Shown here: positions 1 to 58,848 of the stretch, piece by piece
Layout of the letters: each line of letters begins with the position of its first letter
Numbering within the stretch: position 1 is the stretch's first letter
Assembly: GCA_021805245.1 (NCBI GenBank)
Contig: JAJZFS010000029.1
Location: 1 to 58,848, forward strand
Reading direction: 5' to 3'
Length of the DNA: 58,848 nt
Source: Pseudomonadota bacterium
Lineage (GTDB): Bacteria > Pseudomonadota > Alphaproteobacteria > Micavibrionales > UBA2020
Notes under the pieces: model-generated
The model's input: only the letters and a program-made list of their open reading frames with translations
Databases searched by the model: none
Told to the model about the DNA's origin: nothing
Translations under genes and position numbers: made by a program

Positions 1-837
1 ACCATGCAGATGGGTCTGGCCGCCATCGACCGGCTGTTCCGCATGCTCGACATCGAACCGGACATTCAGGACGCGGCCGGTGCCAAGACGCTCACAGTTT
101 CCAGCGCCGCCGTGGATTTCAAGGACGTCCGCTTCGTTTATCCCGACGGCAGCGAGGCTTTGCGTGGCATCTCGTTCGCGGCGCCCGCAGGGAAAACCAT
201 CGCGCTGGTCGGCGCGTCGGGGGCGGGCAAGTCCACCATTCTCAACCTTCTCCCGCGCTTTTACGACGTCACCTCCGGCGCGGTGACGATCGACGGGCAG
301 GACGTCCGCTCCGTCACGCTCGAAAGCCTGCGCCGGAACATGGCGCTGGTGACGCAGGAAGTCGCGGTGTTCGACGATACCATCCGCGAGAACATCGCCT
401 ACGGCCGCCGCGATGCGACCGAAGAGGAAATCATCGCCGCCGCGAAGGAAGCCGCCGCGCACGACTTTATCTCGGCCCTGCCGGACGGCTACGATACGCG
501 CGTCGGCGAGCAGGGCGTGAAGCTGTCCGGCGGCCAGCGCCAGCGCATCTCCATCGCCCGCGCCATGCTCAAGAACGCGCCGGTCCTGCTGCTCGACGAG
601 GCGACCTCGGCGCTCGACGCCACCTCGGAAAAGCTCGTGCAGGAGGCGCTCGAGCGTCTGCAAAAGGGGCGCACCACTATTGTCGTCGCCCACCGGCTGT
701 CGACGATCATCAATGCGGATATTATCTATGTCCTCGCGCACGGGCGCGTGATCGAACAGGGCAGCCATGCCACCCTGCTGGCGCAAAACGGCGCTTATGC
801 GCGTCTCTACGGCAATTTATTGAAAGAATCCGCCTGA
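1..837 (+). CDS. ABC exporter (MsbA/LapB-like), C-terminal ATPase part, 5' end outside window
   Basis: The reading frame is open from base 1, so the membrane domain probably lies upstream. What is visible is the end of the transmembrane region and a full nucleotide-binding domain. It has Walker A GASGAGKST (about 211-237), a Q-loop region ending in VTQE, signature LSGGQRQR (about 523), Walker B VLLLDEATSALD and an H-loop AHRLS. The arrangement with the ATPase at the C-terminus is that of homodimeric half-size exporters of lipids, peptides or drugs (MsbA/ABCB family). Substrate cannot be told from this part. An ATG at 4 exists but is unlikely to be the true start, because the first residues already resemble the linker after the last membrane helix. 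Confidence 0.9.
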   Translation, partial: TMQMGLAAIDRLFRMLDIEPDIQDAAGAKTLTVSSAAVDFKDVRFVYPDGSEALRGISFAAPAGKTIALVGASGAGKSTILNLLPRFYDVTSGAVTIDGQDVRSVTLESLRRNMALVTQEVAVFDDTIRENIAYGRRDATEEEIIAAAKEAAAHDFISALPDGYDTRVGEQGVKLSGGQRQRISIARAMLKNAPVLLLDEATSALDATSEKLVQEALERLQKGRTTIVVAHRLSTIINADIIYVLAHGRVIEQGSHATLLAQNGAYARLYGNLLKESA

Positions 838-860
838 GCGGCAAGGCCGCGGCCTTGGTC

Positions 861-1406
861 CTAGGACAACTTCGGCCCGCCGTACATGGGGAACGGGTTG
901 TTGCCCGAACCCGGCTGTGTCGGATTAAACGGGCCCGGATCCGGAGCCTGCTCTTGTGCAGGCGCGCCTTTGTCGTACCACTCTTGCTGCTTCGCACCTG
1001 TTTCCTGTGTGGGCACGAATCTGCTTCCCCTCCCGCCACCGGAGTGGGCCGAGCCTCCGCCCGGCTTGTTGGAAACCTGGGGTCCCGAGGTACGTCCTCT
1101 CTTGTTGCCTGTATTGCCGTGTATGCGGTTCATGCCGTTACTGACCAGAACGGAGCCAAGCATGATGGCTGTCGGCAGAGCAATCATCCCGGCAAGGGGT
1201 ATTGCACATGTCAGGGCAATAGCGCCGAGCGTACCTATGCCGAGAGTGCCCCACCCCGCAACGACTTCGGCCGTGCCGAAAGCCATGTTCAGGCCGCGTC
1301 CGGCTGCTCTGTTAAAACCGCTCATCAGCCCGCCCTTCTTTGGAATGATTCCGCTCGGTTGAGTGGCATTGCTCGGTCTCACCGAGACCTCATTATACTT
1401 GCTCAT
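861..1406 (-). CDS. Hypothetical small membrane protein with Gly/Pro-rich C-terminus
   Basis: About 181 residues, not assigned to a family. After a polar N-terminus there is a Gly/Ala-rich hydrophobic stretch (about residues 45-85) that could form one or two membrane helices. A low-complexity tail rich in Gly, Pro, Ser and Gln follows and ends in PMYGGPKLS. I chose the ATG at 1406 (MSKYNE) over a GTG three codons upstream, because a GGAGAGGTGGGG purine block lies just before it. The gene converges on the ABC exporter. The hydrophobic core plus disordered tail could suit a membrane-anchored or secreted protein, but no function is proposed. Confidence 0.55.
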   Translation of the reverse strand: MSKYNEVSVRPSNATQPSGIIPKKGGLMSGFNRAAGRGLNMAFGTAEVVAGWGTLGIGTLGAIALTCAIPLAGMIALPTAIMLGSVLVSNGMNRIHGNTGNKRGRTSGPQVSNKPGGGSAHSGGGRGSRFVPTQETGAKQQEWYDKGAPAQEQAPDPGPFNPTQPGSGNNPFPMYGGPKLS

Positions 1407-1542
1407 TATCCCCACCTCTCCCGCATGACCAAAATATTCACATATATTATATTAACATATTTCTTAAGATTCCGTCAAAATAATGCAATAAATATTTCAA
1501 CTCATTGATAATATTAAGATTTTATTGGCAGGGTTTATGCCT

Positions 1543-2862
1543 TTACTTCCTTTTTTCAATCGGAATAAAAGGCCGTTCGGTCTGGCCGACATATAATTGC
1601 CGCGGACGGCCGATCTTGTGGGTCGGCTCCTCGATCATCTCTTTCCACTGCGACACCCAGCCGACGGTGCGGGCGACGGCGAAGAGAACGGTGAACATCG
1701 AGGTCGGGAAGCCTATCGCCTTGAGGATGATGCCGGAATAGAAATCGACGTTGGGGTAGAGCTTCTTCTCGATGAAGTAGGGATCTTGCAGCGCGATTTT
1801 TTCCAGCTCCATGGCGATGTCGAGCAGCGGATCGTCCTTGATGCCGAGTTCGCCCAAGACTTCCTTGCAGGTCTTGCGCATGATCTCGGCGCGCGGATCG
1901 TAGTTTTTGTAGACGCGGTGGCCGAAGCCCATCAGGCGGAAGCCGTCGTCTTTGTTTTTGGCGCGCTTGATAAATTCAGGGATGTTCTTTTTGTCGCCGA
2001 TTTCGGCGAGCATTTTCAAGACCGCTTCGTTCGCGCCGCCGTGTGCCGGGCCCCACAGCGAGGCGATACCGGCGGCGATGCAGGCGAAGGGATTGGCCTG
2101 TGACGAGCCCGCAAGACGCACCGTCGACGTGGAAGCGTTCTGCTCGTGATCGGCATGGAGGATGAAGATGCGGTCCATGGCCTTTGCCAGCACGGGGCTG
2201 ACTTTATATTCTTCGGCCGGCACGGAGAACGTCATGTGCAGGAAGTTTTCGGAGAAGCTGAGGTCGTTGCGCGGATAGACGAACGGCTGGCCGACGTGAT
2301 ATTTGTACGCCATCGCGGCAATGGTCGGCACCTTGGCGATCATGCGGTGCGCGGCAATCTCGCGCTGCTTCGGGTCTTCGATGTCGAGACTGTCGTGATA
2401 AAAGGCGGCGAGCGCGCCCACCGTCGCCACCATCACGGCCATCGGGTGGCTGTCGCGCCGGAAGCCGCGGAAGAAAGACAGCATCTGCTCGTGCACCATG
2501 GTATGGATGGTGATGGTGTTGACGAACTCCTTCTTCTGTTTCTTGTTCGGCAGGTCGCCGTGCAGCAGCAGGTAGCAGACTTCGAGGAAGTCGCTTTTCT
2601 CGGCGAGGTCCTTGATCATATAGCCGCGGTGCATCAGCAGACCCTTGTCGCCGTCGATGAAGGTGACGGCCGAATCGCAGGAGGCGGTCGAGGTGAAGCC
2701 GGGATCGTAGGTGAACATGCCGGTTTCGGCATAAAGCTTGCGCACGTCGATCACGCGCGGCCCCAGTGTGCCGTCCAGCACGGGCAGTTCGATCGTCTTG
2801 CCGGTGGCGTTGTCGGTCAGCGTAACGGTATTTTGGGGTTTTGTTTTTGTTGCGGTGCCCAT
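1543..2862 (-). CDS. gltA: Citrate synthase (type II)
   Basis: Condenses acetyl-CoA and oxaloacetate to citrate, the entry step of the TCA cycle, in the cytoplasm. The 439-residue length is normal for the Gram-negative hexameric type. Conserved blocks visible are [19 protein letters not shown] with its catalytic-loop His, [13 protein letters not shown] with the second active-site His, and NVDFYSG with the catalytic Asp. The start ATG is preceded by an AAGGAG Shine-Dalgarno sequence. The gene stands alone, with about 130 bases to the next gene downstream and about 230 upstream. This is a confident housekeeping assignment. Confidence 0.98.
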
Positions 2863-3009
2863 CTTGATTCTCCTTGAGGTCTATGCCCTTGGCATAATTT
2901 TGAAGTATTTGTATCCCATTCTACTGCTTATGCCGGAAAGGCGCAGTAAACATTTTTGCAGTGCAACAGCAATTTAATCTGTGTTATGTATTCCAGACGT
3001 GCTAAAACC

Positions 3010-3075
3010 TCAAAAAATCCCTAAAATTTCAGCGATATGATAAATTAACGAGCTGTCGGGTGCGTCTGTGAAGAC
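3010..3075 (-). pseudogene. Fragment of a second gltX 3' end
   Basis: Read on the minus strand, this strip encodes SSLIYHIAEILG before a stop at 3010-3012. It corresponds to SPSIFHVAEILG near the C-terminus of the intact GltX. At DNA level 3001-3060 aligns with 3867-3926 almost base for base, with one small indel. The rest of a second gltX is absent. The strip lies just downstream of the unknown gene at 3089-3760, so that gene is bracketed by two copies of the gltX tail. The strip could be what remains of a tandem gltX duplication or of an insertion at the gltX 3' end. Confidence 0.6.
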
Positions 3076-3088
3076 GGTCGCATCAACG

Positions 3089-3760
3089 CTAAAACTTGGG
3101 AGTTTGGCGGGGCTTGGCTTTTGGGGAAGGGGCGGGTTGTTTTTCCGGCGTGGCGATTTTGAGTTCCAGGGCGCGGAATGACTCTTTAAAACGTGCAGTC
3201 AGTTTTTCAAACCGCGGTTCATTGAGATCATACTCGATCGTCGGGAGAATTTTGTCTTCGACCTCGCGGCGGGCTTTTCTCAGCAGTTGCTCCAGAGTCA
3301 GCTGCAGCATGACGGTTTTTTCGCCTTGCCGAGAGGTTTGTATGAGCGGTGTCGCAAGAGGTTTGTCCTTCCATTTGGCAACGGCATCTTCGAGGTCGTA
3401 AATCGCTGCCACCATAAAAATGATGCGGATCTCATCGCTATACCCATAAGGAACAGGCCTGAGATCTTCATCAATGATCTTGCGAATATCCCGCACCTCG
3501 TGGGCGATATAGTCAGACGGCATATAGGAATCTTTCGGCTTGTCGGTAAAGGTGCTTTCTATGTCCTGAAGCGCCATGCGCGGTTCTATAAAGGCGATCA
3601 TATTCGCCACAATGGCTTCCGGGCGGGGATAGACGTCAGCCAATACGCGCGACGTTCCGATAGCCCGCGGGTTGTCTTTAACCAACTCAAAGGCTTTTCT
3701 GATGTCTTTGGTATCGGGGAGCCCGGATTGCTCAAAAGGCACGGAAATGCGATCTGCCAT
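3089..3760 (-). CDS. Hypothetical cytoplasmic protein (223 aa)
   Basis: I do not recognise this protein. It has no signal peptide or membrane helix. It is largely charged and helical in appearance, with a Pro/Lys/Gln-rich tail (about the last 20 residues). The start is supported by GAGGAA upstream of the ATG. It lies between gltX and a short duplicated piece of the gltX 3' end, in the same direction as both, which suggests it arrived or was rearranged there. Nothing in the sequence points to an enzymatic motif. Confidence 0.6.
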   Translation of the reverse strand: MADRISVPFEQSGLPDTKDIRKAFELVKDNPRAIGTSRVLADVYPRPEAIVANMIAFIEPRMALQDIESTFTDKPKDSYMPSDYIAHEVRDIRKIIDEDLRPVPYGYSDEIRIIFMVAAIYDLEDAVAKWKDKPLATPLIQTSRQGEKTVMLQLTLEQLLRKARREVEDKILPTIEYDLNEPRFEKLTARFKESFRALELKIATPEKQPAPSPKAKPRQTPKF

Positions 3761-3833
3761 GGCGTGAATTCCTCATCATGAATAAAAATCAAGGGTGAAC
3801 AATAATATGTAATATTAATGGCGTCAATAGACT

Positions 3834-5231
3834 TTACGAAATAATTTTCGTAACATCTCCCAACCTGCCCAAAACCTCATTTTTCCCCAAAATTTCAGCG
3901 ACATGGAAAATGGACGGGCTATTGGTCGTGCCGGTCAAGGCCGCGCGCAGCGGCATGGCGACCTTGCCGAGCTTGAGGCCTTTTTCGGCGGCGAAGGATT
4001 TGAGCACCTGCTCGATCCCGGCGGAGGTGAAATCCGCCAGACCGGAGAGGACGCCGTGCATGTCGCCGAGCAGCTGCCGCGCGCTTGAATCGAGAACCTT
4101 GTCGGCGGCGTCATCGGGCAGCAAGGGCCTCTTCCGCACATAAAACAATCCCGCGTGCGCGAGCTCGATCAGCGTTTCGGCGCGCTCTTTCAAATCGTGC
4201 AATCCCGCTTTGACGCGCTGGCGTCCGGCCGCGTCGGGTTTTTCGCCCAGCGCCTGTTCCAGAAACGGCATCAGCCGTTCCATCAGGCCGTCGTCCGTCA
4301 GCCCGCGCATGTAGTGGGCGTTGACGGAGGCGAGCTTGGCGAAGTCCATGCGCGAGGGCGAACGCCCGATGTCTTCGAGCGCGAAGACGTTGATCGCTTC
4401 TTCGGTGGAGATGATCTCCGTGTCGCCGTGTCCCCAGCCGAGGCGCAACAGGTAGTTGCGCATCGCCTCGGGCAGATAGCCCATGTCGCGGTAGGCCTCG
4501 AGCCCGACGGCGCCGTGGCGCTTGGAAAGCTTGCCGCCGTCGGGGCCGTGGATCATCGGCACGTGCGCGAACACGGGCGTGTTCCAGCCCATCGCGTCGT
4601 AGATCATGCGCTGGCGGAAGGTGTTGTTGAGGTGGTCGTCGCCGCGGATGACGTGGGTAATGTCCATGTCGTGATCGTCGACGACCACGGAAAGCATGTA
4701 GGTGGGCGTGCCGTCGGCACGGAGCAGGATCATGTCGTCGAGCTGCGAAAGCGGCACCTGCACGTCGCCCTGCACGATGTCGGACACCAGCATGTCGCCC
4801 GCACCATCCGGCGCCTTGATGCGCACCGCGCCGGAAGTATGGCCCTTGTCGCGGCAGCGGCGGTCGTAGCCGACGTGCTGGCCTTTTTCCCTTTGTTCGG
4901 CGCGCATTTTTTCAAGATCGTCCGGCGTGCACTGGCAATAGTAGGCTTTGCCCTGCCGCACGAGGTCGTGCGCCACTTCGGCGTGGCGGTTCATGCGCGC
5001 GAACTGGAAGATCGGCTCGCCGTCCCAGTCGAGGCCGAGCCATTTGACGCCGTCGAGCAGCGCGTCCACGGCGTCTTTGGTCGAGCGCGCGCGGTCCGTG
5101 TCCTCTATGCGCAGCAAAAACGTGCCGTGGTGATGGCGCGCGAACAGCCAGTTGAACAGCGCGGTCCGTCCGCCGCCGATATGCAGGTAGCCGGTGGGTG
5201 AGGGCGCGAAACGGGTAATCACTTTGCTCAT
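3834..5231 (-). CDS. gltX: Glutamyl-tRNA synthetase
   Basis: Charges tRNA with glutamate in the cytoplasm (class I synthetase). The N-terminus MSKVITRFAPSPTGYLHIGG contains the HIGH-type signature, and KLSKRHG is the KMSKS-type loop. Between them is a Cys/His zinc-like region (CQCTP and RRCRDKGH). Length is about 465 residues, normal for the family. I use the ATG at 5231 and not an upstream in-frame start, because the Rossmann core begins immediately after it. The gene is divergent from comEC, with about 73 bases between the starts. Alphaproteobacteria often carry two gltX genes, and the tail fragment at 3010-3075 shows that a second copy or partial copy once existed here. Confidence 0.97.
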   Translation of the reverse strand: MSKVITRFAPSPTGYLHIGGGRTALFNWLFARHHHGTFLLRIEDTDRARSTKDAVDALLDGVKWLGLDWDGEPIFQFARMNRHAEVAHDLVRQGKAYYCQCTPDDLEKMRAEQREKGQHVGYDRRCRDKGHTSGAVRIKAPDGAGDMLVSDIVQGDVQVPLSQLDDMILLRADGTPTYMLSVVVDDHDMDITHVIRGDDHLNNTFRQRMIYDAMGWNTPVFAHVPMIHGPDGGKLSKRHGAVGLEAYRDMGYLPEAMRNYLLRLGWGHGDTEIISTEEAINVFALEDIGRSPSRMDFAKLASVNAHYMRGLTDDGLMERLMPFLEQALGEKPDAAGRQRVKAGLHDLKERAETLIELAHAGLFYVRKRPLLPDDAADKVLDSSARQLLGDMHGVLSGLADFTSAGIEQVLKSFAAEKGLKLGKVAMPLRAALTGTTNSPSIFHVAEILGKNEVLGRLGDVTKIIS

Positions 5232-5304
5232 GGAAGTATATAGCCTCTGGTCATTCAAGCTGTTGTATCGTAAGTCTTTTGTAAGCACAACTCAAGAGCG
5301 GCAA

Positions 5305-7392
5305 ATGACTTTTCCGAACGGGCAGATAGGGGCTTTTTTCCTGTCCCGGCGCGAGCGCTGGGTCTTGTGGGCGCCGGTCGCGTTGGGGATCGGCGTGGGG
5401 GGCTATTTTGCGCTGCCGGTCGAGCCGCCGGTCTGGTCGGGGGCCCTGTTCTTGGCGGCGCTGCTCGCCGCGATCGCGCCGTTTACCCGCAACACAAAGG
5501 CCGTGCTGCTCTGGCTGCCGTTTTTTCTGATCGCGCTCGGCTTTGCCGCGGCGCAACTGCGCGCGCATGCCGTCGCCGCGCCGGTTTTGCAGTACCGCAC
5601 GCCCGTTAACCTGTTTCAGGGCCGCGTCCTGTCGGTCGAATCGCGGCCCGAAGGATTTCGTTTCATGCTTGGCGATCTATCGCCGCCGCAAATCCGCTAC
5701 AGCTGGGGAAAAAGCTATCCCATGCCGTCCGTGGCGCGCATCACGACGCGCCTGCACCAGACGCCGCCGCCAGCGGGCGCGCTAGTGCAAGTGAAGGCCA
5801 GACTGCTGCCCCTGCCGCCGCCGGTCTTGCCGGACGCGTACGATTTTCAGCGCGCGGCGTGGTTTGCGGGGTTTGGCGCGACGGGCTACGCGCTTGGCCC
5901 CGTCAAAACGCTTTCGCCCGCGCACGGGGGACGATACTTCTTCGCCGCCTTGCGCGCCGCGATTTACCGGCACATCACGGCGGCGATCCCCGATCACGAC
6001 GCGGCGGCGGTGACGGCGGGAATCCTGACCGGCCAGCGCGGGGCGATCTCGGATCAGGCGTGGAACAACATCAGGCTCTCCGGCCTTGCGCACCTGCTCG
6101 CCGTCGCGGGGCTGCACACCGGCGTGGTGACGGGGTGGATTTTCTTTCTTACGCGGCTGCTGCTGGCGTCCATCCCTTACATCGCGCTGCGCTGGCCGGT
6201 GAAGAAGATCAGCGCCGCCTTTTCCATCCCCGCGGCGCTGTTTTATCTCGACCTCGTCGGCGCGCCGTTGCCCGCGATGCGCGCCGTCATCATGGTGTGC
6301 GTCGTGATGGCGGCGATCATCATGGATCGCGACCCTTTTTCGCTGCGCCTGCTGGCGCTCGCCGCGGCGGTGATTTTGCTGCTGCGTCCCGAGAGCCTGG
6401 TCGGCGGCAGCTTTCAGATGTCGTTCTCCGCCGTCGCCGTGCTGATCGCTTTTTACGAGGGTACGCGCAACTGGTGGAACAAGCTCTATCAGGACAAGCG
6501 CTGGTACATGCGCATTGTTTTGTTCGTGCTGGCTTCGATGGCGACGACGGCGGCGGCGACGCTCGGCACCGCGCCTTATGCGCTCTATCACTTTCTTGCC
6601 GTGCCGCTGGTGGCGGGCTTTATCGCCAACCTGATCGCCGTGCCGATCGCCGTATTCATCGTTTTGCCCGTCGGCATCGTCGGCTGTCTTTTGATACCGC
6701 TCGGGCTTGACGCCGTGCCGCTCAAAATCGCCGGCATGGGCGTGAAAATGATTCTCGTCACTGCCGCGGTAACGGCGCATATGCCCTTCGCCGCGGTGCA
6801 TGCCGGCAGCTGGCCTTTATATTTGTTGTTGTTGATCACTTTCGGCGGCTTGTGGATGTGCATCTGGCGGGGGCGCGGGCGGTGGCTGGGCGCGGCGCCG
6901 GTTCTGATCGCGGTTTGCCTGATCCCTTACGCGCCGCGCGCGGACATGCTGGTTTCCACGCGCGGCAATCTTTTCGCCGTGCGGGCGCCCGACGGCGCGC
7001 TCTGGCTGCCGCCCGGACGGGCGGACAGGTTCGTGCGCCATGAATGGGCCGTCCGCGAAGGCGGGCCTGCAAATATTTCGCACGCGGGCGGGGAAATGTC
7101 CTCTCCGGTTGCGTGCGATGCGAACGCCTGCCTCTACCACGCACAAGGACATGTCGCGGCGGTCGTGAAAAACCCCGCCGCATTGGCGGAAGAGTGCAAA
7201 CAGGCGGACATCGTTGTCGGCAACTTTGCCATTGCGCCCGCCGCTTGCCCCGTGCCGTTGCTGCTCGATAAAACGATGTTGCGCCGCACGGGCGCCGTTG
7301 CGGTTTATTTCCAGCCGGACGGCGGGCTCGTGTTGAAAACGGTGTTCGCCGCGCGCGGCCGGCGTTTGTGGACGCCCCGCGTCTTCCGCTGA
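5305..7392 (+). CDS. comEC: ComEC/Rec2-family DNA uptake membrane protein
   Basis: ComEC forms the inner-membrane channel for single-stranded DNA during natural transformation. The protein is about 695 residues. It has an N-terminal DUF4131-like region with membrane helices, a multi-helix Competence domain including HLLAVAGLHTG (about residue 262), and a soluble C-terminal region. The C-terminal region lacks a recognisable HxHxDH metal site, so the lactamase-like nuclease domain is missing or degenerate. The ATG at 5305 follows a weak AAGAG and is preferred to an earlier start that would overlap gltX. No other competence genes are in the window. Confidence 0.88.
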   Translation: MTFPNGQIGAFFLSRRERWVLWAPVALGIGVGGYFALPVEPPVWSGALFLAALLAAIAPFTRNTKAVLLWLPFFLIALGFAAAQLRAHAVAAPVLQYRTPVNLFQGRVLSVESRPEGFRFMLGDLSPPQIRYSWGKSYPMPSVARITTRLHQTPPPAGALVQVKARLLPLPPPVLPDAYDFQRAAWFAGFGATGYALGPVKTLSPAHGGRYFFAALRAAIYRHITAAIPDHDAAAVTAGILTGQRGAISDQAWNNIRLSGLAHLLAVAGLHTGVVTGWIFFLTRLLLASIPYIALRWPVKKISAAFSIPAALFYLDLVGAPLPAMRAVIMVCVVMAAIIMDRDPFSLRLLALAAAVILLLRPESLVGGSFQMSFSAVAVLIAFYEGTRNWWNKLYQDKRWYMRIVLFVLASMATTAAATLGTAPYALYHFLAVPLVAGFIANLIAVPIAVFIVLPVGIVGCLLIPLGLDAVPLKIAGMGVKMILVTAAVTAHMPFAAVHAGSWPLYLLLLITFGGLWMCIWRGRGRWLGAAPVLIAVCLIPYAPRADMLVSTRGNLFAVRAPDGALWLPPGRADRFVRHEWAVREGGPANISHAGGEMSSPVACDANACLYHAQGHVAAVVKNPAALAEECKQADIVVGNFAIAPAACPVPLLLDKTMLRRTGAVAVYFQPDGGLVLKTVFAARGRRLWTPRVFR

Positions 7393-7423
7393 TGTTTCCT
7401 GTCGTTGTCCGTTGAAATTGGCC

Positions 7424-8260
7424 TTAAGCGCGCGGCGGCGGGGATTTTTTGATCGGGCCGCCGACAATATCTTTGACAATTTTTGCGGCAAGGCGCGCGC
7501 GGGCGATTTTTCCGGCGAGCGCGTCAAATACGGACGTCAGAGAGTCTTTCGGCGGCAAGGCGGCGGGTTTGAGCGGTTTGCCGTTAATCGTATCTTTGAT
7601 GGCGGCGGCAAGATTGCCGAGATTGTGCGGCCTGCCCTGCATGGCCAGGCTGATCGTGATGCCTTCTTTGTATCCCCAGACGCTGGCGATGTCGTTGGCG
7701 ATGCGGATTTGCACCAGCCCCTTGCCGGGGGGTGAGGACATGCCGGGAATCGATTTTTCCAGCCGCCGCGCAATCTTGCGGCTCGGGCCGGGCGCGTTGA
7801 ACGTCCAGATATGTTTCGCGCCGAGCGTCGTGCCGACGGTGCGGGCAAGATAGCCGCCGAGAGAATGTCCGGTGAATTCTATTTCAGCGGGGTCGATGCC
7901 GTTTTCGCGGCAGGTGTTTTGCACGAACGCCAGCGCCTGCCCGTACTGGCGGGGAATCTTGAGAAAAGCGATCTCCATGTCGGAACCAATATCGCTTAAA
8001 TTGCTGAGCTTGGTGCCCTGAAAAGCGACGATGTATTTCGGCGTCCCCGGAAGAGCGGGCATTGTGCGCTCGTATATTTTGGCGAAAAGCCCGCTGTTGC
8101 CCTGTGTCGGATCTGAACTGGCGAGCACCTTCCAGCCGGGCGGCGGCGCGGCGGAGGGCGCGGCGGCCACATTCTGCGCGAAGGGCATGATTTTGTCGGC
8201 CTGCTTGAGCAGGGCGATTTTTTCCGCATTCGAGAGTTTTTGTGTTTTTTCGGCCTTCAC
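7424..8260 (-). CDS. Lipase class 3-like alpha/beta hydrolase
   Basis: About 278 residues starting with GTG behind a GGGACGGA purine block. The nucleophile elbow GHSLGG, preceded by a hydrophobic strand and followed by a helix, is typical of the lipase class 3/Mbeg1-like family. The upstream VAFQGT resembles the oxyanion strand of that family (VAFRGT). A likely catalytic Asp lies in RIANDIASVWG, with a His in RPHNLGN. No signal peptide is visible, so it may act in the cytoplasm or be exported another way. The C-terminus is Lys/Pro-rich. Substrate is unknown. It converges with comEC. Confidence 0.7.
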   Translation of the reverse strand: MKAEKTQKLSNAEKIALLKQADKIMPFAQNVAAAPSAAPPPGWKVLASSDPTQGNSGLFAKIYERTMPALPGTPKYIVAFQGTKLSNLSDIGSDMEIAFLKIPRQYGQALAFVQNTCRENGIDPAEIEFTGHSLGGYLARTVGTTLGAKHIWTFNAPGPSRKIARRLEKSIPGMSSPPGKGLVQIRIANDIASVWGYKEGITISLAMQGRPHNLGNLAAAIKDTINGKPLKPAALPPKDSLTSVFDALAGKIARARLAAKIVKDIVGGPIKKSPPPRA

Positions 8261-8491
8261 GTGTGTTCCGTCCCTTTTAAGGCATCGACCTGTGTATTAT
8301 AAATAATAATTATGAATCATTTATTCACAGGCCCATTTTTTTTTAAAATATCCTTATAATCAATAGGTTATTTGTGGGATGAGGGCCGTTTTTCACCTGC
8401 CGCGGGGTGCGGAGGGGGTGCTTTCAAGGCTTGCGATTCTTATGTGCAGCCGTTAAGGTGCGCTCTGTTTTGTCTTGCAGACAGAATCTGC

Positions 8492-8581
8492 GGAAGGGTG
8501 GCCGAGTGGTTTAAGGCGCTCGCCTGGAAAGCGGGTATACTGTAACAGGTATCGTGAGTTCGAATCTCATCCCTTCCGCCA
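8492..8581 (+). tRNA. tRNA-Ser (anticodon GGA)
   Basis: The acceptor arms GGAAGGG (8492-8498) and CCCTTCC (8571-8577) pair fully and are followed by an encoded GCCA end. The anticodon loop is CTGGAAA, with GGA in the middle. A long variable arm and the T-loop sequence GTTCGAATC are present, as expected for a class II serine tRNA. The gene lies immediately upstream of a P4-type integrase. Genes of this type are common attachment sites for such elements, so its 3' half is the probable attL. Confidence 0.97.
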
Positions 8582-8590
8582 TTTTATTCT

Positions 8591-8620
8591 TCCTAAAAAA
8601 TCCTAAATCATCCTAAAGAA
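8591..8620 (+). repeat. Three 10-bp-phased TCCTAAA repeats next to the attachment site
   Basis: Three consecutive decamers each start with TCCTAAA, at 8591, 8601 and 8611. The spacing is one helical turn, so a protein could bind all copies on the same DNA face. They lie between the tRNA 3' end and the integrase, where arm-type integrase or excisionase sites are expected. The inverted repeat before the alpA-like gene contains the same half-site (ATCCTAAA), hinting that the AlpA-like protein binds here. Confidence 0.6.
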
Positions 8621-8624
8621 GTGT

Positions 8625-8651
8625 AAAACACCAATAAAAACGGTGTTTTTT
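8625..8651 (+). terminator. Rho-independent terminator after tRNA-Ser
   Basis: AAAACACC (8625-8632) and GGTGTTTT (from 8642) can pair across a nine-base A-rich loop and run straight into a T tract. Position and orientation fit termination of the tRNA transcript before the integrase gene. Confidence 0.7.
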
Positions 8652-8762
8652 CGATCCTATACGTTCCACTGGGATTCTTTGCAATCCGGCGGAGATGTGG
8701 GTATATTGAGGGGTAGATTTTGAATAAATTTGATTGTGGATATGAAAGGCGGAATCGAACCC

Positions 8763-9983
8763 ATGCTGACAGAGTTGGCCATCAAGCACGCGAAACCGAA
8801 AGATAAGGCTTATAAAATCAGCGATTCGGGCGGTCTGCACATAGAAATCACGCCATCCGGCGGAAAGCTCTGGCGCTGGCGTTACCGTTTCAATGGCAAG
8901 GCACAACTGCTGGCCTTGGGGAAATATCCCGCCGTGAGCCTTGCGGAAGCCCGCAGAAAACGCGATGAAGCGCGGGCGCTAGTTGGAGAAGGAAAGCATC
9001 CCACCCGCGAGAAGCGCGCCGAGAAGTTGCGCCGCATGGCCGAGGGGGAAAACACCTTCGAGAAGCTGACGCGGAAATGGCTTGAATTGAAAAAGGCGGG
9101 TTTGAATGAAAAATACCGCATGCAAAATCTTTCCCGCATGGAACAGCTTGTATTCCCGATGATCGGCAGTCTGCCTGTCACGGAAATCACCATTCCCGAT
9201 ATTGTGCGCGTGGTTGAAAAAATCAGCAATCGCGGCACGGTCGAAACCGCCAAGCGCATGAAACAGCTTATCAGCCAGATTTTCCGCTATGCCTGTTACC
9301 GTGGTTTATGCCAGCACAATCCCGCCGCCGACTTGCGGGGTATTCTTCCGACTGTCGAACGGAAGCATTTCGCAAGTCTGCCCTTGGCGGAGGTTCCGGC
9401 TTTGCTGAAAGCGATAGAGGATTATAACGGTGAAAATATATCAAAGGCGGCCATGAAATTGCTGGCGTTGACGTTCGTCCGTACCGGAGAACTGATCGGC
9501 GCAAAATGGGAAGAAATCGATTGGCAGCGCGAGGAATGGCATATTCCCGCCGAACGCATGAAGAAAAAACGCCCGCATATCGTGCCGTTGTCAAAACAGG
9601 CTTTGGCTATTCTCAAAGAATTACAAGAGCAGACGGGTGAAAAGCCGTTTGTTTTTTACAGCTTGCGCAGTAAATCCCGTCATATCAGTAATGGCGTTGT
9701 GCTTATGGCCATGCAGCGCATGGGGTATCATGGAAAAATGACTGGTCACGGCTTCCGCAGCCTTGCCAGCACTATTTTAAATGAAAAAGGGTATCCGCCG
9801 GACGTGATTGAACGCCAGCTTGCCCATGCCGACGATGACAAAATCCGCGCCGCATACAACCGCGCCGAATATCTACCGGAGCGTAAAAAGATGATGCAGG
9901 ACTATGCAGATATTCTGGAGGCTATGGCCGCAGGAAAAAATATTATTGCCGGAAAATTTGGAAAAACAGGCACAAAAAAATGA
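8763..9983 (+). CDS. P4-type tyrosine integrase
   Basis: Site-specific recombinase that inserts and excises genomic islands at tRNA genes. About 406 residues. The N-terminal DUF4102 arm-binding domain (LTELAIKHAKP, SGGLHIEITPSG, LALGKYPAVSLAEAR) is followed by a core-binding domain and a catalytic domain. Visible catalytic elements are the first Arg in FVRTGEL, the HGFRS box, the LAHAD His and the tyrosine in RAAYNRAEY. The family usually begins just before the LT motif, so I chose the ATG at 8763 over two earlier in-frame starts. The gene sits 180 bases from the tRNA-Ser, in the same direction. It overlaps the next gene by four bases (ATGA). The protein appears intact. Confidence 0.95.
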   Translation: MLTELAIKHAKPKDKAYKISDSGGLHIEITPSGGKLWRWRYRFNGKAQLLALGKYPAVSLAEARRKRDEARALVGEGKHPTREKRAEKLRRMAEGENTFEKLTRKWLELKKAGLNEKYRMQNLSRMEQLVFPMIGSLPVTEITIPDIVRVVEKISNRGTVETAKRMKQLISQIFRYACYRGLCQHNPAADLRGILPTVERKHFASLPLAEVPALLKAIEDYNGENISKAAMKLLALTFVRTGELIGAKWEEIDWQREEWHIPAERMKKKRPHIVPLSKQALAILKELQEQTGEKPFVFYSLRSKSRHISNGVVLMAMQRMGYHGKMTGHGFRSLASTILNEKGYPPDVIERQLAHADDDKIRAAYNRAEYLPERKKMMQDYADILEAMAAGKNIIAGKFGKTGTKK

Positions 9984-11056
9984 AAAAATCCGAAAAAAAT
10001 AAAAATTTAACGGTTAAATCAACGGCCAAAACCGTTAAGCCAACGGCTAGGAGAACGGCTAAACCAACTGTTCAACGGTCTAAACCAACGGTTAAGCGAA
10101 CCGTTAAGAAAACGTCATTTCAACGGTTGCCGAACGGTTCCTTAACGGTTCAATCAACCGTTCAAACCGCTAAAAAGCCTGAATCCGGCGGAAACCCGCT
10201 GGCGGCTTTTGAATATGTCCGCGAACATCTGGCCGGAATTGAAGAAAAAAGCGGATTTGAAGCCTATCAGGCCTTCAGGGATTTTATTGTGCCGTTATTT
10301 ATTGCGCCGGAAAAAGCGCGGCTGTTTGTGCAGGATGATGCGCATTATCGTTTTATCGGGGATTTTCAACCGTTCGATCCGGCTTATATCGATAATATGG
10401 TGCTTTGCCTGCTTATCAAAATAAATGCGCCGCATATTTATGAGCAGACAAAGCCCATCATTGATAGAAACGTCAGGCCAAAAAAGGCCAATGAAGGGTT
10501 TAATCACCTTTACCGTGAATGCGCCGGATTTTTGGTTTTATTGCTACAACATTACGAGAAAATTACACGCAGGCAGGGTTTGCGGCTGGCGGCGCATCTT
10601 ACAAAATATTCTGAATCTGTAATTGCAAAGCCATTTGACCGCATGGATACCATGCGTGAAAAACTAAAAGACGAGTTGCCGCCGCCATTGGTTCTGGCGG
10701 CGCTGTACGGAACTTTGTCTAAAAAGGGAGCTAATCCCGATACTTTAGAGCCGTTCAAAAAGAAAAGCGTCCGTTCGCAGGGCGAAATGCAAAAGACGAT
10801 CAACGGTTACTGGCGGTTCACTGAAAAAGTATTGCGCCATTACCAAGACGAAATCCTGCAATATCAGAAAAAGAATCCTTTAATTCTGTTTACACGCATT
10901 GCGGCGGATTTGGGTTTTACTTTTCCTCTGGCAGAGAAAGACATGAAAAAGCCGCCTGCTTTAACCGTTTTTATAGTGCTATGTTTCGCGCTTGTGGCGG
11001 CAGTCATGCCGGAAGCGGTTCATGAATTCGATAAAAGACTAAGGCAAATGGCATAA
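9980..11056 (+). CDS. Unknown island protein with repeat-encoded N-terminus and C-terminal hydrophobic anchor
   Basis: About 358 residues, no family recognised. The first 60 residues are a low-complexity Thr/Val/Lys/Pro region encoded by eight AACGGTT/AACCGTT repeats, ending in FQRLPNGS. A helical, charged central domain begins around GGNPLAAFEYVREHL and carries no motif I can name. Near the end is one hydrophobic segment (LTVFIVLCFALVAAVMP), suggesting tail anchoring in the inner membrane. The ATGA overlap with the integrase indicates translational coupling. A QRLPNGS motif recurs in the small protein at 11480-11749. It may be an accessory or maintenance protein of the element, but that is only a guess. 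Confidence 0.7.
   Translation: MKKSEKNKNLTVKSTAKTVKPTARRTAKPTVQRSKPTVKRTVKKTSFQRLPNGSLTVQSTVQTAKKPESGGNPLAAFEYVREHLAGIEEKSGFEAYQAFRDFIVPLFIAPEKARLFVQDDAHYRFIGDFQPFDPAYIDNMVLCLLIKINAPHIYEQTKPIIDRNVRPKKANEGFNHLYRECAGFLVLLLQHYEKITRRQGLRLAAHLTKYSESVIAKPFDRMDTMREKLKDELPPPLVLAALYGTLSKKGANPDTLEPFKKKSVRSQGEMQKTINGYWRFTEKVLRHYQDEILQYQKKNPLILFTRIAADLGFTFPLAEKDMKKPPALTVFIVLCFALVAAVMPEAVHEFDKRLRQMA
10009..10162. repeat. Cluster of eight AACGGTT/AACCGTT heptamers
   Basis: Exact copies start at 10009, 10030 (inverted), 10087, 10099 (inverted), 10122, 10133, 10144 and 10156 (inverted), with near-matches between them (AACGGCT, AACGGTC, AACTGTT). All are inside the coding sequence of the gene at 9980. Further exact copies occur at 10802, 10963 (inverted), 11379, 11550, 11561 and 11584. 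Random expectation for this heptamer in 1.6 kb, both orientations counted, is well below one. The density looks like an iteron or protein-binding array embedded in coding DNA. Confidence 0.8.
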
Positions 11057-11124
11057 CAACCTGATTATTTTCATTTAAGCATGTTATTCTTTTTTACCCA
11101 AAGTGTGGGAAACCGGAAGCCGTC

Positions 11125-11160
11125 ATATCCTGAAAGCGTGATTAACAACTTTTAGGATAT
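11125..11160. promoter_or_regulatory. Inverted repeat, probable operator of the alpA-like gene
   Basis: ATATCCTGAAAG (11125-11136) and CTTTTAGGATAT (11149-11160) are a 12-bp inverted repeat with one mismatch and a 12-base gap. The right arm ends five bases before the ATG at 11166. The half-site ATCCTAAA also occurs in the phased triplet at 8591-8620. Autoregulation by the AlpA-like protein is the simplest reading. This is inferred, not shown. Confidence 0.55.
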
Positions 11161-11165
11161 GCACT

Positions 11166-11387
11166 ATGAACATAGACAACGCAAATAAAGAACGATTCTT
11201 AAGGCTGGCGGATGTGAAAACCCGTACGGGCTTAAGCCGTAGTACGATCTATTTGAACATAGCCAATGGGCTGTTTCCCCGTCCTGTCAGTCTGGGGTTG
11301 CGTTCTGTCGGCTGGCTCGAAAGCGAGATTGACGCATGGATGATGCAACGCATCCAACAAAGCCGATCCGCAGATTTTAACGGTTAA
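11166..11387 (+). CDS. AlpA-family transcriptional regulator
   Basis: A 73-residue protein with a MerR-like helix-turn-helix. The opening FLRLADVKTRTGLSRSTIY and the later WLESEIDAWM match the AlpA/Phage_AlpA family. These are small DNA-binding proteins that control integrase or excisionase genes on P4-like islands. Length is typical. It has its own upstream region with a strong inverted repeat (11125-11160). Its gene ends with an AACGGTT repeat (11379). Confidence 0.88.
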   Translation: MNIDNANKERFLRLADVKTRTGLSRSTIYLNIANGLFPRPVSLGLRSVGWLESEIDAWMMQRIQQSRSADFNG

Positions 11388-11406
11388 TATTGAAAGGAAA
11401 AATATC

Positions 11407-11511
11407 ATGATGAACGGCATTAATAACGGCATTCAACAAACGGTAAAACAACCCGCACTATTGGCGGGGCTGGCTTTATATGCCCTTTTCTCAGGCGGCA
11501 AAAAAGGATAA
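11407..11511 (+). CDS. Small hydrophobic protein (34 aa), overlaps next ORF
   Basis: Starts MMNGINNGIQQTV, with a GAAAGGA purine stretch a few bases upstream. A short hydrophobic segment (LLAGLALYALF) is followed by SGGKKG and a stop. The stop falls inside the next reading frame, which is offset by one base. The join occurs at a run of six A bases (about 11500-11505). It may be a genuine tiny membrane peptide or the N-terminus of the following protein cut off by an indel. The hydrophobic segment would give that protein a membrane anchor. Confidence 0.45.
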   Translation: MMNGINNGIQQTVKQPALLAGLALYALFSGGKKG

Positions 11512-11749
11512 AAAACAAACATTACCAGCGGCTGAAAAAACGCCCGTGCAACGGTTGCCGAACGGTTCCGCAACGGCCAAGGCAACGGTTCAACCAATCG
11601 CAAATAAGGGCAAAATGGACGTTTCCGATCCATATGAATCCATGAGCGAAGAAGAACTGCAAAAAGAACTGATCCGGCAAGCTATGTCCGAGCTCGGCAA
11701 ACGCAGTGCGGCGGTAAGGATGAAGAAGAAAGCGGAGGTTAAAATGTAG
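11480..11749 (+). CDS. Unknown small island protein sharing the QRLPNGS repeat region
   Basis: An 89-residue frame with a Lys/Ala/Thr-rich first half, then a charged helix (SMSEEELQKELIRQAM) and a basic tail. The segment VQRLPNGSATAKATVQ resembles FQRLPNGSLTVQSTVQ in the protein at 9980. At DNA level 11549-11569 is identical to 10121-10141. The ATG at 11480 has no good ribosome site, so translation could instead begin at 11407 and shift frame at the A run near 11500. The family is unknown. Confidence 0.5.
   Translation: MPFSQAAKKDKKQTLPAAEKTPVQRLPNGSATAKATVQPIANKGKMDVSDPYESMSEEELQKELIRQAMSELGKRSAAVRMKKKAEVKM
11549..11590 (+). repeat. Second AACGGTT cluster (three copies), duplicate of 10121 block
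   Basis: Exact AACGGTT at 11550, 11561 and 11584, with AACGGCC between. The 21 bases from 11549 match 10121-10141 exactly, although the surrounding coding sequences are unrelated. This suggests copying of a short repeat unit between genes of the island. Confidence 0.75.
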
Positions 11750-11874
11750 TTTTGTGGCTCTGTAGAAGATTTCACCGTTTGCACAGGTTGCCTAATTTTG
11801 TCCTGCGCATGCCATCGCTTGCGTAAAATAAGATTAAGTGTTAATATTAAACTTGGTAAAATGAAGAATCGCTT

Positions 11875-12246
11875 GTGAGAAAATCCCTTTTTAAAAATTA
11901 TCTGGCATTTCTTTTGACGCTGGCACTGGTTTTCAGCACGATGCCGTCGATGTCGATGACTATGACTTCTTCGCACATGAAGAAAAGCCAGACGCATACG
12001 GCGGTTTCCATAGCCGCGTCATCGCAGTCATGTAACTGCTGCGCCCATTGCATGACAGGGGGCGCATCACATGGCATGACGACTTGCAGGCACTGCGTCG
12101 TCTGTGCGCCCTGCGTTGGCGCATACATGCCGTCAGCAGGGTCTTTCTCATGGCCGCAATATGTTGCCGATCGTTTTGAAGGTGCGCCGGACACGCACGC
12201 TGCCGGAAAAACACTGATCCCCGATCCTCCGCCTCCCAAAGCCTGA
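11875..12246 (+). CDS. Exported Cys/His/Met-rich protein, probable copper binding
   Basis: A 123-residue frame starting with GTG. An N-terminal signal-like helix (YLAFLLTLALVFS) is followed by a Met/His-rich stretch and a dense Cys/His cluster (SCNCCAHCM, then TTCRHCVVCAPC). Such residues suit soft metal ions, and the gene lies 110 bases before a Cus efflux set on the same strand. It may buffer or sense copper in the periplasm, taking the place of the missing CusF. I cannot name a family, and the start codon is uncertain. Confidence 0.6.
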   Translation: MRKSLFKNYLAFLLTLALVFSTMPSMSMTMTSSHMKKSQTHTAVSIAASSQSCNCCAHCMTGGASHGMTTCRHCVVCAPCVGAYMPSAGSFSWPQYVADRFEGAPDTHAAGKTLIPDPPPPKA

Positions 12247-12356
12247 TCCCTTAAAAACCAGAAGCCGCATGGCGTATCATTCCCGTCAGAAACGGGTATG
12301 CCCACGTACGGCTTTCCTCACCATCGCTTTTATTGGTATTTATATGGGGGTTACGC

Positions 12357-13553
12357 ATGCGAATGCTCACCACTGTCAGGGCCGTCTTTATAATCGTCAT
12401 ACTAATGGCGATGGGGAATCATATGGTTTCCGCCGCAACCGTTAGAACGCCCGCTAGGCAGGCGGAAGGTAAAATCCTTTATTACCGTGCTCCCATGGGC
12501 GGCGCGACGTCGCCAGTGCCCATGAAGGATAGCATGGGCATGGCATATGTGCCGGTTTATGCTGCCGGTGCCGGAGATGCGCAGGATACCGTGACGTTGA
12601 GCGCCGGACGCATCCAGCAACTGGGCGTGCAAACAGCTTTTGCTGTACGCCGCGATCTTGCGTGGACTATTCATGCAGTCGGCACGGTGCAGCCCGACGA
12701 AACCCGCGAGAGTGTCGTGTCGCCGCGCTTCAGCGGTTGGATCGAGAAGCTCACCGTCGATGCAACGGGCATGACGGTCAAAAAAGGTGGACCGTTGTTT
12801 ACTTTTTACAGCCCGGAACTCACAAAAATCGAGGCGGAATATCCTTTCACGCGGGGCGGTCATGCGCCGAACGGCACCATTGAAAAACTGCGAAGTCTCG
12901 GCGCACCGCCCGCTGAAATAGAGCGCCTAAAAGATAAGCATACGGTCAGCACGCATATGATGTTCACCGCGCTCGCCGATGGCACCGTGCTGAAGAAAAT
13001 AGCGATCGAAGGCATGGAGTTCACCCCTGGCATGACGCTATACAGCATCACCGACCTGTCGCAAGTGTGGGTGATTGCCGATGTTTATGAGCGTGATTTG
13101 TCCCGCGTTGCCATCGGTCAGCCCGTAGAAATTACCTTTACGGCTTTTCCCGGCAAAGTATTCAAGGGGAAAGTCAGCTTCATTTATCCGGATATCGATA
13201 AGCAGACGCGCACAGCGCGGGTGCGGATCGTGCTGCCCAATTCGGACGGTCTGCTGAAGCTCGACATGTACGCGAGTGTGGATATTTCTGATACATCAGA
13301 GAAAGCCGTATTGACGGTTCCGACCTCCGCCGTGATCGACGGTGGTGTGCGAAAAACGGTGTTGCTGGCCCTCGGCGGCGGGCGTTTCCTGCCGCGTGAA
13401 GTGACCACCGGCTTGCGCGCCCACGGTCAGGTCGTTATCCTAAGCGGATTAAAGGCAGGCGATCGCGTCGTCACCTCTGCCAACTTCCTGATCGATTCCG
13501 AGAGCAATCTGCGCGCCGCCTTGCAGCAATTTGCGCCGGGAGGAAAAAAATGA
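12357..13553 (+). CDS. cusB: CusB-like periplasmic adaptor of Cu(I)/Ag(I) efflux
   Basis: Membrane fusion protein that links the inner-membrane pump to the outer-membrane channel and passes on metal. About 398 residues. After a signal segment, residues 40-68 follow the metal-binding pattern of E. coli CusB (ILxYxxPM ... SxMxMxxVPxY). Met47, Met60 and Met62 match its Cu ligands, and there are no Cys. HlyD-type beta-barrel and lipoyl half-motifs follow (VVSPRFSGWIEKL, MFTALADGTVLKK). The ATG at 12357 is chosen because GGGGG lies six bases upstream; an earlier TTG is less likely. It overlaps cusA by four bases. Confidence 0.92.
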   Translation: MRMLTTVRAVFIIVILMAMGNHMVSAATVRTPARQAEGKILYYRAPMGGATSPVPMKDSMGMAYVPVYAAGAGDAQDTVTLSAGRIQQLGVQTAFAVRRDLAWTIHAVGTVQPDETRESVVSPRFSGWIEKLTVDATGMTVKKGGPLFTFYSPELTKIEAEYPFTRGGHAPNGTIEKLRSLGAPPAEIERLKDKHTVSTHMMFTALADGTVLKKIAIEGMEFTPGMTLYSITDLSQVWVIADVYERDLSRVAIGQPVEITFTAFPGKVFKGKVSFIYPDIDKQTRTARVRIVLPNSDGLLKLDMYASVDISDTSEKAVLTVPTSAVIDGGVRKTVLLALGGGRFLPREVTTGLRAHGQVVILSGLKAGDRVVTSANFLIDSESNLRAALQQFAPGGKK

Positions 13554-16500
13554 TCACGCACATCATTCGCTGGTCGGTGCGGAACCGCTTTTTGGTTCTG
13601 CTGGCGACCTTTTTCATTATAGTAGCAGGCATATATTCCTTGCGGCATATCCCGCTTGACGCTATTCCCGACCTTTCCGACACGCAGGTGATCGTCTGGA
13701 CGAAGTATCCCGGGCAGGCGCCGCAGGTGGTTGAAGATCAGGTAACCTATCCGCTGACCAGCGCGCTGTTGAACGTGCCGGGAGCCGTGACTGTACGCGG
13801 CCTTTCGATGTTCGGTAATTCCTTCATCTATATCATCTTCAAGGACGGTACGGATATATACTGGGCACGTAGCCGCGTGCTGGAATATCTTAACTCCATC
13901 GGTAGCCGCCTGCCTCAGGGCATCACGCCGGCGCTAGGGCCGGATGCCACGGGTGTGGGCTGGATCTACGAATACATTTTGCAATCGGCCGGTAAAAACC
14001 TCGCCGAACTGCGCAGCCTGCAAGACTGGTACCTGCGCTACGGCTTGTCACGGGCGGAGGGTGTGTCGGAAGTCGCGAGTGTCGGCGGCTTCGTTAAGCA
14101 GTATCAGGTCGTTGTCGATCCGCGCAAATTGCAGGCATACGGCATTCCACTGGCGGGGGTGATCCGAGCCATCCGCAACAGCAACATAGACGTCGGCGGG
14201 CGCGTCATCGAGATGACGGAGCGGGAATACCTCGTGCAGGGACAAGGCTATTTGCGCGGCGTTAGCGACCTGAAAGACATCGCCTTGCGTAGCCATAACG
14301 GCACGCCTGTGCTGCTTGGCAATGTGGCGCAAGTCCGGATCGGCCCCGATCAACGGCGTGGCCTTGCCGAATACAACGGCACCGGAGAAGTTGTCGGCGG
14401 GATTGTCCTGCAGCGCGTTGGAGAGAACACGCTCGACGTCATCAACAGCGTCAAGGCTCAACTGAAGAAACTGGAGACGGGATTGCCGAAAGGGGTCACG
14501 GTCAAGGCCGTTTACGACCGTTCAGAGCTTATCCTGCGTGCCGTGCATAACCTCAGCCATACGCTGATCGAAGAAAGCGTCATCGTCGCGCTGGTGTGTT
14601 TCCTGTTTCTGCTGCATGCAAGAAGCGCACTGGTCGCCATTTTCGTTTTGCCGGTCGGGGTGTTGCTCGCCTTCATCATCATGTATGCGATCGGCCTCGG
14701 TTCCAACATCATGAGCCTCGGCGGCATCGCCATCGCCATCGGCACCATGGTGGATGCCGCCATCGTGATGATCGAAAACGCCCACAAGCATCTGGAGCGC
14801 GCGGAAAACGATGATGCCCACACGCGCCTGACGGTGCTGGTCGAGGCCGCCTGTGAGGTCGGGCCTTCGCTGTTTTTCAGCCTGCTTATCATCACGGTAT
14901 CGCTAATGCCCATCTTTACGCTGCAAGCGCAGGAAGGGCGGCTGTTCCGGCCTTTGGCGCTGACTAAAACCTTCACAATGGGGTCGGCGGCGCTGCTCTC
15001 GATAACGCTGGTGCCCGCACTGATGACGGTGCTGATCCGCGGACGCATCGCGCCGGAAAGCCGCAACCCGGTCAACCGCATCCTGATTAACCTCTATCGG
15101 CCGGTCATCGCCGCCGTTCTCAGGTTTCGCAAAACCACAGTCTTTCTTGCCCTGCTGGTGCTGGCGGCGTCGGTTTATCCGGCATTGCATATCGGTTCGG
15201 AGTTCATGCCTGAACTCAAGGAAGGCACGCTGCTTTACATGCCAACGACACTGCCGGGCATTTCGATCACCGAAGCCGCAAGCCTGTTGCAAATGGAAGA
15301 CCGTATCATCAAATCCTTCCCCGAAGTCAAATCCGTCTTCGGCAAGGCAGGTCATGCGGATACAGCGACCGATCCGTCGCCGCTGTCAATGGCCGAAACT
15401 ATCATCAATCTTAAACCGCAAAGCCAATGGCCGAGGGGTATGACGACGGGCAAGCTCATCAACGCCATGAACAAGGCGTTGCAGTTCCCCGGCGTCACCA
15501 ATGCCTGGACGCAGCCCATCCGCGGACGAACCGACATGCTCTCGACCGGCATTCGCACACCGCTTGGCATCAAGATATTCGGCAAAAATCTCGCGCAGAT
15601 CGAAAAAGTCGGGAAGGAAATAGAAAACGCCGTTCATGATATTCCCGGGACCGCCAGCGTCTATGCCGAACGGGTGACCGGCGGTTATTATCTCAACATC
15701 GACCCCGACCGCGCCGCGCTGGCACGCTACGGCATCACGATAGGCGAGGTGCAGAACGTGATTGCCTCGGCGCTCGGCGGCATGAAAGTGACCACTGTCG
15801 TTGAAGGTAATGAGCGTTATCCCGTCAATGTGCGCTATCCGCGCGATTTCCGCAGCGATCCGCAGGCCATTGCTGAAAACATTCTCGTGCCCATCGCGTC
15901 CGGCGGCATGGTGCCGCTGGGGCAGGTGGCGCGTATTTCATTGTCGTCGGGGCCGCAGATGATCCAGACGGAAAATGCGCAACTGGTCGGTTATGTCTAT
16001 ATTGACATCCATGGTCGCGATCTCGGCAGTTATGTCGCAGCTGCCCAAAAAGCGGTGCGCGAAAAGGTCAAGCTCTCGACGGGCGTGCATCTGGAATGGA
16101 GCGGACAGTTCAAGTACATGCAACGCGCCAAGGCACGACTGGAAGTCATCGTGCCGCTGACGCTGGTCATTATTTTCACGATGCTCTATCTCAATTTCGG
16201 ACGCATGACGGAAGCGCTGATCGTGTTCCTGTCTTTGCCCTTCTCGCTGGTAGGCGGGTTGTGGCTGATGTACTGGCTGGGTTTTAATTTCAGCGTGGCG
16301 GGCGCGGTCGGCTTTATCGCTCTTGCCGGACTCGCCACACAAACCGGCATCATCATGCTGGTCTACCTCGGCAACGCCTTCGAGAGAGTAAGGACGGAAC
16401 GGACGGCTGAAGGCAGGGCGGTCACGCTGGACGATGTGCATGCCGCCGTGGTCGCCGGAACAGTCGAGCGTGTGCGCCCGCTGATGATGACGGTGTGCGC

Positions 16501-16669
16501 GATCATGGCAGGCCTTTTGCCGATTATGTGGAACCATGGCACCGGCGCGGATGTGATGCAGCGCATCGTCGTTCCAATGCTGGGCGGCATCGTTTCCTCG
16601 AGCATCCTGACGCTAATGGTGATTCCGGCGGTCTACGCCTTGGTGAAGCAGAAAACGGAGGCCAAATGA
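13550..16669 (+). CDS. cusA: CusA-like RND Cu(I)/Ag(I) efflux pump
   Basis: Inner-membrane proton-driven pump of the heavy-metal RND class, 1039 residues and intact. The TM4 motif GIAIAIGTMVDAAIVMIENA contains the proton-relay Asp. Met564, Met614 and Met663 lie exactly nine residues before the E. coli CusA metal triad (Met573, 623, 672). This is strong evidence for monovalent copper or silver as substrate, not zinc or cobalt. RTDMLSTGIRTPLGIK is the conserved block around the last Met. The start overlaps the cusB stop (ATGA) and the stop overlaps the cusC start, giving a tightly coupled operon. Confidence 0.96.
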   Translation: MITHIIRWSVRNRFLVLLATFFIIVAGIYSLRHIPLDAIPDLSDTQVIVWTKYPGQAPQVVEDQVTYPLTSALLNVPGAVTVRGLSMFGNSFIYIIFKDGTDIYWARSRVLEYLNSIGSRLPQGITPALGPDATGVGWIYEYILQSAGKNLAELRSLQDWYLRYGLSRAEGVSEVASVGGFVKQYQVVVDPRKLQAYGIPLAGVIRAIRNSNIDVGGRVIEMTEREYLVQGQGYLRGVSDLKDIALRSHNGTPVLLGNVAQVRIGPDQRRGLAEYNGTGEVVGGIVLQRVGENTLDVINSVKAQLKKLETGLPKGVTVKAVYDRSELILRAVHNLSHTLIEESVIVALVCFLFLLHARSALVAIFVLPVGVLLAFIIMYAIGLGSNIMSLGGIAIAIGTMVDAAIVMIENAHKHLERAENDDAHTRLTVLVEAACEVGPSLFFSLLIITVSLMPIFTLQAQEGRLFRPLALTKTFTMGSAALLSITLVPALMTVLIRGRIAPESRNPVNRILINLYRPVIAAVLRFRKTTVFLALLVLAASVYPALHIGSEFMPELKEGTLLYMPTTLPGISITEAASLLQMEDRIIKSFPEVKSVFGKAGHADTATDPSPLSMAETIINLKPQSQWPRGMTTGKLINAMNKALQFPGVTNAWTQPIRGRTDMLSTGIRTPLGIKIFGKNLAQIEKVGKEIENAVHDIPGTASVYAERVTGGYYLNIDPDRAALARYGITIGEVQNVIASALGGMKVTTVVEGNERYPVNVRYPRDFRSDPQAIAENILVPIASGGMVPLGQVARISLSSGPQMIQTENAQLVGYVYIDIHGRDLGSYVAAAQKAVREKVKLSTGVHLEWSGQFKYMQRAKARLEVIVPLTLVIIFTMLYLNFGRMTEALIVFLSLPFSLVGGLWLMYWLGFNFSVAGAVGFIALAGLATQTGIIMLVYLGNAFERVRTERTAEGRAVTLDDVHAAVVAGTVERVRPLMMTVCAIMAGLLPIMWNHGTGADVMQRIVVPMLGGIVSSSILTLMVIPAVYALVKQKTEAK

Positions 16670-18072
16670 TGAAGAGAGTGTTGTCTCTTGCGGTGTTGAC
16701 CGCCGTTATAGTCCTGACGGCCTGCACCGTCGGGCCGGACTACCACAGGCCGAAAGTCGAAACGCCAGCCTTTTATAAGGAAGCTTACGGTGCATGGCGT
16801 CAGGCCAGTCCGCAGGATGTGTTTCATCACGGCGCATGGTGGACGGTTTATAACGATTCCGTCCTGAACCGGCTAGAAAAACAGGTCGATGTTTCCAACC
16901 AGAAACTGAAAGCGGCGGAAGCCGCTTATCACGAAGCGCGCGCCATGGCGGCGGAAGCACATTCTTCACTTTTTCCCACGGCCGCCGCTGAAGGAGCCGT
17001 CGGAAAAATGCGCGGCACCATGCCACGCCCGACGGCGCCGGAAAGCCTTACCGTCGGCGGGAGTTGGGAACCCGATCTTTGGGGGCGCATCCACCGCGAA
17101 ATAGAAGGCAGCACAGCGCGTGCGCAAGCCAATGCTGCCGATCTCGCCGCCGCGCGGCTTTCGCTGCAGGCGGTGCTGGCGGTGGATTATTTTGATTTGC
17201 GTGCGCAAGATGAACTGAAGCAGTTATTGGAACGCATCGTCGAGACAGATAAAAAGTCCTTGCAAATCGTGCGCTATCAATACGACAGCGGCACAGGCAG
17301 TTCTGATGATGCTCTGCTGGCTGAAACACGCCTCGAAAATGCGCGCGCAAAAGCCATAAAAACCGGTGTCCGGCGCGCGCGCCTGCTGCATGCGATCGCC
17401 GTCCTCGTCGGAGATCCGCCTGCGGATTTTTTTCTTCCGCTGCGCCCGTATAACGGTTATGTGCCTGACATTCCGGCGGGTATACCATCATCCTTGCTGG
17501 AGCGCCGTCCGGACATAGCCGCAGCCGAGCGCATGGTGGCGGCAGCCAACGCGAAGATTGGTATTGCCACAGCGGCATGGTTTCCCGATATCACACTGTC
17601 GGCTTCCGCAGGTTATACCGACATGACGTTTGACAAGGTATTGCAAGCGCCTATGGGCTTCTGGGCGTTGGGCGCAGGGTTCACCGAAACTCTCTTCAAC
17701 GCCGGACGTCGGTCCGACCGCATCACGGCGGCAAAAGCGGGATTTGACCGCAGCGCCGCCATGTACCGCCAGACCGCGCTGACCGCGTTTCGGCAAGTCG
17801 AGGACGGCCTTTCATCACTACGTATTATAAGTCAGGCCTGTGACGAACAAAGTGCGGCCACTCGACACACATGGCGCATCGAGCAACTGGCGAAACGGCG
17901 GTACGAGAGCGGCACGGGTGACTACCGTAAAGAACTGAAGGCGAGGACAGTCTGGCTCAAGAATAAAATTGACCTGTTGAAACTGCGCCAAAGCCGTCTG
18001 GACGAGAGTGTTGCGCTTATTCGCGCTCTGGGCGGAGGGTGGAATGCATCACAGGTGACGAATGGAAAATAA
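16666..18072 (+). CDS. cusC: CusC-like outer-membrane efflux lipoprotein
   Basis: TolC-family channel of about 468 residues. The N-terminus MMKRVLSLAVLTAVIVLTAC is a lipoprotein signal with Cys20 as the predicted lipid anchor, followed by TVGPDYHRP, typical of the NodT/CusC group. Two OEP repeats are visible, the second with SSLLERRPDIAAAERMVAAA. It overlaps the end of cusA by four bases and completes a cusBAC set. CusF and a CusRS-type regulator are not present. The operon order B-A-C differs from the E. coli order C-F-B-A. Confidence 0.93.
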   Translation: MMKRVLSLAVLTAVIVLTACTVGPDYHRPKVETPAFYKEAYGAWRQASPQDVFHHGAWWTVYNDSVLNRLEKQVDVSNQKLKAAEAAYHEARAMAAEAHSSLFPTAAAEGAVGKMRGTMPRPTAPESLTVGGSWEPDLWGRIHREIEGSTARAQANAADLAAARLSLQAVLAVDYFDLRAQDELKQLLERIVETDKKSLQIVRYQYDSGTGSSDDALLAETRLENARAKAIKTGVRRARLLHAIAVLVGDPPADFFLPLRPYNGYVPDIPAGIPSSLLERRPDIAAAERMVAAANAKIGIATAAWFPDITLSASAGYTDMTFDKVLQAPMGFWALGAGFTETLFNAGRRSDRITAAKAGFDRSAAMYRQTALTAFRQVEDGLSSLRIISQACDEQSAATRHTWRIEQLAKRRYESGTGDYRKELKARTVWLKNKIDLLKLRQSRLDESVALIRALGGGWNASQVTNGK

Positions 18073-18382
18073 AGTCACGATTAACTTATGGATTTACTGT
18101 TTTCTACCGTCGTGTCCAGCACGCTCCAAGCACTTTGCAAGAAAGCCAGATCGTATGGGGATAGATATGTGAATGTATTTTTTCAGTCGCGGATATTTAT
18201 TATTATAAACCAATATGATAGTATTAAATTTAGACGGACATCCCTCGCCATTACATTCCCCCAGAACCTCATCTCTCGATGGCGGAATGCTAAAACCCCC
18301 GCGATTTGGCGGGAAATGGCGCGATAATGGCGTCGCATCGTTATTATCTCTCTTGCGCCCGCACGGGGCATGTTTCCGGCCT
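18073..18382. other. Intergenic stretch at right end of island, no confident gene
   Basis: About 310 bases, A/T-rich in the first half. A 62-codon minus-strand frame (18183-18371) exists directly downstream of the recombinase remnant. It has no ribosome site and no recognised motif, so I do not call it a gene. No copy of the tRNA-Ser 3' end was seen here. Confidence 0.4.
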
Positions 18383-18880
18383 TTACGGGCGTTCATCTCT
18401 CTTTGAAAATTCGGGCAGTCCCTCTTCGGGGAACCAGAGGCCGTAGAGCCGTGTTTGCGCAGCCCATGACAGCGGAATGTCTGACATTAATCTGGACAAT
18501 GTCAGGGTGCGGGCTGGATGCCGTCAAGAATGGCTTCCTTGATTCGCGGTGATAAAAAATTGAGACGGTATATTTTTTCGACGTACCTGTGTCCCAGCCT
18601 TGCTTCTTTTGCGGTAGTCTTAAGGCTGTTATCCCCCTTTTCACTAAAAAACATTTCTCCAGCGGTGGGCACGAACCAGCCCTTTGATAAGGGCGGGGTC
18701 CTTGTCGGAGGCCTCTGGTATGAGGTCTTTGCCGTCGGCGTCCAATATGATCTTTTTGCCGCCATACTTTCGGAACTGAATAGGAATGGTGCACGTTTTT
18801 GCCCCAGCTTCGGTCTTCAGGGCAATGCCGACCTTGCCAGCATAAAGGACTATCTTCATCTTTGCTTGATGTACGAACCC
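18383..18880 (-). pseudogene. Serine recombinase, C-terminal remnant in three frames
   Basis: Reading from about 18859 on the minus strand, the three frames give consecutive parts of one protein. The first has TIPIQFRKYGGKKIILDADG, DPALIKGLVRAHRW; the second has AKEARLGHRYVEKIYRLNFL and RIKEAILDGIQP; the third has LTLSRLMSDIPLSWAAQ and a stop at 18383-18385. This order matches the C-terminal domain of phage-type serine recombinases (RAHRW, helix-turn-helix, AILDGxQP, PLxWAxQ). At least two frameshifts are needed, one near 18660 and one near 18518, and the catalytic N-terminal domain is absent. The gene is dead and probably marks the scar of an earlier insertion beside the efflux genes. Confidence 0.75.
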
Positions 18881-18884
18881 CGTC

Positions 18885-20258
18885 CTATTCCCGCAAGAGA
18901 GTCTTTTGCTCCCACGCGCCGCCGACTGCTTTATAGAGGCTGACGGCGGCGGTGAAACGCCCCAGTTCTGCGGCGATGAGATTGTCCTTTGCCGCATAAA
19001 GGCTGCGCTGCGATATCAGCAGCGTCGGATAATCGATCGCGCCGGCTTTGAATTGCTTTTCGGCAAGGTTGTACGCTTTGGTCGCAGAGCGCACCGCATC
19101 CGTATAGGATCTTTCGGTTTTCTTCGCGCTTTTCAAATTGGCGAGCGCATCCTCGGTTTCCTGAAAGGCGGTCAGGACGGTTTTGAGGTAATCCGCGGCG
19201 AGCTCTTTTTCCCGTGCGCGGCTTTTGGCGAGCCCCGCTTCGAGGCCGCCGCCTTTGAACAGCGGCGCCGAGAGCGCGGATGTCAGCGCCAGCGATGCGG
19301 TTGCAGGGCTGAAGAGCGGCGAAACGGTGATGCTCGGCGCGAGCCCGATGTTGACGCTCGGGAAAAAGGCGGCGCGCGCGACGCCAATGTCGGCATTGGA
19401 GGCGATCAGGTCTTCCTCGGCCTGACGGATGTCGGGGCGGCGCTCCAGCAGGGTCGAGGGCTGCCCCGGCGCGATTTCAGGGATATGCAGGCTGCTCAGG
19501 CTGTCGGCTTTGACCTGAAAAGTCTGCGGCGGTTCGCCGACGAGCACGGCGAGCCCGTCGAGCGCGACGGCGTAGCTGTCCTGCAGCGCAAAGATGGTGG
19601 CGTTGGCGTTGGCGACTTCCGTCTTTTGCTGCTCGACCTCGAGCGCCGAGGAGGCACCGGCCTTGAAACGCAGTTCGATCAGGCGAAGCGTTTTTTGCAG
19701 GCTGTTGCGGGTGCTTTCGGCGACGGAAAGACGCCCGCGCAAGGTGAGGACGTTGGCATAGGCGTCGGCGACGCTGGCCGCCGTGGCCAGCGCGATCGTT
19801 CTCCTGGCAAAGACGCTGCTTTGCACGCTGGCGCGTGCCGACGCCGCTGCGGCGCGGTTGGCGCCGAACAGGTCAAGCTCGTAACTCACGCTCATACTGC
19901 CGCTCGCGGCGGAAAGATACTTGGTACTCTGGCCGGCAGTTTTACTGGGCGTTGCGGAAGCATTGCCCGACAAGTCGGCTTGGGGGAACAGGGCGGCAGC
20001 GGCGATCGCTTCGTCCGCGCGCGCCTGACGGATGCGCGCCGCGGCGGCGGCAATGTCGAGGTTCTGCGCCAGCGCCATCTTTTCAAGCCTTTCGAGTTCG
20101 GGGTTGTTGAAACGCTGCCACCAGTGCGCGAGGTTCGTTGCTTGCGCCGCCTGTGCGCCGCGCCAGGCCGGCGTTTGCACGGCGGGGCGGTGGTAAAGGG
20201 GGATGAAGGAACACCCCGCGAGGATCAAGACGCTCAAAAAGGAAAGGGCTTTTTTCAT
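18885..20258 (-). CDS. NodT/TolC-family outer-membrane efflux lipoprotein
   Basis: About 457 residues. The signal MKKALSFLSVLILAGCSFIP has a lipobox Cys at residue 16. Two OEP repeats follow, the second containing PSTLLERRPDIRQAEEDL. The start at 20258 lies four bases after the macB-like stop, so the protein serves as the dedicated outer-membrane exit of the MacAB-type pump upstream. It is related to, but clearly different from, CusC at 16666. Its 3' end abuts the recombinase remnant. Confidence 0.93.
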   Translation of the reverse strand: MKKALSFLSVLILAGCSFIPLYHRPAVQTPAWRGAQAAQATNLAHWWQRFNNPELERLEKMALAQNLDIAAAAARIRQARADEAIAAAALFPQADLSGNASATPSKTAGQSTKYLSAASGSMSVSYELDLFGANRAAAASARASVQSSVFARRTIALATAASVADAYANVLTLRGRLSVAESTRNSLQKTLRLIELRFKAGASSALEVEQQKTEVANANATIFALQDSYAVALDGLAVLVGEPPQTFQVKADSLSSLHIPEIAPGQPSTLLERRPDIRQAEEDLIASNADIGVARAAFFPSVNIGLAPSITVSPLFSPATASLALTSALSAPLFKGGGLEAGLAKSRAREKELAADYLKTVLTAFQETEDALANLKSAKKTERSYTDAVRSATKAYNLAEKQFKAGAIDYPTLLISQRSLYAAKDNLIAAELGRFTAAVSLYKAVGGAWEQKTLLRE

Positions 20259-20262
20259 GGCG

Positions 20263-22218
20263 TTACTCCGTTGATAACGCGCGCACGGGGTCGAGCCGCG
20301 CCGCCTTGCGGGCGGGAAGATAGCCGAAAACGACGCCGGTGGCAAAGGCGCTGGCGAAAGCCAGAATTGCCGGCCCGACGGAAAAGATGGCGCGCAGGCC
20401 GAGCATCTCTGCCGTCCACCCTGCCGCGACGCCGAGGAGCACGCCCAGCACGCCGCCGACGGCGCAGACGACCACGGCTTCGATGTTGAACTGCAAAAGA
20501 ATGTCGCGCATGCGCGCGCCGGTCGCCATGCGGATGCCGATCTCGCGCGTGCGCTCCGTGACGCTGACGAGCATGATGTTCATGACCCCGATCCCGCCGA
20601 CGACAAGCGAGATCGCCGCAATCGTGCCGAGCATGACGGTGAGCGTGTTTTGCGCCTCGGTCGCCATGTTGATGAAGGACTGCATGTTGCGGATGTGAAA
20701 ATCCTCGATGCGGTGGCGCGTCTTCAGAAGGGAGGTGATGGCGTCCTGCGTTGCGTCGATGTTGTCGAGGTCGTCGACCTTGACGATCATGTTGTTGAGG
20801 TAGTTCTGGCCGAACAGGCGGACCAGCCCCGTCAGGACGGGCACGAAAACGGTGTCGTCCTGATCGCCGCCGAAGGCCGAGGCGCCTTTGGCCGTCATGA
20901 CGCCGATCACCTCGAACGGCACGTTCTTGATGAGAACAAAACGTCCGACGGGGTCCTCTCCGCCGGGAAAGAGAATGTTTTTGACCGTCTGCCCCAACAC
21001 GGCGACGGCGGTGCGCCGCTGCATGTCGTTTTCGTTGAAAAAGTTGCCTTCGGCCACCGGCCAGTCGCGCACGACGGGGAGCGCGGGGCCGACGCCCTGA
21101 ATCAGCGTCGCGTCGTCGAGATTGCCGTAGCGCACGGTTTCACGCCCGCTGCGCATCGGCAGAACGTAGGAGACGCCGGTAACCGCGGCGACGGCTTTGG
21201 CGTCGTCCGGCGTCAGCGTTGCCGTCGCGTCGGCGCCGTGCACGTTCCCTGCGCCGGGCTGCACATATAGCAGGTTGGTGCCCATCGAGTGGATCTGGTC
21301 GAGCACCTTTTGCTTGCTGCCCGCGCCGATGGCCAGCATCGCGACGACCGAGGCGACGCCGATGACGATGCCGAGCAAGGTGAGCGCAGTGCGAAAGAGA
21401 TTGACGTGCAGCGCGCGCAAGGCCATGCCGACGGCCTCGCTGACGCTGGACAGAAAATCGATCGTGCCGTGGGTGACGGGATTGATCTCCGGCAGCGCGC
21501 CCGCCGTTGCCGGTTTTTCCTCGCGGATGATCTTGCCGTCGGAGATATGGATGATGCGGCCCGCGTTCTGGGCAATGCTTTTGTCGTGGGTGATGAGGAT
21601 GATGGTGCGGCCTTCGGCGTTGAGCTGCTTGAGCAGCGCCATGACTTCATCTCCGCTTTTGCTGTCTAGCGCGCCGGTCGGCTCGTCGGCGAGGATGACG
21701 GGCGGGTCGTTCATCAGCGCGCGGGCGATGGCGACGCGCTGCTGCTGCCCGCCGGAGAGTTGCGGCGGCTTGTGGTGCATGCGGTCGGCAAGCCCCAGTT
21801 TCTCCAGCAGGTTTTTGGCGCGCGCGATGCGCTCCGACCGCGCTGCGCCTGCGTAAACGGCGGGAATTTCAGCATTGTCGAGCGCCGTCACGGTGGGGAG
21901 CAGGTTGTAGCGCTGAAAAATAAAGCCGAAGGTCTTGCAGCGCAGTTCGGCCAGCGCGTCGCTGTCCAGCGTAGAGACGTCCTTGCCGTGCACGGCGTAA
22001 CGCCCCGCGCTGGCGCGGTCGAGGCAGCCCATGATGTTCATCAGCGTCGATTTGCCCGAGCCGGACTGCCCCATCACGGCCACGAATTCTCCGGGATAAA
22101 TATCGAGGGAAACGTCGTCGAGCACCTTGATCTGCTGCTCGCCGCTCGGGAAAACCCGGCCGATGCCCGAGAGGCTCAGAAGCGGCCCTTCCGCAGGCAT
22201 TACATCTTCCGGTGTCAC
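20263..22218 (-). CDS. macB: MacB-type ABC transporter (ATPase plus FtsX-like permease)
   Basis: About 651 residues. The N-terminal ATPase has Walker A GQSGSGKST, signature LSGGQQQR and Walker B VILADEPTGALD. It is followed by four predicted membrane helices with a large periplasmic domain between the first and second. The block TREIGIRMATGARMRDIL is typical of the FtsX/MacB C-terminus. MacB proteins extrude macrolides, peptides, toxins or lipids together with MacA and an outer-membrane channel. The start overlaps the macA stop (ATGA). Substrate is not predictable. Confidence 0.93.
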   Translation of the reverse strand: MTPEDVMPAEGPLLSLSGIGRVFPSGEQQIKVLDDVSLDIYPGEFVAVMGQSGSGKSTLMNIMGCLDRASAGRYAVHGKDVSTLDSDALAELRCKTFGFIFQRYNLLPTVTALDNAEIPAVYAGAARSERIARAKNLLEKLGLADRMHHKPPQLSGGQQQRVAIARALMNDPPVILADEPTGALDSKSGDEVMALLKQLNAEGRTIILITHDKSIAQNAGRIIHISDGKIIREEKPATAGALPEINPVTHGTIDFLSSVSEAVGMALRALHVNLFRTALTLLGIVIGVASVVAMLAIGAGSKQKVLDQIHSMGTNLLYVQPGAGNVHGADATATLTPDDAKAVAAVTGVSYVLPMRSGRETVRYGNLDDATLIQGVGPALPVVRDWPVAEGNFFNENDMQRRTAVAVLGQTVKNILFPGGEDPVGRFVLIKNVPFEVIGVMTAKGASAFGGDQDDTVFVPVLTGLVRLFGQNYLNNMIVKVDDLDNIDATQDAITSLLKTRHRIEDFHIRNMQSFINMATEAQNTLTVMLGTIAAISLVVGGIGVMNIMLVSVTERTREIGIRMATGARMRDILLQFNIEAVVVCAVGGVLGVLLGVAAGWTAEMLGLRAIFSVGPAILAFASAFATGVVFGYLPARKAARLDPVRALSTE

Positions 22219-23402
22219 AGGCGCGGCCCGAAGCGGAAATGACCGCCTGCTTTTTCAGCCTCGCTTGCAGCGGCGCCTGAAAGGATGACCCTGTCTCCGG
22301 CGATGAGCCCTTCGGTCACTTCAGCGTCCGTCCGGTTCATCAGGCCGACGTGGATGACGCGCTTTTGCGGCTTGCTGTCGTCACCGAGAACGCTGACGAG
22401 GTAGGCGTCGCCCTTGGCGTTGTCCGCATCGGGCTGGCGGTGCGCGAGAACGGAAACCGGAATAAGCGGCACGTTTTTCGCCTTGCCGACGGTGAAGAAG
22501 ACCTGCGTGTCCATGCCCGTCATCAGTTGGCGGGCCTTGTTCGGCGAGTCGATGAGAACGTCATAAAGGACGACGTCGTTGACGATCTCCGGCGTCGGCA
22601 GGATCTGCCGCACCTTGCCGGGCCATTTGCGGTCCATCTGCCCCATTGTTATGAAGGTGGCGGGCATGCCCTTTTTGATGCTCATGACGTCTGCCTCCGC
22701 CACCTGCGCGCGCACGGTCATGACGTCGAGATTGGCGATGCGCAGGATGGTCGGCGCCGTCTGGCTGGCATTGACCGTCTGCCCCTCGCGCATCGGAATG
22801 TCGACGATCGTGCCGGTCATCGGCGCGCGGATCTTGGTGTAGGCGAGGTTTGTCTGGTCGCCGTCCAGCGTCGCCTGTGTTTCGGCGATCTGCGCCTTGA
22901 AGGAGACGACGTTGGCCTTGGCGACGTTCAGCGCCGCCTTGCTTTGCTGGTAAATATCGCGGCTGACGGCGCTGGATTTGACCAGTTGCGCGTTGCGGTC
23001 GTACTGCTGCTGCGCAAGGACGAGACTGGCGCCGGCTTGCGCCAGCTGCGCTTGCAATGTTTTGATGTGCGCTTCATCCGCCGCGACCTTCGTCTGGTAG
23101 ATGCGCGGGTCGATCTCGACCAGCAATTCGCCCTTGGTCACTTCGTCGCCGAAATCGACGTGGATTTTCTGGATCTGCCCGGAAACCTGCGTACCGACAT
23201 CGACGTATTCTTTGGGCTCAAGCTTGCCCTGCGCTGTCACTTCCTCTTTAATGTCGCCATTGGTGATGGCGTAGAAACGCTCTTCCGCCTGCCGTGCGGC
23301 GGCTTTCTCATGAGATGAGAAGACGTTATAAGTTTTCCACCCGGCAAAAGCAGTTAGGGCCAGTATGATTATGGCGAAGAATACACGACTTGCGTTACTC
23401 AT
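22215..23402 (-). CDS. macA: MacA-type periplasmic adaptor
   Basis: About 395 residues with an N-terminal membrane anchor (FFAIIILALTAFAGW). Lipoyl halves are visible in VDVGTQVSGQIQKIHVDFGD and YTKIRAPMTGTIVDIP. Between them is a long coiled-coil hairpin rich in Ala, Gln and Lys, and then beta-barrel domains. It is the first gene of a three-gene exporter operon (macA, macB, outer-membrane factor). It is divergent from the exported-protein operon at 23734 and shares with it the intergenic region containing an FNR-type box. Confidence 0.93.
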   Translation of the reverse strand: MSNASRVFFAIIILALTAFAGWKTYNVFSSHEKAAARQAEERFYAITNGDIKEEVTAQGKLEPKEYVDVGTQVSGQIQKIHVDFGDEVTKGELLVEIDPRIYQTKVAADEAHIKTLQAQLAQAGASLVLAQQQYDRNAQLVKSSAVSRDIYQQSKAALNVAKANVVSFKAQIAETQATLDGDQTNLAYTKIRAPMTGTIVDIPMREGQTVNASQTAPTILRIANLDVMTVRAQVAEADVMSIKKGMPATFITMGQMDRKWPGKVRQILPTPEIVNDVVLYDVLIDSPNKARQLMTGMDTQVFFTVGKAKNVPLIPVSVLAHRQPDADNAKGDAYLVSVLGDDSKPQKRVIHVGLMNRTDAEVTEGLIAGDRVILSGAAASEAEKAGGHFRFGPRL

Positions 23403-23733
23403 GTTATCGATGCTTCAGATGAGAGGCTGTGGGTGACCATTTTCACTTCAAGATGATTGATGTGGCGGCGCTAGAGACAGGTCCCCAGACAAACCCTGCT
23501 GGCGGGCTACAGAGTAGATATCGCTTTGAAAACTCCATGAATCCGGCTCAGGGCCTCATGAAATAAATAACAGGGAGCCCCCTAAGGTTCCTTGATCTTT
23601 ATCAATATCCCAGTGCAGCAATAGTGATATCTTCTTCATCGGACTTCCCAATATACATGCCGGAAAGATACAAGAAAGATACAGAAGATACAAGCAAGAT
23701 AAGCAACCTTTAAAAAGAAAGGGTGTAGGCTTC
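23403..23733. other. Divergent intergenic region with FNR-type box and UTR repeats
   Basis: About 330 bases between macA and the exported-protein operon. It holds the FNR-type box at 23592-23605. Further right, in the expected 5' untranslated RNA, AAGATACA is repeated at 23665, 23676 and 23685, followed by AAGATAAG. No gene is convincing here. Confidence 0.5.
23592..23633 (+). promoter_or_regulatory. FNR/Anr-type box with class II promoter spacing
   Basis: TTGATCTTTATCAA (23592-23605) is a perfect match to the FNR consensus TTGAT-N4-ATCAA. A weak -10 candidate TATCTT (23628-23633) is centred 32 bases from the box centre, as expected when FNR binds at -41.5. That predicts transcription starting near 23640, into the operon at 23734. 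The site could also affect the divergent macA operon. Confidence 0.65.
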
Positions 23734-24435
23734 ATGAGCACCCGAAAAAAATTTCTGAGCGCTTTAGAGATCATTTTCTGTGCGGCGGCGCTGACAGCCG
23801 CAACGCTGTTCCCCGCTGCCATGTCATACGCTCAGCCAGCCGGTTCCGCACGCGCGGGCTCGCTTGGCACCAGCGGCGGCGTCGCGCAGCCGCAAGGCGC
23901 CGGGGCCGGCGGATCGACCGCGGCGCAGGGCAACGCCTTTTCAAATGGCAGCTCGTCGGGCCCCGGTCCCGTCAACCAGAACCGCTACGGCGGCAGAGCT
24001 GCAACAACCGACGACGGGACAGCCGACAATACCCTCACGCGTCTCCTCGATAAGAGCGAAAAACATTTGCCGGACACCCTCGCTCCCGAAAACGACTGGT
24101 GCGAAGATTACGACGCGCAAAAGCTGACCGGAAAAGCGGCTCTGTCCGGTGCGAATGGACGGCGGCTGATAGCGGCACAGCGTTACCTCGCCCCCGGCTT
24201 TGGCCAGAATGGGAATCCGTCCGAACTTTCTCTCCTTTCCAATTACCAGCAGGAACTGGCAAAACCGCGCCCCGATGCCGCGCTTGCCGGAACCTATATC
24301 GGCCTCGCTTCGGCAATCCCGCTGGACGAGCAGCGTCTGGTGGAGACCAACCGGCTTCTCTGCGTCACGGCAGCGCCTGCACACATGAAAAAAATCCTCA
24401 ATACGGCGCACGGCATATACACAAAGCATGAATAG
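23734..24435 (+). CDS. Exported protein of unknown function, first gene of Gly-rich operon
   Basis: About 233 residues. A signal peptide (about residues 1-33, ending SYAQPA) is followed by a Gly/Ser/Ala-rich linker. A folded domain from about residue 90 contains just two Cys (in DWCEDY and LLCVTA), which could form a disulfide in the periplasm. I know no family. It leads an operon of four exported proteins with gaps of about 16, 29 and 42 bases and a terminator after the last. The FNR-type box about 130 bases upstream suggests expression at low oxygen. Confidence 0.7.
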   Translation: MSTRKKFLSALEIIFCAAALTAATLFPAAMSYAQPAGSARAGSLGTSGGVAQPQGAGAGGSTAAQGNAFSNGSSSGPGPVNQNRYGGRAATTDDGTADNTLTRLLDKSEKHLPDTLAPENDWCEDYDAQKLTGKAALSGANGRRLIAAQRYLAPGFGQNGNPSELSLLSNYQQELAKPRPDAALAGTYIGLASAIPLDEQRLVETNRLLCVTAAPAHMKKILNTAHGIYTKHE

Positions 24436-24451
24436 TCGAAGGAACGGAAAA

Positions 24452-24925
24452 ATGAAAAAATTCTTAAAATCAGGCTGGAGACAATCCCTCATCATCGGCA
24501 GCGCCGTTTGCTTTTTGCTGACAGGCGGGGCGGTCTTTCATCTGTTCCCTGCTACAGGAAGCGGCCAGGCTTATGCCGCAAGCGGCAACGAAAGTAGTGG
24601 CGGGGGCGGCGGCCAAGGCGGCGGAAACGGCCAGCATGCGGGCGGCGGCGGGGGCGGCGGCCAAGGCGGCGGAAACGACCAGCATGCCGGCGGCGGCGGG
24701 CACGGCCCCAATCCCAACTGCCCGTATCAGGATCGTAGCGGCCGCGGCGGCTATGCCGGCAGCGGCCATGGCAAGGGCGGCCATAGCGGAGAGGACACGG
24801 GCAGCGATGCCGGCACCACAAGTGTGGACACAACCACCAGCGGCGGCAGCCCCGGCGGTGAAAACTTTGTTTGCGACCAGCCCGGCAGTTGGCACGCCAA
24901 CAACAAAATCTACCTCAATCACTAG
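24452..24925 (+). CDS. Exported Gly/His-rich low-complexity protein
   Basis: About 157 residues. The ATG at 24452 follows AAGGAACGG and is preferred to one eight codons earlier. A signal peptide ends near QAYA. The mature part carries two copies of a GGGQGGGN-QHAGGGG unit, then a Gly/His/Ser-rich stretch and a C-terminal segment with two Cys. Repeated Gln-His-Ala-Gly and Gly-His motifs may bind metal or make a flexible surface polymer. The composition resembles Gly-rich cell-surface or matrix proteins. Function is unknown. Confidence 0.65.
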   Translation: MKKFLKSGWRQSLIIGSAVCFLLTGGAVFHLFPATGSGQAYAASGNESSGGGGGQGGGNGQHAGGGGGGGQGGGNDQHAGGGGHGPNPNCPYQDRSGRGGYAGSGHGKGGHSGEDTGSDAGTTSVDTTTSGGSPGGENFVCDQPGSWHANNKIYLNH

Positions 24926-24954
24926 AAACCACAAAAACCTGAAGGAGAAAAACC

Positions 24955-25794
24955 ATGTCACACGCTGGAAAAGCCAATATAAGGACTTACGCCGTGACCA
25001 CAGCCATGACGCTCGTGCTGGCAGCATTCGGCCTGCCCCACAATAACGCACACACCATACCTCTCGGCCTACCGCAGGCCTATGCCGCCGAGAGCGGCCA
25101 CGGCGGCGGCCATGCCGGCCAGGGTTCCGGTGGTCAAGGCTATCATGGCGGCGCGGCGACCCACGGCAACAGCTCAGGATCGCACGGCGACTCCTCAAGC
25201 GAAGCAACCGGCAGCGGGGAAAGCAGCAGCGGGCATCAAGGCGGCCCCTCGGACACCAGCGATGCGCGCGGCCCGCAATATCACGGCGGTTCTGACAGCT
25301 CACAAAGCGGCGGCAGACCTGCCTGGTCAAAAGACACCCTCCCCGACGTAGAACTCGGCAGGCTGAACGTTGCACGGTCACCGGCCCACGTTCTCGACAA
25401 GGCCGTCACCGAAGCTGTTAACAACTTTAATCCCAAGACAGAGTCCACCCTTTACTCCATGACTGCGGAACAATTCGCCACCTATGTGGAAGCCAACTAT
25501 AGCACAGCGGTGAGAATTGATTCTCCTCTCGAAAATCTGGGATTGATGAGAGATCTGCTGACCAGTGGGAAAACGCAACTGCCCGGCGTGAACCCCGCAT
25601 CAACGATCGATCTGGCGGCCATTCTGCTTGGATCGGCAGCGGACAAGGGAGAGCCCGTCACCAACGATACGGTTACCGCCCTCTCCATAATCCTCGGCCT
25701 TCCGGTGATGACGGATGCACAAGTAACCTCACTCGCGGATAAAGCCGATACCGTGCGTCTGGCCATACTTGCCGGACACGGTGAGGGTGAATAA
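24955..25794 (+). CDS. Exported Gly/His/Ser-rich protein with helical C-terminal domain
   Basis: About 279 residues. The signal region is long, with cleavage probably after QAYAA (about residue 45). Residues 46-125 are Gly/His/Ser-rich. From about residue 130 a folded, mostly helical domain follows (LNVARSPAHVLDKAVTEAV, TAEQFATYVEANY, ALSIILGLP). The start has GAAGGAGAAA upstream. The design of a Gly-rich head on a folded body differs from the preceding gene, although the leader and linker are similar, suggesting shared ancestry. No family is recognised. Confidence 0.68.
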   Translation: MSHAGKANIRTYAVTTAMTLVLAAFGLPHNNAHTIPLGLPQAYAAESGHGGGHAGQGSGGQGYHGGAATHGNSSGSHGDSSSEATGSGESSSGHQGGPSDTSDARGPQYHGGSDSSQSGGRPAWSKDTLPDVELGRLNVARSPAHVLDKAVTEAVNNFNPKTESTLYSMTAEQFATYVEANYSTAVRIDSPLENLGLMRDLLTSGKTQLPGVNPASTIDLAAILLGSAADKGEPVTNDTVTALSIILGLPVMTDAQVTSLADKADTVRLAILAGHGEGE

Positions 25795-25836
25795 GCAGAG
25801 CTCGACCAATAACCCATTGTACCCAGGAGAATTGAT

Positions 25837-26205
25837 ATGAAAAAGAAAAGGCCACTATATGCTATGCTCGCCGCAGGAGCCCCTTTCTATATGGCGATGG
25901 CGCTGTCCACCGCAGCGGTGGCCCAGACCCAAACACAAAACGAGGCTCAAACTCAGGTTTACGGCAGTCAGCTTATGACCCATCAGGAACGCATAGAGTA
26001 CCGTAACCGTCTGAGGTCGGCAAAAACAGAGGAGGAGCGCGAACGCATCCGTATGCAGCATCACAAGCAAATGCAGAAACGCGCGCGCGAAAGAAACCTC
26101 GTGTTACCCGACAACCTGCCCGCGCAGGGCGGCGGCATGGGCCGCAGCAGAGGCATAGGCGGTGGTATGGGCGGCGGTGGCATGAGTCGCGGCAGAGGCC
26201 GTTAA
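25837..26205 (+). CDS. Small exported Gln/Arg-rich protein with Gly/Met/Arg tail
   Basis: About 122 residues. A signal peptide ends near AVAQ. A Gln/Thr stretch is followed by a conserved-looking block (YGSQLMTHQERIEYRNRLRS), a highly charged helix (KTEEERERIRMQHHKQMQKR) and a tail of Gly, Met and Arg. Proteins with this MTxQERxEYRxRxR block occur as small periplasmic proteins in other proteobacteria, to my knowledge without a firm function. AGGAGAA precedes the ATG. It is the last gene of the operon. Confidence 0.72.
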   Translation: MKKKRPLYAMLAAGAPFYMAMALSTAAVAQTQTQNEAQTQVYGSQLMTHQERIEYRNRLRSAKTEEERERIRMQHHKQMQKRARERNLVLPDNLPAQGGGMGRSRGIGGGMGGGGMSRGRGR

Positions 26206-26226
26206 GATACACCTGTCATGATCAAG

Positions 26227-26262
26227 AATCCCCGGGCGTTATATACCGTCCGGGGATTTTTT
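26227..26262 (+). terminator. Rho-independent terminator of the exported-protein operon
   Basis: AATCCCCGG (26227-26235) pairs with CCGGGGATT (26250-26258) and is followed by more T residues to 26262. It ends the operon 23734-26205 and separates it from the barrel protein at 26344. Confidence 0.85.
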
Positions 26263-26343
26263 ATCCGAGGAGGATATACCTCATACTTTTGATATGATAC
26301 ATTGCTTCTGGTTGAATTTTTCTTTTCTTGTCAAAAGGATCCC

Positions 26344-27915
26344 ATGACTCGCACCGTTTTTCCCCGCCGCCTCCGGCAAACAATCTCCGTTGTACTGATC
26401 GCTCCGCTGTGTCTGGTGTTTGTGCATACGGTAGCCAGTGCCGCCGAAAAAGTCCCGGTCTCCGTAACAAGACATCTGAACCTCGCCGCCGCCGCATACG
26501 GCCCCGCCGCGCTCATCAAAACGCTGAAGGAAGAACTGCACAAGCATCCCTCTCTGGCACATACGCCCGGGTCGGCAGCAGCACTGGCGCGGGCAGCCGC
26601 GCGACCGGTCGCCTCCTTCAGGGGGGCCAACCTTCCGGTCTATCGCGACATTATCCGCACTATTACGAACGAGGCGCCGGCACGGGAGAAATCCGCCGTC
26701 CGGAAAGCCGTTCAGGAAGCCGTGCTCGCAGTGGCGCGAAAAGACAAAAAAGGCACCACCGTCATGCTCCGGCACGCGGCGGCGGGCCAACAGCACGGAA
26801 TCAGGGTCGGATCTTTTCTAGTTTCCCCCGAGATGCATGCGGCGGAATTTTACGACGACAACATCTTCGCGACGCAAACCAACAAGAAATCGGCTTTTGT
26901 GACGGTCGTCGCGCCTCACGTTTTCGTCAAGTCCCTATGGAGCAGAAACAAGGTCACGGCGGAAGCCCATGCGGACGTGACGGAGTACGCGCGCTATACC
27001 GATCAAAGCACCGTCGACTACCGCGTCAGCACCGAAGACCGCTATGACTTCAAAGACAATCGCACCCATCTTTTTGGCGGCCTCTTCGGGATGCGCAAAC
27101 ATGAGGACGTCGATTCTCCGGATGCCACAGGCGCCCTGGAACCGACGATTTACTACGAGGCGCGCGGCTATGCCGGCCTCTCGCACAAATTTTCAAATAT
27201 CGTCACGAAAGTCGGCGCAACGCTGGCGCATCTGGTATTCGACAATACGGAGACGGCGGGCGGCACCGTCGACAACGGCGACCGCAACAGAAACCATATG
27301 ACTTACGGCATCTCCGCCGCCTATGATACCGGCGGCGCTTTCACCCCGTATGTTCAGCTTACGGGGGATAGCAGGCTCTACGTCAACCCGATAGACAACA
27401 ATGGCTATCGCCGCTCGTCGCACGGCGGGGACGTCATGATCGGCAGCGATTTCGCGCTCCTGAAAAAGAAGCTGACGGGCGGCCTCGGTATCGGTTATAT
27501 GGCGCAGAGCTATCAGGACACCCGTTTCTCGACAACGCAAGCCCTGGCGCTCAAGGGCAACCTGCTCTGGCGCCCCGTGACGGAAACACGCCTATCGCTT
27601 TATACGGAAAGGTCCATTGACGAAACGACTCTTCTCGGCTCCTCCGGCGTTCTTTACACGACCGCCGGCGGCTTCGTGGAGCACAAGCTGACCCGCTCCC
27701 TGTCCTTCATTCTCCGCGGCGTCTACAGTCACAGCGACTTCCGCGGCATCAGCCGCGTCGATGACGATTACGAGGAAAGCGTTGGTCTAAGCTATGCGCT
27801 TTCGCCGCGAACCTCCATAGCTACCGACTACCGTAACCAAAAGCGCTTCTCGAACACCAACGGCGCCAGCTTCAACCGGAACCAAATTTTTGTACGGTTG
27901 AGTGTCAGTTACTAG
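26344..27915 (+). CDS. Outer-membrane beta-barrel protein (BBP2-like)
   Basis: About 523 residues. The ATG at 26344 has AAAGGA close upstream and gives a signal peptide ending near ASAAE. Residues 40-150 form a helical periplasmic region. From GSFLVSPEMHAAEFYDDNIF onward there are alternating aromatic/polar strands typical of a 12-16 strand barrel, and the protein ends in FVRLSVSY with a terminal aromatic residue. The opening with YDDNIFAT resembles outer-membrane barrel proteins of the BBP2_2 family near polysaccharide export genes. It follows the Gly-rich operon but has its own upstream region after a terminator. Confidence 0.82.
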   Translation: MTRTVFPRRLRQTISVVLIAPLCLVFVHTVASAAEKVPVSVTRHLNLAAAAYGPAALIKTLKEELHKHPSLAHTPGSAAALARAAARPVASFRGANLPVYRDIIRTITNEAPAREKSAVRKAVQEAVLAVARKDKKGTTVMLRHAAAGQQHGIRVGSFLVSPEMHAAEFYDDNIFATQTNKKSAFVTVVAPHVFVKSLWSRNKVTAEAHADVTEYARYTDQSTVDYRVSTEDRYDFKDNRTHLFGGLFGMRKHEDVDSPDATGALEPTIYYEARGYAGLSHKFSNIVTKVGATLAHLVFDNTETAGGTVDNGDRNRNHMTYGISAAYDTGGAFTPYVQLTGDSRLYVNPIDNNGYRRSSHGGDVMIGSDFALLKKKLTGGLGIGYMAQSYQDTRFSTTQALALKGNLLWRPVTETRLSLYTERSIDETTLLGSSGVLYTTAGGFVEHKLTRSLSFILRGVYSHSDFRGISRVDDDYEESVGLSYALSPRTSIATDYRNQKRFSNTNGASFNRNQIFVRLSVSY

Positions 27916-27928
27916 GTTCTGTTGATAT

Positions 27929-28090
27929 TCATTTCATCCAGAGCATGCTGGCCGCGAGGTAAATGAGGCTTGCGGGGGGCTCTTGACGCAAGAGCGCGGC
28001 AGGATGGCAGCCCTTGCGCCGGATTTTTGATTGCATCAACGATCCTCTGGCTGTCGCAGCCTTTGTCGGCGCGGGGCCTGTCTCAGCTCT
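27929..28090 (-). mobile_element. IS5-family transposase remnant (C-terminal scraps)
   Basis: On the minus strand the end reads SLIYLAASMLWMK and a stop at 27929-27931, like the C-terminus of IS5-group transposases (YLAASMLWxR). About 100 bases upstream, in another frame, ADKGCDSQRIVDAIK resembles the DKGYDS block of the same proteins. The DNA between these blocks in an intact gene is missing, so the copy is deleted and frameshifted. The fragment begins 14 bases after the barrel gene stop, and may mark the edge between this operon group and the polysaccharide region. Confidence 0.65.
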
Positions 28091-28214
28091 GTTATGGCCT
28101 TGATACGCACCTGTTCGGCTTTTAAAAAGCCCCGTATTTTTCCCTGCTCACGGGAATTTTTTGCCGCTCTCATAGAGAGAATTGTGCAGGAAGACTGCAC
28201 ACCGCCGCCGTTTT

Positions 28215-29057
28215 TTAGGTACGGCGCAAAAACCCGTCCGGCGTAACGGTCAGCACAAGTTTGTCTTCAATGTGCCGGTCAATCGAGAAGGAGAGCGGCG
28301 CGCCGTCTGCGCCGTTTTGCGGTTTTTTCTTCAGGTCCTTCAGGTATTGATGCACGGCGGTTTTCGGGTTGTTGCCGACGCTCCACGGGCGGTCAGGAAA
28401 TGCGTCGTCGGGCATGTCCTCGATGATCGTATCAAACACAATGCAGTAACTCCCTTTGGAGGTCAGCGGCGCGTAGGCTTCCAGCTCGGCCAGCACATGA
28501 TCGTGGGTATGGTTTGAATCGAGCGAAACAAGGATGCGCTTATAATTTTTCGCCGCGTCTTTGACCTGCCGGATAATCTCCGGGGCAATGGAAGACCCCT
28601 GTATCATGTCGATGCGGTGAGACAGGGGGTGCGCTTCTATCGCTGCGCGGTTATGCGCGCGGATATCTATATCAATACCGAGAACGCGCCGTTTCGCCGC
28701 CTTGGGGTCGAGAGGGACGCCCGCCGCGGCGGCATCGCAATAATCGAGCAGTGCCAGCATGCCCGCGCTCATGACGAGCGATCCGCCGTGCGCGATGCCG
28801 GTTTCGATGATCAGGTCAGGTTTGACGTCCCAGACAATCTCCTGAAAGGCCACCATGTCTTGCGGTGTCTGGATAATCGGGCGGCCGAGGAAATTGAAAT
28901 TGTAAAAATATCTTTTCTCACCGGCGATTTTCATCCAGTCCTTGGAAAGCTTTTGCCATTGCGTTTCTTCCTTATAAGTGGCAACGGATTGGCGCGTTTC
29001 TTCCCGAAATGCGGCAATGGGGTCTGAAGATGAAAGCTTGTCGGCTTGGGCTGGCAT
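28215..29057 (-). CDS. CmcI-like SAM-dependent methyltransferase (cephalosporin hydroxylase family)
   Basis: About 280 residues. LIIETGIAHGGS is the SAM-binding motif I of the CmcI/rhamnosyl O-methyltransferase family. RVLGIDIDIRAHN is motif II, and LVSLDSNHTHDHV contains the metal-binding Asp/His set. Family members O-methylate sugars or other small acceptors. It lies 80 bases downstream of the CDP-sugar operon in the same direction. Methylating a surface sugar is the likely job, although the acceptor cannot be named. Confidence 0.85.
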   Translation of the reverse strand: MPAQADKLSSSDPIAAFREETRQSVATYKEETQWQKLSKDWMKIAGEKRYFYNFNFLGRPIIQTPQDMVAFQEIVWDVKPDLIIETGIAHGGSLVMSAGMLALLDYCDAAAAGVPLDPKAAKRRVLGIDIDIRAHNRAAIEAHPLSHRIDMIQGSSIAPEIIRQVKDAAKNYKRILVSLDSNHTHDHVLAELEAYAPLTSKGSYCIVFDTIIEDMPDDAFPDRPWSVGNNPKTAVHQYLKDLKKKPQNGADGAPLSFSIDRHIEDKLVLTVTPDGFLRRT

Positions 29058-29137
29058 TTTGAAGGCACTCCTGTTGTAAACAGATATTTACACTAAGTTA
29101 AAAGATATAAATTGTATCATATAAAAATCACCATGCC

Positions 29138-29797
29138 CTACAGAGCCGTATTCTCGAGTGGAGCGGAGTTCATTTTTAAGACCTTGGCGGGGTTGCCGAC
29201 GACGACGGCATAGCCCGGCACGTCTTTGGTCACGACCGCACCGGCGCCGACGACGGCGCCTCGCCCTACTTTGATCCGTGGAAGAATTGTGGCATTCGAG
29301 CCGATGGTAACAAAATCACCCAGTTCTACACAACCCGCCAGCGTGGCGGCGGGCATCACATGGCAGCCGTTGCCGATAATACATTCATGATCGATGGAAG
29401 CATTGGTATTGATAATGCTGTGCATGCCGATTTGCGCTTCTTCGGAAACGGCGGCCATGCCAAGAACTTGCGCGCCTGCCGCCAGTCTCACCGTTTTTGC
29501 CACCCATGCGGCGCGATGCACTAAAGTCACAGGATGAAAACCGCTCGCGGAGAGGCGGTCGTGTATCTGCATCCTGTCATGCCCCTTGTCGCCGCCGATG
29601 GCGATGGCGAATGAAATATCGTCATCCGCGCCGAAAGGAAGCGCGTCGCCGGATTGAAAAACAGGGCAGCCGGGAATAAACGATTTTAGGTCGCTATTTT
29701 TGTCGATCAGCGCAACGATGGAAAATCCCCGGTCTTCCAGAATGGGGCGGATGACTTTGGCATGACCGGATGCGCCCCAGATAACGGCCTTCTTCAT
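29138..29797 (-). CDS. NeuD/PglD-type sugar O- or N-acetyltransferase
   Basis: About 219 residues. The N-terminal Rossmann part starts MKKAVIWGASGHAKVI, typical of the NeuD/PglD group. It is followed by a left-handed beta-helix of hexapeptide repeats (LAAGAQVLGMAAVSEEAQIG, VGRGAVVGAGAVVTKDVPGY). The catalytic His is probably in NASIDHECIIG. The start overlaps the DegT gene by four bases, so it likely acetylates the amino sugar made by that enzyme, as PglD does after PglE. Confidence 0.88.
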   Translation of the reverse strand: MKKAVIWGASGHAKVIRPILEDRGFSIVALIDKNSDLKSFIPGCPVFQSGDALPFGADDDISFAIAIGGDKGHDRMQIHDRLSASGFHPVTLVHRAAWVAKTVRLAAGAQVLGMAAVSEEAQIGMHSIINTNASIDHECIIGNGCHVMPAATLAGCVELGDFVTIGSNATILPRIKVGRGAVVGAGAVVTKDVPGYAVVVGNPAKVLKMNSAPLENTAL

Positions 29798-30918
29798 TTT
29801 AGAACTCCGATTCTTCCGAGGTAATTCTTTATAACGCCGCAAACGCGGGTGATGTCGTCCTGTGTCAGGTCGTGATAGCTCGGCAGGTTGATGCCGCGGT
29901 TGTAAAGGCCGTAGCTGACCTTGTTTTGCGGGCAGTCTTCAAACGGCGGCATCATGCTGACGGGATAGAAGAATACCCGCGCGTCGATATTGTTCTTTTT
30001 AAAATCTTCCAGCAGATCTTCGCGCACGAAGGGGATGCGTTTGTCGAACACGATAGTGCTCATCCAGTAGGAGTTATAGGTGCCTTCCGGTTCGGGGTTG
30101 AAGTGCAGGCCGTTGATGTTGCCAAGCTGCGCGACGTAAGATTCGAAAATCTCGCGCTTGCGCTGCACCAGTTCGTCGATACGCTCCATCTGTGCCGCGC
30201 CGATGGCGGCTTCGATATTCGACATTTTATATTTGAAGCCGACCTGTTCGCACCAGAACTGTTTGGGCACTTTCGGGTCGCGGCCATGACTTTCAAGGAT
30301 TGAGATTTTATCGTAGAGGGCATCGGACTGCACGATCAGCGCGCCGCCTTCTCCGGTTGTCACAGTCTTCGTGCCATGGAACGAGAAGGTTGCCATGTCG
30401 CCGATCGCACCGGCATTTTTGCCCTTGTAGACGGAGCCGAGCGCTTCCGCCGCGTCTTCGATAACGGGGAGGCCGTATTTCTTGCCGATCTCCATGATCG
30501 CGTCCATGTCGCAGAGGTTGCCGTAGAGATGGACAACGATGATAGCTTTGGTTTTGCCGGTGATGGCGGCTTCGATTTTGGCAGGGTCGATGCACCAGCT
30601 GTCTTCCAGCACGTCGACGAAGACCGGTTTTGCGCCAAGATAGGTCACCGGTGCGGCCGAGGCAATCCATGTGATGTCGGGTAGGATGACTTCATCGTCG
30701 GGGCCGATCCCGAGCGCAGCAAGGCCTAAATGCAGCGCGCCTGTGCAGCTTGAGGTCGGGATGACGTGTTTTGCGCCGAGATAGTCTTTCAAAAGGTCGC
30801 GGAATTTATAGATGTAATCGTAGCAATGCTCCGCCCAGCCGTTGCGCGCCGCGTCGGTCGCGTAAGCGACCTCGCGTTCGGTGATCGACGGTTTGGCGTA
30901 GTGGATTCTACTCTGCAT
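29794..30918 (-). CDS. DegT/DnrJ/EryC1-family sugar aminotransferase
   Basis: PLP-dependent enzyme that converts a keto group of a nucleotide sugar to an amine. About 374 residues. TSSCTGALHLGL binds phosphate, LPVIEDAAEALGS carries the PLP Asp, and FHGTKTVTTGEGG contains the Schiff-base Lys. That Lys separates it from RfbH-type 3-dehydrases, which have His there. The ATG at 30918 overlaps the stop of the C-methyltransferase (ATGA), and GGAGGTGTT precedes it. It should act on the CDP-sugar after the upstream enzymes. Confidence 0.92.
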   Translation of the reverse strand: MQSRIHYAKPSITEREVAYATDAARNGWAEHCYDYIYKFRDLLKDYLGAKHVIPTSSCTGALHLGLAALGIGPDDEVILPDITWIASAAPVTYLGAKPVFVDVLEDSWCIDPAKIEAAITGKTKAIIVVHLYGNLCDMDAIMEIGKKYGLPVIEDAAEALGSVYKGKNAGAIGDMATFSFHGTKTVTTGEGGALIVQSDALYDKISILESHGRDPKVPKQFWCEQVGFKYKMSNIEAAIGAAQMERIDELVQRKREIFESYVAQLGNINGLHFNPEPEGTYNSYWMSTIVFDKRIPFVREDLLEDFKKNNIDARVFFYPVSMMPPFEDCPQNKVSYGLYNRGINLPSYHDLTQDDITRVCGVIKNYLGRIGVLK

Positions 30919-32141
30919 CAAAACACCTCCAGCTTTGGAATGGCGACGACGAATTTCGCGCTCCAGTCGCGCACATATGCGAGTTGTTTGGTGATTTCGG
31001 TTTTGATATTCCACGGGAAGATGACGATAAAATCCGGTCGTTGTTTTTCGATTTCTTCCGGCGGCATAATGGGAACGTGGCTGCCGGGGAGCAACATGCC
31101 CTGTTTGTGCGGCGAAAGATCGCAGACGAAGTCGATCAGCCCGCTTTTCACGCCGCAATAGTTGAGAAGGGTGTTGCCTTTTGCCGCCGCGCCGTAGGCG
31201 GCGATTTTTTTGCCCGCCGTTTTCGCGTCGACAAGGAATTTGAGGAAGTCGAGCCGCACGCGGTCGGCTTTGGCCTGAAACCCGTCGTAGAACGGCATAT
31301 GGTCCATGCCTGCGGCGCTTTCCTTTTTCAACACGGCATCGACGCTGGCGCGTTTTGCATGGCCGGACTGGTTGTGCGCCGCGAAAACGCGGAGCGACCC
31401 GCCGTGGGTCGGCAGTTCTTCGACGTGGAAGACGCGCAGGCCGTGTGCCCCCATGATCTTTTCGACGGTGAGCAGCGAGAGATAAGAGAAATGCTCGTGA
31501 TAAATGGTGTCGAACTGGTTGTTGGCGACGAGTTGCAGAAGATGCGGAAACTCGAAGGTCGCCACGCCTTCGGGCTTGAGGAGGATTTTGAAACCGGCGA
31601 TAAAGTCGTTGATGTCCGGCACGTGGGCGAGGACGTTGTTCGCCGCGGTCAGATCGGCCTGCCAGCCGTCCTTGACCAGTTGTCCTGCTGTTTGCTTGCC
31701 GAAAAACACTTCGCGGGTCTCGATGCCTTTTTTGCGCGCCGCCTCCGCCGTGCCGTGCGTCGGTTCGATGCCGAGGCAGGGGATGCCGCGCTCTTTGACG
31801 AATTGCAGCAGGTAACCGTCGTTCGAGGCGATCTCGGCGACTTTGGAATTTTTGTCCAGTTTAAATTCCTGCGCCATTTTTTCGACATAGGCTTTGGCGT
31901 GCGCGACCCATGAGCTGGAGAAGGACGAGAAATAGGCGTAATCCGCGGCAAAAATCTCCGCATGGTTTTTAAACTCGTCGATCTGCGTCAGGAAACAGTC
32001 CGCGCAGGTCCAGATTTTCAACGGGTAAAAGGTTTCCGGCGCGTTAAGTTGTGCGGCGCGCAAATAGGAATTTGACGGCGGCGCATTGCCGAGGTCGGCG
32101 AAAATATGCGCGAGATCATGATGACAAAACCTACACTTCAT
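30918..32141 (-). CDS. TylC3/NovU-family C-methyltransferase for nucleotide sugars
   Basis: About 407 residues. An N-terminal zinc-binding domain has Cys3, Cys6, Cys46 and Cys49. A SAM domain follows (KVAEIASNDGYLLQ, TAANNVLAHVPD), then a C-terminal domain with IAAYGAAAKGNTLLNY typical of Methyltransf_14. These enzymes add a methyl branch to C-3 of 4-keto-deoxysugars. The start MKCRFCHH overlaps the epimerase gene by 11 bases. Placed after a CDP-glucose dehydratase, it implies a branched CDP-sugar, a less common arrangement than the dTDP version. Confidence 0.9.
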   Translation of the reverse strand: MKCRFCHHDLAHIFADLGNAPPSNSYLRAAQLNAPETFYPLKIWTCADCFLTQIDEFKNHAEIFAADYAYFSSFSSSWVAHAKAYVEKMAQEFKLDKNSKVAEIASNDGYLLQFVKERGIPCLGIEPTHGTAEAARKKGIETREVFFGKQTAGQLVKDGWQADLTAANNVLAHVPDINDFIAGFKILLKPEGVATFEFPHLLQLVANNQFDTIYHEHFSYLSLLTVEKIMGAHGLRVFHVEELPTHGGSLRVFAAHNQSGHAKRASVDAVLKKESAAGMDHMPFYDGFQAKADRVRLDFLKFLVDAKTAGKKIAAYGAAAKGNTLLNYCGVKSGLIDFVCDLSPHKQGMLLPGSHVPIMPPEEIEKQRPDFIVIFPWNIKTEITKQLAYVRDWSAKFVVAIPKLEVF

Positions 32142-32691
32142 GTGTAATTCCCCTGAAACTGTCATCAAGTCGCGGGAAGGACTGGTCGCGTTGCGACATC
32201 GTGCCGGCGACCAGCGGCCAGCGGATGCCGAGCCTGGGATCGTCGAAGCGCACGCCGCCCTCATGTTCTTTATCATAGGGTGCGGTGTGGAGATAAATCA
32301 TCTCGCAATCGTCTTCCAGCGTTTGAAAGCCGTGGGCGCAGCCCTCGGGGATCAGCAGGGCGAGGCCCTGCGCGCTATCCAGTTCGACGGAGACATGCTG
32401 CAGGAATGTTTCGGACCCGCCGCGCAAGTCCACCGCGACGTCGAACACGCGCCCGCGCGTGCAGCGCACCATTTTGGATTCAAGCGCCGGCGCGCGCTGG
32501 TAATGCAGCCCGCGCAGGCTGCCTTTTTGCGCGGTGACCGAGCGGTTGGCCTGCGCGACCGGCTTATGAAATCCGGTTTGCGCGGCCTGCTCTTCCGCGC
32601 AGTAAAGGCGCATAAAGCTGCCGCGCGCGTCGCCGAGAATGTCCGTCTCGACGACAAAGACTCCGGCGATGGGTGTGGGCTTAAACTTCAT
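32131..32691 (-). CDS. rfbC: dTDP-4-dehydrorhamnose 3,5-epimerase family protein
   Basis: About 186 residues with the cupin fold of RmlC. LRGLHYQR holds the catalytic His, VFDVAVDLR is conserved, and IPEGCAHGFQTLEDD is the family block. The usual RmlC substrate is a dTDP-sugar. Here the operon has rfbF and rfbG and no rmlA or rmlB, so a CDP-4-keto-6-deoxy sugar is the more likely substrate. Start and stop overlap both neighbours by a few bases. The symbol reflects family only. Confidence 0.9.
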   Translation of the reverse strand: MKFKPTPIAGVFVVETDILGDARGSFMRLYCAEEQAAQTGFHKPVAQANRSVTAQKGSLRGLHYQRAPALESKMVRCTRGRVFDVAVDLRGGSETFLQHVSVELDSAQGLALLIPEGCAHGFQTLEDDCEMIYLHTAPYDKEHEGGVRFDDPRLGIRWPLVAGTMSQRDQSFPRLDDSFRGITHEV

Positions 32692-33761
32692 GCCAGCGCC
32701 GCGTAATCTTCAATCTGCCGCAGGGTCATCTCTTTCACGGAATTTGACTGGGCGCAGGTGTTGTACCATTCGCCGGTCCAGCGGATGGCCTCGTCGAGCG
32801 CGAGGCGCGGCTGCCAGCCGAGTTTCTCCATGGATTTGCGAATGTCGAGCCCGAGGGTCTTCGCTTCCGCCGGTTGCGGGCTTGAGTCAAGCCGCAGTTC
32901 GAACGGCAGCGTTTCTTTCAGTTTCGAGAGGACATCTCCGACGCTGCGGATGTCTTCCGGCCGCGGGCCGAAATTCCAGCCGCCGGTGAAGGCCTGTCCT
33001 TCGCTAACAAGTTGTTCTGCCAGCATCATATAGCCGCGCAAAGGTTCAAGAACGTGCTGCCATGGACGCGTGGCGTTGGGGCTGCGGATCAGCACCGGTT
33101 CCCCCGCCGCATGGGCGCGGGCGACGTCGGGGATCAGGCGGTCTTTCGCCCAGTCGCCGCCGCCGATGACGTTGCCCGCGCGTGCCGTCGCCAAAGGAAT
33201 GCCCGCGGGCTTGAAAAAACTTTCATGGTAGGCCTGCGCGACGATCTCCGCCGCCGCCTTGCTGGCGCTGTAGGGGTCCTTGCCGCCGAGCGCGTCATGT
33301 TCCTTGAAGAGCGCGCCGGTTTCGTCGTTGCGGTAGCATTTGTCGCTGGTGATGGCGACGATGGCGCGCACAGATGCGCACGGCCGCAGGGCTTCGAGCA
33401 GGTTCAGCGTGCCGGTGGTGTTGGTATCGAAGGTGCCGCGCGGGTCGTCGTAGGACGGACGCACCAGCGCCTGCGCGGCGAGGTGAAGCACGATTTCCGG
33501 TTTTGCGCCCGCCGTGGCTGCGGCCAGCTTTTCGCGGTCGCGCACGTCGCCCTCGATATGGGTGATCTTGTCTTTAAGATTGAGCAGGTCGAACAGCGCG
33601 GGCGTAGTCGGCGGCGGCAGGGAATATCCGGTGACGTTTGCGCCCTCCTGCAACAGCACGGCCGTCAGCCATGCGCCTTTGAAGCCGGTGTGACCGGTGA
33701 GAAAAACGCGCCTGCCTTGCCAGAACCCGGAAGACGGCATGGGCTTCACCAAATCTTCCAT
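32688..33761 (-). CDS. rfbG: CDP-glucose 4,6-dehydratase
   Basis: Short-chain dehydrogenase-type enzyme converting CDP-glucose to CDP-4-keto-6-deoxyglucose. About 357 residues. FWQGRRVFLTGHTGFKGAW is the NAD-binding start typical of RfbG, and YSASKAAAE holds the catalytic Tyr-x-x-x-Lys. ARAGNVIGGGDWA is a family block. The ATG at 33761 overlaps the end of rfbF by 16 bases. A second ATG seven codons later is possible. It works directly after RfbF. Confidence 0.94.
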   Translation of the reverse strand: MEDLVKPMPSSGFWQGRRVFLTGHTGFKGAWLTAVLLQEGANVTGYSLPPPTTPALFDLLNLKDKITHIEGDVRDREKLAAATAGAKPEIVLHLAAQALVRPSYDDPRGTFDTNTTGTLNLLEALRPCASVRAIVAITSDKCYRNDETGALFKEHDALGGKDPYSASKAAAEIVAQAYHESFFKPAGIPLATARAGNVIGGGDWAKDRLIPDVARAHAAGEPVLIRSPNATRPWQHVLEPLRGYMMLAEQLVSEGQAFTGGWNFGPRPEDIRSVGDVLSKLKETLPFELRLDSSPQPAEAKTLGLDIRKSMEKLGWQPRLALDEAIRWTGEWYNTCAQSNSVKEMTLRQIEDYAALA

Positions 33762-34516
33762 GGCGCGTTGCCGCCGTACCAGAGTTTTTCCAGCAACTGC
33801 TGGTCGTAGAGTTTGTCCATGCACTGCCAGAAGCCGCGGTGTTCGAAGGCGGCCAGTTCGTCCATTTCCGCCATTTTGCGCATCGGGCCATATTCCAGCA
33901 TCGTGTCGTCGCCTTCAATATGATCGAGAAAGGCTGGATTGATGACCATGTAACCGCCGTTGATCAGCCGTTCGTTTTGCGGGTCTTTCTCGGTGAAACT
34001 GTGAACGAGGCCGTCCTTGATATCCAGCTCGCCGAAACGCGCGGGCGGTATGACGGCGGAGAGCGTCGCCATCTTGCCGTTTTTTTTGTGATAGGCGAGC
34101 AGAGCGGAAATGTCGATGTTCGAGAGGCCGTCGCCGTAGGTCAGGCAGAAGGGTTCGTCGTCGAGATAGGGGTGGATGCGCTTGATGCGCCCGCCGGTCA
34201 TGGTGTTCTCGCCCGTGTCGACCACTGTCACCTGCCAGTCCTCGACTGTGCTGTCATGCTCCGTCGTGTTGCCGGATTTGAGGTCGAACGTCACATCGGC
34301 GCGGTGCAGCGGGTAGTTGGCGAAGAATTCCTTGATCATGTACTGCTTGTAGCCGGCACAGATGATGAACTCGCGGATACCGTAGGCGGAATAGAACTTC
34401 ATGATATGCCAGAGAATTGGCATCGGGCCGATGTGGATCATCGGTTTGGGTTTTGTTCCAGTCTCTTCGCTGAAGCGCGTGCCGAGCCCTCCCGCCAGAA
34501 TAACCAATTTTGTCAT
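33746..34516 (-). CDS. rfbF: Glucose-1-phosphate cytidylyltransferase
   Basis: Makes CDP-glucose from CTP and glucose 1-phosphate. About 256 residues. LAGGLGTRFSEETGTKPKPM is the nucleotidyltransferase signature of the RfbF subgroup, and LTYGDGLSNID holds the metal-binding Asp. The ATG at 34516 is chosen because the family starts just before the LAGGLG motif. First gene of a six-gene chain with overlapping ends (34516 to 29138), transcribed leftward. It is divergent from the sulfotransferase gene. Confidence 0.96.
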   Translation of the reverse strand: MTKLVILAGGLGTRFSEETGTKPKPMIHIGPMPILWHIMKFYSAYGIREFIICAGYKQYMIKEFFANYPLHRADVTFDLKSGNTTEHDSTVEDWQVTVVDTGENTMTGGRIKRIHPYLDDEPFCLTYGDGLSNIDISALLAYHKKNGKMATLSAVIPPARFGELDIKDGLVHSFTEKDPQNERLINGGYMVINPAFLDHIEGDDTMLEYGPMRKMAEMDELAAFEHRGFWQCMDKLYDQQLLEKLWYGGNAPWKIW

Positions 34517-34682
34517 AATTGTTATTTCCTCGCCTGAAATCAATAGACTTTAATTACCATGCGGGGATATTGTTTGCACAGTTGTTTTTACGTTGAAGGA
34601 TTGGTGTATATTTATATTATATGGAATACATACACTTATTCCGGCTTGCTATATCCGGACCAACCACCTTGAATATGTTTCC

Positions 34683-35480
34683 ATGGCAGATGAAATAAAA
34701 ACACGGGCGTCCAATCGGGGCTTAAGCGCGCTGTTTCTGGCGCGGGACGTCGTATTGAACGCCCTGCCGTTGCCGCAACGTCCGCATATTCTGCTGGCGT
34801 GCATGCCGAAGTCGGGATCCACTTTTTTGGCAACAGCCCTCTCCGAGCTGCCGGCTCTGCGCCGCTGCCGCTTGACGCCCGCCTTGGGGGAGCGCGAGCA
34901 GGAGCTGTGTCATGTTCGTCTGTCACTCTACAATCACAGGGGCTATGTCGCGCAGCACCATATTCGTAACAGCGCCTGGACGCAGCATCTTATCGCGAAA
35001 TATCACCTGACGCCCGTCGTGCTGGTGCGCAACCTTGCCGATTGCGTTATCAGCAGCCGCGATCATCTCCGGCACGCGCCGGAAAGTTCGCCGATGTACG
35101 CTTTCGTGCCGGAGCATATGAAGATGTCCGATGCTGAACTGGAAGAGGTGATCGTGCGGATGGCATTGCCGTGGTATATCAATTTTTATATGGGCTGGCG
35201 GCAGGATAAAAACGCTTTGTTTGTCGATTACAACGATCTGGCAGGCGACCCTGCCAAAGTCATCGAGAGCGTGCTGGCGCAGACGGGGATGTCTTTTACG
35301 CGCAAAGACGTTGATAAAGCGCTTTCCCGCTGTAAAAAACGGGATACACGCTTTAATGTCGGCGGCAGCGGGCGCGGCCGTGATCTTTCCCCTTCTGCAG
35401 CCAAAGCGCTGGCGCAACTTCTGGATCTTTATCCGAGCATGAAGGATGACCGGTTGTTTATCGAATCACGCTATAAATAA
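34683..35480 (+). CDS. Sulfotransferase family protein
   Basis: About 265 residues. MPKSGSTFLA (about residues 41-50) is the 5'-phosphosulfate loop binding PAPS, and VVLVRNLADCVISSRDH matches the 3'-phosphate region. These are cytoplasmic enzymes that sulfate carbohydrates or small acceptors. The gene is divergent from the CDP-sugar operon and next to a glycosyltransferase, so sulfation of a surface polysaccharide or glycolipid is plausible. An in-frame extension to 34593 exists, but the MADEIK start fits the fold better. Confidence 0.78.
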   Translation: MADEIKTRASNRGLSALFLARDVVLNALPLPQRPHILLACMPKSGSTFLATALSELPALRRCRLTPALGEREQELCHVRLSLYNHRGYVAQHHIRNSAWTQHLIAKYHLTPVVLVRNLADCVISSRDHLRHAPESSPMYAFVPEHMKMSDAELEEVIVRMALPWYINFYMGWRQDKNALFVDYNDLAGDPAKVIESVLAQTGMSFTRKDVDKALSRCKKRDTRFNVGGSGRGRDLSPSAAKALAQLLDLYPSMKDDRLFIESRYK

Positions 35481-35493
35481 AATCATTTCACCT

Positions 35494-36722
35494 TCAGAAT
35501 TTTTTCCGCATGCGGAAAGCATGGCGTGCCTGTATCATAAATGCCAGAGGGAGGAATCTTTTCGGGAGGTAATTCTCTTCCGTGATTGTATCAATCCACT
35601 TGCGGGTATCTGCGACCGTTATTAAATCGGGTCGATTTACCGCCTTCCTTTCGTAGTTCGCTTTTGGCGCGACATCCTCCACAATATCATCGGGTATGCT
35701 TTTTATTGGTGAAAGCGACGGCGGAATAAAGGAGGGGTCGGCCTTGGCGAAAAACGGATAGAGAATCTCCTCCTGTATGCGGCGCAAGACTGGGTCGAGT
35801 TTGTCAATGGCAAAGAGAATTATCTCGCGCCATTTTTGATGGTTTATTTTTGCTTCGCCATTCATGTGGAGTTTATTCACGCGGATCAAGTTGGCATAGA
35901 TGTGCCCTTCCAGACAGCGTGCGCGCAAGTCAATTTCCGGTGCAATATCATCTTGTCCTGCAAGGTTGATAAAACTATCGTTGATCTGCGCTTGTTTCTG
36001 CGTGTGCTTTGTGTCTTTCAGGGCGGCGGCGCCGTTGCTCTTCGGGCTTTCGCCGCCGATGGTGACGGGATTTCTGATCCAGATAAAATTGTCTGCATAT
36101 ACAAGATTGGAAAACCCGTGTAGATATCCGGACTTTGTGCCATAAAGTAACCGCCGATTTCCCCCCGGGTTTTATCTATAAGCTGTCTGGAAACGGCACC
36201 GTGGTAAATATGTGCGCCGTCGCGGTAGCTTGTTCTCGTGCCTGCACAAAACTCACCCAGGATCTTTCGCGGATCCCTTTTGTAGAGTGGGCCAAAAAAA
36301 TCCTGAGGACGGAATTTCAGGATGCTTGGGCTGTCCTGAAATTCCACATGGGGCCATTTATAGGTGATATGACGCCAATTGATGACGCCTGGCCGGTATT
36401 TTTCAAGAACGCGTCGCAACGTGGCAAGCCCGTTTTTTAAAACGCCGTCGTCGTCGCCAATATAAATGATGTAATCGCCCGTCGCTTTATCTAGCGCGAA
36501 TTCGAAGTTCTGGCGCATACTCAGGTTGGCACCGGTGTTGTAATAGTGGAGACGACTGTCGGAAAACGCGGCGATCATTTCCTGCGTGCCGTCGGTGCTA
36601 TTGTTGTCGCTGACAATGACTTCAAGATCCCGATCATCCGAAGCGAGGCAGGTTTCGAGACAGTAACGCAGATACGGTGCGCCGTTGCGGGTCGGGATGA
36701 CGATGCTTATCTTCAGCGTCAT
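35494..36722 (-). pseudogene. Family 2 glycosyltransferase, split by one frameshift
   Basis: The 5' frame (36722 to about 36111) has SIVIPTRNGAPYLRY, VSDNNSTDGTQEM and YIGDDDGVLKN, all GT-A family 2 marks with the metal-binding DDD. It then runs out into a random tail. The -1/+2 frame stays open without a stop from the same point to 35494 and continues the protein (NLVYADNFIWIRNPVTIGGE, then SPKSNGAAALK). The break lies at a four-T run on the coding strand (36111-36114); one extra T would restore a product of about 409 residues. It may be a true pseudogene, phase variation at a short homopolymer, or a sequencing error. Everything after the break is well preserved. Confidence 0.8.
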
Positions 36723-37627
36723 TTCTGTCCTCCTGACAAGACATCTAGCGCATTTTTGATGCCTGCCGAAAAATTGTCGATATGCGTGTAGCGCATCCGC
36801 CAGTCCTTGCGGCGTTTTTGCTGTACCTCGGCCTCGGTGCGGCGCGGCAGCGGCAGCTGCAGATGGTAAAGGCCGTCGGCTGAGGGCTCCGGCGCGAATT
36901 CCTGCCAGAAAGGATCATGGTTGGCGAGAACCTTGTGGCCTTTGAACAGGTTTTTCATGGCGATTTCATTTTCCGACGACGGTGCGATAATTTCGCCTGC
37001 GCCCAGCCACTCAGCCAGCGCGGCTGTGGCGTGCAGCACAGCCTGCTTGGGCCGGAGGCCGCTCAGGTCTTTGGTTGCTGCGGTCACCATTTCTTTAGCG
37101 TTGATGACAGCTTGTCCGGGGCCGCGCAACATGCCGATATAAAAAACCGGCCTGCCAGCGCCGTCCTCGGCAAAAATACCCGCCAGCAAGGCCAGAGCGA
37201 AACCGGAATCGACATCGATAATAATGACCCTGATCACGCCCTCTTTGGTGACTTCGCCGCGCGTTTCAAACGCATATTTTCCTCCACCTTTGCCAGCGAT
37301 CTCCGCGAGCCTGCATCCCTTATCTCCTTCCATCATATTCAGGCGGACGGCCTCGGGAAATCTTTGCTTAAAAGCCGCGTAGTGGTGTATCAAAACTTTT
37401 GCCCGCGTCGCCGCGTCAAACTCCGGACGCATGAAGCGAAACGCCGGACGCATGATCAGACGGATTTTATAGAGGTCGGTCACGTCCGGCGGCAGGACCG
37501 CGTCTATAAAGTCAAACCAGCGGGCGAAAAGTTTGCGGTGAAGTTGCGTTTGCAGCCAGAAGTACGAGGCTTTTCTGAACCCGTAGAGGCTGTATATCCG
37601 GCGTGTATAGAAGAGGGATTTGTTCAT
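36719..37627 (-). CDS. VirK/YbjX-family protein (DUF535)
   Basis: About 302 residues, close to the usual length of this family. The start MNKSLFYTRRIYSLYG and the core blocks RFPEAVRLNMMEGDKGCR and FYIGMLRGPGQ resemble VirK/YbjX proteins. Those are linked to virulence, envelope stress and resistance to host peptides, with unknown biochemistry. The C-terminus has RRKDWRMRY. The gene overlaps the glycosyltransferase by four bases. Its start faces recA across a region with an SOS box. A start at 37684 is also possible. Confidence 0.78.
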   Translation of the reverse strand: MNKSLFYTRRIYSLYGFRKASYFWLQTQLHRKLFARWFDFIDAVLPPDVTDLYKIRLIMRPAFRFMRPEFDAATRAKVLIHHYAAFKQRFPEAVRLNMMEGDKGCRLAEIAGKGGGKYAFETRGEVTKEGVIRVIIIDVDSGFALALLAGIFAEDGAGRPVFYIGMLRGPGQAVINAKEMVTAATKDLSGLRPKQAVLHATAALAEWLGAGEIIAPSSENEIAMKNLFKGHKVLANHDPFWQEFAPEPSADGLYHLQLPLPRRTEAEVQQKRRKDWRMRYTHIDNFSAGIKNALDVLSGGQK

Positions 37628-37727
37628 CGCGGCAGAGTATATAGAATTTTCCCGCACGTGCCATATCCCATTGTTTCTATACATATAAATGATATATCTA
37701 TTTGATTTTAAATATAAAAAAATATTT

Positions 37728-37742
37728 GTTCCCGTCATGTTC
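37728..37742. promoter_or_regulatory. LexA (SOS) box of alphaproteobacterial type upstream of recA
   Basis: GTTCCCGTCATGTTC fits GTTC-N7-GTTC exactly, the LexA operator of alphaproteobacteria. It lies about 110 bases before the recA ATG and 100 bases before the divergent DUF535 start, so LexA could control both. Confidence 0.8.
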
Positions 37743-37849
37743 TTTTTTGTTGAAAACATGAACAAATCATGTACAGTGAAATTCATGCGGTGTTCGCCGC
37801 AAACAAATTGCACCTCACCTGCCGATATGAGACAAGAAAGGATAATCAA

Positions 37850-39004
37850 ATGACTGTGACCCCACTCCGTGCCGAAGGGAAAAACGACATGAACGCGTCC
37901 GACAAACAAAAGGCGCTCGATGCCGCCTTGAGCCAGATCGAAAAGGCCTTCGGCAAAGGCTCGATTATGCAACTCGGCAGCACCGCGCATCAGGAGGTCG
38001 ACGTCGTCTCGACCGGCTCTCTGGGGCTGGATATCGCGCTCGGCATCGGCGGCTTGCCGCGCGGGCGCATCATCGAAATTTACGGGCCGGAAAGCTCGGG
38101 CAAAACCACCCTCGCGCTGCAGGTGATCGCCGAAGCGCAGAAAAGCGGCGGCCACTGCGCGATCATCGACGCGGAACACGCGCTCGACCCCGCTTATGCC
38201 GCGAAACTCGGTTGTGATATTTCGAGCCTGCTCGTCGCCCAGCCCGATGCGGGCGAACAGGCGCTGGAAATCGCCGACACGCTGGTGCGTTCCGGCTCGC
38301 TTGATGTTTTGGTTGTTGACTCTGTTGCCGCGCTGGTGCCCCGCGCCGAATTGGAAGGCGATATGGGCGACAGCCACATGGGCTTGCAGGCCAGGCTGAT
38401 GAGCCAGGCTTTGCGCAAATTGACCGCCTCGATTTCGCGCTCGCGCACCATCGTGATCTTCATTAACCAGATTCGCATGAAGATCGGCGTGATGTTCGGC
38501 AACCCCGAAACCACCACCGGCGGCAACGCGCTGAAATTCTACGCCTCCGTCCGTCTTGATATTCGCCGCATCGGTTCTCTCAAGGATAAAGACGTGATTG
38601 TCGGCAACCAGACCAAGGTCAAGGTCGTCAAGAACAAGCTCGCCCCGCCGTTCCGCGTCGTCGAGTTCGATATCATGTACGGCGAGGGCATTTCCAAGAT
38701 GGGCGAGATTCTCGATCTCGGCGTCAACGCCAACATCGTCGAAAAATCCGGCGCGTGGTATTCCTACAACGGCGAGCGCATCGGTCAGGGGCGCGAACAG
38801 GCGCGCAAGTTCCTGAAAGACAATCCGCAAATCTCGGGCGAGATCGAACGCAAGATCCGCGAGAACTCCGGCACGGTCGCGGGCGCGATGCTCGCGGGGC
38901 AGGAAGAAGAAAACGAACAGGATGATGCCGGCGATAATGACGACAGCGCTGCCGCGGATGATAATTCCACGAAGGCCAAGAAAGGCAAAGCCGCGGAAAA
39001 ATAG
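37850..39004 (+). CDS. recA: RecA recombinase
   Basis: DNA strand-exchange protein and coprotease for LexA cleavage, cytoplasmic. About 384 residues. Walker [10 protein letters not shown] (about residue 81), Walker [13 protein letters not shown], and [20 protein letters not shown] in the DNA-binding L2 region. The acidic tail ([18 protein letters not shown]) is longer than usual and ends with Lys-rich residues. I use the ATG at 37850 because AAAGGA lies seven bases before it; an ATG at 37889 also fits. An SOS box lies upstream and a strong terminator downstream (39083-39119). Confidence 0.98.
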
Positions 39005-39082
39005 ATCAGACACACAATCTCTGGACGAATACCCCTCAACGTTCCTTAGCAGTCGGCGTTGACCCTGTTTCAGAGATTTCCC

Positions 39083-39119
39083 AAGGAGCCGGTCCCCCCC
39101 CACCGGCTCCTTTATTTTT
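39083..39119 (+). terminator. Rho-independent terminator of recA
   Basis: AAGGAGCCGGT (39083-39093) pairs with ACCGGCTCCTT (39102-39112) across an eight-C loop, followed by TTATTTTTT. A textbook terminator 80 bases after the recA stop. Confidence 0.95.
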
Positions 39120-39212
39120 TAAACGGTTTTCTTTAATGCCAATTAAAACTGGATTTACGCGGGCGGCGGATTTAACATGACGCTTGCTTTTCTGCCATAA
39201 GAAAACGTGTCT

Positions 39213-41207
39213 ATGAAACACTATTCCTTCATCGATGGCCTGCGGGCGCTGGCCATTCTGCCCGTCGTCTTTTTTCACTTCAACGTTGCCCATATGACAG
39301 GCGGCTACGTCGGCGTCGATGTCTTTTTCGTGCTCTCCGGGTTCCTGATCACCGGCCTGATCGAACGGCAGATCGAACTGGGGCAGTTCTCCATCGTCGG
39401 GTTTTACGAGCGCCGCTGCCGCCGGATCCTGCCGCCGCTGTTCGCGACATGTTTCTTCAGTGTGATTGCGGCATATTTTCTGTTTATGCCCCACGATTAT
39501 TTGCAGTTTTCGCGGGTGCTGGGCGGCATGTCATTTTTTGGTTCCAACTTCATCCTCGCGCGCTGGACGGGATACTTCGCGCATCCGGATTCATCAAAAC
39601 CATTGCTGCACACATGGTCGCTGGCTGTTGAAGAGCAGTTCTACGTGTTCTTTCCGCTGCTGCTGGTTTTCCTGAGTAAAGCGTTCAAAAACAGAATCGC
39701 TGCCACGCGCACCGCGGTTTACCTGCTGTTTGGCGTGTCGTTCGGCTTGAGCATCGCTTTTCTACACGGCAGTCCGGCAAAAACTTTTTATCTTTTGCAT
39801 ACACGCGCGTGGGAGCTGCTCGCGGGCGCGATATTGGCGCTGCACCTGAAGCATGTCAAACTTTCCCGCCCCGTCGCCGAGGCCATCAGTGTCTTCGGTC
39901 TCGTGACCATTCTTTTGTGCGTATTTCTTTATAACCGCAACACGCCCTTTCCCGGCCCTGCCGCCCTGCCGCCCTGTGTCGCGACGGTGTTCCTTCTCTG
40001 GGCGAATATCGATTGCGACACTTTCGTCAAAAAAATCCTCGAAAGCAAACCCGCCGCCGGCATCGGCCTGATTTCATACGGGCTTTATCTTTATCACTGG
40101 CCGCTGCTGGCGTTTACGCATTATTACCTCAACCACGCGCCATCGCCGTTGCTGGCCGCGGGACTGATCTCGCTTGCCTTTGTTCTCTCGATCTTCTCCT
40201 ACTTCTATATAGAGCAACCGATCCGCGCGCGTCGGGTTTTGAAAAAAAACACGCTGTTTGTTCTCTCGGGCGCGGGGCTCGTGGCCTTCGGCCTCGTGGC
40301 GCTGGTCGGGGTGCATACCAGGGGGCTGCCGCAGCGGTTCGATCAGGCCGTGCTGCGCTATGCCTCCGCCAAGGATTACGGCGGCAATGTTCACGTGCCG
40401 ACGGAGTGTGCGGCGACAGGCAAAAAGGACTTGCAAGGGGTGGAGATTTGCAAGTTTGGCGCCAGCACATCCGCGCATCCCGATTTCCTGCTCTGGGGCG
40501 ACAGCCATGCGGGAGCCCTTTCAAGCGCTGTGGAGGTGGGAGCCAGGCAATATAAATTAACGGGCTGGTCGATCGTGAAAAGCGGCTGCCCGTCGTTGAT
40601 CGGAGCCGCGCGTGCCGACGGTTTTGCCGATTATTCCTGCCCGGACATTGCGCGGGCGGTCTTGAACATTATTCGCCGCAATCATATCCATACCGTCCTG
40701 CTGGTCACGCGCTGGGACATGTATGCGCTTGGCTGGGAAAAGGGCAGTGACGAAACAACGCGCGAGCCTTTTATTTCTTACAGGACAAAAGGCGGAAAAC
40801 GGTTGCTGCGCGGTCAGGCCTTTGCGGCGGCTTTCATGGCAACGGCGCAGAAACTGCAGGCGATGGGCGTCACCGTCTGGGTCGTCAAGCAGGTGCCGCC
40901 GCAGTTGGTGTATGTTTCCTCCGCCTTGGCGCGGGCGGCTTACTTCGGGCGTAATCCGAAAAAGCTGCAACGGAGCTATGCCGCCATCATCACCCGCCGC
41001 CGTTTTATTGATCAGGTGATGAATGTGGCGGCAAAGCAATATCCGCTGCATTTCATCGATCCCGTGAATATCTTTTGTCCGCAGCACAAAACTTGTCTGA
41101 TTTCCGCCGATGGCCAGTCGCTGTATACCGATAACACACATCTGTCCGTTTTTGGCGCGTTATGGAGCCGGCAGATGCTCGATCCGTTTTTCAAAACGTT
41201 GCATTAA
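39213..41207 (+). CDS. OafA/YrhL-type acyltransferase with SGNH domain
   Basis: About 664 residues. The N-terminal acyltransferase-3 domain begins DGLRALAILPVVFFH with the catalytic His, and has about ten membrane helices, including YVGVDVFFVLSGFLI and HTWSLAVEEQFY. After residue about 390, a periplasmic SGNH hydrolase-like domain shows LLWGDSHAG (catalytic Ser) and DNTHLSVFG (catalytic His). Such proteins O-acetylate lipopolysaccharide or other cell-surface glycans. A GTG two codons upstream is an alternative start. The gene stands alone after recA. Confidence 0.92.
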   Translation: MKHYSFIDGLRALAILPVVFFHFNVAHMTGGYVGVDVFFVLSGFLITGLIERQIELGQFSIVGFYERRCRRILPPLFATCFFSVIAAYFLFMPHDYLQFSRVLGGMSFFGSNFILARWTGYFAHPDSSKPLLHTWSLAVEEQFYVFFPLLLVFLSKAFKNRIAATRTAVYLLFGVSFGLSIAFLHGSPAKTFYLLHTRAWELLAGAILALHLKHVKLSRPVAEAISVFGLVTILLCVFLYNRNTPFPGPAALPPCVATVFLLWANIDCDTFVKKILESKPAAGIGLISYGLYLYHWPLLAFTHYYLNHAPSPLLAAGLISLAFVLSIFSYFYIEQPIRARRVLKKNTLFVLSGAGLVAFGLVALVGVHTRGLPQRFDQAVLRYASAKDYGGNVHVPTECAATGKKDLQGVEICKFGASTSAHPDFLLWGDSHAGALSSAVEVGARQYKLTGWSIVKSGCPSLIGAARADGFADYSCPDIARAVLNIIRRNHIHTVLLVTRWDMYALGWEKGSDETTREPFISYRTKGGKRLLRGQAFAAAFMATAQKLQAMGVTVWVVKQVPPQLVYVSSALARAAYFGRNPKKLQRSYAAIITRRRFIDQVMNVAAKQYPLHFIDPVNIFCPQHKTCLISADGQSLYTDNTHLSVFGALWSRQMLDPFFKTLH

Positions 41208-41300
41208 AGCCTCTTCCTGCCATGTTGACTCGCCTGCGTTACGGTTTTAACGTTTGTGAAGACCGAAGGACGTTCCGTCAAAAACATCTAGGGAACCGCC

Positions 41301-43703
41301 ATGTCAGCGCAAAATTCCGAAACAGATCTCGAACAGGGCCTCACGGCTGCCGAAGCCGCCGTGCGCCTCGCCCAAGACGGCGCGAATGCTTTGCAGGAGG
41401 ACAAGAACCATCCCCTGCTCAAGCTGTTGTCTTATTTCTGGGGGCCCATTCCGTGGATGATCGAGATCGCGGCGGCGCTTTCCGCTGCGTTAAAACACTG
41501 GCCGGATCTTGCCATCATCGGCGCGATGCTATTGATCAATGCCATCGTCGGTTTCTGGCAGGAGCATAAGGCCGACAACGCCATCGCGCTTTTGAAAGCA
41601 AAACTGGCGCTGACGGCGCGCGTATTGCGGGACGGGAAATGGGCGGAGATTCCGGCCAGCGACCTTGTCGTCGGCGATGTGGTGTTTTTGCGTCTCGGCA
41701 ATATCGTGCCGGCCGACGTCACGCTGAAGACCGGCGATTACCTGAGCGCGGACCAGTCCGCCCTGACGGGCGAATCCCTGCCGGCGGAGAAAAAGACAGG
41801 CGACATCGCCTATTCCGGCTCGATCGTGCGCATGGGCGAGATGAAGGGTATCGTTTCCGCGACCGGCAGCGATACCTACTTCGGCAAAACGGCAAAGCTG
41901 GTGCAGGCGGCGGGCAGCGTGTCGCACTTTCAGCGCGCGGTTTTGAAGATCGGCAATTTTTTGATTCTCGTCACGCTGGCGCTGGTGGCGCTGATTTTGA
42001 TGATCTCGCTGTTCCGCCACACGGCGTTTCTGGAGACGCTGCAATTCTGCCTGATCCTGACCGTCGCCGCCATCCCCGTGGCACTGCCCGCCGTGTTGTC
42101 CGTCACCATGGCGGTCGGCGCGGAAAAGCTGGCGAAGATGGAGGCGATCGTTTCAAGGCTGGTGTCCATCGAGGAACTCGCGGGCATGAACGTGCTTTGC
42201 TCGGATAAAACGGGCACGCTGACGCAAAATAAGCTGGCGGTGGGCGCGCCGTGGCTGGCCGCGGGCGTGGACAAGGCGTCATTGCTGGCCGAGGGGGCGC
42301 TGGCGAGCCGCAGCGAATCTGCGGATACGATCGATCAGGCGGTCCTCGCCGCGGCGGGCGGCATGCCGTCCGGCTACAAATCCCTTGCTTTCACGCCGTT
42401 TGATCCGATCAAAAAGCACACGCTGGCCCGCTTCAGCAAAGACGGCAAAGAGTTCCAGGTCGCCAAGGGTGCGCCGCAAGTCATTATAGATATGTGCGGC
42501 GGATACGCCGCAGCGATACAGCAGGTCGATATTTTCGCGGCCCGCGGCGACCGCACGCTCGGCGTGGCGCGGAATGACGGTGATGGCTGGGTATTCCGCG
42601 GCCTTATTCCGCTGTCCGATCCGCCGCGCCTTGATGCCGCCGAGACGCTTGATCAGGCCAAAGCCATGGGCGTCTCCGTCAAGATGATTACCGGAGACCA
42701 TGCCGCCATCGCGCGGCAGATCGCAGGACAGCTGCATTTGGGGCAAAATATTATCTCCGCCAGGAACGTGTTCGGTGAAAAAGCCGACCCGCACCGGCTT
42801 GCTGCTGCGCTGGACAAGGCGGACGGCATTGCCGAGGTGTTCCCCGAGCATAAATACAATATCGTCCGCGTGCTGCAGGGGGAGGGCCACATCGTCGGCA
42901 TGACGGGCGACGGCGTCAACGATGCGCCGGCCCTGCGGCAGGCGGACGCCGGCATCGCCGTTTCCGGCGCGACTGATGCCGCCCGCGCGGCGGCCGATCT
43001 TGTGCTGACGGCGCCTGGCATTTCCGTCATCATCTCCGCCATCGCCGAAGCGCGGCGTATTTTTCACCGTATGAACAGTTACGCCACCTATCGTATCGCG
43101 GAAACCATCCGCGTGCTGCTGTTCATGACGATCTCGATCATCGTGTTCGACTTTTATCCCGTCACGGCAATCATGATCGTACTGCTGGCGCTGCTCAACG
43201 ACTTCCCGATCATGATGATCGCCTTCGACAACGCCGAGGTGGCGGAAAAACCGGTGCGCTGGGACATGCACCGCGTGCTGACCATCGCGGTGACGCTCGG
43301 CGTCGTCGGCGTCGTCGAGACATTTTTGCTTTTCTGGTATATCAAAACCGTCATGCATCTGCCCGAGGATGTCGTGCGGACGCTGATTTTTCTGAAATTG
43401 CTGGTGGCGGGGCATCTCACATTATACGTTACGCGCAGTTACGGCTGGCTGTGGGAAAGGCCGTTTCCCTCGATGAAGCTGTTCGTCACCTGCGAGGCGA
43501 CGCAGGTGCTCGGCACGCTCGCCGCTGTCTATGGCTGGTTCATGGCGCCGATCGGCTGGACGTACGCGCTGGCGGTTTGGGTCTATGCCCTTGTCTGGCT
43601 GCTGGTCGAGAGCGGCATGAAAGTCTGGGTCGTGCGGATGATCAATTTTTCCGTACAAAAGCATAAAACGCATTTGGCGCGTGTGGAGGGAAAGCAGATA
43701 TGA
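41301..43703 (+). CDS. P3A-type proton-translocating P-type ATPase
   Basis: About 800 residues. LTAAEAAVRLAQDGANALQE resembles the N-terminal domain of plant/fungal-type plasma-membrane proton pumps. TGES and DKTGTLT (phosphorylated Asp about residue 304), PVALPAVLSVTMAVGA in TM4 and MTGDGVNDAPAL follow in order. The family expels H+ at the cost of ATP. In bacteria it is rather uncommon and often linked to acid tolerance or pH control. GGGAACC precedes the ATG. It overlaps the next gene by four bases. Confidence 0.93.
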   Translation: MSAQNSETDLEQGLTAAEAAVRLAQDGANALQEDKNHPLLKLLSYFWGPIPWMIEIAAALSAALKHWPDLAIIGAMLLINAIVGFWQEHKADNAIALLKAKLALTARVLRDGKWAEIPASDLVVGDVVFLRLGNIVPADVTLKTGDYLSADQSALTGESLPAEKKTGDIAYSGSIVRMGEMKGIVSATGSDTYFGKTAKLVQAAGSVSHFQRAVLKIGNFLILVTLALVALILMISLFRHTAFLETLQFCLILTVAAIPVALPAVLSVTMAVGAEKLAKMEAIVSRLVSIEELAGMNVLCSDKTGTLTQNKLAVGAPWLAAGVDKASLLAEGALASRSESADTIDQAVLAAAGGMPSGYKSLAFTPFDPIKKHTLARFSKDGKEFQVAKGAPQVIIDMCGGYAAAIQQVDIFAARGDRTLGVARNDGDGWVFRGLIPLSDPPRLDAAETLDQAKAMGVSVKMITGDHAAIARQIAGQLHLGQNIISARNVFGEKADPHRLAAALDKADGIAEVFPEHKYNIVRVLQGEGHIVGMTGDGVNDAPALRQADAGIAVSGATDAARAAADLVLTAPGISVIISAIAEARRIFHRMNSYATYRIAETIRVLLFMTISIIVFDFYPVTAIMIVLLALLNDFPIMMIAFDNAEVAEKPVRWDMHRVLTIAVTLGVVGVVETFLLFWYIKTVMHLPEDVVRTLIFLKLLVAGHLTLYVTRSYGWLWERPFPSMKLFVTCEATQVLGTLAAVYGWFMAPIGWTYALAVWVYALVWLLVESGMKVWVVRMINFSVQKHKTHLARVEGKQI

Positions 43704-44842
43704 CGCATAGGATACAACAAGCACACCATTATCCCGAGGTCGGCTCGCCGTTTTTCTGGCCGTTCGGCATTGCGCTCAAAATGGGCGAGCAGGCGCTTGA
43801 TCTCGAACGCAAAAACATGAAATTCCTTGCCGAGGTCGAAAAAACGGAAATCGAAAAGCCGCGGCCGCAATGGGCGAGCTCCAACAAAGAGATGTATAAA
43901 CTGCACACATTCACGCTGCGCGACTTTTCCGCGAAACCTGTCAAGGGCGAAATACCGAGCTTCGTGCTGCCGCCTTATGCGGGACATACGTCGGTGATTG
44001 CGGATTTTCACAAGAAACAGAGTCTTGTCGAAACGCTGCTGAATAACGGCGTCAGCAATGTCAAGCTGACCGACTGGCACAGCGCGACCGAGGAGATGAA
44101 GGATTACGACATCGACAACTACCTTGCGGAGATCCATGTCGCCGTGACCGATTTGGGCGGGCGCGTCAATCTTGTCGGGCTTTGCCAGGGCGGCTGGATG
44201 TCGAGCCTTTATGCGGCGCGCTTTCCTGCGGATGTCGCCTCGCTGGTATTGGCGGGTTCTCCGATCGATACGCAGGCGGGTGCGGGCGCGATCAAGGAAT
44301 TTGCCGACGATCTGCCCCCGAGCTTCTATGAAGAACTGGTGGCCTCGGGCGGCGGCTTGCTCAAGGGGGCTTACATGCTCGAAGGCTTCAAGAGCCTGCA
44401 TGCGGAAAAACAATACGTCGAGAAATATGTCGATCTATACGAACATATCGACGATCCCGACTACGTCAAGCGCACGGAAAATTTCGAGCGCTGGTTCGAA
44501 TACACCATCAGCCTGCCGGGAAAATGGTATTTGCAGGTTGTGCAGCAGTTGTTTCATGACAATCTGTTTGTAAAGGGAAAGTTCACCGGCCTTGGCAAGA
44601 CGCTCAATCCGAAGGATATCAAATGTCCGCTGTACCTGCTGGCGGGCGCGCAGGACGATATCACGCCGAAAGAACAGGTCTTCAATGCCGCGCAGTATTT
44701 CGGCACGCATAAGACGCATGTCGTCGAGGAACTGGCGCAGGGGGGACACATCGGCCTTTTCATGGGTAACCGCGCGCTGGAGAAAAATTGGACGAAGATC
44801 GCCGGCTGGCTCAGGCGGCAGGATGCGCGCAAGGCGGCCTGA
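43700..44842 (+). CDS. PhaC-like alpha/beta hydrolase, coupled to the proton pump
   Basis: About 380 residues. LVGLCQGGWMSSL is a nucleophile elbow with Cys instead of Ser, as in polyhydroxyalkanoate synthases (GxCxGG). A later YLLAGAQDDITP carries the usual Asp, and QGGHIGLFMG the catalytic His. The N-terminal 80 residues are helical and charged. It could polymerise, depolymerise or otherwise handle hydroxyacyl esters. The ATGA overlap shows it is translated with the P3A ATPase, an unexplained partnership. No phasin or other pha gene is nearby. Confidence 0.78.
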   Translation: MTHRIQQAHHYPEVGSPFFWPFGIALKMGEQALDLERKNMKFLAEVEKTEIEKPRPQWASSNKEMYKLHTFTLRDFSAKPVKGEIPSFVLPPYAGHTSVIADFHKKQSLVETLLNNGVSNVKLTDWHSATEEMKDYDIDNYLAEIHVAVTDLGGRVNLVGLCQGGWMSSLYAARFPADVASLVLAGSPIDTQAGAGAIKEFADDLPPSFYEELVASGGGLLKGAYMLEGFKSLHAEKQYVEKYVDLYEHIDDPDYVKRTENFERWFEYTISLPGKWYLQVVQQLFHDNLFVKGKFTGLGKTLNPKDIKCPLYLLAGAQDDITPKEQVFNAAQYFGTHKTHVVEELAQGGHIGLFMGNRALEKNWTKIAGWLRRQDARKAA

Positions 44843-44845
44843 TCA

Positions 44846-46000
44846 TTATTGCTTGGCAACGAGCGCTTTGAGCTCTGGGTTATCAGGGTTAAGCCGTAGC
44901 GCGGCGGCAAGCGCCTCTTTGGCTTTGTCGGGTTCGCCGAGGACGCGGTAGGAGCGGATCAGCCGGACCCAGCCTGGCACATCGTGCGGGTTGTTTTTCA
45001 TCTGCGCCGCCAGCGTTGCCACCATAGCGTTGATCATGTCGGCGCGCGCCGAAGGGTCTTTCGCCCAGCCCGGCATTTCTCCGCCCTGTGCCGTCAGCGG
45101 GGAGAACCGGCCGTGGACGGGCGGTTTGGCCGGCGCGGCGGGCCTGATCATGGCGGGATCGAATTTCCCCGCCTTGCCGGCGGCGGCGATGCGGTTTTTC
45201 AGCATGGTGGCCCAGAGCGCGCCCGCAGGCGTTTCGCTTTGCAGTTTCTTCCAGATGGCAACCGCCCTTTTAAAGTGCCCTTGTTGCGCTTCGGCCAAGC
45301 CCATATAGAAAAGCGCGCTGGGCTCTTTGTTGTCGCGCTGCAGGGTCTGATAAAAATCCTCCTGCGCTTCCGGCACGACGGCCCCGCCGTTGGCGAGGAC
45401 GATCATTGCCGCCATTTTCGACCAGAGCGCCGCCGCTTCAACGCCGGCATGCGGTCCGTAGAGGCCGATGGCTTTGTGATAGGCGTTGGCGGAATCGGCA
45501 TAGTCCTGCAACAGATAGAGGATGTCGGCAAAGTGCTTGTATTCCGCGGCGGTGGGCGTGGTCTGCAATTTTTGGCTGAGGCGCTGCGCCGCCGTTGCGA
45601 GCAGAAAGCGCGGGTTTTTCAAACGGGCGGCATAAGGCTGGCCCGGCAAGCCCGGCGCGCCGAGCATCGCGTAGGTGAAGACGGCCAGCAGCGGCAGGAA
45701 AATCATGATCAGCGTGGCGCATACTTTGCGGGCGCGGGGTTTTATGGCCGGTGCGGCCTCTTGCACGGCTCCGGCGGTCAGCATGCGGCGTTGTATTTCG
45801 CTGCGGGTGTCGCAAGCTTGCGTTTCCGTCAAAAGTCCGCGGGCGATGTCGTTGTCCACCTCCGCCAGCTGGGCGCGGTAGATGGCCATGTCGCGCCTGT
45901 TGTCCGGCGTCGCGGACGTCCGGTCCCGCCGCAACAGAGGACGCGTCAGGGCCGCAACCGTCAGGACGGTCATGACAAGCATGATCAGGCCAAACATCAT
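44846..46000 (-). CDS. ccmI: Cytochrome c biogenesis protein CcmI
   Basis: About 384 residues. It starts with a membrane segment (LIMLVMTVLTVAALTRPLL) and a short cytoplasmic loop with RDMAIYRAQLAEVDNDIARG, typical of CcmI/CycH. A second membrane segment and a periplasmic TPR-like domain follow (SALFYMGLAEAQQGHFKRA). CcmI chaperones apocytochrome c to the CcmF/H haem lyase. The ATG at 46000 overlaps the ccmH stop. Last gene of the ccm operon. Confidence 0.92.
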   Translation of the reverse strand: MMFGLIMLVMTVLTVAALTRPLLRRDRTSATPDNRRDMAIYRAQLAEVDNDIARGLLTETQACDTRSEIQRRMLTAGAVQEAAPAIKPRARKVCATLIMIFLPLLAVFTYAMLGAPGLPGQPYAARLKNPRFLLATAAQRLSQKLQTTPTAAEYKHFADILYLLQDYADSANAYHKAIGLYGPHAGVEAAALWSKMAAMIVLANGGAVVPEAQEDFYQTLQRDNKEPSALFYMGLAEAQQGHFKRAVAIWKKLQSETPAGALWATMLKNRIAAAGKAGKFDPAMIRPAAPAKPPVHGRFSPLTAQGGEMPGWAKDPSARADMINAMVATLAAQMKNNPHDVPGWVRLIRSYRVLGEPDKAKEALAAALRLNPDNPELKALVAKQ

Positions 46001-46464
46001 GCGTCTCCTCCTTCTTCTCTCTCCAGTTTGGCGAGAAGGTCTTTTTCTTTCTGCGACAGTTCCTGCGCCGGGGGTGCTTTGGTGCGCAAAAAGCGCCAGC
46101 CTGCCAGCGCGGCGAGGAGGAGAATGACCGCCGGGCCCGCCCAGAGCGCGAGCGTGTCCTTGTCGAGCGGCGGTTTCATCAGCACGAAGTCGCCGTAACG
46201 GGCGACGATATATTGCACGGCCTGCCGGTCGGTATCGCCTTTCAACAGTCTCTGGCGCACCAGCAGGCGCAGGTCATGCGCCAGTGCGGCGCCTGAATCG
46301 GCGATCGATTCGCCCTGACAGACGGGGCAGCGCAGCTGAGCGTCAATGGCTTCGGCGCGCTTTTCAAGCGCGGGATTGGCCAGCATCTCGTCGGGCAGCA
46401 CCGCATGGGCGGCAACGGGCGCAAGGCAGAACAGCAAAACGGCGATGCGCAGAAGGTGCTTCAT
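45997..46464 (-). CDS. ccmH: Cytochrome c biogenesis protein CcmH
   Basis: About 155 residues. A signal peptide, then LRCPVCQGESIADSGA with the CxxC of the thiol-reducing domain that keeps the CxxCH of apocytochrome reduced. A C-terminal membrane helix is present (LWAGPAVILLLAALAGW). Length and layout fit the short CcmH form. It overlaps both ccmG and ccmI by four bases, so translation is coupled. Confidence 0.95.
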   Translation of the reverse strand: MKHLLRIAVLLFCLAPVAAHAVLPDEMLANPALEKRAEAIDAQLRCPVCQGESIADSGAALAHDLRLLVRQRLLKGDTDRQAVQYIVARYGDFVLMKPPLDKDTLALWAGPAVILLLAALAGWRFLRTKAPPAQELSQKEKDLLAKLEREEGGDA

Positions 46465-46994
46465 TTTGCCAGCCTTTCGACCAGCGGCAGAATCGTCTTT
46501 GCGATGACGTCCGGCGTCATCGGGCCGGTTTGCTTGTAGCGGATGATGCCCTGTTTATCGATGATATAGGTCTCCGGCACGCCGTAGAGGCCGAAGTTGA
46601 TGGCGGTGCGGCCGTCTTTGTCCGTCACGACGGTGTCATAGGGATTGCCGTGCTTTTCGAGCCACGCCTGCCCGTCGGCGTTCTTGTCCTCGTAGTCGAC
46701 GCCTGCCAGCACCGCGCCGTGGCCTTTCAATTGCGAGAGGAAGGGATGCTCGATGCGGCAGTCCACGCACCATGAGGCGAAAAAGTTGAGCAGTGTGACA
46801 TGGCCTTTCAAACCGGAGGAGGCAAAAGCGGGTTTGCCTTCATAAAGGTTGGGAAGGTTAAAGGCGGGCGCGGGCTTGTCGATCATGACCGAGGGGATAT
46901 CGTTCGGCATGTCGCCCTTGTCGATCAGGACGATGCGCCAGTAAAAAAAACCCGCCAGCGCAAGAAAGACGAACAAAGGGATAAAACGTTTCAT
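46461..46994 (-). CDS. ccmG: Periplasmic thioredoxin-like protein CcmG/DsbE
   Basis: About 177 residues. One N-terminal membrane helix (FIPLFVFLALAGFFYW), then a thioredoxin fold with the active site ASWCVDCRIEHPF. The usual middle residues of CcmG (Pro-Thr) are replaced by Val-Asp. The cis-Pro region VPETYIIDKQG is typical. It reduces CcmH and apocytochrome c. Overlaps ccmF and ccmH. Confidence 0.95.
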   Translation of the reverse strand: MKRFIPLFVFLALAGFFYWRIVLIDKGDMPNDIPSVMIDKPAPAFNLPNLYEGKPAFASSGLKGHVTLLNFFASWCVDCRIEHPFLSQLKGHGAVLAGVDYEDKNADGQAWLEKHGNPYDTVVTDKDGRTAINFGLYGVPETYIIDKQGIIRYKQTGPMTPDVIAKTILPLVERLAK

Positions 46995-48982
46995 GACGTC
47001 TTCCTTTCCGGCGCGGCTTCATTGTTGCGCTGCGGGGCACCGACGCGGTGGCGGCGGTCGGTGATCGAGAGCAGCCCGCCGGCGGCGAACAGGCCGCCGC
47101 CGAGGAAAATCCACACCACAAAGGGATCGTAATAGATGCGGGTGATATAGCCGCCTTTTGCATCATGTCCGGCGAGCACGACGTAAAGGTCGCCGAGCAA
47201 AGTCGTGCGGATCGCGGCATGGGTCGTATCCTCCGGCGGGACGGTGAAATGCTTCTTTTCGGGGTACATGACCGTGACGGGTTTGCCGTGGGAAGAAACG
47301 TCAAACGTGCCGCGCGAGAAGGTGTAACCGGGGCCTTTGATATCATCGCGGACTTTTTTCAAGGTCACGTCGAAGCCGGAAATATGCACGGTGTCGCCGA
47401 TGTGCATGATCTGGATGTTCTGCACGCGGCCGAGGGTCGAGCCGGTGATCCCGAGGATGACGCAGGCCATGCCGATATGCGCGACCGTCATGCCGTGAAA
47501 GGTGCGGGGCAGCTTCAAGAGGCGTTGCAGAGATGTTTTAAACGGCACTTCGCGAAAATGAATCTGCTGCGCCAAACCTGTCAGCATGCCCACCAGTATC
47601 CACGCGGCGAGCGCGACTGCCGCAGCGGCGGTGATGAAGCGCCCCTGCCCCGCCATGAGAAGCGCGACACAGACCGCCAGCGCGGCGGCGACAAGGAACG
47701 CCGGCAGAAGACGTTTCAGCGCCAGTTGCAAATTGCCGCGCTTCCACGCCAGCAGCGCGCCGACCGGCATGGCGATGCAGACGGGAATCATGATGGGCAC
47801 GAAAGTGGCGTTGAAAAACGGCGGCCCGACGGAGACCTTGCCGAGGTTCAGCGCGTCGGCGAATAAAGGATAGAGCGTGCCGAGCAAAACGGTGCCCAGC
47901 GCGGCGGAGAGAAAGACGTTGCCGAACAACAGGCCGCCCTCGCGCGAGACCGGCGCGAACAGCGCGCCGCTTTTTAAGGAGGGCGCGCGCAATCCGAACA
48001 GCGCGAGCGAGCCGCCGATCACCACGCCCAGCAGCGTAAGGATGTAGACGCCGCGTTGCGGGTCGGTGGCAAAGCTGTGCACGGAGGTGAGCACGCCCGA
48101 GCGCACAAGGAAGGTGCCGAGCAGGGAAAGCGAGAAGGTGATGATGGCGAGCAAGACAGTCCAGGCCTTCATGGTGCCGCGCTTTTCCACCACGGTGGCG
48201 GCGTGCAAGAGCGCCGTGCCCGCGAGCCATGGCATGAAGGAGGCGTTTTCCGTGGGGTCCCAGTACCACCACCCGCCCCAGCCGAGCGTGTAATAGGCCC
48301 ACCACGAGCCGCCGGTGATGCCGAGGGTGAGAAAACACCACGCCGCGAGGCTCCACGGACGGATCCAGTGCGCCCAGGCGGCGTCCACCTTGCCTTCGAT
48401 CAGCGCGGCGATGGCAAAGGAGAAGGCCATCGAGAAGCCGACGTAGCCGAGATAGAGGATCGGCGGGTGGAAGGCGAGGCCGGGATCTTCCAGCAGCGGA
48501 TTGAGGCCCTGGCCGTTGAGCGGCGCGGGGACGAGCCGCAAAAACGGATTGGAGGTCAGCAGAATAAAAAGCAGGAAGCTGAACGAGACCATCGATTGCA
48601 CGGCGAGCGCGCGGGTGCGCAAACCTTGCGGCAATTTGCCGCCGAACAGCGCCACCGCCGCGGCATAGCCGGTCAAGATCAGCTCCCACAGCAGCATCGA
48701 GCCTTCGTGGTCGCCCCACACGCCGGTGATTTTGTAGAACAGCGGCTTGTTGCTGTAGCTGTTCTGCGCGACGTTGAGGACGGAGAAATCGCTGGTGACG
48801 TAGCAGTACATCAGCGCGAAAAAGGCCGCCGCGGCGAGGAGAAACTGCACAATGGCGGCGGGCCCGGCGACCGCCATCAGCGCGGCGTCGCGTCTTTGCG
48901 CCCCGATCAGCGGCACGGTGGCTTGTACCAGTGCCACCAGCAGGGCGAGGATCAGGGCGAAATGACCGGTTTCAGCGACCAT
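46991..48982 (-). CDS. ccmF: Haem lyase subunit CcmF
   Basis: About 663 residues and about 15 predicted membrane helices. The tryptophan-rich WWD motif WGGWWYWDPTENASFMPWLA binds haem in the periplasm. GHFALILALLVALVQ at the start and the conserved His residues are as in the family. With CcmH and CcmI it attaches haem to CxxCH motifs. About 160 bases separate it from ccmE. Confidence 0.97.
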   Translation of the reverse strand: MVAETGHFALILALLVALVQATVPLIGAQRRDAALMAVAGPAAIVQFLLAAAAFFALMYCYVTSDFSVLNVAQNSYSNKPLFYKITGVWGDHEGSMLLWELILTGYAAAVALFGGKLPQGLRTRALAVQSMVSFSFLLFILLTSNPFLRLVPAPLNGQGLNPLLEDPGLAFHPPILYLGYVGFSMAFSFAIAALIEGKVDAAWAHWIRPWSLAAWCFLTLGITGGSWWAYYTLGWGGWWYWDPTENASFMPWLAGTALLHAATVVEKRGTMKAWTVLLAIITFSLSLLGTFLVRSGVLTSVHSFATDPQRGVYILTLLGVVIGGSLALFGLRAPSLKSGALFAPVSREGGLLFGNVFLSAALGTVLLGTLYPLFADALNLGKVSVGPPFFNATFVPIMIPVCIAMPVGALLAWKRGNLQLALKRLLPAFLVAAALAVCVALLMAGQGRFITAAAAVALAAWILVGMLTGLAQQIHFREVPFKTSLQRLLKLPRTFHGMTVAHIGMACVILGITGSTLGRVQNIQIMHIGDTVHISGFDVTLKKVRDDIKGPGYTFSRGTFDVSSHGKPVTVMYPEKKHFTVPPEDTTHAAIRTTLLGDLYVVLAGHDAKGGYITRIYYDPFVVWIFLGGGLFAAGGLLSITDRRHRVGAPQRNNEAAPERKTS

Positions 48983-49144
48983 GATAGAGGGTATCCGTAT
49001 TGTTTTTGGCTGGTGACTGTTGGTTTAACACCTTGGCGGCGGGGTGTCATCTTTTTACATGTGAATATTTTTTTACATAACATAAAAAATCGGGGAAAGG
49101 GCGATGACGGGCGGACATCGCACCCCGCACCCCGCGCGGCGCGA

Positions 49145-49582
49145 CTAGTGGGTTTGCATGTATTTTTTCATTGCCGGTGTCATTTCCGGCGGCTGGTACT
49201 TTGCGTCGTGCTTGGCGAGCACCTGATCGGCGGTGAAAAGGTCGGGGCCGGTCATGCGGCCCTCGACGATCACGCCGCGGTTTTCATGAAACAGGTCGGG
49301 CAGGATGCCTTTGTAGACGACGGGGATCGAATTGTGCAGGTCGGTGACTTCGAAATGCACGGTCAGACCGTCTTTTTTGATGCTGCCTTTCAGGACGAGG
49401 CCGCCCATGCGGAAATCGTGGTTCTTCGGCGCCTGACCCTCTTTCACCTGTGTCGGCAGAAAGTAGAACAGCAGGTTCTCGTTGAAGGCGCGCAGCATCA
49501 GGAACGTCGCGGCGGCAAGGGCGATCAGGATGACGGCGAGAAACGCGCCGCGGCGCTTATGTTTGCGGGTGAGGAGGCTCAT
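49145..49582 (-). CDS. ccmE: Haem chaperone CcmE
   Basis: About 145 residues. An N-terminal membrane anchor (AVILIALAAATFLML), an OB-fold domain, and VLAKHDAKYQPP containing the covalent haem-binding His and the nearby Tyr (HxxxY). Carries haem from CcmC to CcmF. The start overlaps the ccmD stop by four bases. Confidence 0.96.
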   Translation of the reverse strand: MSLLTRKHKRRGAFLAVILIALAAATFLMLRAFNENLLFYFLPTQVKEGQAPKNHDFRMGGLVLKGSIKKDGLTVHFEVTDLHNSIPVVYKGILPDLFHENRGVIVEGRMTGPDLFTADQVLAKHDAKYQPPEMTPAMKKYMQTH

Positions 49583-49716
49583 TCGTTTTCGTCCTTTTGC
49601 GGCCAGTAGGCGGCGAGGACGTTAAACCCCATGACGATGAATGTAAGCGCGTAAGACGGCCAGACATACATCCAGAAGCCGCCCATATGCCAGAAACCGT
49701 GGGGAAAATTGGCCAT
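49579..49716 (-). CDS. ccmD: Small membrane protein CcmD (45 aa)
   Basis: A 45-residue frame starting MANFPHGFWHMGGFWMYVWP, with one membrane helix (SYALTFIVMGFNVLAAYW) and a charged tail QKDENE. Size, topology and position between ccmC and ccmE are those of CcmD, which helps release holo-CcmE from CcmABC. The start shares one base with the ccmC stop (TAATG) and the stop overlaps the ccmE start (ATGA). Confidence 0.92.
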   Translation of the reverse strand: MANFPHGFWHMGGFWMYVWPSYALTFIVMGFNVLAAYWPQKDENE

Positions 49717-50408
49717 TATACGGGTTTCCTTTCGATCATCGTTCTGATGTGTTTCAGCACCAGCCAGAAATAATAGGACGTGAAGGACAGCGCCATCATG
49801 AAGAGCGGCACGAGCATCGCGGGCGCGATCGACGGCCCGCCCTTGCGGAAGATGCTGTCACCCTGATGCAGCGTCGTCCACCAGTCGACCGAGAACTTGA
49901 TGATCGGGATGTTGACGAAGCCGACGACGGTGATCATCGCCATCACGCGCGCGGCCTTGCGGCGGTCGGGGACGGCGCTCTTCATGGCGAGAATCGCGAA
50001 ATAGATAAACAACAGCACAAGTTCGGAGGTCAGGCGCGCATCCCACACCCAATAGGTGCCCCACATCGGCTTGCCCCAGAGGGAGCCGGTGACGAGGGTG
50101 ATAAAGGTAAATGAGGCGCCGAGACCGGGGCTGCACAGCAACCAGTATTCCGCAACCTTGGTGCGCCAGACCAGCGCGGTGATGGCGGCGGCGGTCATGG
50201 AGGTATAAATCATCATCGACATCCATGCCGCGGGCACGTGTACATACATAATGCGGTAGGATTGGCCCTGCACAGCATCGACCGGCGCGAGCACCAGTCC
50301 CCAATAGAGCCCGACGAGGCCGAGCACCGCAAACGTCCAGAAAAACCACGGCATCAGTTTTCCGGCGAGGGGGTAAAAGGTTTTCGGCGACGAGAATTTT
50401 CTAATCAT
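49716..50408 (-). CDS. ccmC: Haem exporter/CcmE loading protein CcmC
   Basis: About 230 residues with six predicted membrane helices. The WWD-type motif GTYWVWDARLTSELVLL and conserved periplasmic His residues place haem for transfer to CcmE. Lies 19 bases after ccmB and overlaps ccmD by one base. Confidence 0.97.
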   Translation of the reverse strand: MIRKFSSPKTFYPLAGKLMPWFFWTFAVLGLVGLYWGLVLAPVDAVQGQSYRIMYVHVPAAWMSMMIYTSMTAAAITALVWRTKVAEYWLLCSPGLGASFTFITLVTGSLWGKPMWGTYWVWDARLTSELVLLFIYFAILAMKSAVPDRRKAARVMAMITVVGFVNIPIIKFSVDWWTTLHQGDSIFRKGGPSIAPAMLVPLFMMALSFTSYYFWLVLKHIRTMIERKPV

Positions 50409-50427
50409 GATGGTATTTCCTATACTC

Positions 50428-51099
50428 CTAATCCATGCCGATGCGCAAGGAGGCGGCCGTGACCAGGGGCCCGATGCCGATGGAGACGACTGCCATGGCG
50501 GCGAGAAAGTCCCGCGCCGCGGCGTAAGAAAGGCCGTTTTGCGACATATCGACCATGGTGAGGCCGAACAGGAGAATCGGCGTCGCCAGCGGCAAAGTAA
50601 TGAGAATCAGGAGCGTGCCGCCCTGTTTCAGGCCTGCGGCGAGCGCGGCGGCGAGCGCGCCCAGCACCAGCAATGTCGGCGTGCCGAGCAGCAGCGAGAG
50701 CGACAGCACGAACAGCGTGTCGGAGGGCATATTGTACCAAAGGCCGAGCAGCGGCAGGCAGACAAACATGGGTAAAATATAAGCTACCCAATGCGCCAGC
50801 ATCTTCGCCGCGACGAGCCCGCCGAGCGGTTGCGGGGCGACCATCAACTGCTCCATGAAGCCGTCCTCGACGTCTTCGCGGAAAAGATTGTTGAGCGACA
50901 AAAGAATCGACAACAGCGCGGTGATCCACAAGGCCGCAGGCGCGAGCAGGGGAACGGCATGGTTGGCGAAAGACAGCGGAAAGAGAGATGAAACCAGCAG
51001 GAAAAAGAACAAAGGCAGGGCGACTTCGCGCCGCTGGCGGAACAAAAGCCTCAGGCAGAAGAAAAAGTAACGCCGGAAAGAAAAACCGTTCACCTTCAT
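50428..51099 (-). CDS. ccmB: ABC permease CcmB
   Basis: About 223 residues with six membrane helices. The region LSLNNLFREDVEDGFMEQLM is characteristic of CcmB. Works with CcmA and CcmC to release haem-loaded CcmE. Overlaps the ccmA stop by four bases (ATGA). Confidence 0.95.
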   Translation of the reverse strand: MKVNGFSFRRYFFFCLRLLFRQRREVALPLFFFLLVSSLFPLSFANHAVPLLAPAALWITALLSILLSLNNLFREDVEDGFMEQLMVAPQPLGGLVAAKMLAHWVAYILPMFVCLPLLGLWYNMPSDTLFVLSLSLLLGTPTLLVLGALAAALAAGLKQGGTLLILITLPLATPILLFGLTMVDMSQNGLSYAAARDFLAAMAVVSIGIGPLVTAASLRIGMD

Positions 51100-51680
51100 G
51101 ACATCACCAATTCGCGCAGGATTTTTTTATCAAGATCGAGCCGGTCATGCGTGGCGACGACCGCCGCGCCGCCGGTTCTCGCGTGCTCCGTCAGCAGCGC
51201 GGTGACCGTTTCGTGCGCTTTGTCGTCCAGCGCGGTGAAAGGCTCGTCGAGCAGCCAGACTGCCGCGCCGGTGAGCAGTACGCGCGCCAGCGCGGTTTTG
51301 CGCTGCTGGCCTGCCGAGAGCATATAGCAAGGTTTTTTGTGATGGGCGCGTTCCAGCCCGAGCCGGGATAGGGCTTCGACGCAGGTTTTTGCGTCCGGCG
51401 CGTAAAGAGAGAGGTTTTCAAGCGGTGAAAGCTCGCCCTTGATGCCGTTTTTATGGCCGAGAACGGCGATGTTCGCATCGTCGTGCCATATCACGGTGCC
51501 GCTGTCGTGCGATTTCGTGCCCGCGATCAGGCGCAACAGCGTGGTTTTGCCGCTGCCGTTGCGCCCCGTGACCTGCAAAATCTCGCCTGCCGCCAGCACA
51601 AACGAGACGGCGGAAAAAATTTCCGCCGCGCCGTAACTGTGGCCGAGGTCTTCTACTGTTAACAGGGGCTGGCTGGTCAC
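51096..51680 (-). CDS. ccmA: ABC ATPase CcmA
   Basis: About 194 residues, normal for CcmA. Walker A GRNGSGKTT, signature LSAGQQRKTALA and Walker B VWLLDEPFTALD are visible. First gene of the nine-gene ccm operon (51680 to 44846). It is divergent from the pseudoazurin/cytochrome genes, with about 320 bases between the starts. Confidence 0.96.
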   Translation of the reverse strand: MTSQPLLTVEDLGHSYGAAEIFSAVSFVLAAGEILQVTGRNGSGKTTLLRLIAGTKSHDSGTVIWHDDANIAVLGHKNGIKGELSPLENLSLYAPDAKTCVEALSRLGLERAHHKKPCYMLSAGQQRKTALARVLLTGAAVWLLDEPFTALDDKAHETVTALLTEHARTGGAAVVATHDRLDLDKKILRELVMS

Positions 51681-51998
51681 GGGTTGCGACTCCGGTTATC
51701 GACAGGGGGAGGCGCTAATATGATGAAAACATATGTATATATCAAGGATTATGCGCCCCCCGCCCGAATCGGCCGCCGCGGGCGGGTTTTTGCTGCGATT
51801 CTTAACAAGACTGGACGCATGTTGGACTTTTCTTGCGGATACGGCGGAGGAAAAGAAGTTTTTTTACAGGTGCGGCAATTAACCGGACCAGAGTGGCAGG
51901 TTTTTTTCAAAAATTGATCTTCGTCAAGAGGCCGGACCCCGCGCGGGCATAAAAAAAGGGTAGGAGACAATAACGCATTCAACTTAAGGAGAACCACA
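51681..51998. other. Divergent region between ccmA and pseudoazurin genes
   Basis: About 320 bases. The right part holds the FNR-type box at 51914-51927. A 77-codon plus-strand frame (51684-51917) has no ribosome site or recognisable content and is not called. Otherwise no gene is seen. Confidence 0.5.
51914..51955 (+). promoter_or_regulatory. FNR-type box upstream of pseudoazurin
   Basis: TTGATCTTCGTCAA (51914-51927) matches nine of ten fixed positions of TTGAT-N4-ATCAA. A weak -10 candidate (TAAAAA, 51950-51955) is centred 32 bases from the box, as at the two other boxes. The pseudoazurin ATG follows at 51999 after an AAGGAG ribosome site. Confidence 0.6.
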
Positions 51999-52457
51999 AT
52001 GAAAAAATCATTCTTTTTGACGGCAGCCTGCATTGCACTCGGCGCGTGCATGGCTTTTACTTCCACCGCTTCGGCCAAAACGGTCGAAGTGCAGGAGCTT
52101 AATCAGGGCACGGACGGCCAGTCGATGGTCTTCTCCCCGATGGTCGTGCATATCAATCCGGGCGACAGCGTGCACTTCGTGGCCACCGACAAGGGGCACG
52201 GCATCGCGCAAATCGACGGCATGCTGCCGAAAGGCGCGACGCCGATCGCGGGCGCGGACAACGTCGATCACACCATCAAGTTCACCAAGCAAGGTGTTTA
52301 TGGCTACCAATGCATTGCACACTATGGCATGGGTATGGTCGGCCTGATCGTCGTCGGCAAACCTGTGAATGAAGCCGAAGCGAAACAAGCGATGAACAGT
52401 GCCCCGTTTTTCGCCAAAAACAGACTCGAAAAAGCGTTTGCCCAACTCAATAAATAA
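51999..52457 (+). CDS. Pseudoazurin (type 1 copper protein)
   Basis: Small periplasmic blue-copper electron carrier. About 152 residues with a signal peptide cleaved near TASA-K. Copper ligands are His67 (DKGHGI), Cys105, His108 and Met113 (YQCIAHYGMGM). Their spacing (38, 3 and 5 residues) equals that of pseudoazurin His40, Cys78, His81 and Met86. In denitrifiers pseudoazurin donates electrons to nitrite or nitrous oxide reductase. Neither is in this window, so here it may pair with the neighbouring cytochromes. Strong AAGGAG and an FNR-type box upstream. Confidence 0.95.
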   Translation: MKKSFFLTAACIALGACMAFTSTASAKTVEVQELNQGTDGQSMVFSPMVVHINPGDSVHFVATDKGHGIAQIDGMLPKGATPIAGADNVDHTIKFTKQGVYGYQCIAHYGMGMVGLIVVGKPVNEAEAKQAMNSAPFFAKNRLEKAFAQLNK

Positions 52458-52489
52458 AGCGTCTGCCTGACCTTGACGATAAAAACTAA

Positions 52490-52527
52490 GTTTTGTAGGT
52501 TATTGTGCAAGCAATAACCTACAAAAC
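52490..52527 (+). terminator. Perfect 16-bp A/T-rich hairpin after pseudoazurin
   Basis: The arms 52490-52505 and 52512-52527 are exact inverted repeats (GTTTTGTAGGTTATTG and its complement) around a six-base loop TGCAAG. There is no T tract, so it may stabilise the 3' end of the pseudoazurin mRNA or bind a protein instead of stopping transcription fully. The next gene starts 46 bases later. Confidence 0.55.
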
Positions 52528-52572
52528 ACATAAAATCTGGAGAAAATCAACCACGAGAAAGGTACTACACAA

Positions 52573-53943
52573 ATGAAACACGCGCTCCGTAAATCCATGA
52601 CGACAGCCTTGGCCGTAACAATCGTGCCGTTTGCATCAGCCCTGGTCATGTTTCCGACCCCCGCACACGCGATCCCCGCTTTTGCCCGCCAGACCGGGCA
52701 AGCCTGCGACATGTGCCACGTCGGCGGTTTCGGCCCGCAGCTGACGTCTTATGGCCGCGAGTTCAAACTGAACGGGTACACGTGGGGCGATGTCAAGAAC
52801 CGTCTGAAAAACTTCAGCGCCATGATTTATGGCGGCATGCAGCATTACAGCAAAGATGAACCGGCCGCCATGCAGACAAAGCACTACGGCGCCAACAACA
52901 ACTGGACCGTCGATCAGATATCCCTCTTCTACGGCGGTAAAATTGTGAACAATCTGGGCATTTTCTCGCAGGCGACCTACAACGGCGTCTCGGATTCATA
53001 CGGCTGGGACAATGTGGATGTCCGTTATGCCAACGCCACCATGCTGGCCGGCAAGTCGCTGGTTTACGGTGTGGACATGAACAATGCGCCGACCGTACAG
53101 GATCTGTGGCAGACGGCGCCCGCCTGGGCATTCCCATGGGCTTCGAGCGACCTCGCGCCGGGTCCGGCGACCTCAATGTATCTGGGTGGTGACGGCATGG
53201 CGCAGACGACCGGAAGCATCGGTGTCTACGGCATGTGGGACGACGCCTTCTATGCCGAGCTGAGCGGTTACTATGCGCTGCCGGCTGATTTCCAGGAAAC
53301 GATGGGCAACCACGACGTTTCGACGTCGGACCGCCTTGACGGGCTGAACCCCTACTGGCGTTTGGCATACCAGAAGACGGTGGGTCCGCATTACTTCTCC
53401 ATCGGCACCTTCGGCATGAACGCCAAGGTCTATCCGGGCAATGACCGGACCAAAGGCACGGACACGCACCTCAATATGGCTTTGGATGCGACCTACCAGT
53501 ACACCACGCCGGACATGAACAACATCTTCTCGTTCTACGCGGCGGCTGAGCATGAGCACGAAAATCTTGACGCGACCCATGCGCTGGGCAATTCGACCAA
53601 CACGTCGGATACGCTGAACCAGTACACTGAAAATGCGTCGTACTACTACAAGAACACCTACGGCATCACGGTGAAACGCTTCGACCTCACCGGCAGCACC
53701 GATGCGCAATTGTACAATGCGAACACCATCAAGAGCCCGAACAGCGCGGGATGGACGTTCCAGGCCGACTATACGCCGTGGGGCAAGAGCGACTCGCCGT
53801 GGGGCCCGAACGTCAACGCGCGGCTCTTCGCGCAATACACGATGTATAACAAGTTCGACGGTTCGAGCTCGAACTATGACGGCACTGGCCGTAGCGCTTC
53901 GGACAACAATACGCTGTACATGGGCTTATGGATGGCCTTCTAG
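52573..53943 (+). CDS. Cyc2-like outer-membrane porin-cytochrome c fusion
   Basis: About 456 residues. A signal peptide ends around AHA (residue 33). It is followed at once by AIPAFARQTGQACDMCH, one haem c motif with Cys45, Cys48 and His49. This segment fits the AxPxFARQTGxxCxxCH pattern I associate with Cyc2 iron-oxidation cytochromes. The remaining 400 residues have alternating aromatic strands suited to a porin barrel (for example FSIGTFGMNAKVYPG) and end in YMGLWMAF with a terminal Phe. Cyc2 proteins oxidise Fe(II) at the cell surface and pass electrons inward. Related families exist with unknown roles, so function here is inferred. Its neighbours are pseudoazurin and cytochrome c. Confidence 0.75.
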   Translation: MKHALRKSMTTALAVTIVPFASALVMFPTPAHAIPAFARQTGQACDMCHVGGFGPQLTSYGREFKLNGYTWGDVKNRLKNFSAMIYGGMQHYSKDEPAAMQTKHYGANNNWTVDQISLFYGGKIVNNLGIFSQATYNGVSDSYGWDNVDVRYANATMLAGKSLVYGVDMNNAPTVQDLWQTAPAWAFPWASSDLAPGPATSMYLGGDGMAQTTGSIGVYGMWDDAFYAELSGYYALPADFQETMGNHDVSTSDRLDGLNPYWRLAYQKTVGPHYFSIGTFGMNAKVYPGNDRTKGTDTHLNMALDATYQYTTPDMNNIFSFYAAAEHEHENLDATHALGNSTNTSDTLNQYTENASYYYKNTYGITVKRFDLTGSTDAQLYNANTIKSPNSAGWTFQADYTPWGKSDSPWGPNVNARLFAQYTMYNKFDGSSSNYDGTGRSASDNNTLYMGLWMAF

Positions 53944-54040
53944 AGCGTTTCCCCGTTAAGGGGATGTTAATGAAACGCTTATAGTATATTGGCGAGCATC
54001 TTCTCCCGATGTGATGGAAACATTGCATCGGGAGATGCTC
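53944..54040 (+). other. Two inverted repeats between Cyc2-like and cytochrome c genes
   Basis: AGCGTTT (53944-53950) and AAACGCT (53973-53979) enclose CCCC/GGGG arms. Directly after, GAGCATC...CTCCCGATG (53994-54010) pairs with CATCGGGAGATGCTC (54026-54040), with a three-base bulge. Neither is followed by a T tract, so RNA processing or differential mRNA stability is more likely than full termination. Confidence 0.5.
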
Positions 54041-54061
54041 TAACAGCAAAGGGGAAAGAAC

Positions 54062-54568
54062 ATGCAAGTTTACCGTTTAGCGAATGCCGCTGCTTTGGCT
54101 GCCGTTGTTGTGGGAATGACCCTCGGCATCGGCGTGGCGCAGGCAAAAACCGACTACTTTATAAAAGATAACGGTAAAGCCATGATACCCCCCCCTGCGG
54201 GCTGGACGTCGGCCGTTCCGTTGATTGCAAAGGCAAATGTGGAAAAGGGGAACAGCTATGCACAAAGCGTATGCGGCGCCTGCCACACTATGACCAAGGA
54301 TGGCGGTACGCGCTTTGGTCCCAATCTGTGGAACATTGTTGATCGCCCGCACGCGCACGTGACCAACTTCAACTACTCTACGGCGATCAAGAACATGCAG
54401 ATGCGGCCGTGGTCGTATCAGGAGCTGGATAGCTTCCTGTTCGCTCCGCAAATTCACGCGCCGGGAACGCGCATGCCGTTTGCCGGCATCAAGGATACGC
54501 AAACGCGCGCGGATGTGATTGCCTACCTGCGCACCCTGTCTGATCATCCGAAGCCGCTGCCGAAATAA
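54062..54568 (+). CDS. Periplasmic monohaem cytochrome c (class I)
   Basis: About 168 residues. The signal peptide ends near AQA. The haem motif CGACH has Cys71, Cys74 and His75. RFGPNLWNIVDRP is typical of class I cytochromes, and Met138 (GTRMPFAGI) is the sixth ligand. A soluble periplasmic electron carrier. Strong AAGGGGAAAG precedes the ATG. Third gene after pseudoazurin and the Cyc2-like protein, on the same strand. Confidence 0.94.
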   Translation: MQVYRLANAAALAAVVVGMTLGIGVAQAKTDYFIKDNGKAMIPPPAGWTSAVPLIAKANVEKGNSYAQSVCGACHTMTKDGGTRFGPNLWNIVDRPHAHVTNFNYSTAIKNMQMRPWSYQELDSFLFAPQIHAPGTRMPFAGIKDTQTRADVIAYLRTLSDHPKPLPK

Positions 54569-54601
54569 CAACCCGCGCTGCGGACGATAGGTTTTTTCTG
54601 A

Positions 54602-54766
54602 TTAGTCGGTTGCCATCAGGCAGCAAAATTTCTCTTTCTCCGAGAGGGCTCTGTTTTTGCGCTCGATCGCTGCCTTGACAGTTGCGGCCAGCGAGAGGGG
54701 GGCGGCGTCTTCGACAAATATGTTGTCTTCGTCTAGAGGGCGGCGTTGCAGTCTGGCCTGGGGCAT
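54602..54766 (-). CDS. Small protein (54 aa) with its own FNR-type promoter
   Basis: Starts MPQARLQRRPLDEDNIF and ends with EKFCCLMATD, carrying a Cys pair near the end. No membrane helix or signal. The ATG at 54766 has a perfect AGGAGG six bases upstream, which argues for real translation. Upstream are a TATCAT -10 and a symmetric FNR-type box in class II position. It converges on the cytochrome c gene. The family is unknown; a small regulator or haem/metal-related factor is possible. Confidence 0.7.
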   Translation of the reverse strand: MPQARLQRRPLDEDNIFVEDAAPLSLAATVKAAIERKNRALSEKEKFCCLMATD

Positions 54767-54812
54767 GCGATTCCTCCTGTATAAAACGATTCCATAATAG
54801 AAATAAGCGGTC

Positions 54813-54854
54813 ATGATAGAGGATCTGTGCTGTTTTTGTATTGACCTGTGTCAA
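54813..54854 (-). promoter_or_regulatory. FNR-type class II promoter for the 54-aa protein
   Basis: TTGACCTGTGTCAA (54841-54854) is a symmetric TTGAC-N4-GTCAA box of the FNR/Dnr/CRP kind. On the minus strand TATCAT (54818-54813) matches five of six -10 bases and is centred 32 bases away. This puts the start near 54806 and the box at -41.5, the class II activation position. Confidence 0.65.
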
Positions 54855-54917
54855 GATCCTCAGGGCACCGTTCTTTTTTATACGTGATGCCGTGCGCGTT
54901 TCTTGCGGCGCAACATA

Positions 54918-54956
54918 CAAACGGCGTAACGGTTTAAAGAGCCGTTACGCCGTTTG
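54918..54956. terminator. Perfect 15-bp hairpin downstream of the 334-aa gene
   Basis: CAAACGGCGTAACGG (54918-54932) and CCGTTACGCCGTTTG (54942-54956) are exact complements around a nine-base loop. It lies between the stop of the minus-strand gene at 54988 and the FNR-type promoter. There is no T tract on either side, so a stability hairpin or weak terminator is more likely than a canonical one. Confidence 0.6.
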
Positions 54957-54987
54957 CGGGCTTAAAAAATGTTATTTGCTGTGAAGC

Positions 54988-55992
54988 TTACATCCTGAAG
55001 GATGGAGCCGTCACAGGTTTGTTCGCGGTTTCCGCTTTTTGCTGGACGGGCACAGGCGGTGCCGGTGGCGTGTATACCTTGTCTTCCATGCGTGCCTTCA
55101 GGGCGGCCATAACGGCGGGGGCGATCTCCTCCGGCTTGGCGACCTTGATGAGATTCGCGTTCTTGCCGTCTTCGGTTGCGGTGAATTTTTGCACCAGCTT
55201 GTCCATTGCCGTTTCGGCGGCGTTGCACACGATGAAGTCGAATGTCGCTTTCGGATTAAGACGTGCGGCGGCCTGCAGAACGGCGACGGAGTGGTCAATG
55301 TTGTCTTCCACTGCGCCTTCGCAAAGGACGATGTAGTTTTGTTTTTTGCCGTCAACGCTGTCCGGCGTGCACGTGTCGAGGATCTTTTTGGCGGGAGTCA
55401 GGAATTTGTGGTTCGGCTTGCCTTCGTCGCTGTAATCCCTGCCGTCGAAGCGCGGATCGAGCCTCAGATCGCCGTAGACGCCCCAGAAGGTGGCGCTGAC
55501 GGTTTTTCTGTCGACATTGGCGTAGCCAAGGCGGTTGGCGGTTGTCCAGGCCGCGCCGACGGCGGAGCGGAGGAAGCTGCCCTCTTCGTGTCCGCCGCCT
55601 TCCGACGAATTGTTGATCAGGAAGATGAATTTGTGCTTGTTGAGGATGGTGTTGTCGTCGCCGGGAACGAGTTCGCGCAGCTGGGCATCGCATTTTTCCT
55701 GATGTTCACGGTGTTCCGCAGCGGAAATCTGGTTGTTCAATTCTCTGATCTGGTCTTGCATCGGTTGCATGGCCTTTTCGAAGCTTTCGCGCAGTTTGCG
55801 CAGCTTTTCCGACGACATCATGGAGAAATCTTCGGGCTTTTCTTTTTCGGGCTGCCGCGCGGCCACGTGGGCGACTTCTTCGGTTTGCGCTTTTGCAGCG
55901 GCATCGTCGTTGGCGGGCGTGGGGGCGGCCTTATCAGCCGCTTCAACAGGGGTTGGGGTGTCTTTTTCTACGGGCTGAACGTTGTTGGCCAT
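54988..55992 (-). CDS. Hypothetical protein with acidic linker, coiled coil and vWA-like core
   Basis: About 334 residues. The first 90 are rich in Ala, Pro, Glu and Lys. A coiled-coil segment follows (SSEKLRKLRESFEKAM, then QIRELNNQISAAEHREHQ). The folded core has a strand KFIFLINNSSEGGG that looks like a von Willebrand A strand with the metal-site Asp changed to Asn, and later NYIVLCEGAVED and FDFIVCNAAE. The end is Pro/Val-rich. The ATG at 55992 follows AAGGAGT and is preferred to one 14 codons upstream. Possibly an intracellular scaffold. I do not recognise the family. Confidence 0.6.
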   Translation of the reverse strand: MANNVQPVEKDTPTPVEAADKAAPTPANDDAAAKAQTEEVAHVAARQPEKEKPEDFSMMSSEKLRKLRESFEKAMQPMQDQIRELNNQISAAEHREHQEKCDAQLRELVPGDDNTILNKHKFIFLINNSSEGGGHEEGSFLRSAVGAAWTTANRLGYANVDRKTVSATFWGVYGDLRLDPRFDGRDYSDEGKPNHKFLTPAKKILDTCTPDSVDGKKQNYIVLCEGAVEDNIDHSVAVLQAAARLNPKATFDFIVCNAAETAMDKLVQKFTATEDGKNANLIKVAKPEEIAPAVMAALKARMEDKVYTPPAPPVPVQQKAETANKPVTAPSFRM

Positions 55993-56089
55993 GGGGGAGG
56001 ACTCCTTTTTATTTTTTCTGAAAATGAACGTCATGGGGGGGGAGAGTAAGCGATTCTGATATGTTATGCAACATATTTTTTATCATAAT

Positions 56090-56122
56090 AAAACCCCCGC
56101 TACGGCCTGTAGCGGGGGTTTT
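56090..56122 (-). terminator. Strong bidirectional-looking terminator
   Basis: AAAACCCCCGCTAC (56090-56103) and GTAGCGGGGGTTTT (56109-56122) are perfect complements around a five-base loop, with T residues on both strands. It lies 24 bases after the stop of the 49-aa gene and ends the minus-strand operon from 57451. Confidence 0.93.
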
Positions 56123-56145
56123 ATTAATCACTGCAAATAGTTAAC

Positions 56146-56295
56146 TTAGAGGCGCGGCACGTTCAGCGTGTGTTTGACAGCCGGGGCTGTAACTGCAGGA
56201 GCAAACAACTCAGCTCCGCTATGGCGCTCTATAATCTGGGCTTCAACCTTTTGCGCCTCTTTTGTATCCCCAAAACCTTTTATTTTCTGTAACAT
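56146..56295 (-). CDS. Small protein of unknown function (49 aa)
   Basis: Starts MLQKIKGFGDTKEAQKVEAQ and ends VKHTLNVPRL. A GGAGGT site five bases before the ATG and the terminator just after support a real gene. Charged, no membrane helix. It lies 11 bases downstream of the 169-aa gene, in the same operon. No family recognised. Confidence 0.62.
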   Translation of the reverse strand: MLQKIKGFGDTKEAQKVEAQIIERHSGAELFAPAVTAPAVKHTLNVPRL

Positions 56296-56306
56296 AAGAC
56301 CTCCGC

Positions 56307-56816
56307 TTAGCCGTTGCGTTCCTGTAGCAAGTACAGATCTAATGCTTCATTGTGTCCCATTTTTCTTAATTCGTCAAGAAATTTATACTCTGTAAAAGCC
56401 CTCTGATCGTTCAATTCTGTGGCAACGGTACAAATATACCACACCTTATCCTCATGCTTGGCCATGCTGATTTCTTTGTGTTTTTCCAGCGGCGCGTGCA
56501 AATCGGGATGCTCTATGCCCGCGGCTTCCTGCTGGGCCTCGCGCAGGATGCCGGCGAGCATGAGAATGAAGCAGCTGGGCGAGATGGCGTTGTTGCGGTT
56601 GAAGCCGATATAAACCAGTTTTTTTTCCGGCAGGTAACTGACGGCTTTCGGCGTGCGCACGATTTTGATGACGATGTTTTTTTTCTCGACGAAGTTGACG
56701 AGTTGCTGTCCGTGCGGGCTGGCGGAGAGAATTTCCAGTGCTTTGGCGATCATAAGTGAATCTGCAGGGAGCGGCCGGCCGGGAAGCAGAACGTCGTTGA
56801 GATCTTTCGATGCCAT
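56307..56816 (-). CDS. Hypothetical protein (169 aa)
   Basis: No signal peptide. MIAKALEILSASPHGQQLV begins a helical region, followed by short strands (VIKIVRTPKAVSYL, KLVYIGF). The central ILREAQQEAAG and IEHPDLHA contain a Glu and several His that could bind a metal, reminiscent of small putative metallopeptidase domains, but no HExxH motif is present. It lies five bases after the 209-aa gene upstream. Function is not proposed. Confidence 0.6.
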   Translation of the reverse strand: MASKDLNDVLLPGRPLPADSLMIAKALEILSASPHGQQLVNFVEKKNIVIKIVRTPKAVSYLPEKKLVYIGFNRNNAISPSCFILMLAGILREAQQEAAGIEHPDLHAPLEKHKEISMAKHEDKVWYICTVATELNDQRAFTEYKFLDELRKMGHNEALDLYLLQERNG

Positions 56817-56821
56817 CCTGC

Positions 56822-57451
56822 TTATCCTTCAATCCAGTTCCGCCCGTAAGGGCTGTCGGGGAAGTGGATGCCGGAGAGCAGCAGGTGCTGCCTTTCAAAC
56901 GAAATTTTTCCATCCGGCATGACGGCGATGGAGGCATCCATCAATGTGCCGCCGTAATGCAGCGTCGCTTCGACCAGATAAGCGTTGTGCGCCGCGTCAA
57001 ACTGCACGTTCACCGGCTTGAAGTTTTGCACGATGCTTTGTTTTTGCGCGTCCGTAAAGTTGTTTATGAACGGCATCTTGTGCGGATCGCGGACCAGAAA
57101 CACTTCGCCTTCGCTGCCCTGCACGTGGCTGAAGAAAAATTCGATATAGGGCAGAATGTTTTCTTCCGTCAGCATCAGCGGATCTTTTTCATCCGCGGTG
57201 TAGATCGGATTGGCCGTGCCGTCGAGCGCGATATATTCCGTGCCGTCGGTGAGGTAGGTCATGGTGAAAGTCGGCATCGTGGCGTAGTTGGTCAGGCGGC
57301 ACAGGCGGTAGTTGGAGAAGAACGCGAGCCCGCGCCAGGAGACTTCGGTCGCGTCGCGCGAGAAGACGATGGCATCGTCGCGTGCGGAGAGCTGGCCCAG
57401 CACGCGGCCTGCTTGTTCGCGGTTCATTCGGATCCATTGTTGCTGAGTCAT
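56822..57451 (-). CDS. Hypothetical protein (209 aa)
   Basis: Starts MTQQQWIRMNREQAGRVL. The ATG at 57451 has GAAGGGGAG upstream, better than an ATG 11 codons earlier. No membrane or signal segment. Mixed alpha/beta, with TMTYLTDGTEYIALDGTANP in the middle and ATLHYGGTLMDASIAVMPDG near the end. First gene of a three-gene operon (57451-56146). It is unrelated to anything I know. Confidence 0.6.
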   Translation of the reverse strand: MTQQQWIRMNREQAGRVLGQLSARDDAIVFSRDATEVSWRGLAFFSNYRLCRLTNYATMPTFTMTYLTDGTEYIALDGTANPIYTADEKDPLMLTEENILPYIEFFFSHVQGSEGEVFLVRDPHKMPFINNFTDAQKQSIVQNFKPVNVQFDAAHNAYLVEATLHYGGTLMDASIAVMPDGKISFERQHLLLSGIHFPDSPYGRNWIEG

Positions 57452-57507
57452 AGTCTCCCCTTCCCGCACAATCATAACAGGCATTTGAGGAAGTCAAAAC
57501 AATTCTC

Positions 57508-57535
57508 TTGACATTATGCAAAAAGTAAATATATT
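57508..57535 (+). promoter_or_regulatory. Sigma-70 promoter for the HAD nucleotidase
   Basis: TTGACA (57508-57513) and TATATT (57530-57535) with a 16-base spacer. The ATG at 57570 follows 35 bases later. Both hexamers are close to consensus, unlike most promoters in this GC-rich window. Confidence 0.75.
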
Positions 57536-57569
57536 GCAATAAGTTCACATAATAATCTAAAGGTCGAGA

Positions 57570-58130
57570 ATGTTGTCCATCCCCGCCAACACGCCCGAGA
57601 AAGACGGCGCCCCGCTGATTTTCTTCGATATGGACGGCGTCGTGGCGGACTTTGCCGGACATGCCGTGCGTGAGAACAAGATCGGCGCTGATGGAAAATT
57701 CAAGTCCGACGAAATGGACGAGGCGTGGTGGGTCGGCATTCCGGCCTTTCGGGGCGCGCGGGCCTTCTATGACGCCGCCAGCGCGCTGGCGCGGACGCGG
57801 TTTTTGAGCGGCCCCGCCTTAAACCCCGAGTGTTTTTCGGGCAAGGCGCGCTGGGTGATGAACTTCGTGCCCGAGCGCGGAAAATCCATCCTCGGCGATC
57901 TGATTATCTGCCGTTCGGAGAACAAACACCTGCTCGCCCAGCCAAACCGCATTCTGATCGACGACAGCGACCTGAACATCAAGGAATGGCGGGCCGCCGG
58001 CGGCATCGGCATTTTGCACAAGGGCGATTATGCCGAAACCCTAAAGGCGCTCAAGGCCGCCGTCGCAACCCTGACACCCGCGCCGCAACCGCGCCCGCGC
58101 GGCAGAAAAAATCCCTTCAAGCCCTCTTGA
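57570..58130 (+). CDS. HAD-family 5'(3')-deoxyribonucleotidase-like protein
   Basis: About 186 residues. IFFDMDGVVADF has the nucleophile Asp20 and acid/base Asp22 of HAD phosphatases in the DxDGV form of the NT5C group. ILIDDSDLNIKEW carries the metal-binding Asp pair (motif IV). The protein has a basic Pro/Arg tail. Substrate is probably a nucleotide monophosphate, inferred from the family only. An extended sigma-70 promoter precedes it. Confidence 0.8.
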   Translation: MLSIPANTPEKDGAPLIFFDMDGVVADFAGHAVRENKIGADGKFKSDEMDEAWWVGIPAFRGARAFYDAASALARTRFLSGPALNPECFSGKARWVMNFVPERGKSILGDLIICRSENKHLLAQPNRILIDDSDLNIKEWRAAGGIGILHKGDYAETLKALKAAVATLTPAPQPRPRGRKNPFKPS

Positions 58131-58182
58131 TTATAAAAGGCCGCGGGATTGTTTTACGGCGCGAACTCTGCGAACATAACGC

Positions 58183-58848
58183 ATGACCACGGTTTTGCCT
58201 GAAAAAATCATTCTGGTGGCGGCGGACGTGCTGCGCGATTTTGCGGCGGCGCTGCTGGTGGCCGGCAGGTTCGCGGCGGAGGAATCCGCGCGCACGGCGG
58301 ACAGTCTGGTGTTATCGGATTTGTCGGGGTACGAATCCCACGGCGTCGTGCGCGTGCTGGAATATACCTCGGCGCTGCGCACGGGCGAGCTGATCAGTGG
58401 CGCGGAACTCACCGTGCAACAGGAGAGCGCCAACACGATTGCCGCCGACGGCGGACAGGGGTTGGGGCAGGCGCAAATGCCGCGCTTTCTCGACATGCTG
58501 ATGAAGAAGACTGCCGACAACGGCGTCGTCAGCGGAGCCTTGCGCAATTGCGGGCATGTCGGCCGTCTGGGCGAATGGGTGGAATATATCGCCGGCCGCG
58601 GCATGGCGGGGTTCGTGTTCGTCAACGACAACGGCACGATTGCGGCCGTCGCGCCGCCGGGCGGGCGCGCGGGCCGCACCAGCACCAATCCCGTGGCGTT
58701 CGGCATTCCGTTGAGCGACGGCGATGCGTTCACGCTTGATATTTCGACCAGCGCGACCGCGCTCGGCAAGTTGCGCCTGACGCATCTTGCGGGCTATCCG
58801 TGCGCCGACGGGCTTATTCAGGACGCACAAGGAAATCCCACCAACGAT
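58183..58848 (+). CDS. Malate/L-lactate/ureidoglycolate dehydrogenase family (Ldh_2), 3' end outside window
   Basis: The first 222 residues. LSDLSGYESHGVVRVLEYT is the family's catalytic His region. NCGHVGRLGEWVEYIAGRG and TSTNPVAFGIPLSDGD are further blocks of the Ldh_2/YlbC/YiaK group, NAD(P)H-linked 2-oxo/2-hydroxy acid dehydrogenases. The frame is open at the window edge. Substrate is uncertain. No clear ribosome site is seen. Confidence 0.88.
   Translation, partial: MTTVLPEKIILVAADVLRDFAAALLVAGRFAAEESARTADSLVLSDLSGYESHGVVRVLEYTSALRTGELISGAELTVQQESANTIAADGGQGLGQAQMPRFLDMLMKKTADNGVVSGALRNCGHVGRLGEWVEYIAGRGMAGFVFVNDNGTIAAVAPPGGRAGRTSTNPVAFGIPLSDGDAFTLDISTSATALGKLRLTHLAGYPCADGLIQDAQGNPTND

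Follow-up and report, generated by a model that had tools for sequence, protein, structure and literature searches.

Centromeres of the ParR/parC and omega/TubR types consist of tandem short sites spaced at about the helical repeat, which are noncoding and precede a par operon that encodes a motor NTPase. The stbDRs of R388, which surround a promoter and read TTGCATCAT, are arrays of short sites with an 11-bp period (9-bp repeats with 2-bp spacers) that go with the small protein StbA, and the stability of R388 is independent of the StbB ATPase (PMC3098194). KfrA of RA3 is a plasmid maintenance protein, the operator of which, located at the kfrA promoter, comprises five repeats of 9 bp (TGTATTGTA) (PMC7783346).

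The locus described here belongs to a mobile island in a window of 58,848 nucleotides (the whole stretch of DNA that was analysed) from a member of the Micavibrionales, in the Alphaproteobacteria; all of the genes below are on the + strand. The presumed attachment site of the island is a tRNA-Ser (GGA) gene at 8492-8581, detected with ARAGORN, and related islands are inserted at tRNA-Gly, -Phe, -Ser, -Met and -Arg genes. In the window, no direct repeat of the tRNA end was detected that would define the right border. Between the tRNA gene and the gene for a tyrosine integrase (8730-9983; Arm-DNA-bind_3, Phage_int_M and Phage_integrase in Pfam and NCBIfam), TCCTAAA repeats are observed at 8583-8620 (+ strand; TRF period 10 at 8591-8617). 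The following gene, ORF358 (9980-11056), has homologues in the islands of G005, G010 and G169 and exhibits an N-terminal extension of about 70 residues, which bears the main array. No Pfam, NCBIfam or PHROG family matched ORF358 above cut-off, and its AlphaFold2 model is poor (mean pLDDT 35). It is followed by an AlpA-type regulator or excisionase (11166-11387; Phage_AlpA, PF05930, Pfam E 2.3e-21), a small gene of the family cl1 (11407-11749), and genes for a CusB-like adaptor, a CusA/CzcA-family RND pump and an outer-membrane lipoprotein (12333-18072), these efflux genes probably being the island cargo. NCBIfam covers 12333-16669, and the lipoprotein at 16666-18072 was assigned by its clustering with a NodT-type protein.

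AACGGTT and AACCGTT occur 21 times in the window, against 7.5 expected (maximum of 14 in 100 shuffles). Between 9980 and 11590, 15 AACSGTT heptamers (S = G or C) are found where 0.2 are expected; the density noted in the initial annotation therefore holds, whereas its count of 14 does not. They start at 10009, 10030, 10087, 10099, 10122, 10133, 10144, 10156, 10368, 10802, 10963, 11379, 11550, 11561 and 11584. In 200 simulated windows, the maximum was 4 heptamers in any 1611-bp stretch and 3 in any 160-bp stretch, versus 15 and 8 observed. As claimed initially, two blocks hold 11 of the heptamers. Array A (10009-10162) comprises eight exact copies at steps of 11-12 bp or multiples thereof with degenerate sites between them, and array B (11550-11590), within the small-gene linker, comprises three exact copies and a degenerate one (AACGGCC). 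More generally, degenerate copies (AACGGCT, AACGGTC and others) occupy the gaps between exact heptamers. The reported identity of 21 bases between 10121 and 11549 is exact, so that array B and 10121-10141 have one module in common. Three isolated heptamers in the core of ORF358, at 10368-10374 (- strand), 10802-10808 (+ strand) and 10963-10969 (- strand), show no evidence for function. Another lies at the stop codon of AlpA (11379-11385, + strand; DFNG-stop), and G010 keeps it with the centre base flipped (AACCGTT, DFNR-stop).

An equally high density throughout the host chromosome had been named initially as a finding that would refute the proposal. The whole genome (2.25 Mb) contains 241 copies versus 313 of the reversed control pattern; there is thus no enrichment, and the density is local. 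Among 142 genomes of the order, a triplet pattern of heptamers matches in these islands alone. A class-wide scan for three clustered heptamers matched 9 genomes, fewer than with the reversed control pattern, and several of these matches are plain tandem repeats. Clustering alone is therefore not specific; the specific signals are the 11.5-bp phase and the gene association.

With regard to the nature of the heptamers, they are almost certainly DNA sites that have been selected as DNA. The 16 repeat-carrying genes contain 74 heptamers, against 14.6 +/- 3.2 after synonymous-codon shuffling (maximum of 29 in 2000 runs), and every reading frame is used (36/23/15). The linkers do have TV, EPL and NGS words in common, and selection of these Thr-Val, Glu-Pro-Leu and Asn-Gly-Ser linkers as peptide could in principle yield the heptamers as a by-product of codon bias. 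Nevertheless, this reading is refuted by the synonymous-codon shuffle, and the use of three frames, the 11.5-bp phase, and the noncoding and displaced copies leave it a negligible probability. Where the centre base is silent (Thr-Val frame), G and C are found at 19:17. In contrast, C is preferred where it gives Pro instead of Arg (18 C:5 G), and G where it gives Gly instead of Arg (12 G:3 C). As this bias follows the frame, coding need picks the orientation, the site itself being indifferent. When the site columns are taken from a third sequence, their identity is 90-93% versus 58-79% for spacers (p = 3e-5 and 2e-6 in two comparisons and 0.058 in the third). Loss of the repeats with conservation of the protein, which had been named as evidence against binding sites, is not what relatives show: their linker amino acids and spacers vary, but the heptamers are retained.

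Rickettsia palindromic elements (RPEs) are inserted palindromic units of about 100-150 bp that are tolerated in frame. The AACSGTT arrays are likewise palindromic DNA tolerated in frame, but only phased sites of 7-11 bp are conserved. A selfish insertion of the RPE type, suggested in the initial annotation, or a simple tandem expansion would agree with the 21-base module and with about 24 extra bp in the array of G005:C22, both of which suggest occasional copying of modules. However, no inserted unit of 100-150 bp or larger unit of another kind is observed, spacers are unrelated across families whereas phase and site are kept, no palindromic unit of at least 100 bp recurs at many loci, and the heptamers are not dispersed in the genome. 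The restriction of the triplet pattern to these islands among the 142 genomes of the order likewise speaks against such an element. Selfish insertion is thus not supported, and copying of either kind is extremely unlikely to account for the arrays. The other initial suggestion, that the heptamers are binding sites of the mobile island tolerated in frame, is supported at the sequence level by the codon shuffle, the frames, the phase and the noncoding copy.

The spacing of the heptamers is quantised at 11.5 bp, which is about one helical turn (R = 0.73 in independent arrays). None of 3000 random placements matched this phase, which is not a codon phase. The 11-bp site consensus is about YBAACSGTTVR, in which the central C and G are almost invariant and the centre base is indifferent. 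The tolerated variants are palindromic (AACSGCT, 39-fold over expectation; AGCSGTT, 22-fold), which suggests a symmetric dimer. As one-turn-spaced palindromic arrays are found in linkers of the element's own proteins, some DNA-binding protein must read them. Some sites at 11-bp spacing mimic the LexA box (GTTC-N7-GTTC); this candidate was dropped, as many sites are without the flanking C. Helically phased palindromes also suit cooperative repressors, and the array might be coated by a host or island repressor that silences island genes or autoregulates the small gene, as its location within transcribed regions and next to AlpA would allow. We consider this unlikely, since the arrays are mid-gene and not in promoters and since HTH_17 proteins vary between elements. 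AlpA itself is a poor candidate for such a repressor: the AlpA of G169 is 69% identical to that of the window and has the same recognition helix, yet no array is present there.

In related elements, the heptamers occupy those coding linkers or gene tails that tolerate them. The array of G005:C22, which is homologous to array A, has 11 exact sites; the island there is truncated and lacks the small gene. G004 exhibits a noncoding homologue of array A with nine exact sites: ORF358 is lost, there is no start codon before the open stretch, and the heptamers are retained. In G889, the sites are in the C-terminal tail of a helicase just upstream of the small gene, the linker of which has none, and in G159 arrays occur where the small gene is absent. 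G169 has the integrase, ORF358 and AlpA, and lacks both small gene and array; its ORF358 homologue is the only one without the repeat-bearing N-terminal extension, which is missing as a whole. Phased AACSGTT is also found on a circular 6.3-kb plasmid (G069), in an HTH_17-linker-coiled-coil gene directly after the replication gene. Five RPA-type plasmids that were checked contained no array and one isolated heptamer.

Twelve integrative elements, distributed over several families of alphaproteobacteria, and one IMG/VR contig contain the small gene; in 12 elements the array is inside or adjoining it. In a set of 11 small genes, no 7-mer is more enriched than AACSGTT (38 copies versus 1.1 expected), which is present in 11/11. 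The gene is narrowly distributed: other than in the genome of the window, it was found in 0/398 genomes of the phylum. It has no relatives in PLSDB plasmids or INPHARED phages, and ORF358 has none in PLSDB plasmids. The protein comprises a hydrophobic segment, probably a membrane segment, a disordered linker and a basic, invariant or conserved C-terminal LQKELIRQAMSELGKRSAA helix, which is the sole confident part of its model (mean pLDDT 58). It has no family in Pfam, NCBIfam or PHROG and no recognised DNA-binding fold, and the PDB yielded no informative match, profile searches giving chance matches only. Weak matches with a similar hydrophobic-linker-LGRKGAAKRWKK plan, without heptamer arrays, were observed in the tailless-phage-like contigs L060, L061 and L047. 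In the window, the hydrophobic N-terminus (from 11407) and the linker with the C-terminus (11480-11749) are in different frames, split near an A run at about 11501, whereas relatives have one continuous frame; this copy may be dead.

Typical elements exhibit the array at the end of an AlpA - CHC2 primase - helicase operon, and their cargo is defence, including type II CRISPR-Cas, SIR2/Dsr1-like, DUF4297-like and KAP-type systems. They resemble P4-like satellites in the tRNA-targeted integrase, the AlpA (window), the primase-helicase (relatives) and the defence cargo; in contrast to those satellites, the islands inspected have no recognised P4 morphogenesis genes, and the key components listed for P4 include neither the small gene nor an AACSGTT array (PMC8628076).

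The position of the array in this operon, together with a C-terminal HTH on the AAA_25 helicase, could point to an iteron-type origin, at which the element's initiator binds the sites and opens the DNA beside a rep gene. However, the replicases accompanying the small gene are AAA_25-HTH, VapE-like, Prim-Pol/DUF3987 or none, i.e. from unrelated families, whereas the heptamer is identical throughout. Moreover, no replicase could be identified beside the arrays of the islands in the window, G004 and G010, a DnaA-box match lies within 600 bp at 2/16 arrays, and the arrays themselves are not AT-rich. We regard such an origin as improbable. The constant heptamer with differing replicases and the absence of DnaA boxes at nearly all arrays also weaken replication as the specific role among those suggested in the initial annotation. 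The adjacent integrase has an Arm-DNA-bind domain, and the arrays might serve as its arm-type sites. This is very unlikely: they are 1.4-6 kb from the attachment core, and up to about 6 kb from int in other islands, and a separate repeat family occupies the expected tRNA-int position in four islands. In the window this family is represented by the TCCTAAA repeats, probably integrase arm-type sites unrelated to AACSGTT, and similar TTCC(C/T)AA...CATCC repeats are at the equivalent position in the G005, G010 and G004 islands.

Integrase, AlpA and the replicative helicases thus fit poorly, and the best candidate for the reader is the small membrane-type protein, as no other gene family was found to accompany the arrays in intact elements. 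Judged from sequence, its binding to AACSGTT is plausible, at slightly less than an even chance. A symmetric dimer would occupy each site, and neighbouring dimers, aligned on one DNA face, would form a cooperative complex that could act as a centromere or membrane tether for the excised, replicating element and possibly also regulate the small gene. We propose this segregation or tethering role tentatively, and the account as a whole, from specific site through small-protein binder to function, is likewise possible rather than probable. The AACSGTT arrays resemble centromere-like arrays, including ParR/parC and omega/TubR, in that short sites follow each other in tandem about one helical turn apart; they differ from ParR/parC and omega/TubR in being in coding DNA, with no par operon with a motor NTPase identified; no ParA/ParM partner was identified near the small gene among the proteins scanned. 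As in R388 stbDR/StbA, short sites at about the helical period are tied, here putatively, to one small element-encoded protein. Unlike stbDRs, the arrays are palindromic and embedded in linker-coding sequence, and their candidate binder is of the membrane type, with no recognised domain. The G069 plasmid gene, with its HTH_17 and coiled coil, has the same general plan as KfrA, whereas an HTH is absent from the small protein of the islands.

Literature searches for the heptamer returned nothing relevant, and the papers searched yielded no published description. A new type of segregation or tethering system of integrative elements, in which the gene for a membrane-anchored binder also contains the centromere, or a neighbouring gene does where this is not tolerated, is a rather doubtful prospect; if true, protein and site would travel as one gene of about 370 bp across unrelated replication modules. 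The arrays are a clean case of a dense cis-acting DNA code imposed on protein-coding sequence, the imprint of which is measurable in the frame-dependent centre base, the codon choice and the helical spacing. They point to an undescribed DNA-binding partner common to defence-carrying mobile elements of alphaproteobacteria, and AACSGTT may be the DNA partner in a specific pairing of protein and site that such tRNA-integrated elements use. If the small protein is this partner, a single gene would constitute a maintenance module that contains its own site, and the AACSGTT motif is a ready probe for both the protein and the elements.

The heptamer AACSGTT (S = G or C) occurs 21 times in the window against 7.5 expected copies, and 15 of these lie within 9980-11590. 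The initial annotation had described a dense repeat here; the density holds in simulation, where equal stretches contained at most four heptamers and 160-bp stretches at most three (15 and 8 observed), and its count of 14 is corrected to 15. The 21-base identity that it reported between positions 10121 and 11549 is exact. The density is not that of the host chromosome, as there is no enrichment genome-wide (241 copies, compared with 313 of the reversed control pattern). Clusters of three heptamers by themselves are no commoner class-wide than the control; what carries the case is phase, codon shuffle and association.

Downstream of a tRNA-Ser gene (8492-8581) lie, in order, a P4-type tyrosine integrase, ORF358 (9980-11056; 358 aa, no assigned function), an AlpA regulator, a small gene (11407-11749) and a CusB/CusA-type efflux operon; the right end of this island was not found in the window. 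Array A (10009-10162) lies in the N-terminal extension of ORF358 and array B (11550-11590) in the linker of the small gene. Another heptamer is located at the AlpA stop codon, as in genome G010, where its centre base is flipped. Elsewhere in the window, a gene overlapping 24428-24925 contains a Gly-rich coding tandem repeat (24599-24707, 48-bp period, 96% matches).

The small gene, which was reached by tracing heptamers outward, comprises 66-141 codons. In the encoded protein, a variable linker joins a hydrophobic segment at the N-terminus to a C-terminus that hardly varies, KEMIRQAMSELGKRSAAARRKK. Among the genes analysed as a whole, some starts and one edge-truncated gene (G112, G005:C22, locus L062) are approximate. 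Copies of the small gene occur in the window, in genomes G004, G005 (contig C5), G010, G054, G112, G137, G351, G368, G415, G430 and G889, and in one IMG/VR contig. Relatives of it or of ORF358, those named being MAGs of Alphaproteobacteria, lie near tRNA-Gly (twice), -Phe, -Ser, -Met, -Arg and other genes. The small gene closes an operon with AlpA or HTH_17, a CHC2 primase and a Toprim/AAA_25 helicase in the fuller elements; other elements carry a replicase, VapE-like or Prim-Pol/DUF3987. In the window copy, an A-rich run (~11501) separates two different frames, and the cause may be mutation, assembly error or recoding.

Defence-like cargo is found among the neighbours of the small gene. The large opposite-strand genes adjoining it (L056 5968-9810, L053 5039-9169, L054 10182-13706, L062 832-4335) look like defence genes of SIR2/Dsr1-like, DUF4297-like and KAP/PifA-like types. 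The G004 island exhibits a type II CRISPR-Cas locus with Cas9 (1067 aa), Cas1 and Cas2, whose array directly adjoins the small gene, and G010 has a CRISPR-like array at the equivalent place; these features are located at L007 580-4935 and 6027-6686 and in L006/L009 3' of the small gene. Three further contigs, L061 (G000:C102), L060 (G005:C27) and L047 (G028:C1), one of them from the window's own genome, look like tailless, membrane-containing phages, with a packaging-type ATPase, a candidate capsid protein and many small membrane proteins. They encode a small protein of similar hydrophobic-linker-basic helix plan (MRELGRKGAAKRWKK), and heptamer arrays are absent from all three.

AACSGTT is the commonest 7-mer in 11 small genes (38 observed, 1.1 expected). 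When synonymous codons were shuffled in 16 genes, with proteins and codon pools held constant, 14.6 +/- 3.2 heptamers were obtained compared with 74 observed. The heptamers are read in all three frames, as Thr-Val, Glu/Gln-Pro-Leu (or Gln-Arg-Leu) and Asn-Gly-Ser. At silent centre positions G and C occur equally often (19:17), and at those where the choice alters the amino acid, the base that avoids arginine is favoured (18:5 and 12:3). Gaps between neighbouring sites bunch at 11-12, 21-24 and 34-36 bp, with a best period of 11.5 bp, out of codon phase, and none of 3000 random placements was equally regular; as several arrays are related by descent, this test was rerun without the two closest relatives. 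Tolerated single-base variants mirror each other (AACSGCT and AGCSGTT), the central C and G are almost never altered, and a preceding A or a following T is disfavoured. A symmetric dimer bound to an 11-bp site would be expected to leave this signature. On this evidence, all of it comparative, the heptamers are DNA sites: codon shuffle, reading frames and phase agree with the earlier proposal of DNA-level sites within coding sequence.

Arrays homologous to array A occur in G005 and in G004; in the latter, the 358-aa gene is absent and no usable reading frame runs through the array. In the two comparisons involving G004, with site positions taken from a third sequence, sites are 92-93% identical and spacers 58-64%. 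In G889, the sites occupy the final codons of the upstream helicase gene and the small gene linker has none. The ORF358 homologue of G169 lacks both array and small gene. Beyond the family, a circular plasmid of G069 (L100, G069:C21; 6356 bp, 99-bp end overlap) has six exact, mostly phased sites in several frames of an HTH_17-linker-coiled-coil gene immediately 3' of an RPA replication gene, possibly another system that shares this DNA site. G159 has two arrays with 12-bp steps (L098 6321-6375, L099 8493-8523) near short genes of no assigned function, the small gene being absent beside them.

The integrase is unlikely to read the sites, as a different repeat family holds the arm-site position. 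AlpA is also unlikely, because the G169 AlpA (69% identical) exists without sites and HTH_17 proteins vary between elements. Replicases fit poorly too, since they vary among elements that keep one site. A host factor is a possible reader. Across intact elements, the small protein is the sole gene family beside the array. The one part of it that does not vary is a basic helix, for which the structure model is highly confident although poor elsewhere. From these two features we infer that it would bind the array, its hydrophobic segment anchoring the DNA at the membrane.

A centromere or tether is our first-ranked, though tentative, function for the array. A phased array with one dedicated protein, as proposed here, resembles stbDR/StbA of R388, whose stable inheritance depends on 9-bp repeats spaced 2 bp apart and one DNA-binding protein and does not need the StbB ATPase (PMC3098194). 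It also resembles the KfrA operator of RA3 (PMC7783346). A replication origin ranks lower and appears unlikely: one heptamer persists across elements whose replicases differ, and 14 of the 16 arrays lack DnaA boxes. An operator or silencing array ranks level with the origin. What is unusual is the placement of a site array inside protein-coding linkers, preferably that of its presumed binder.
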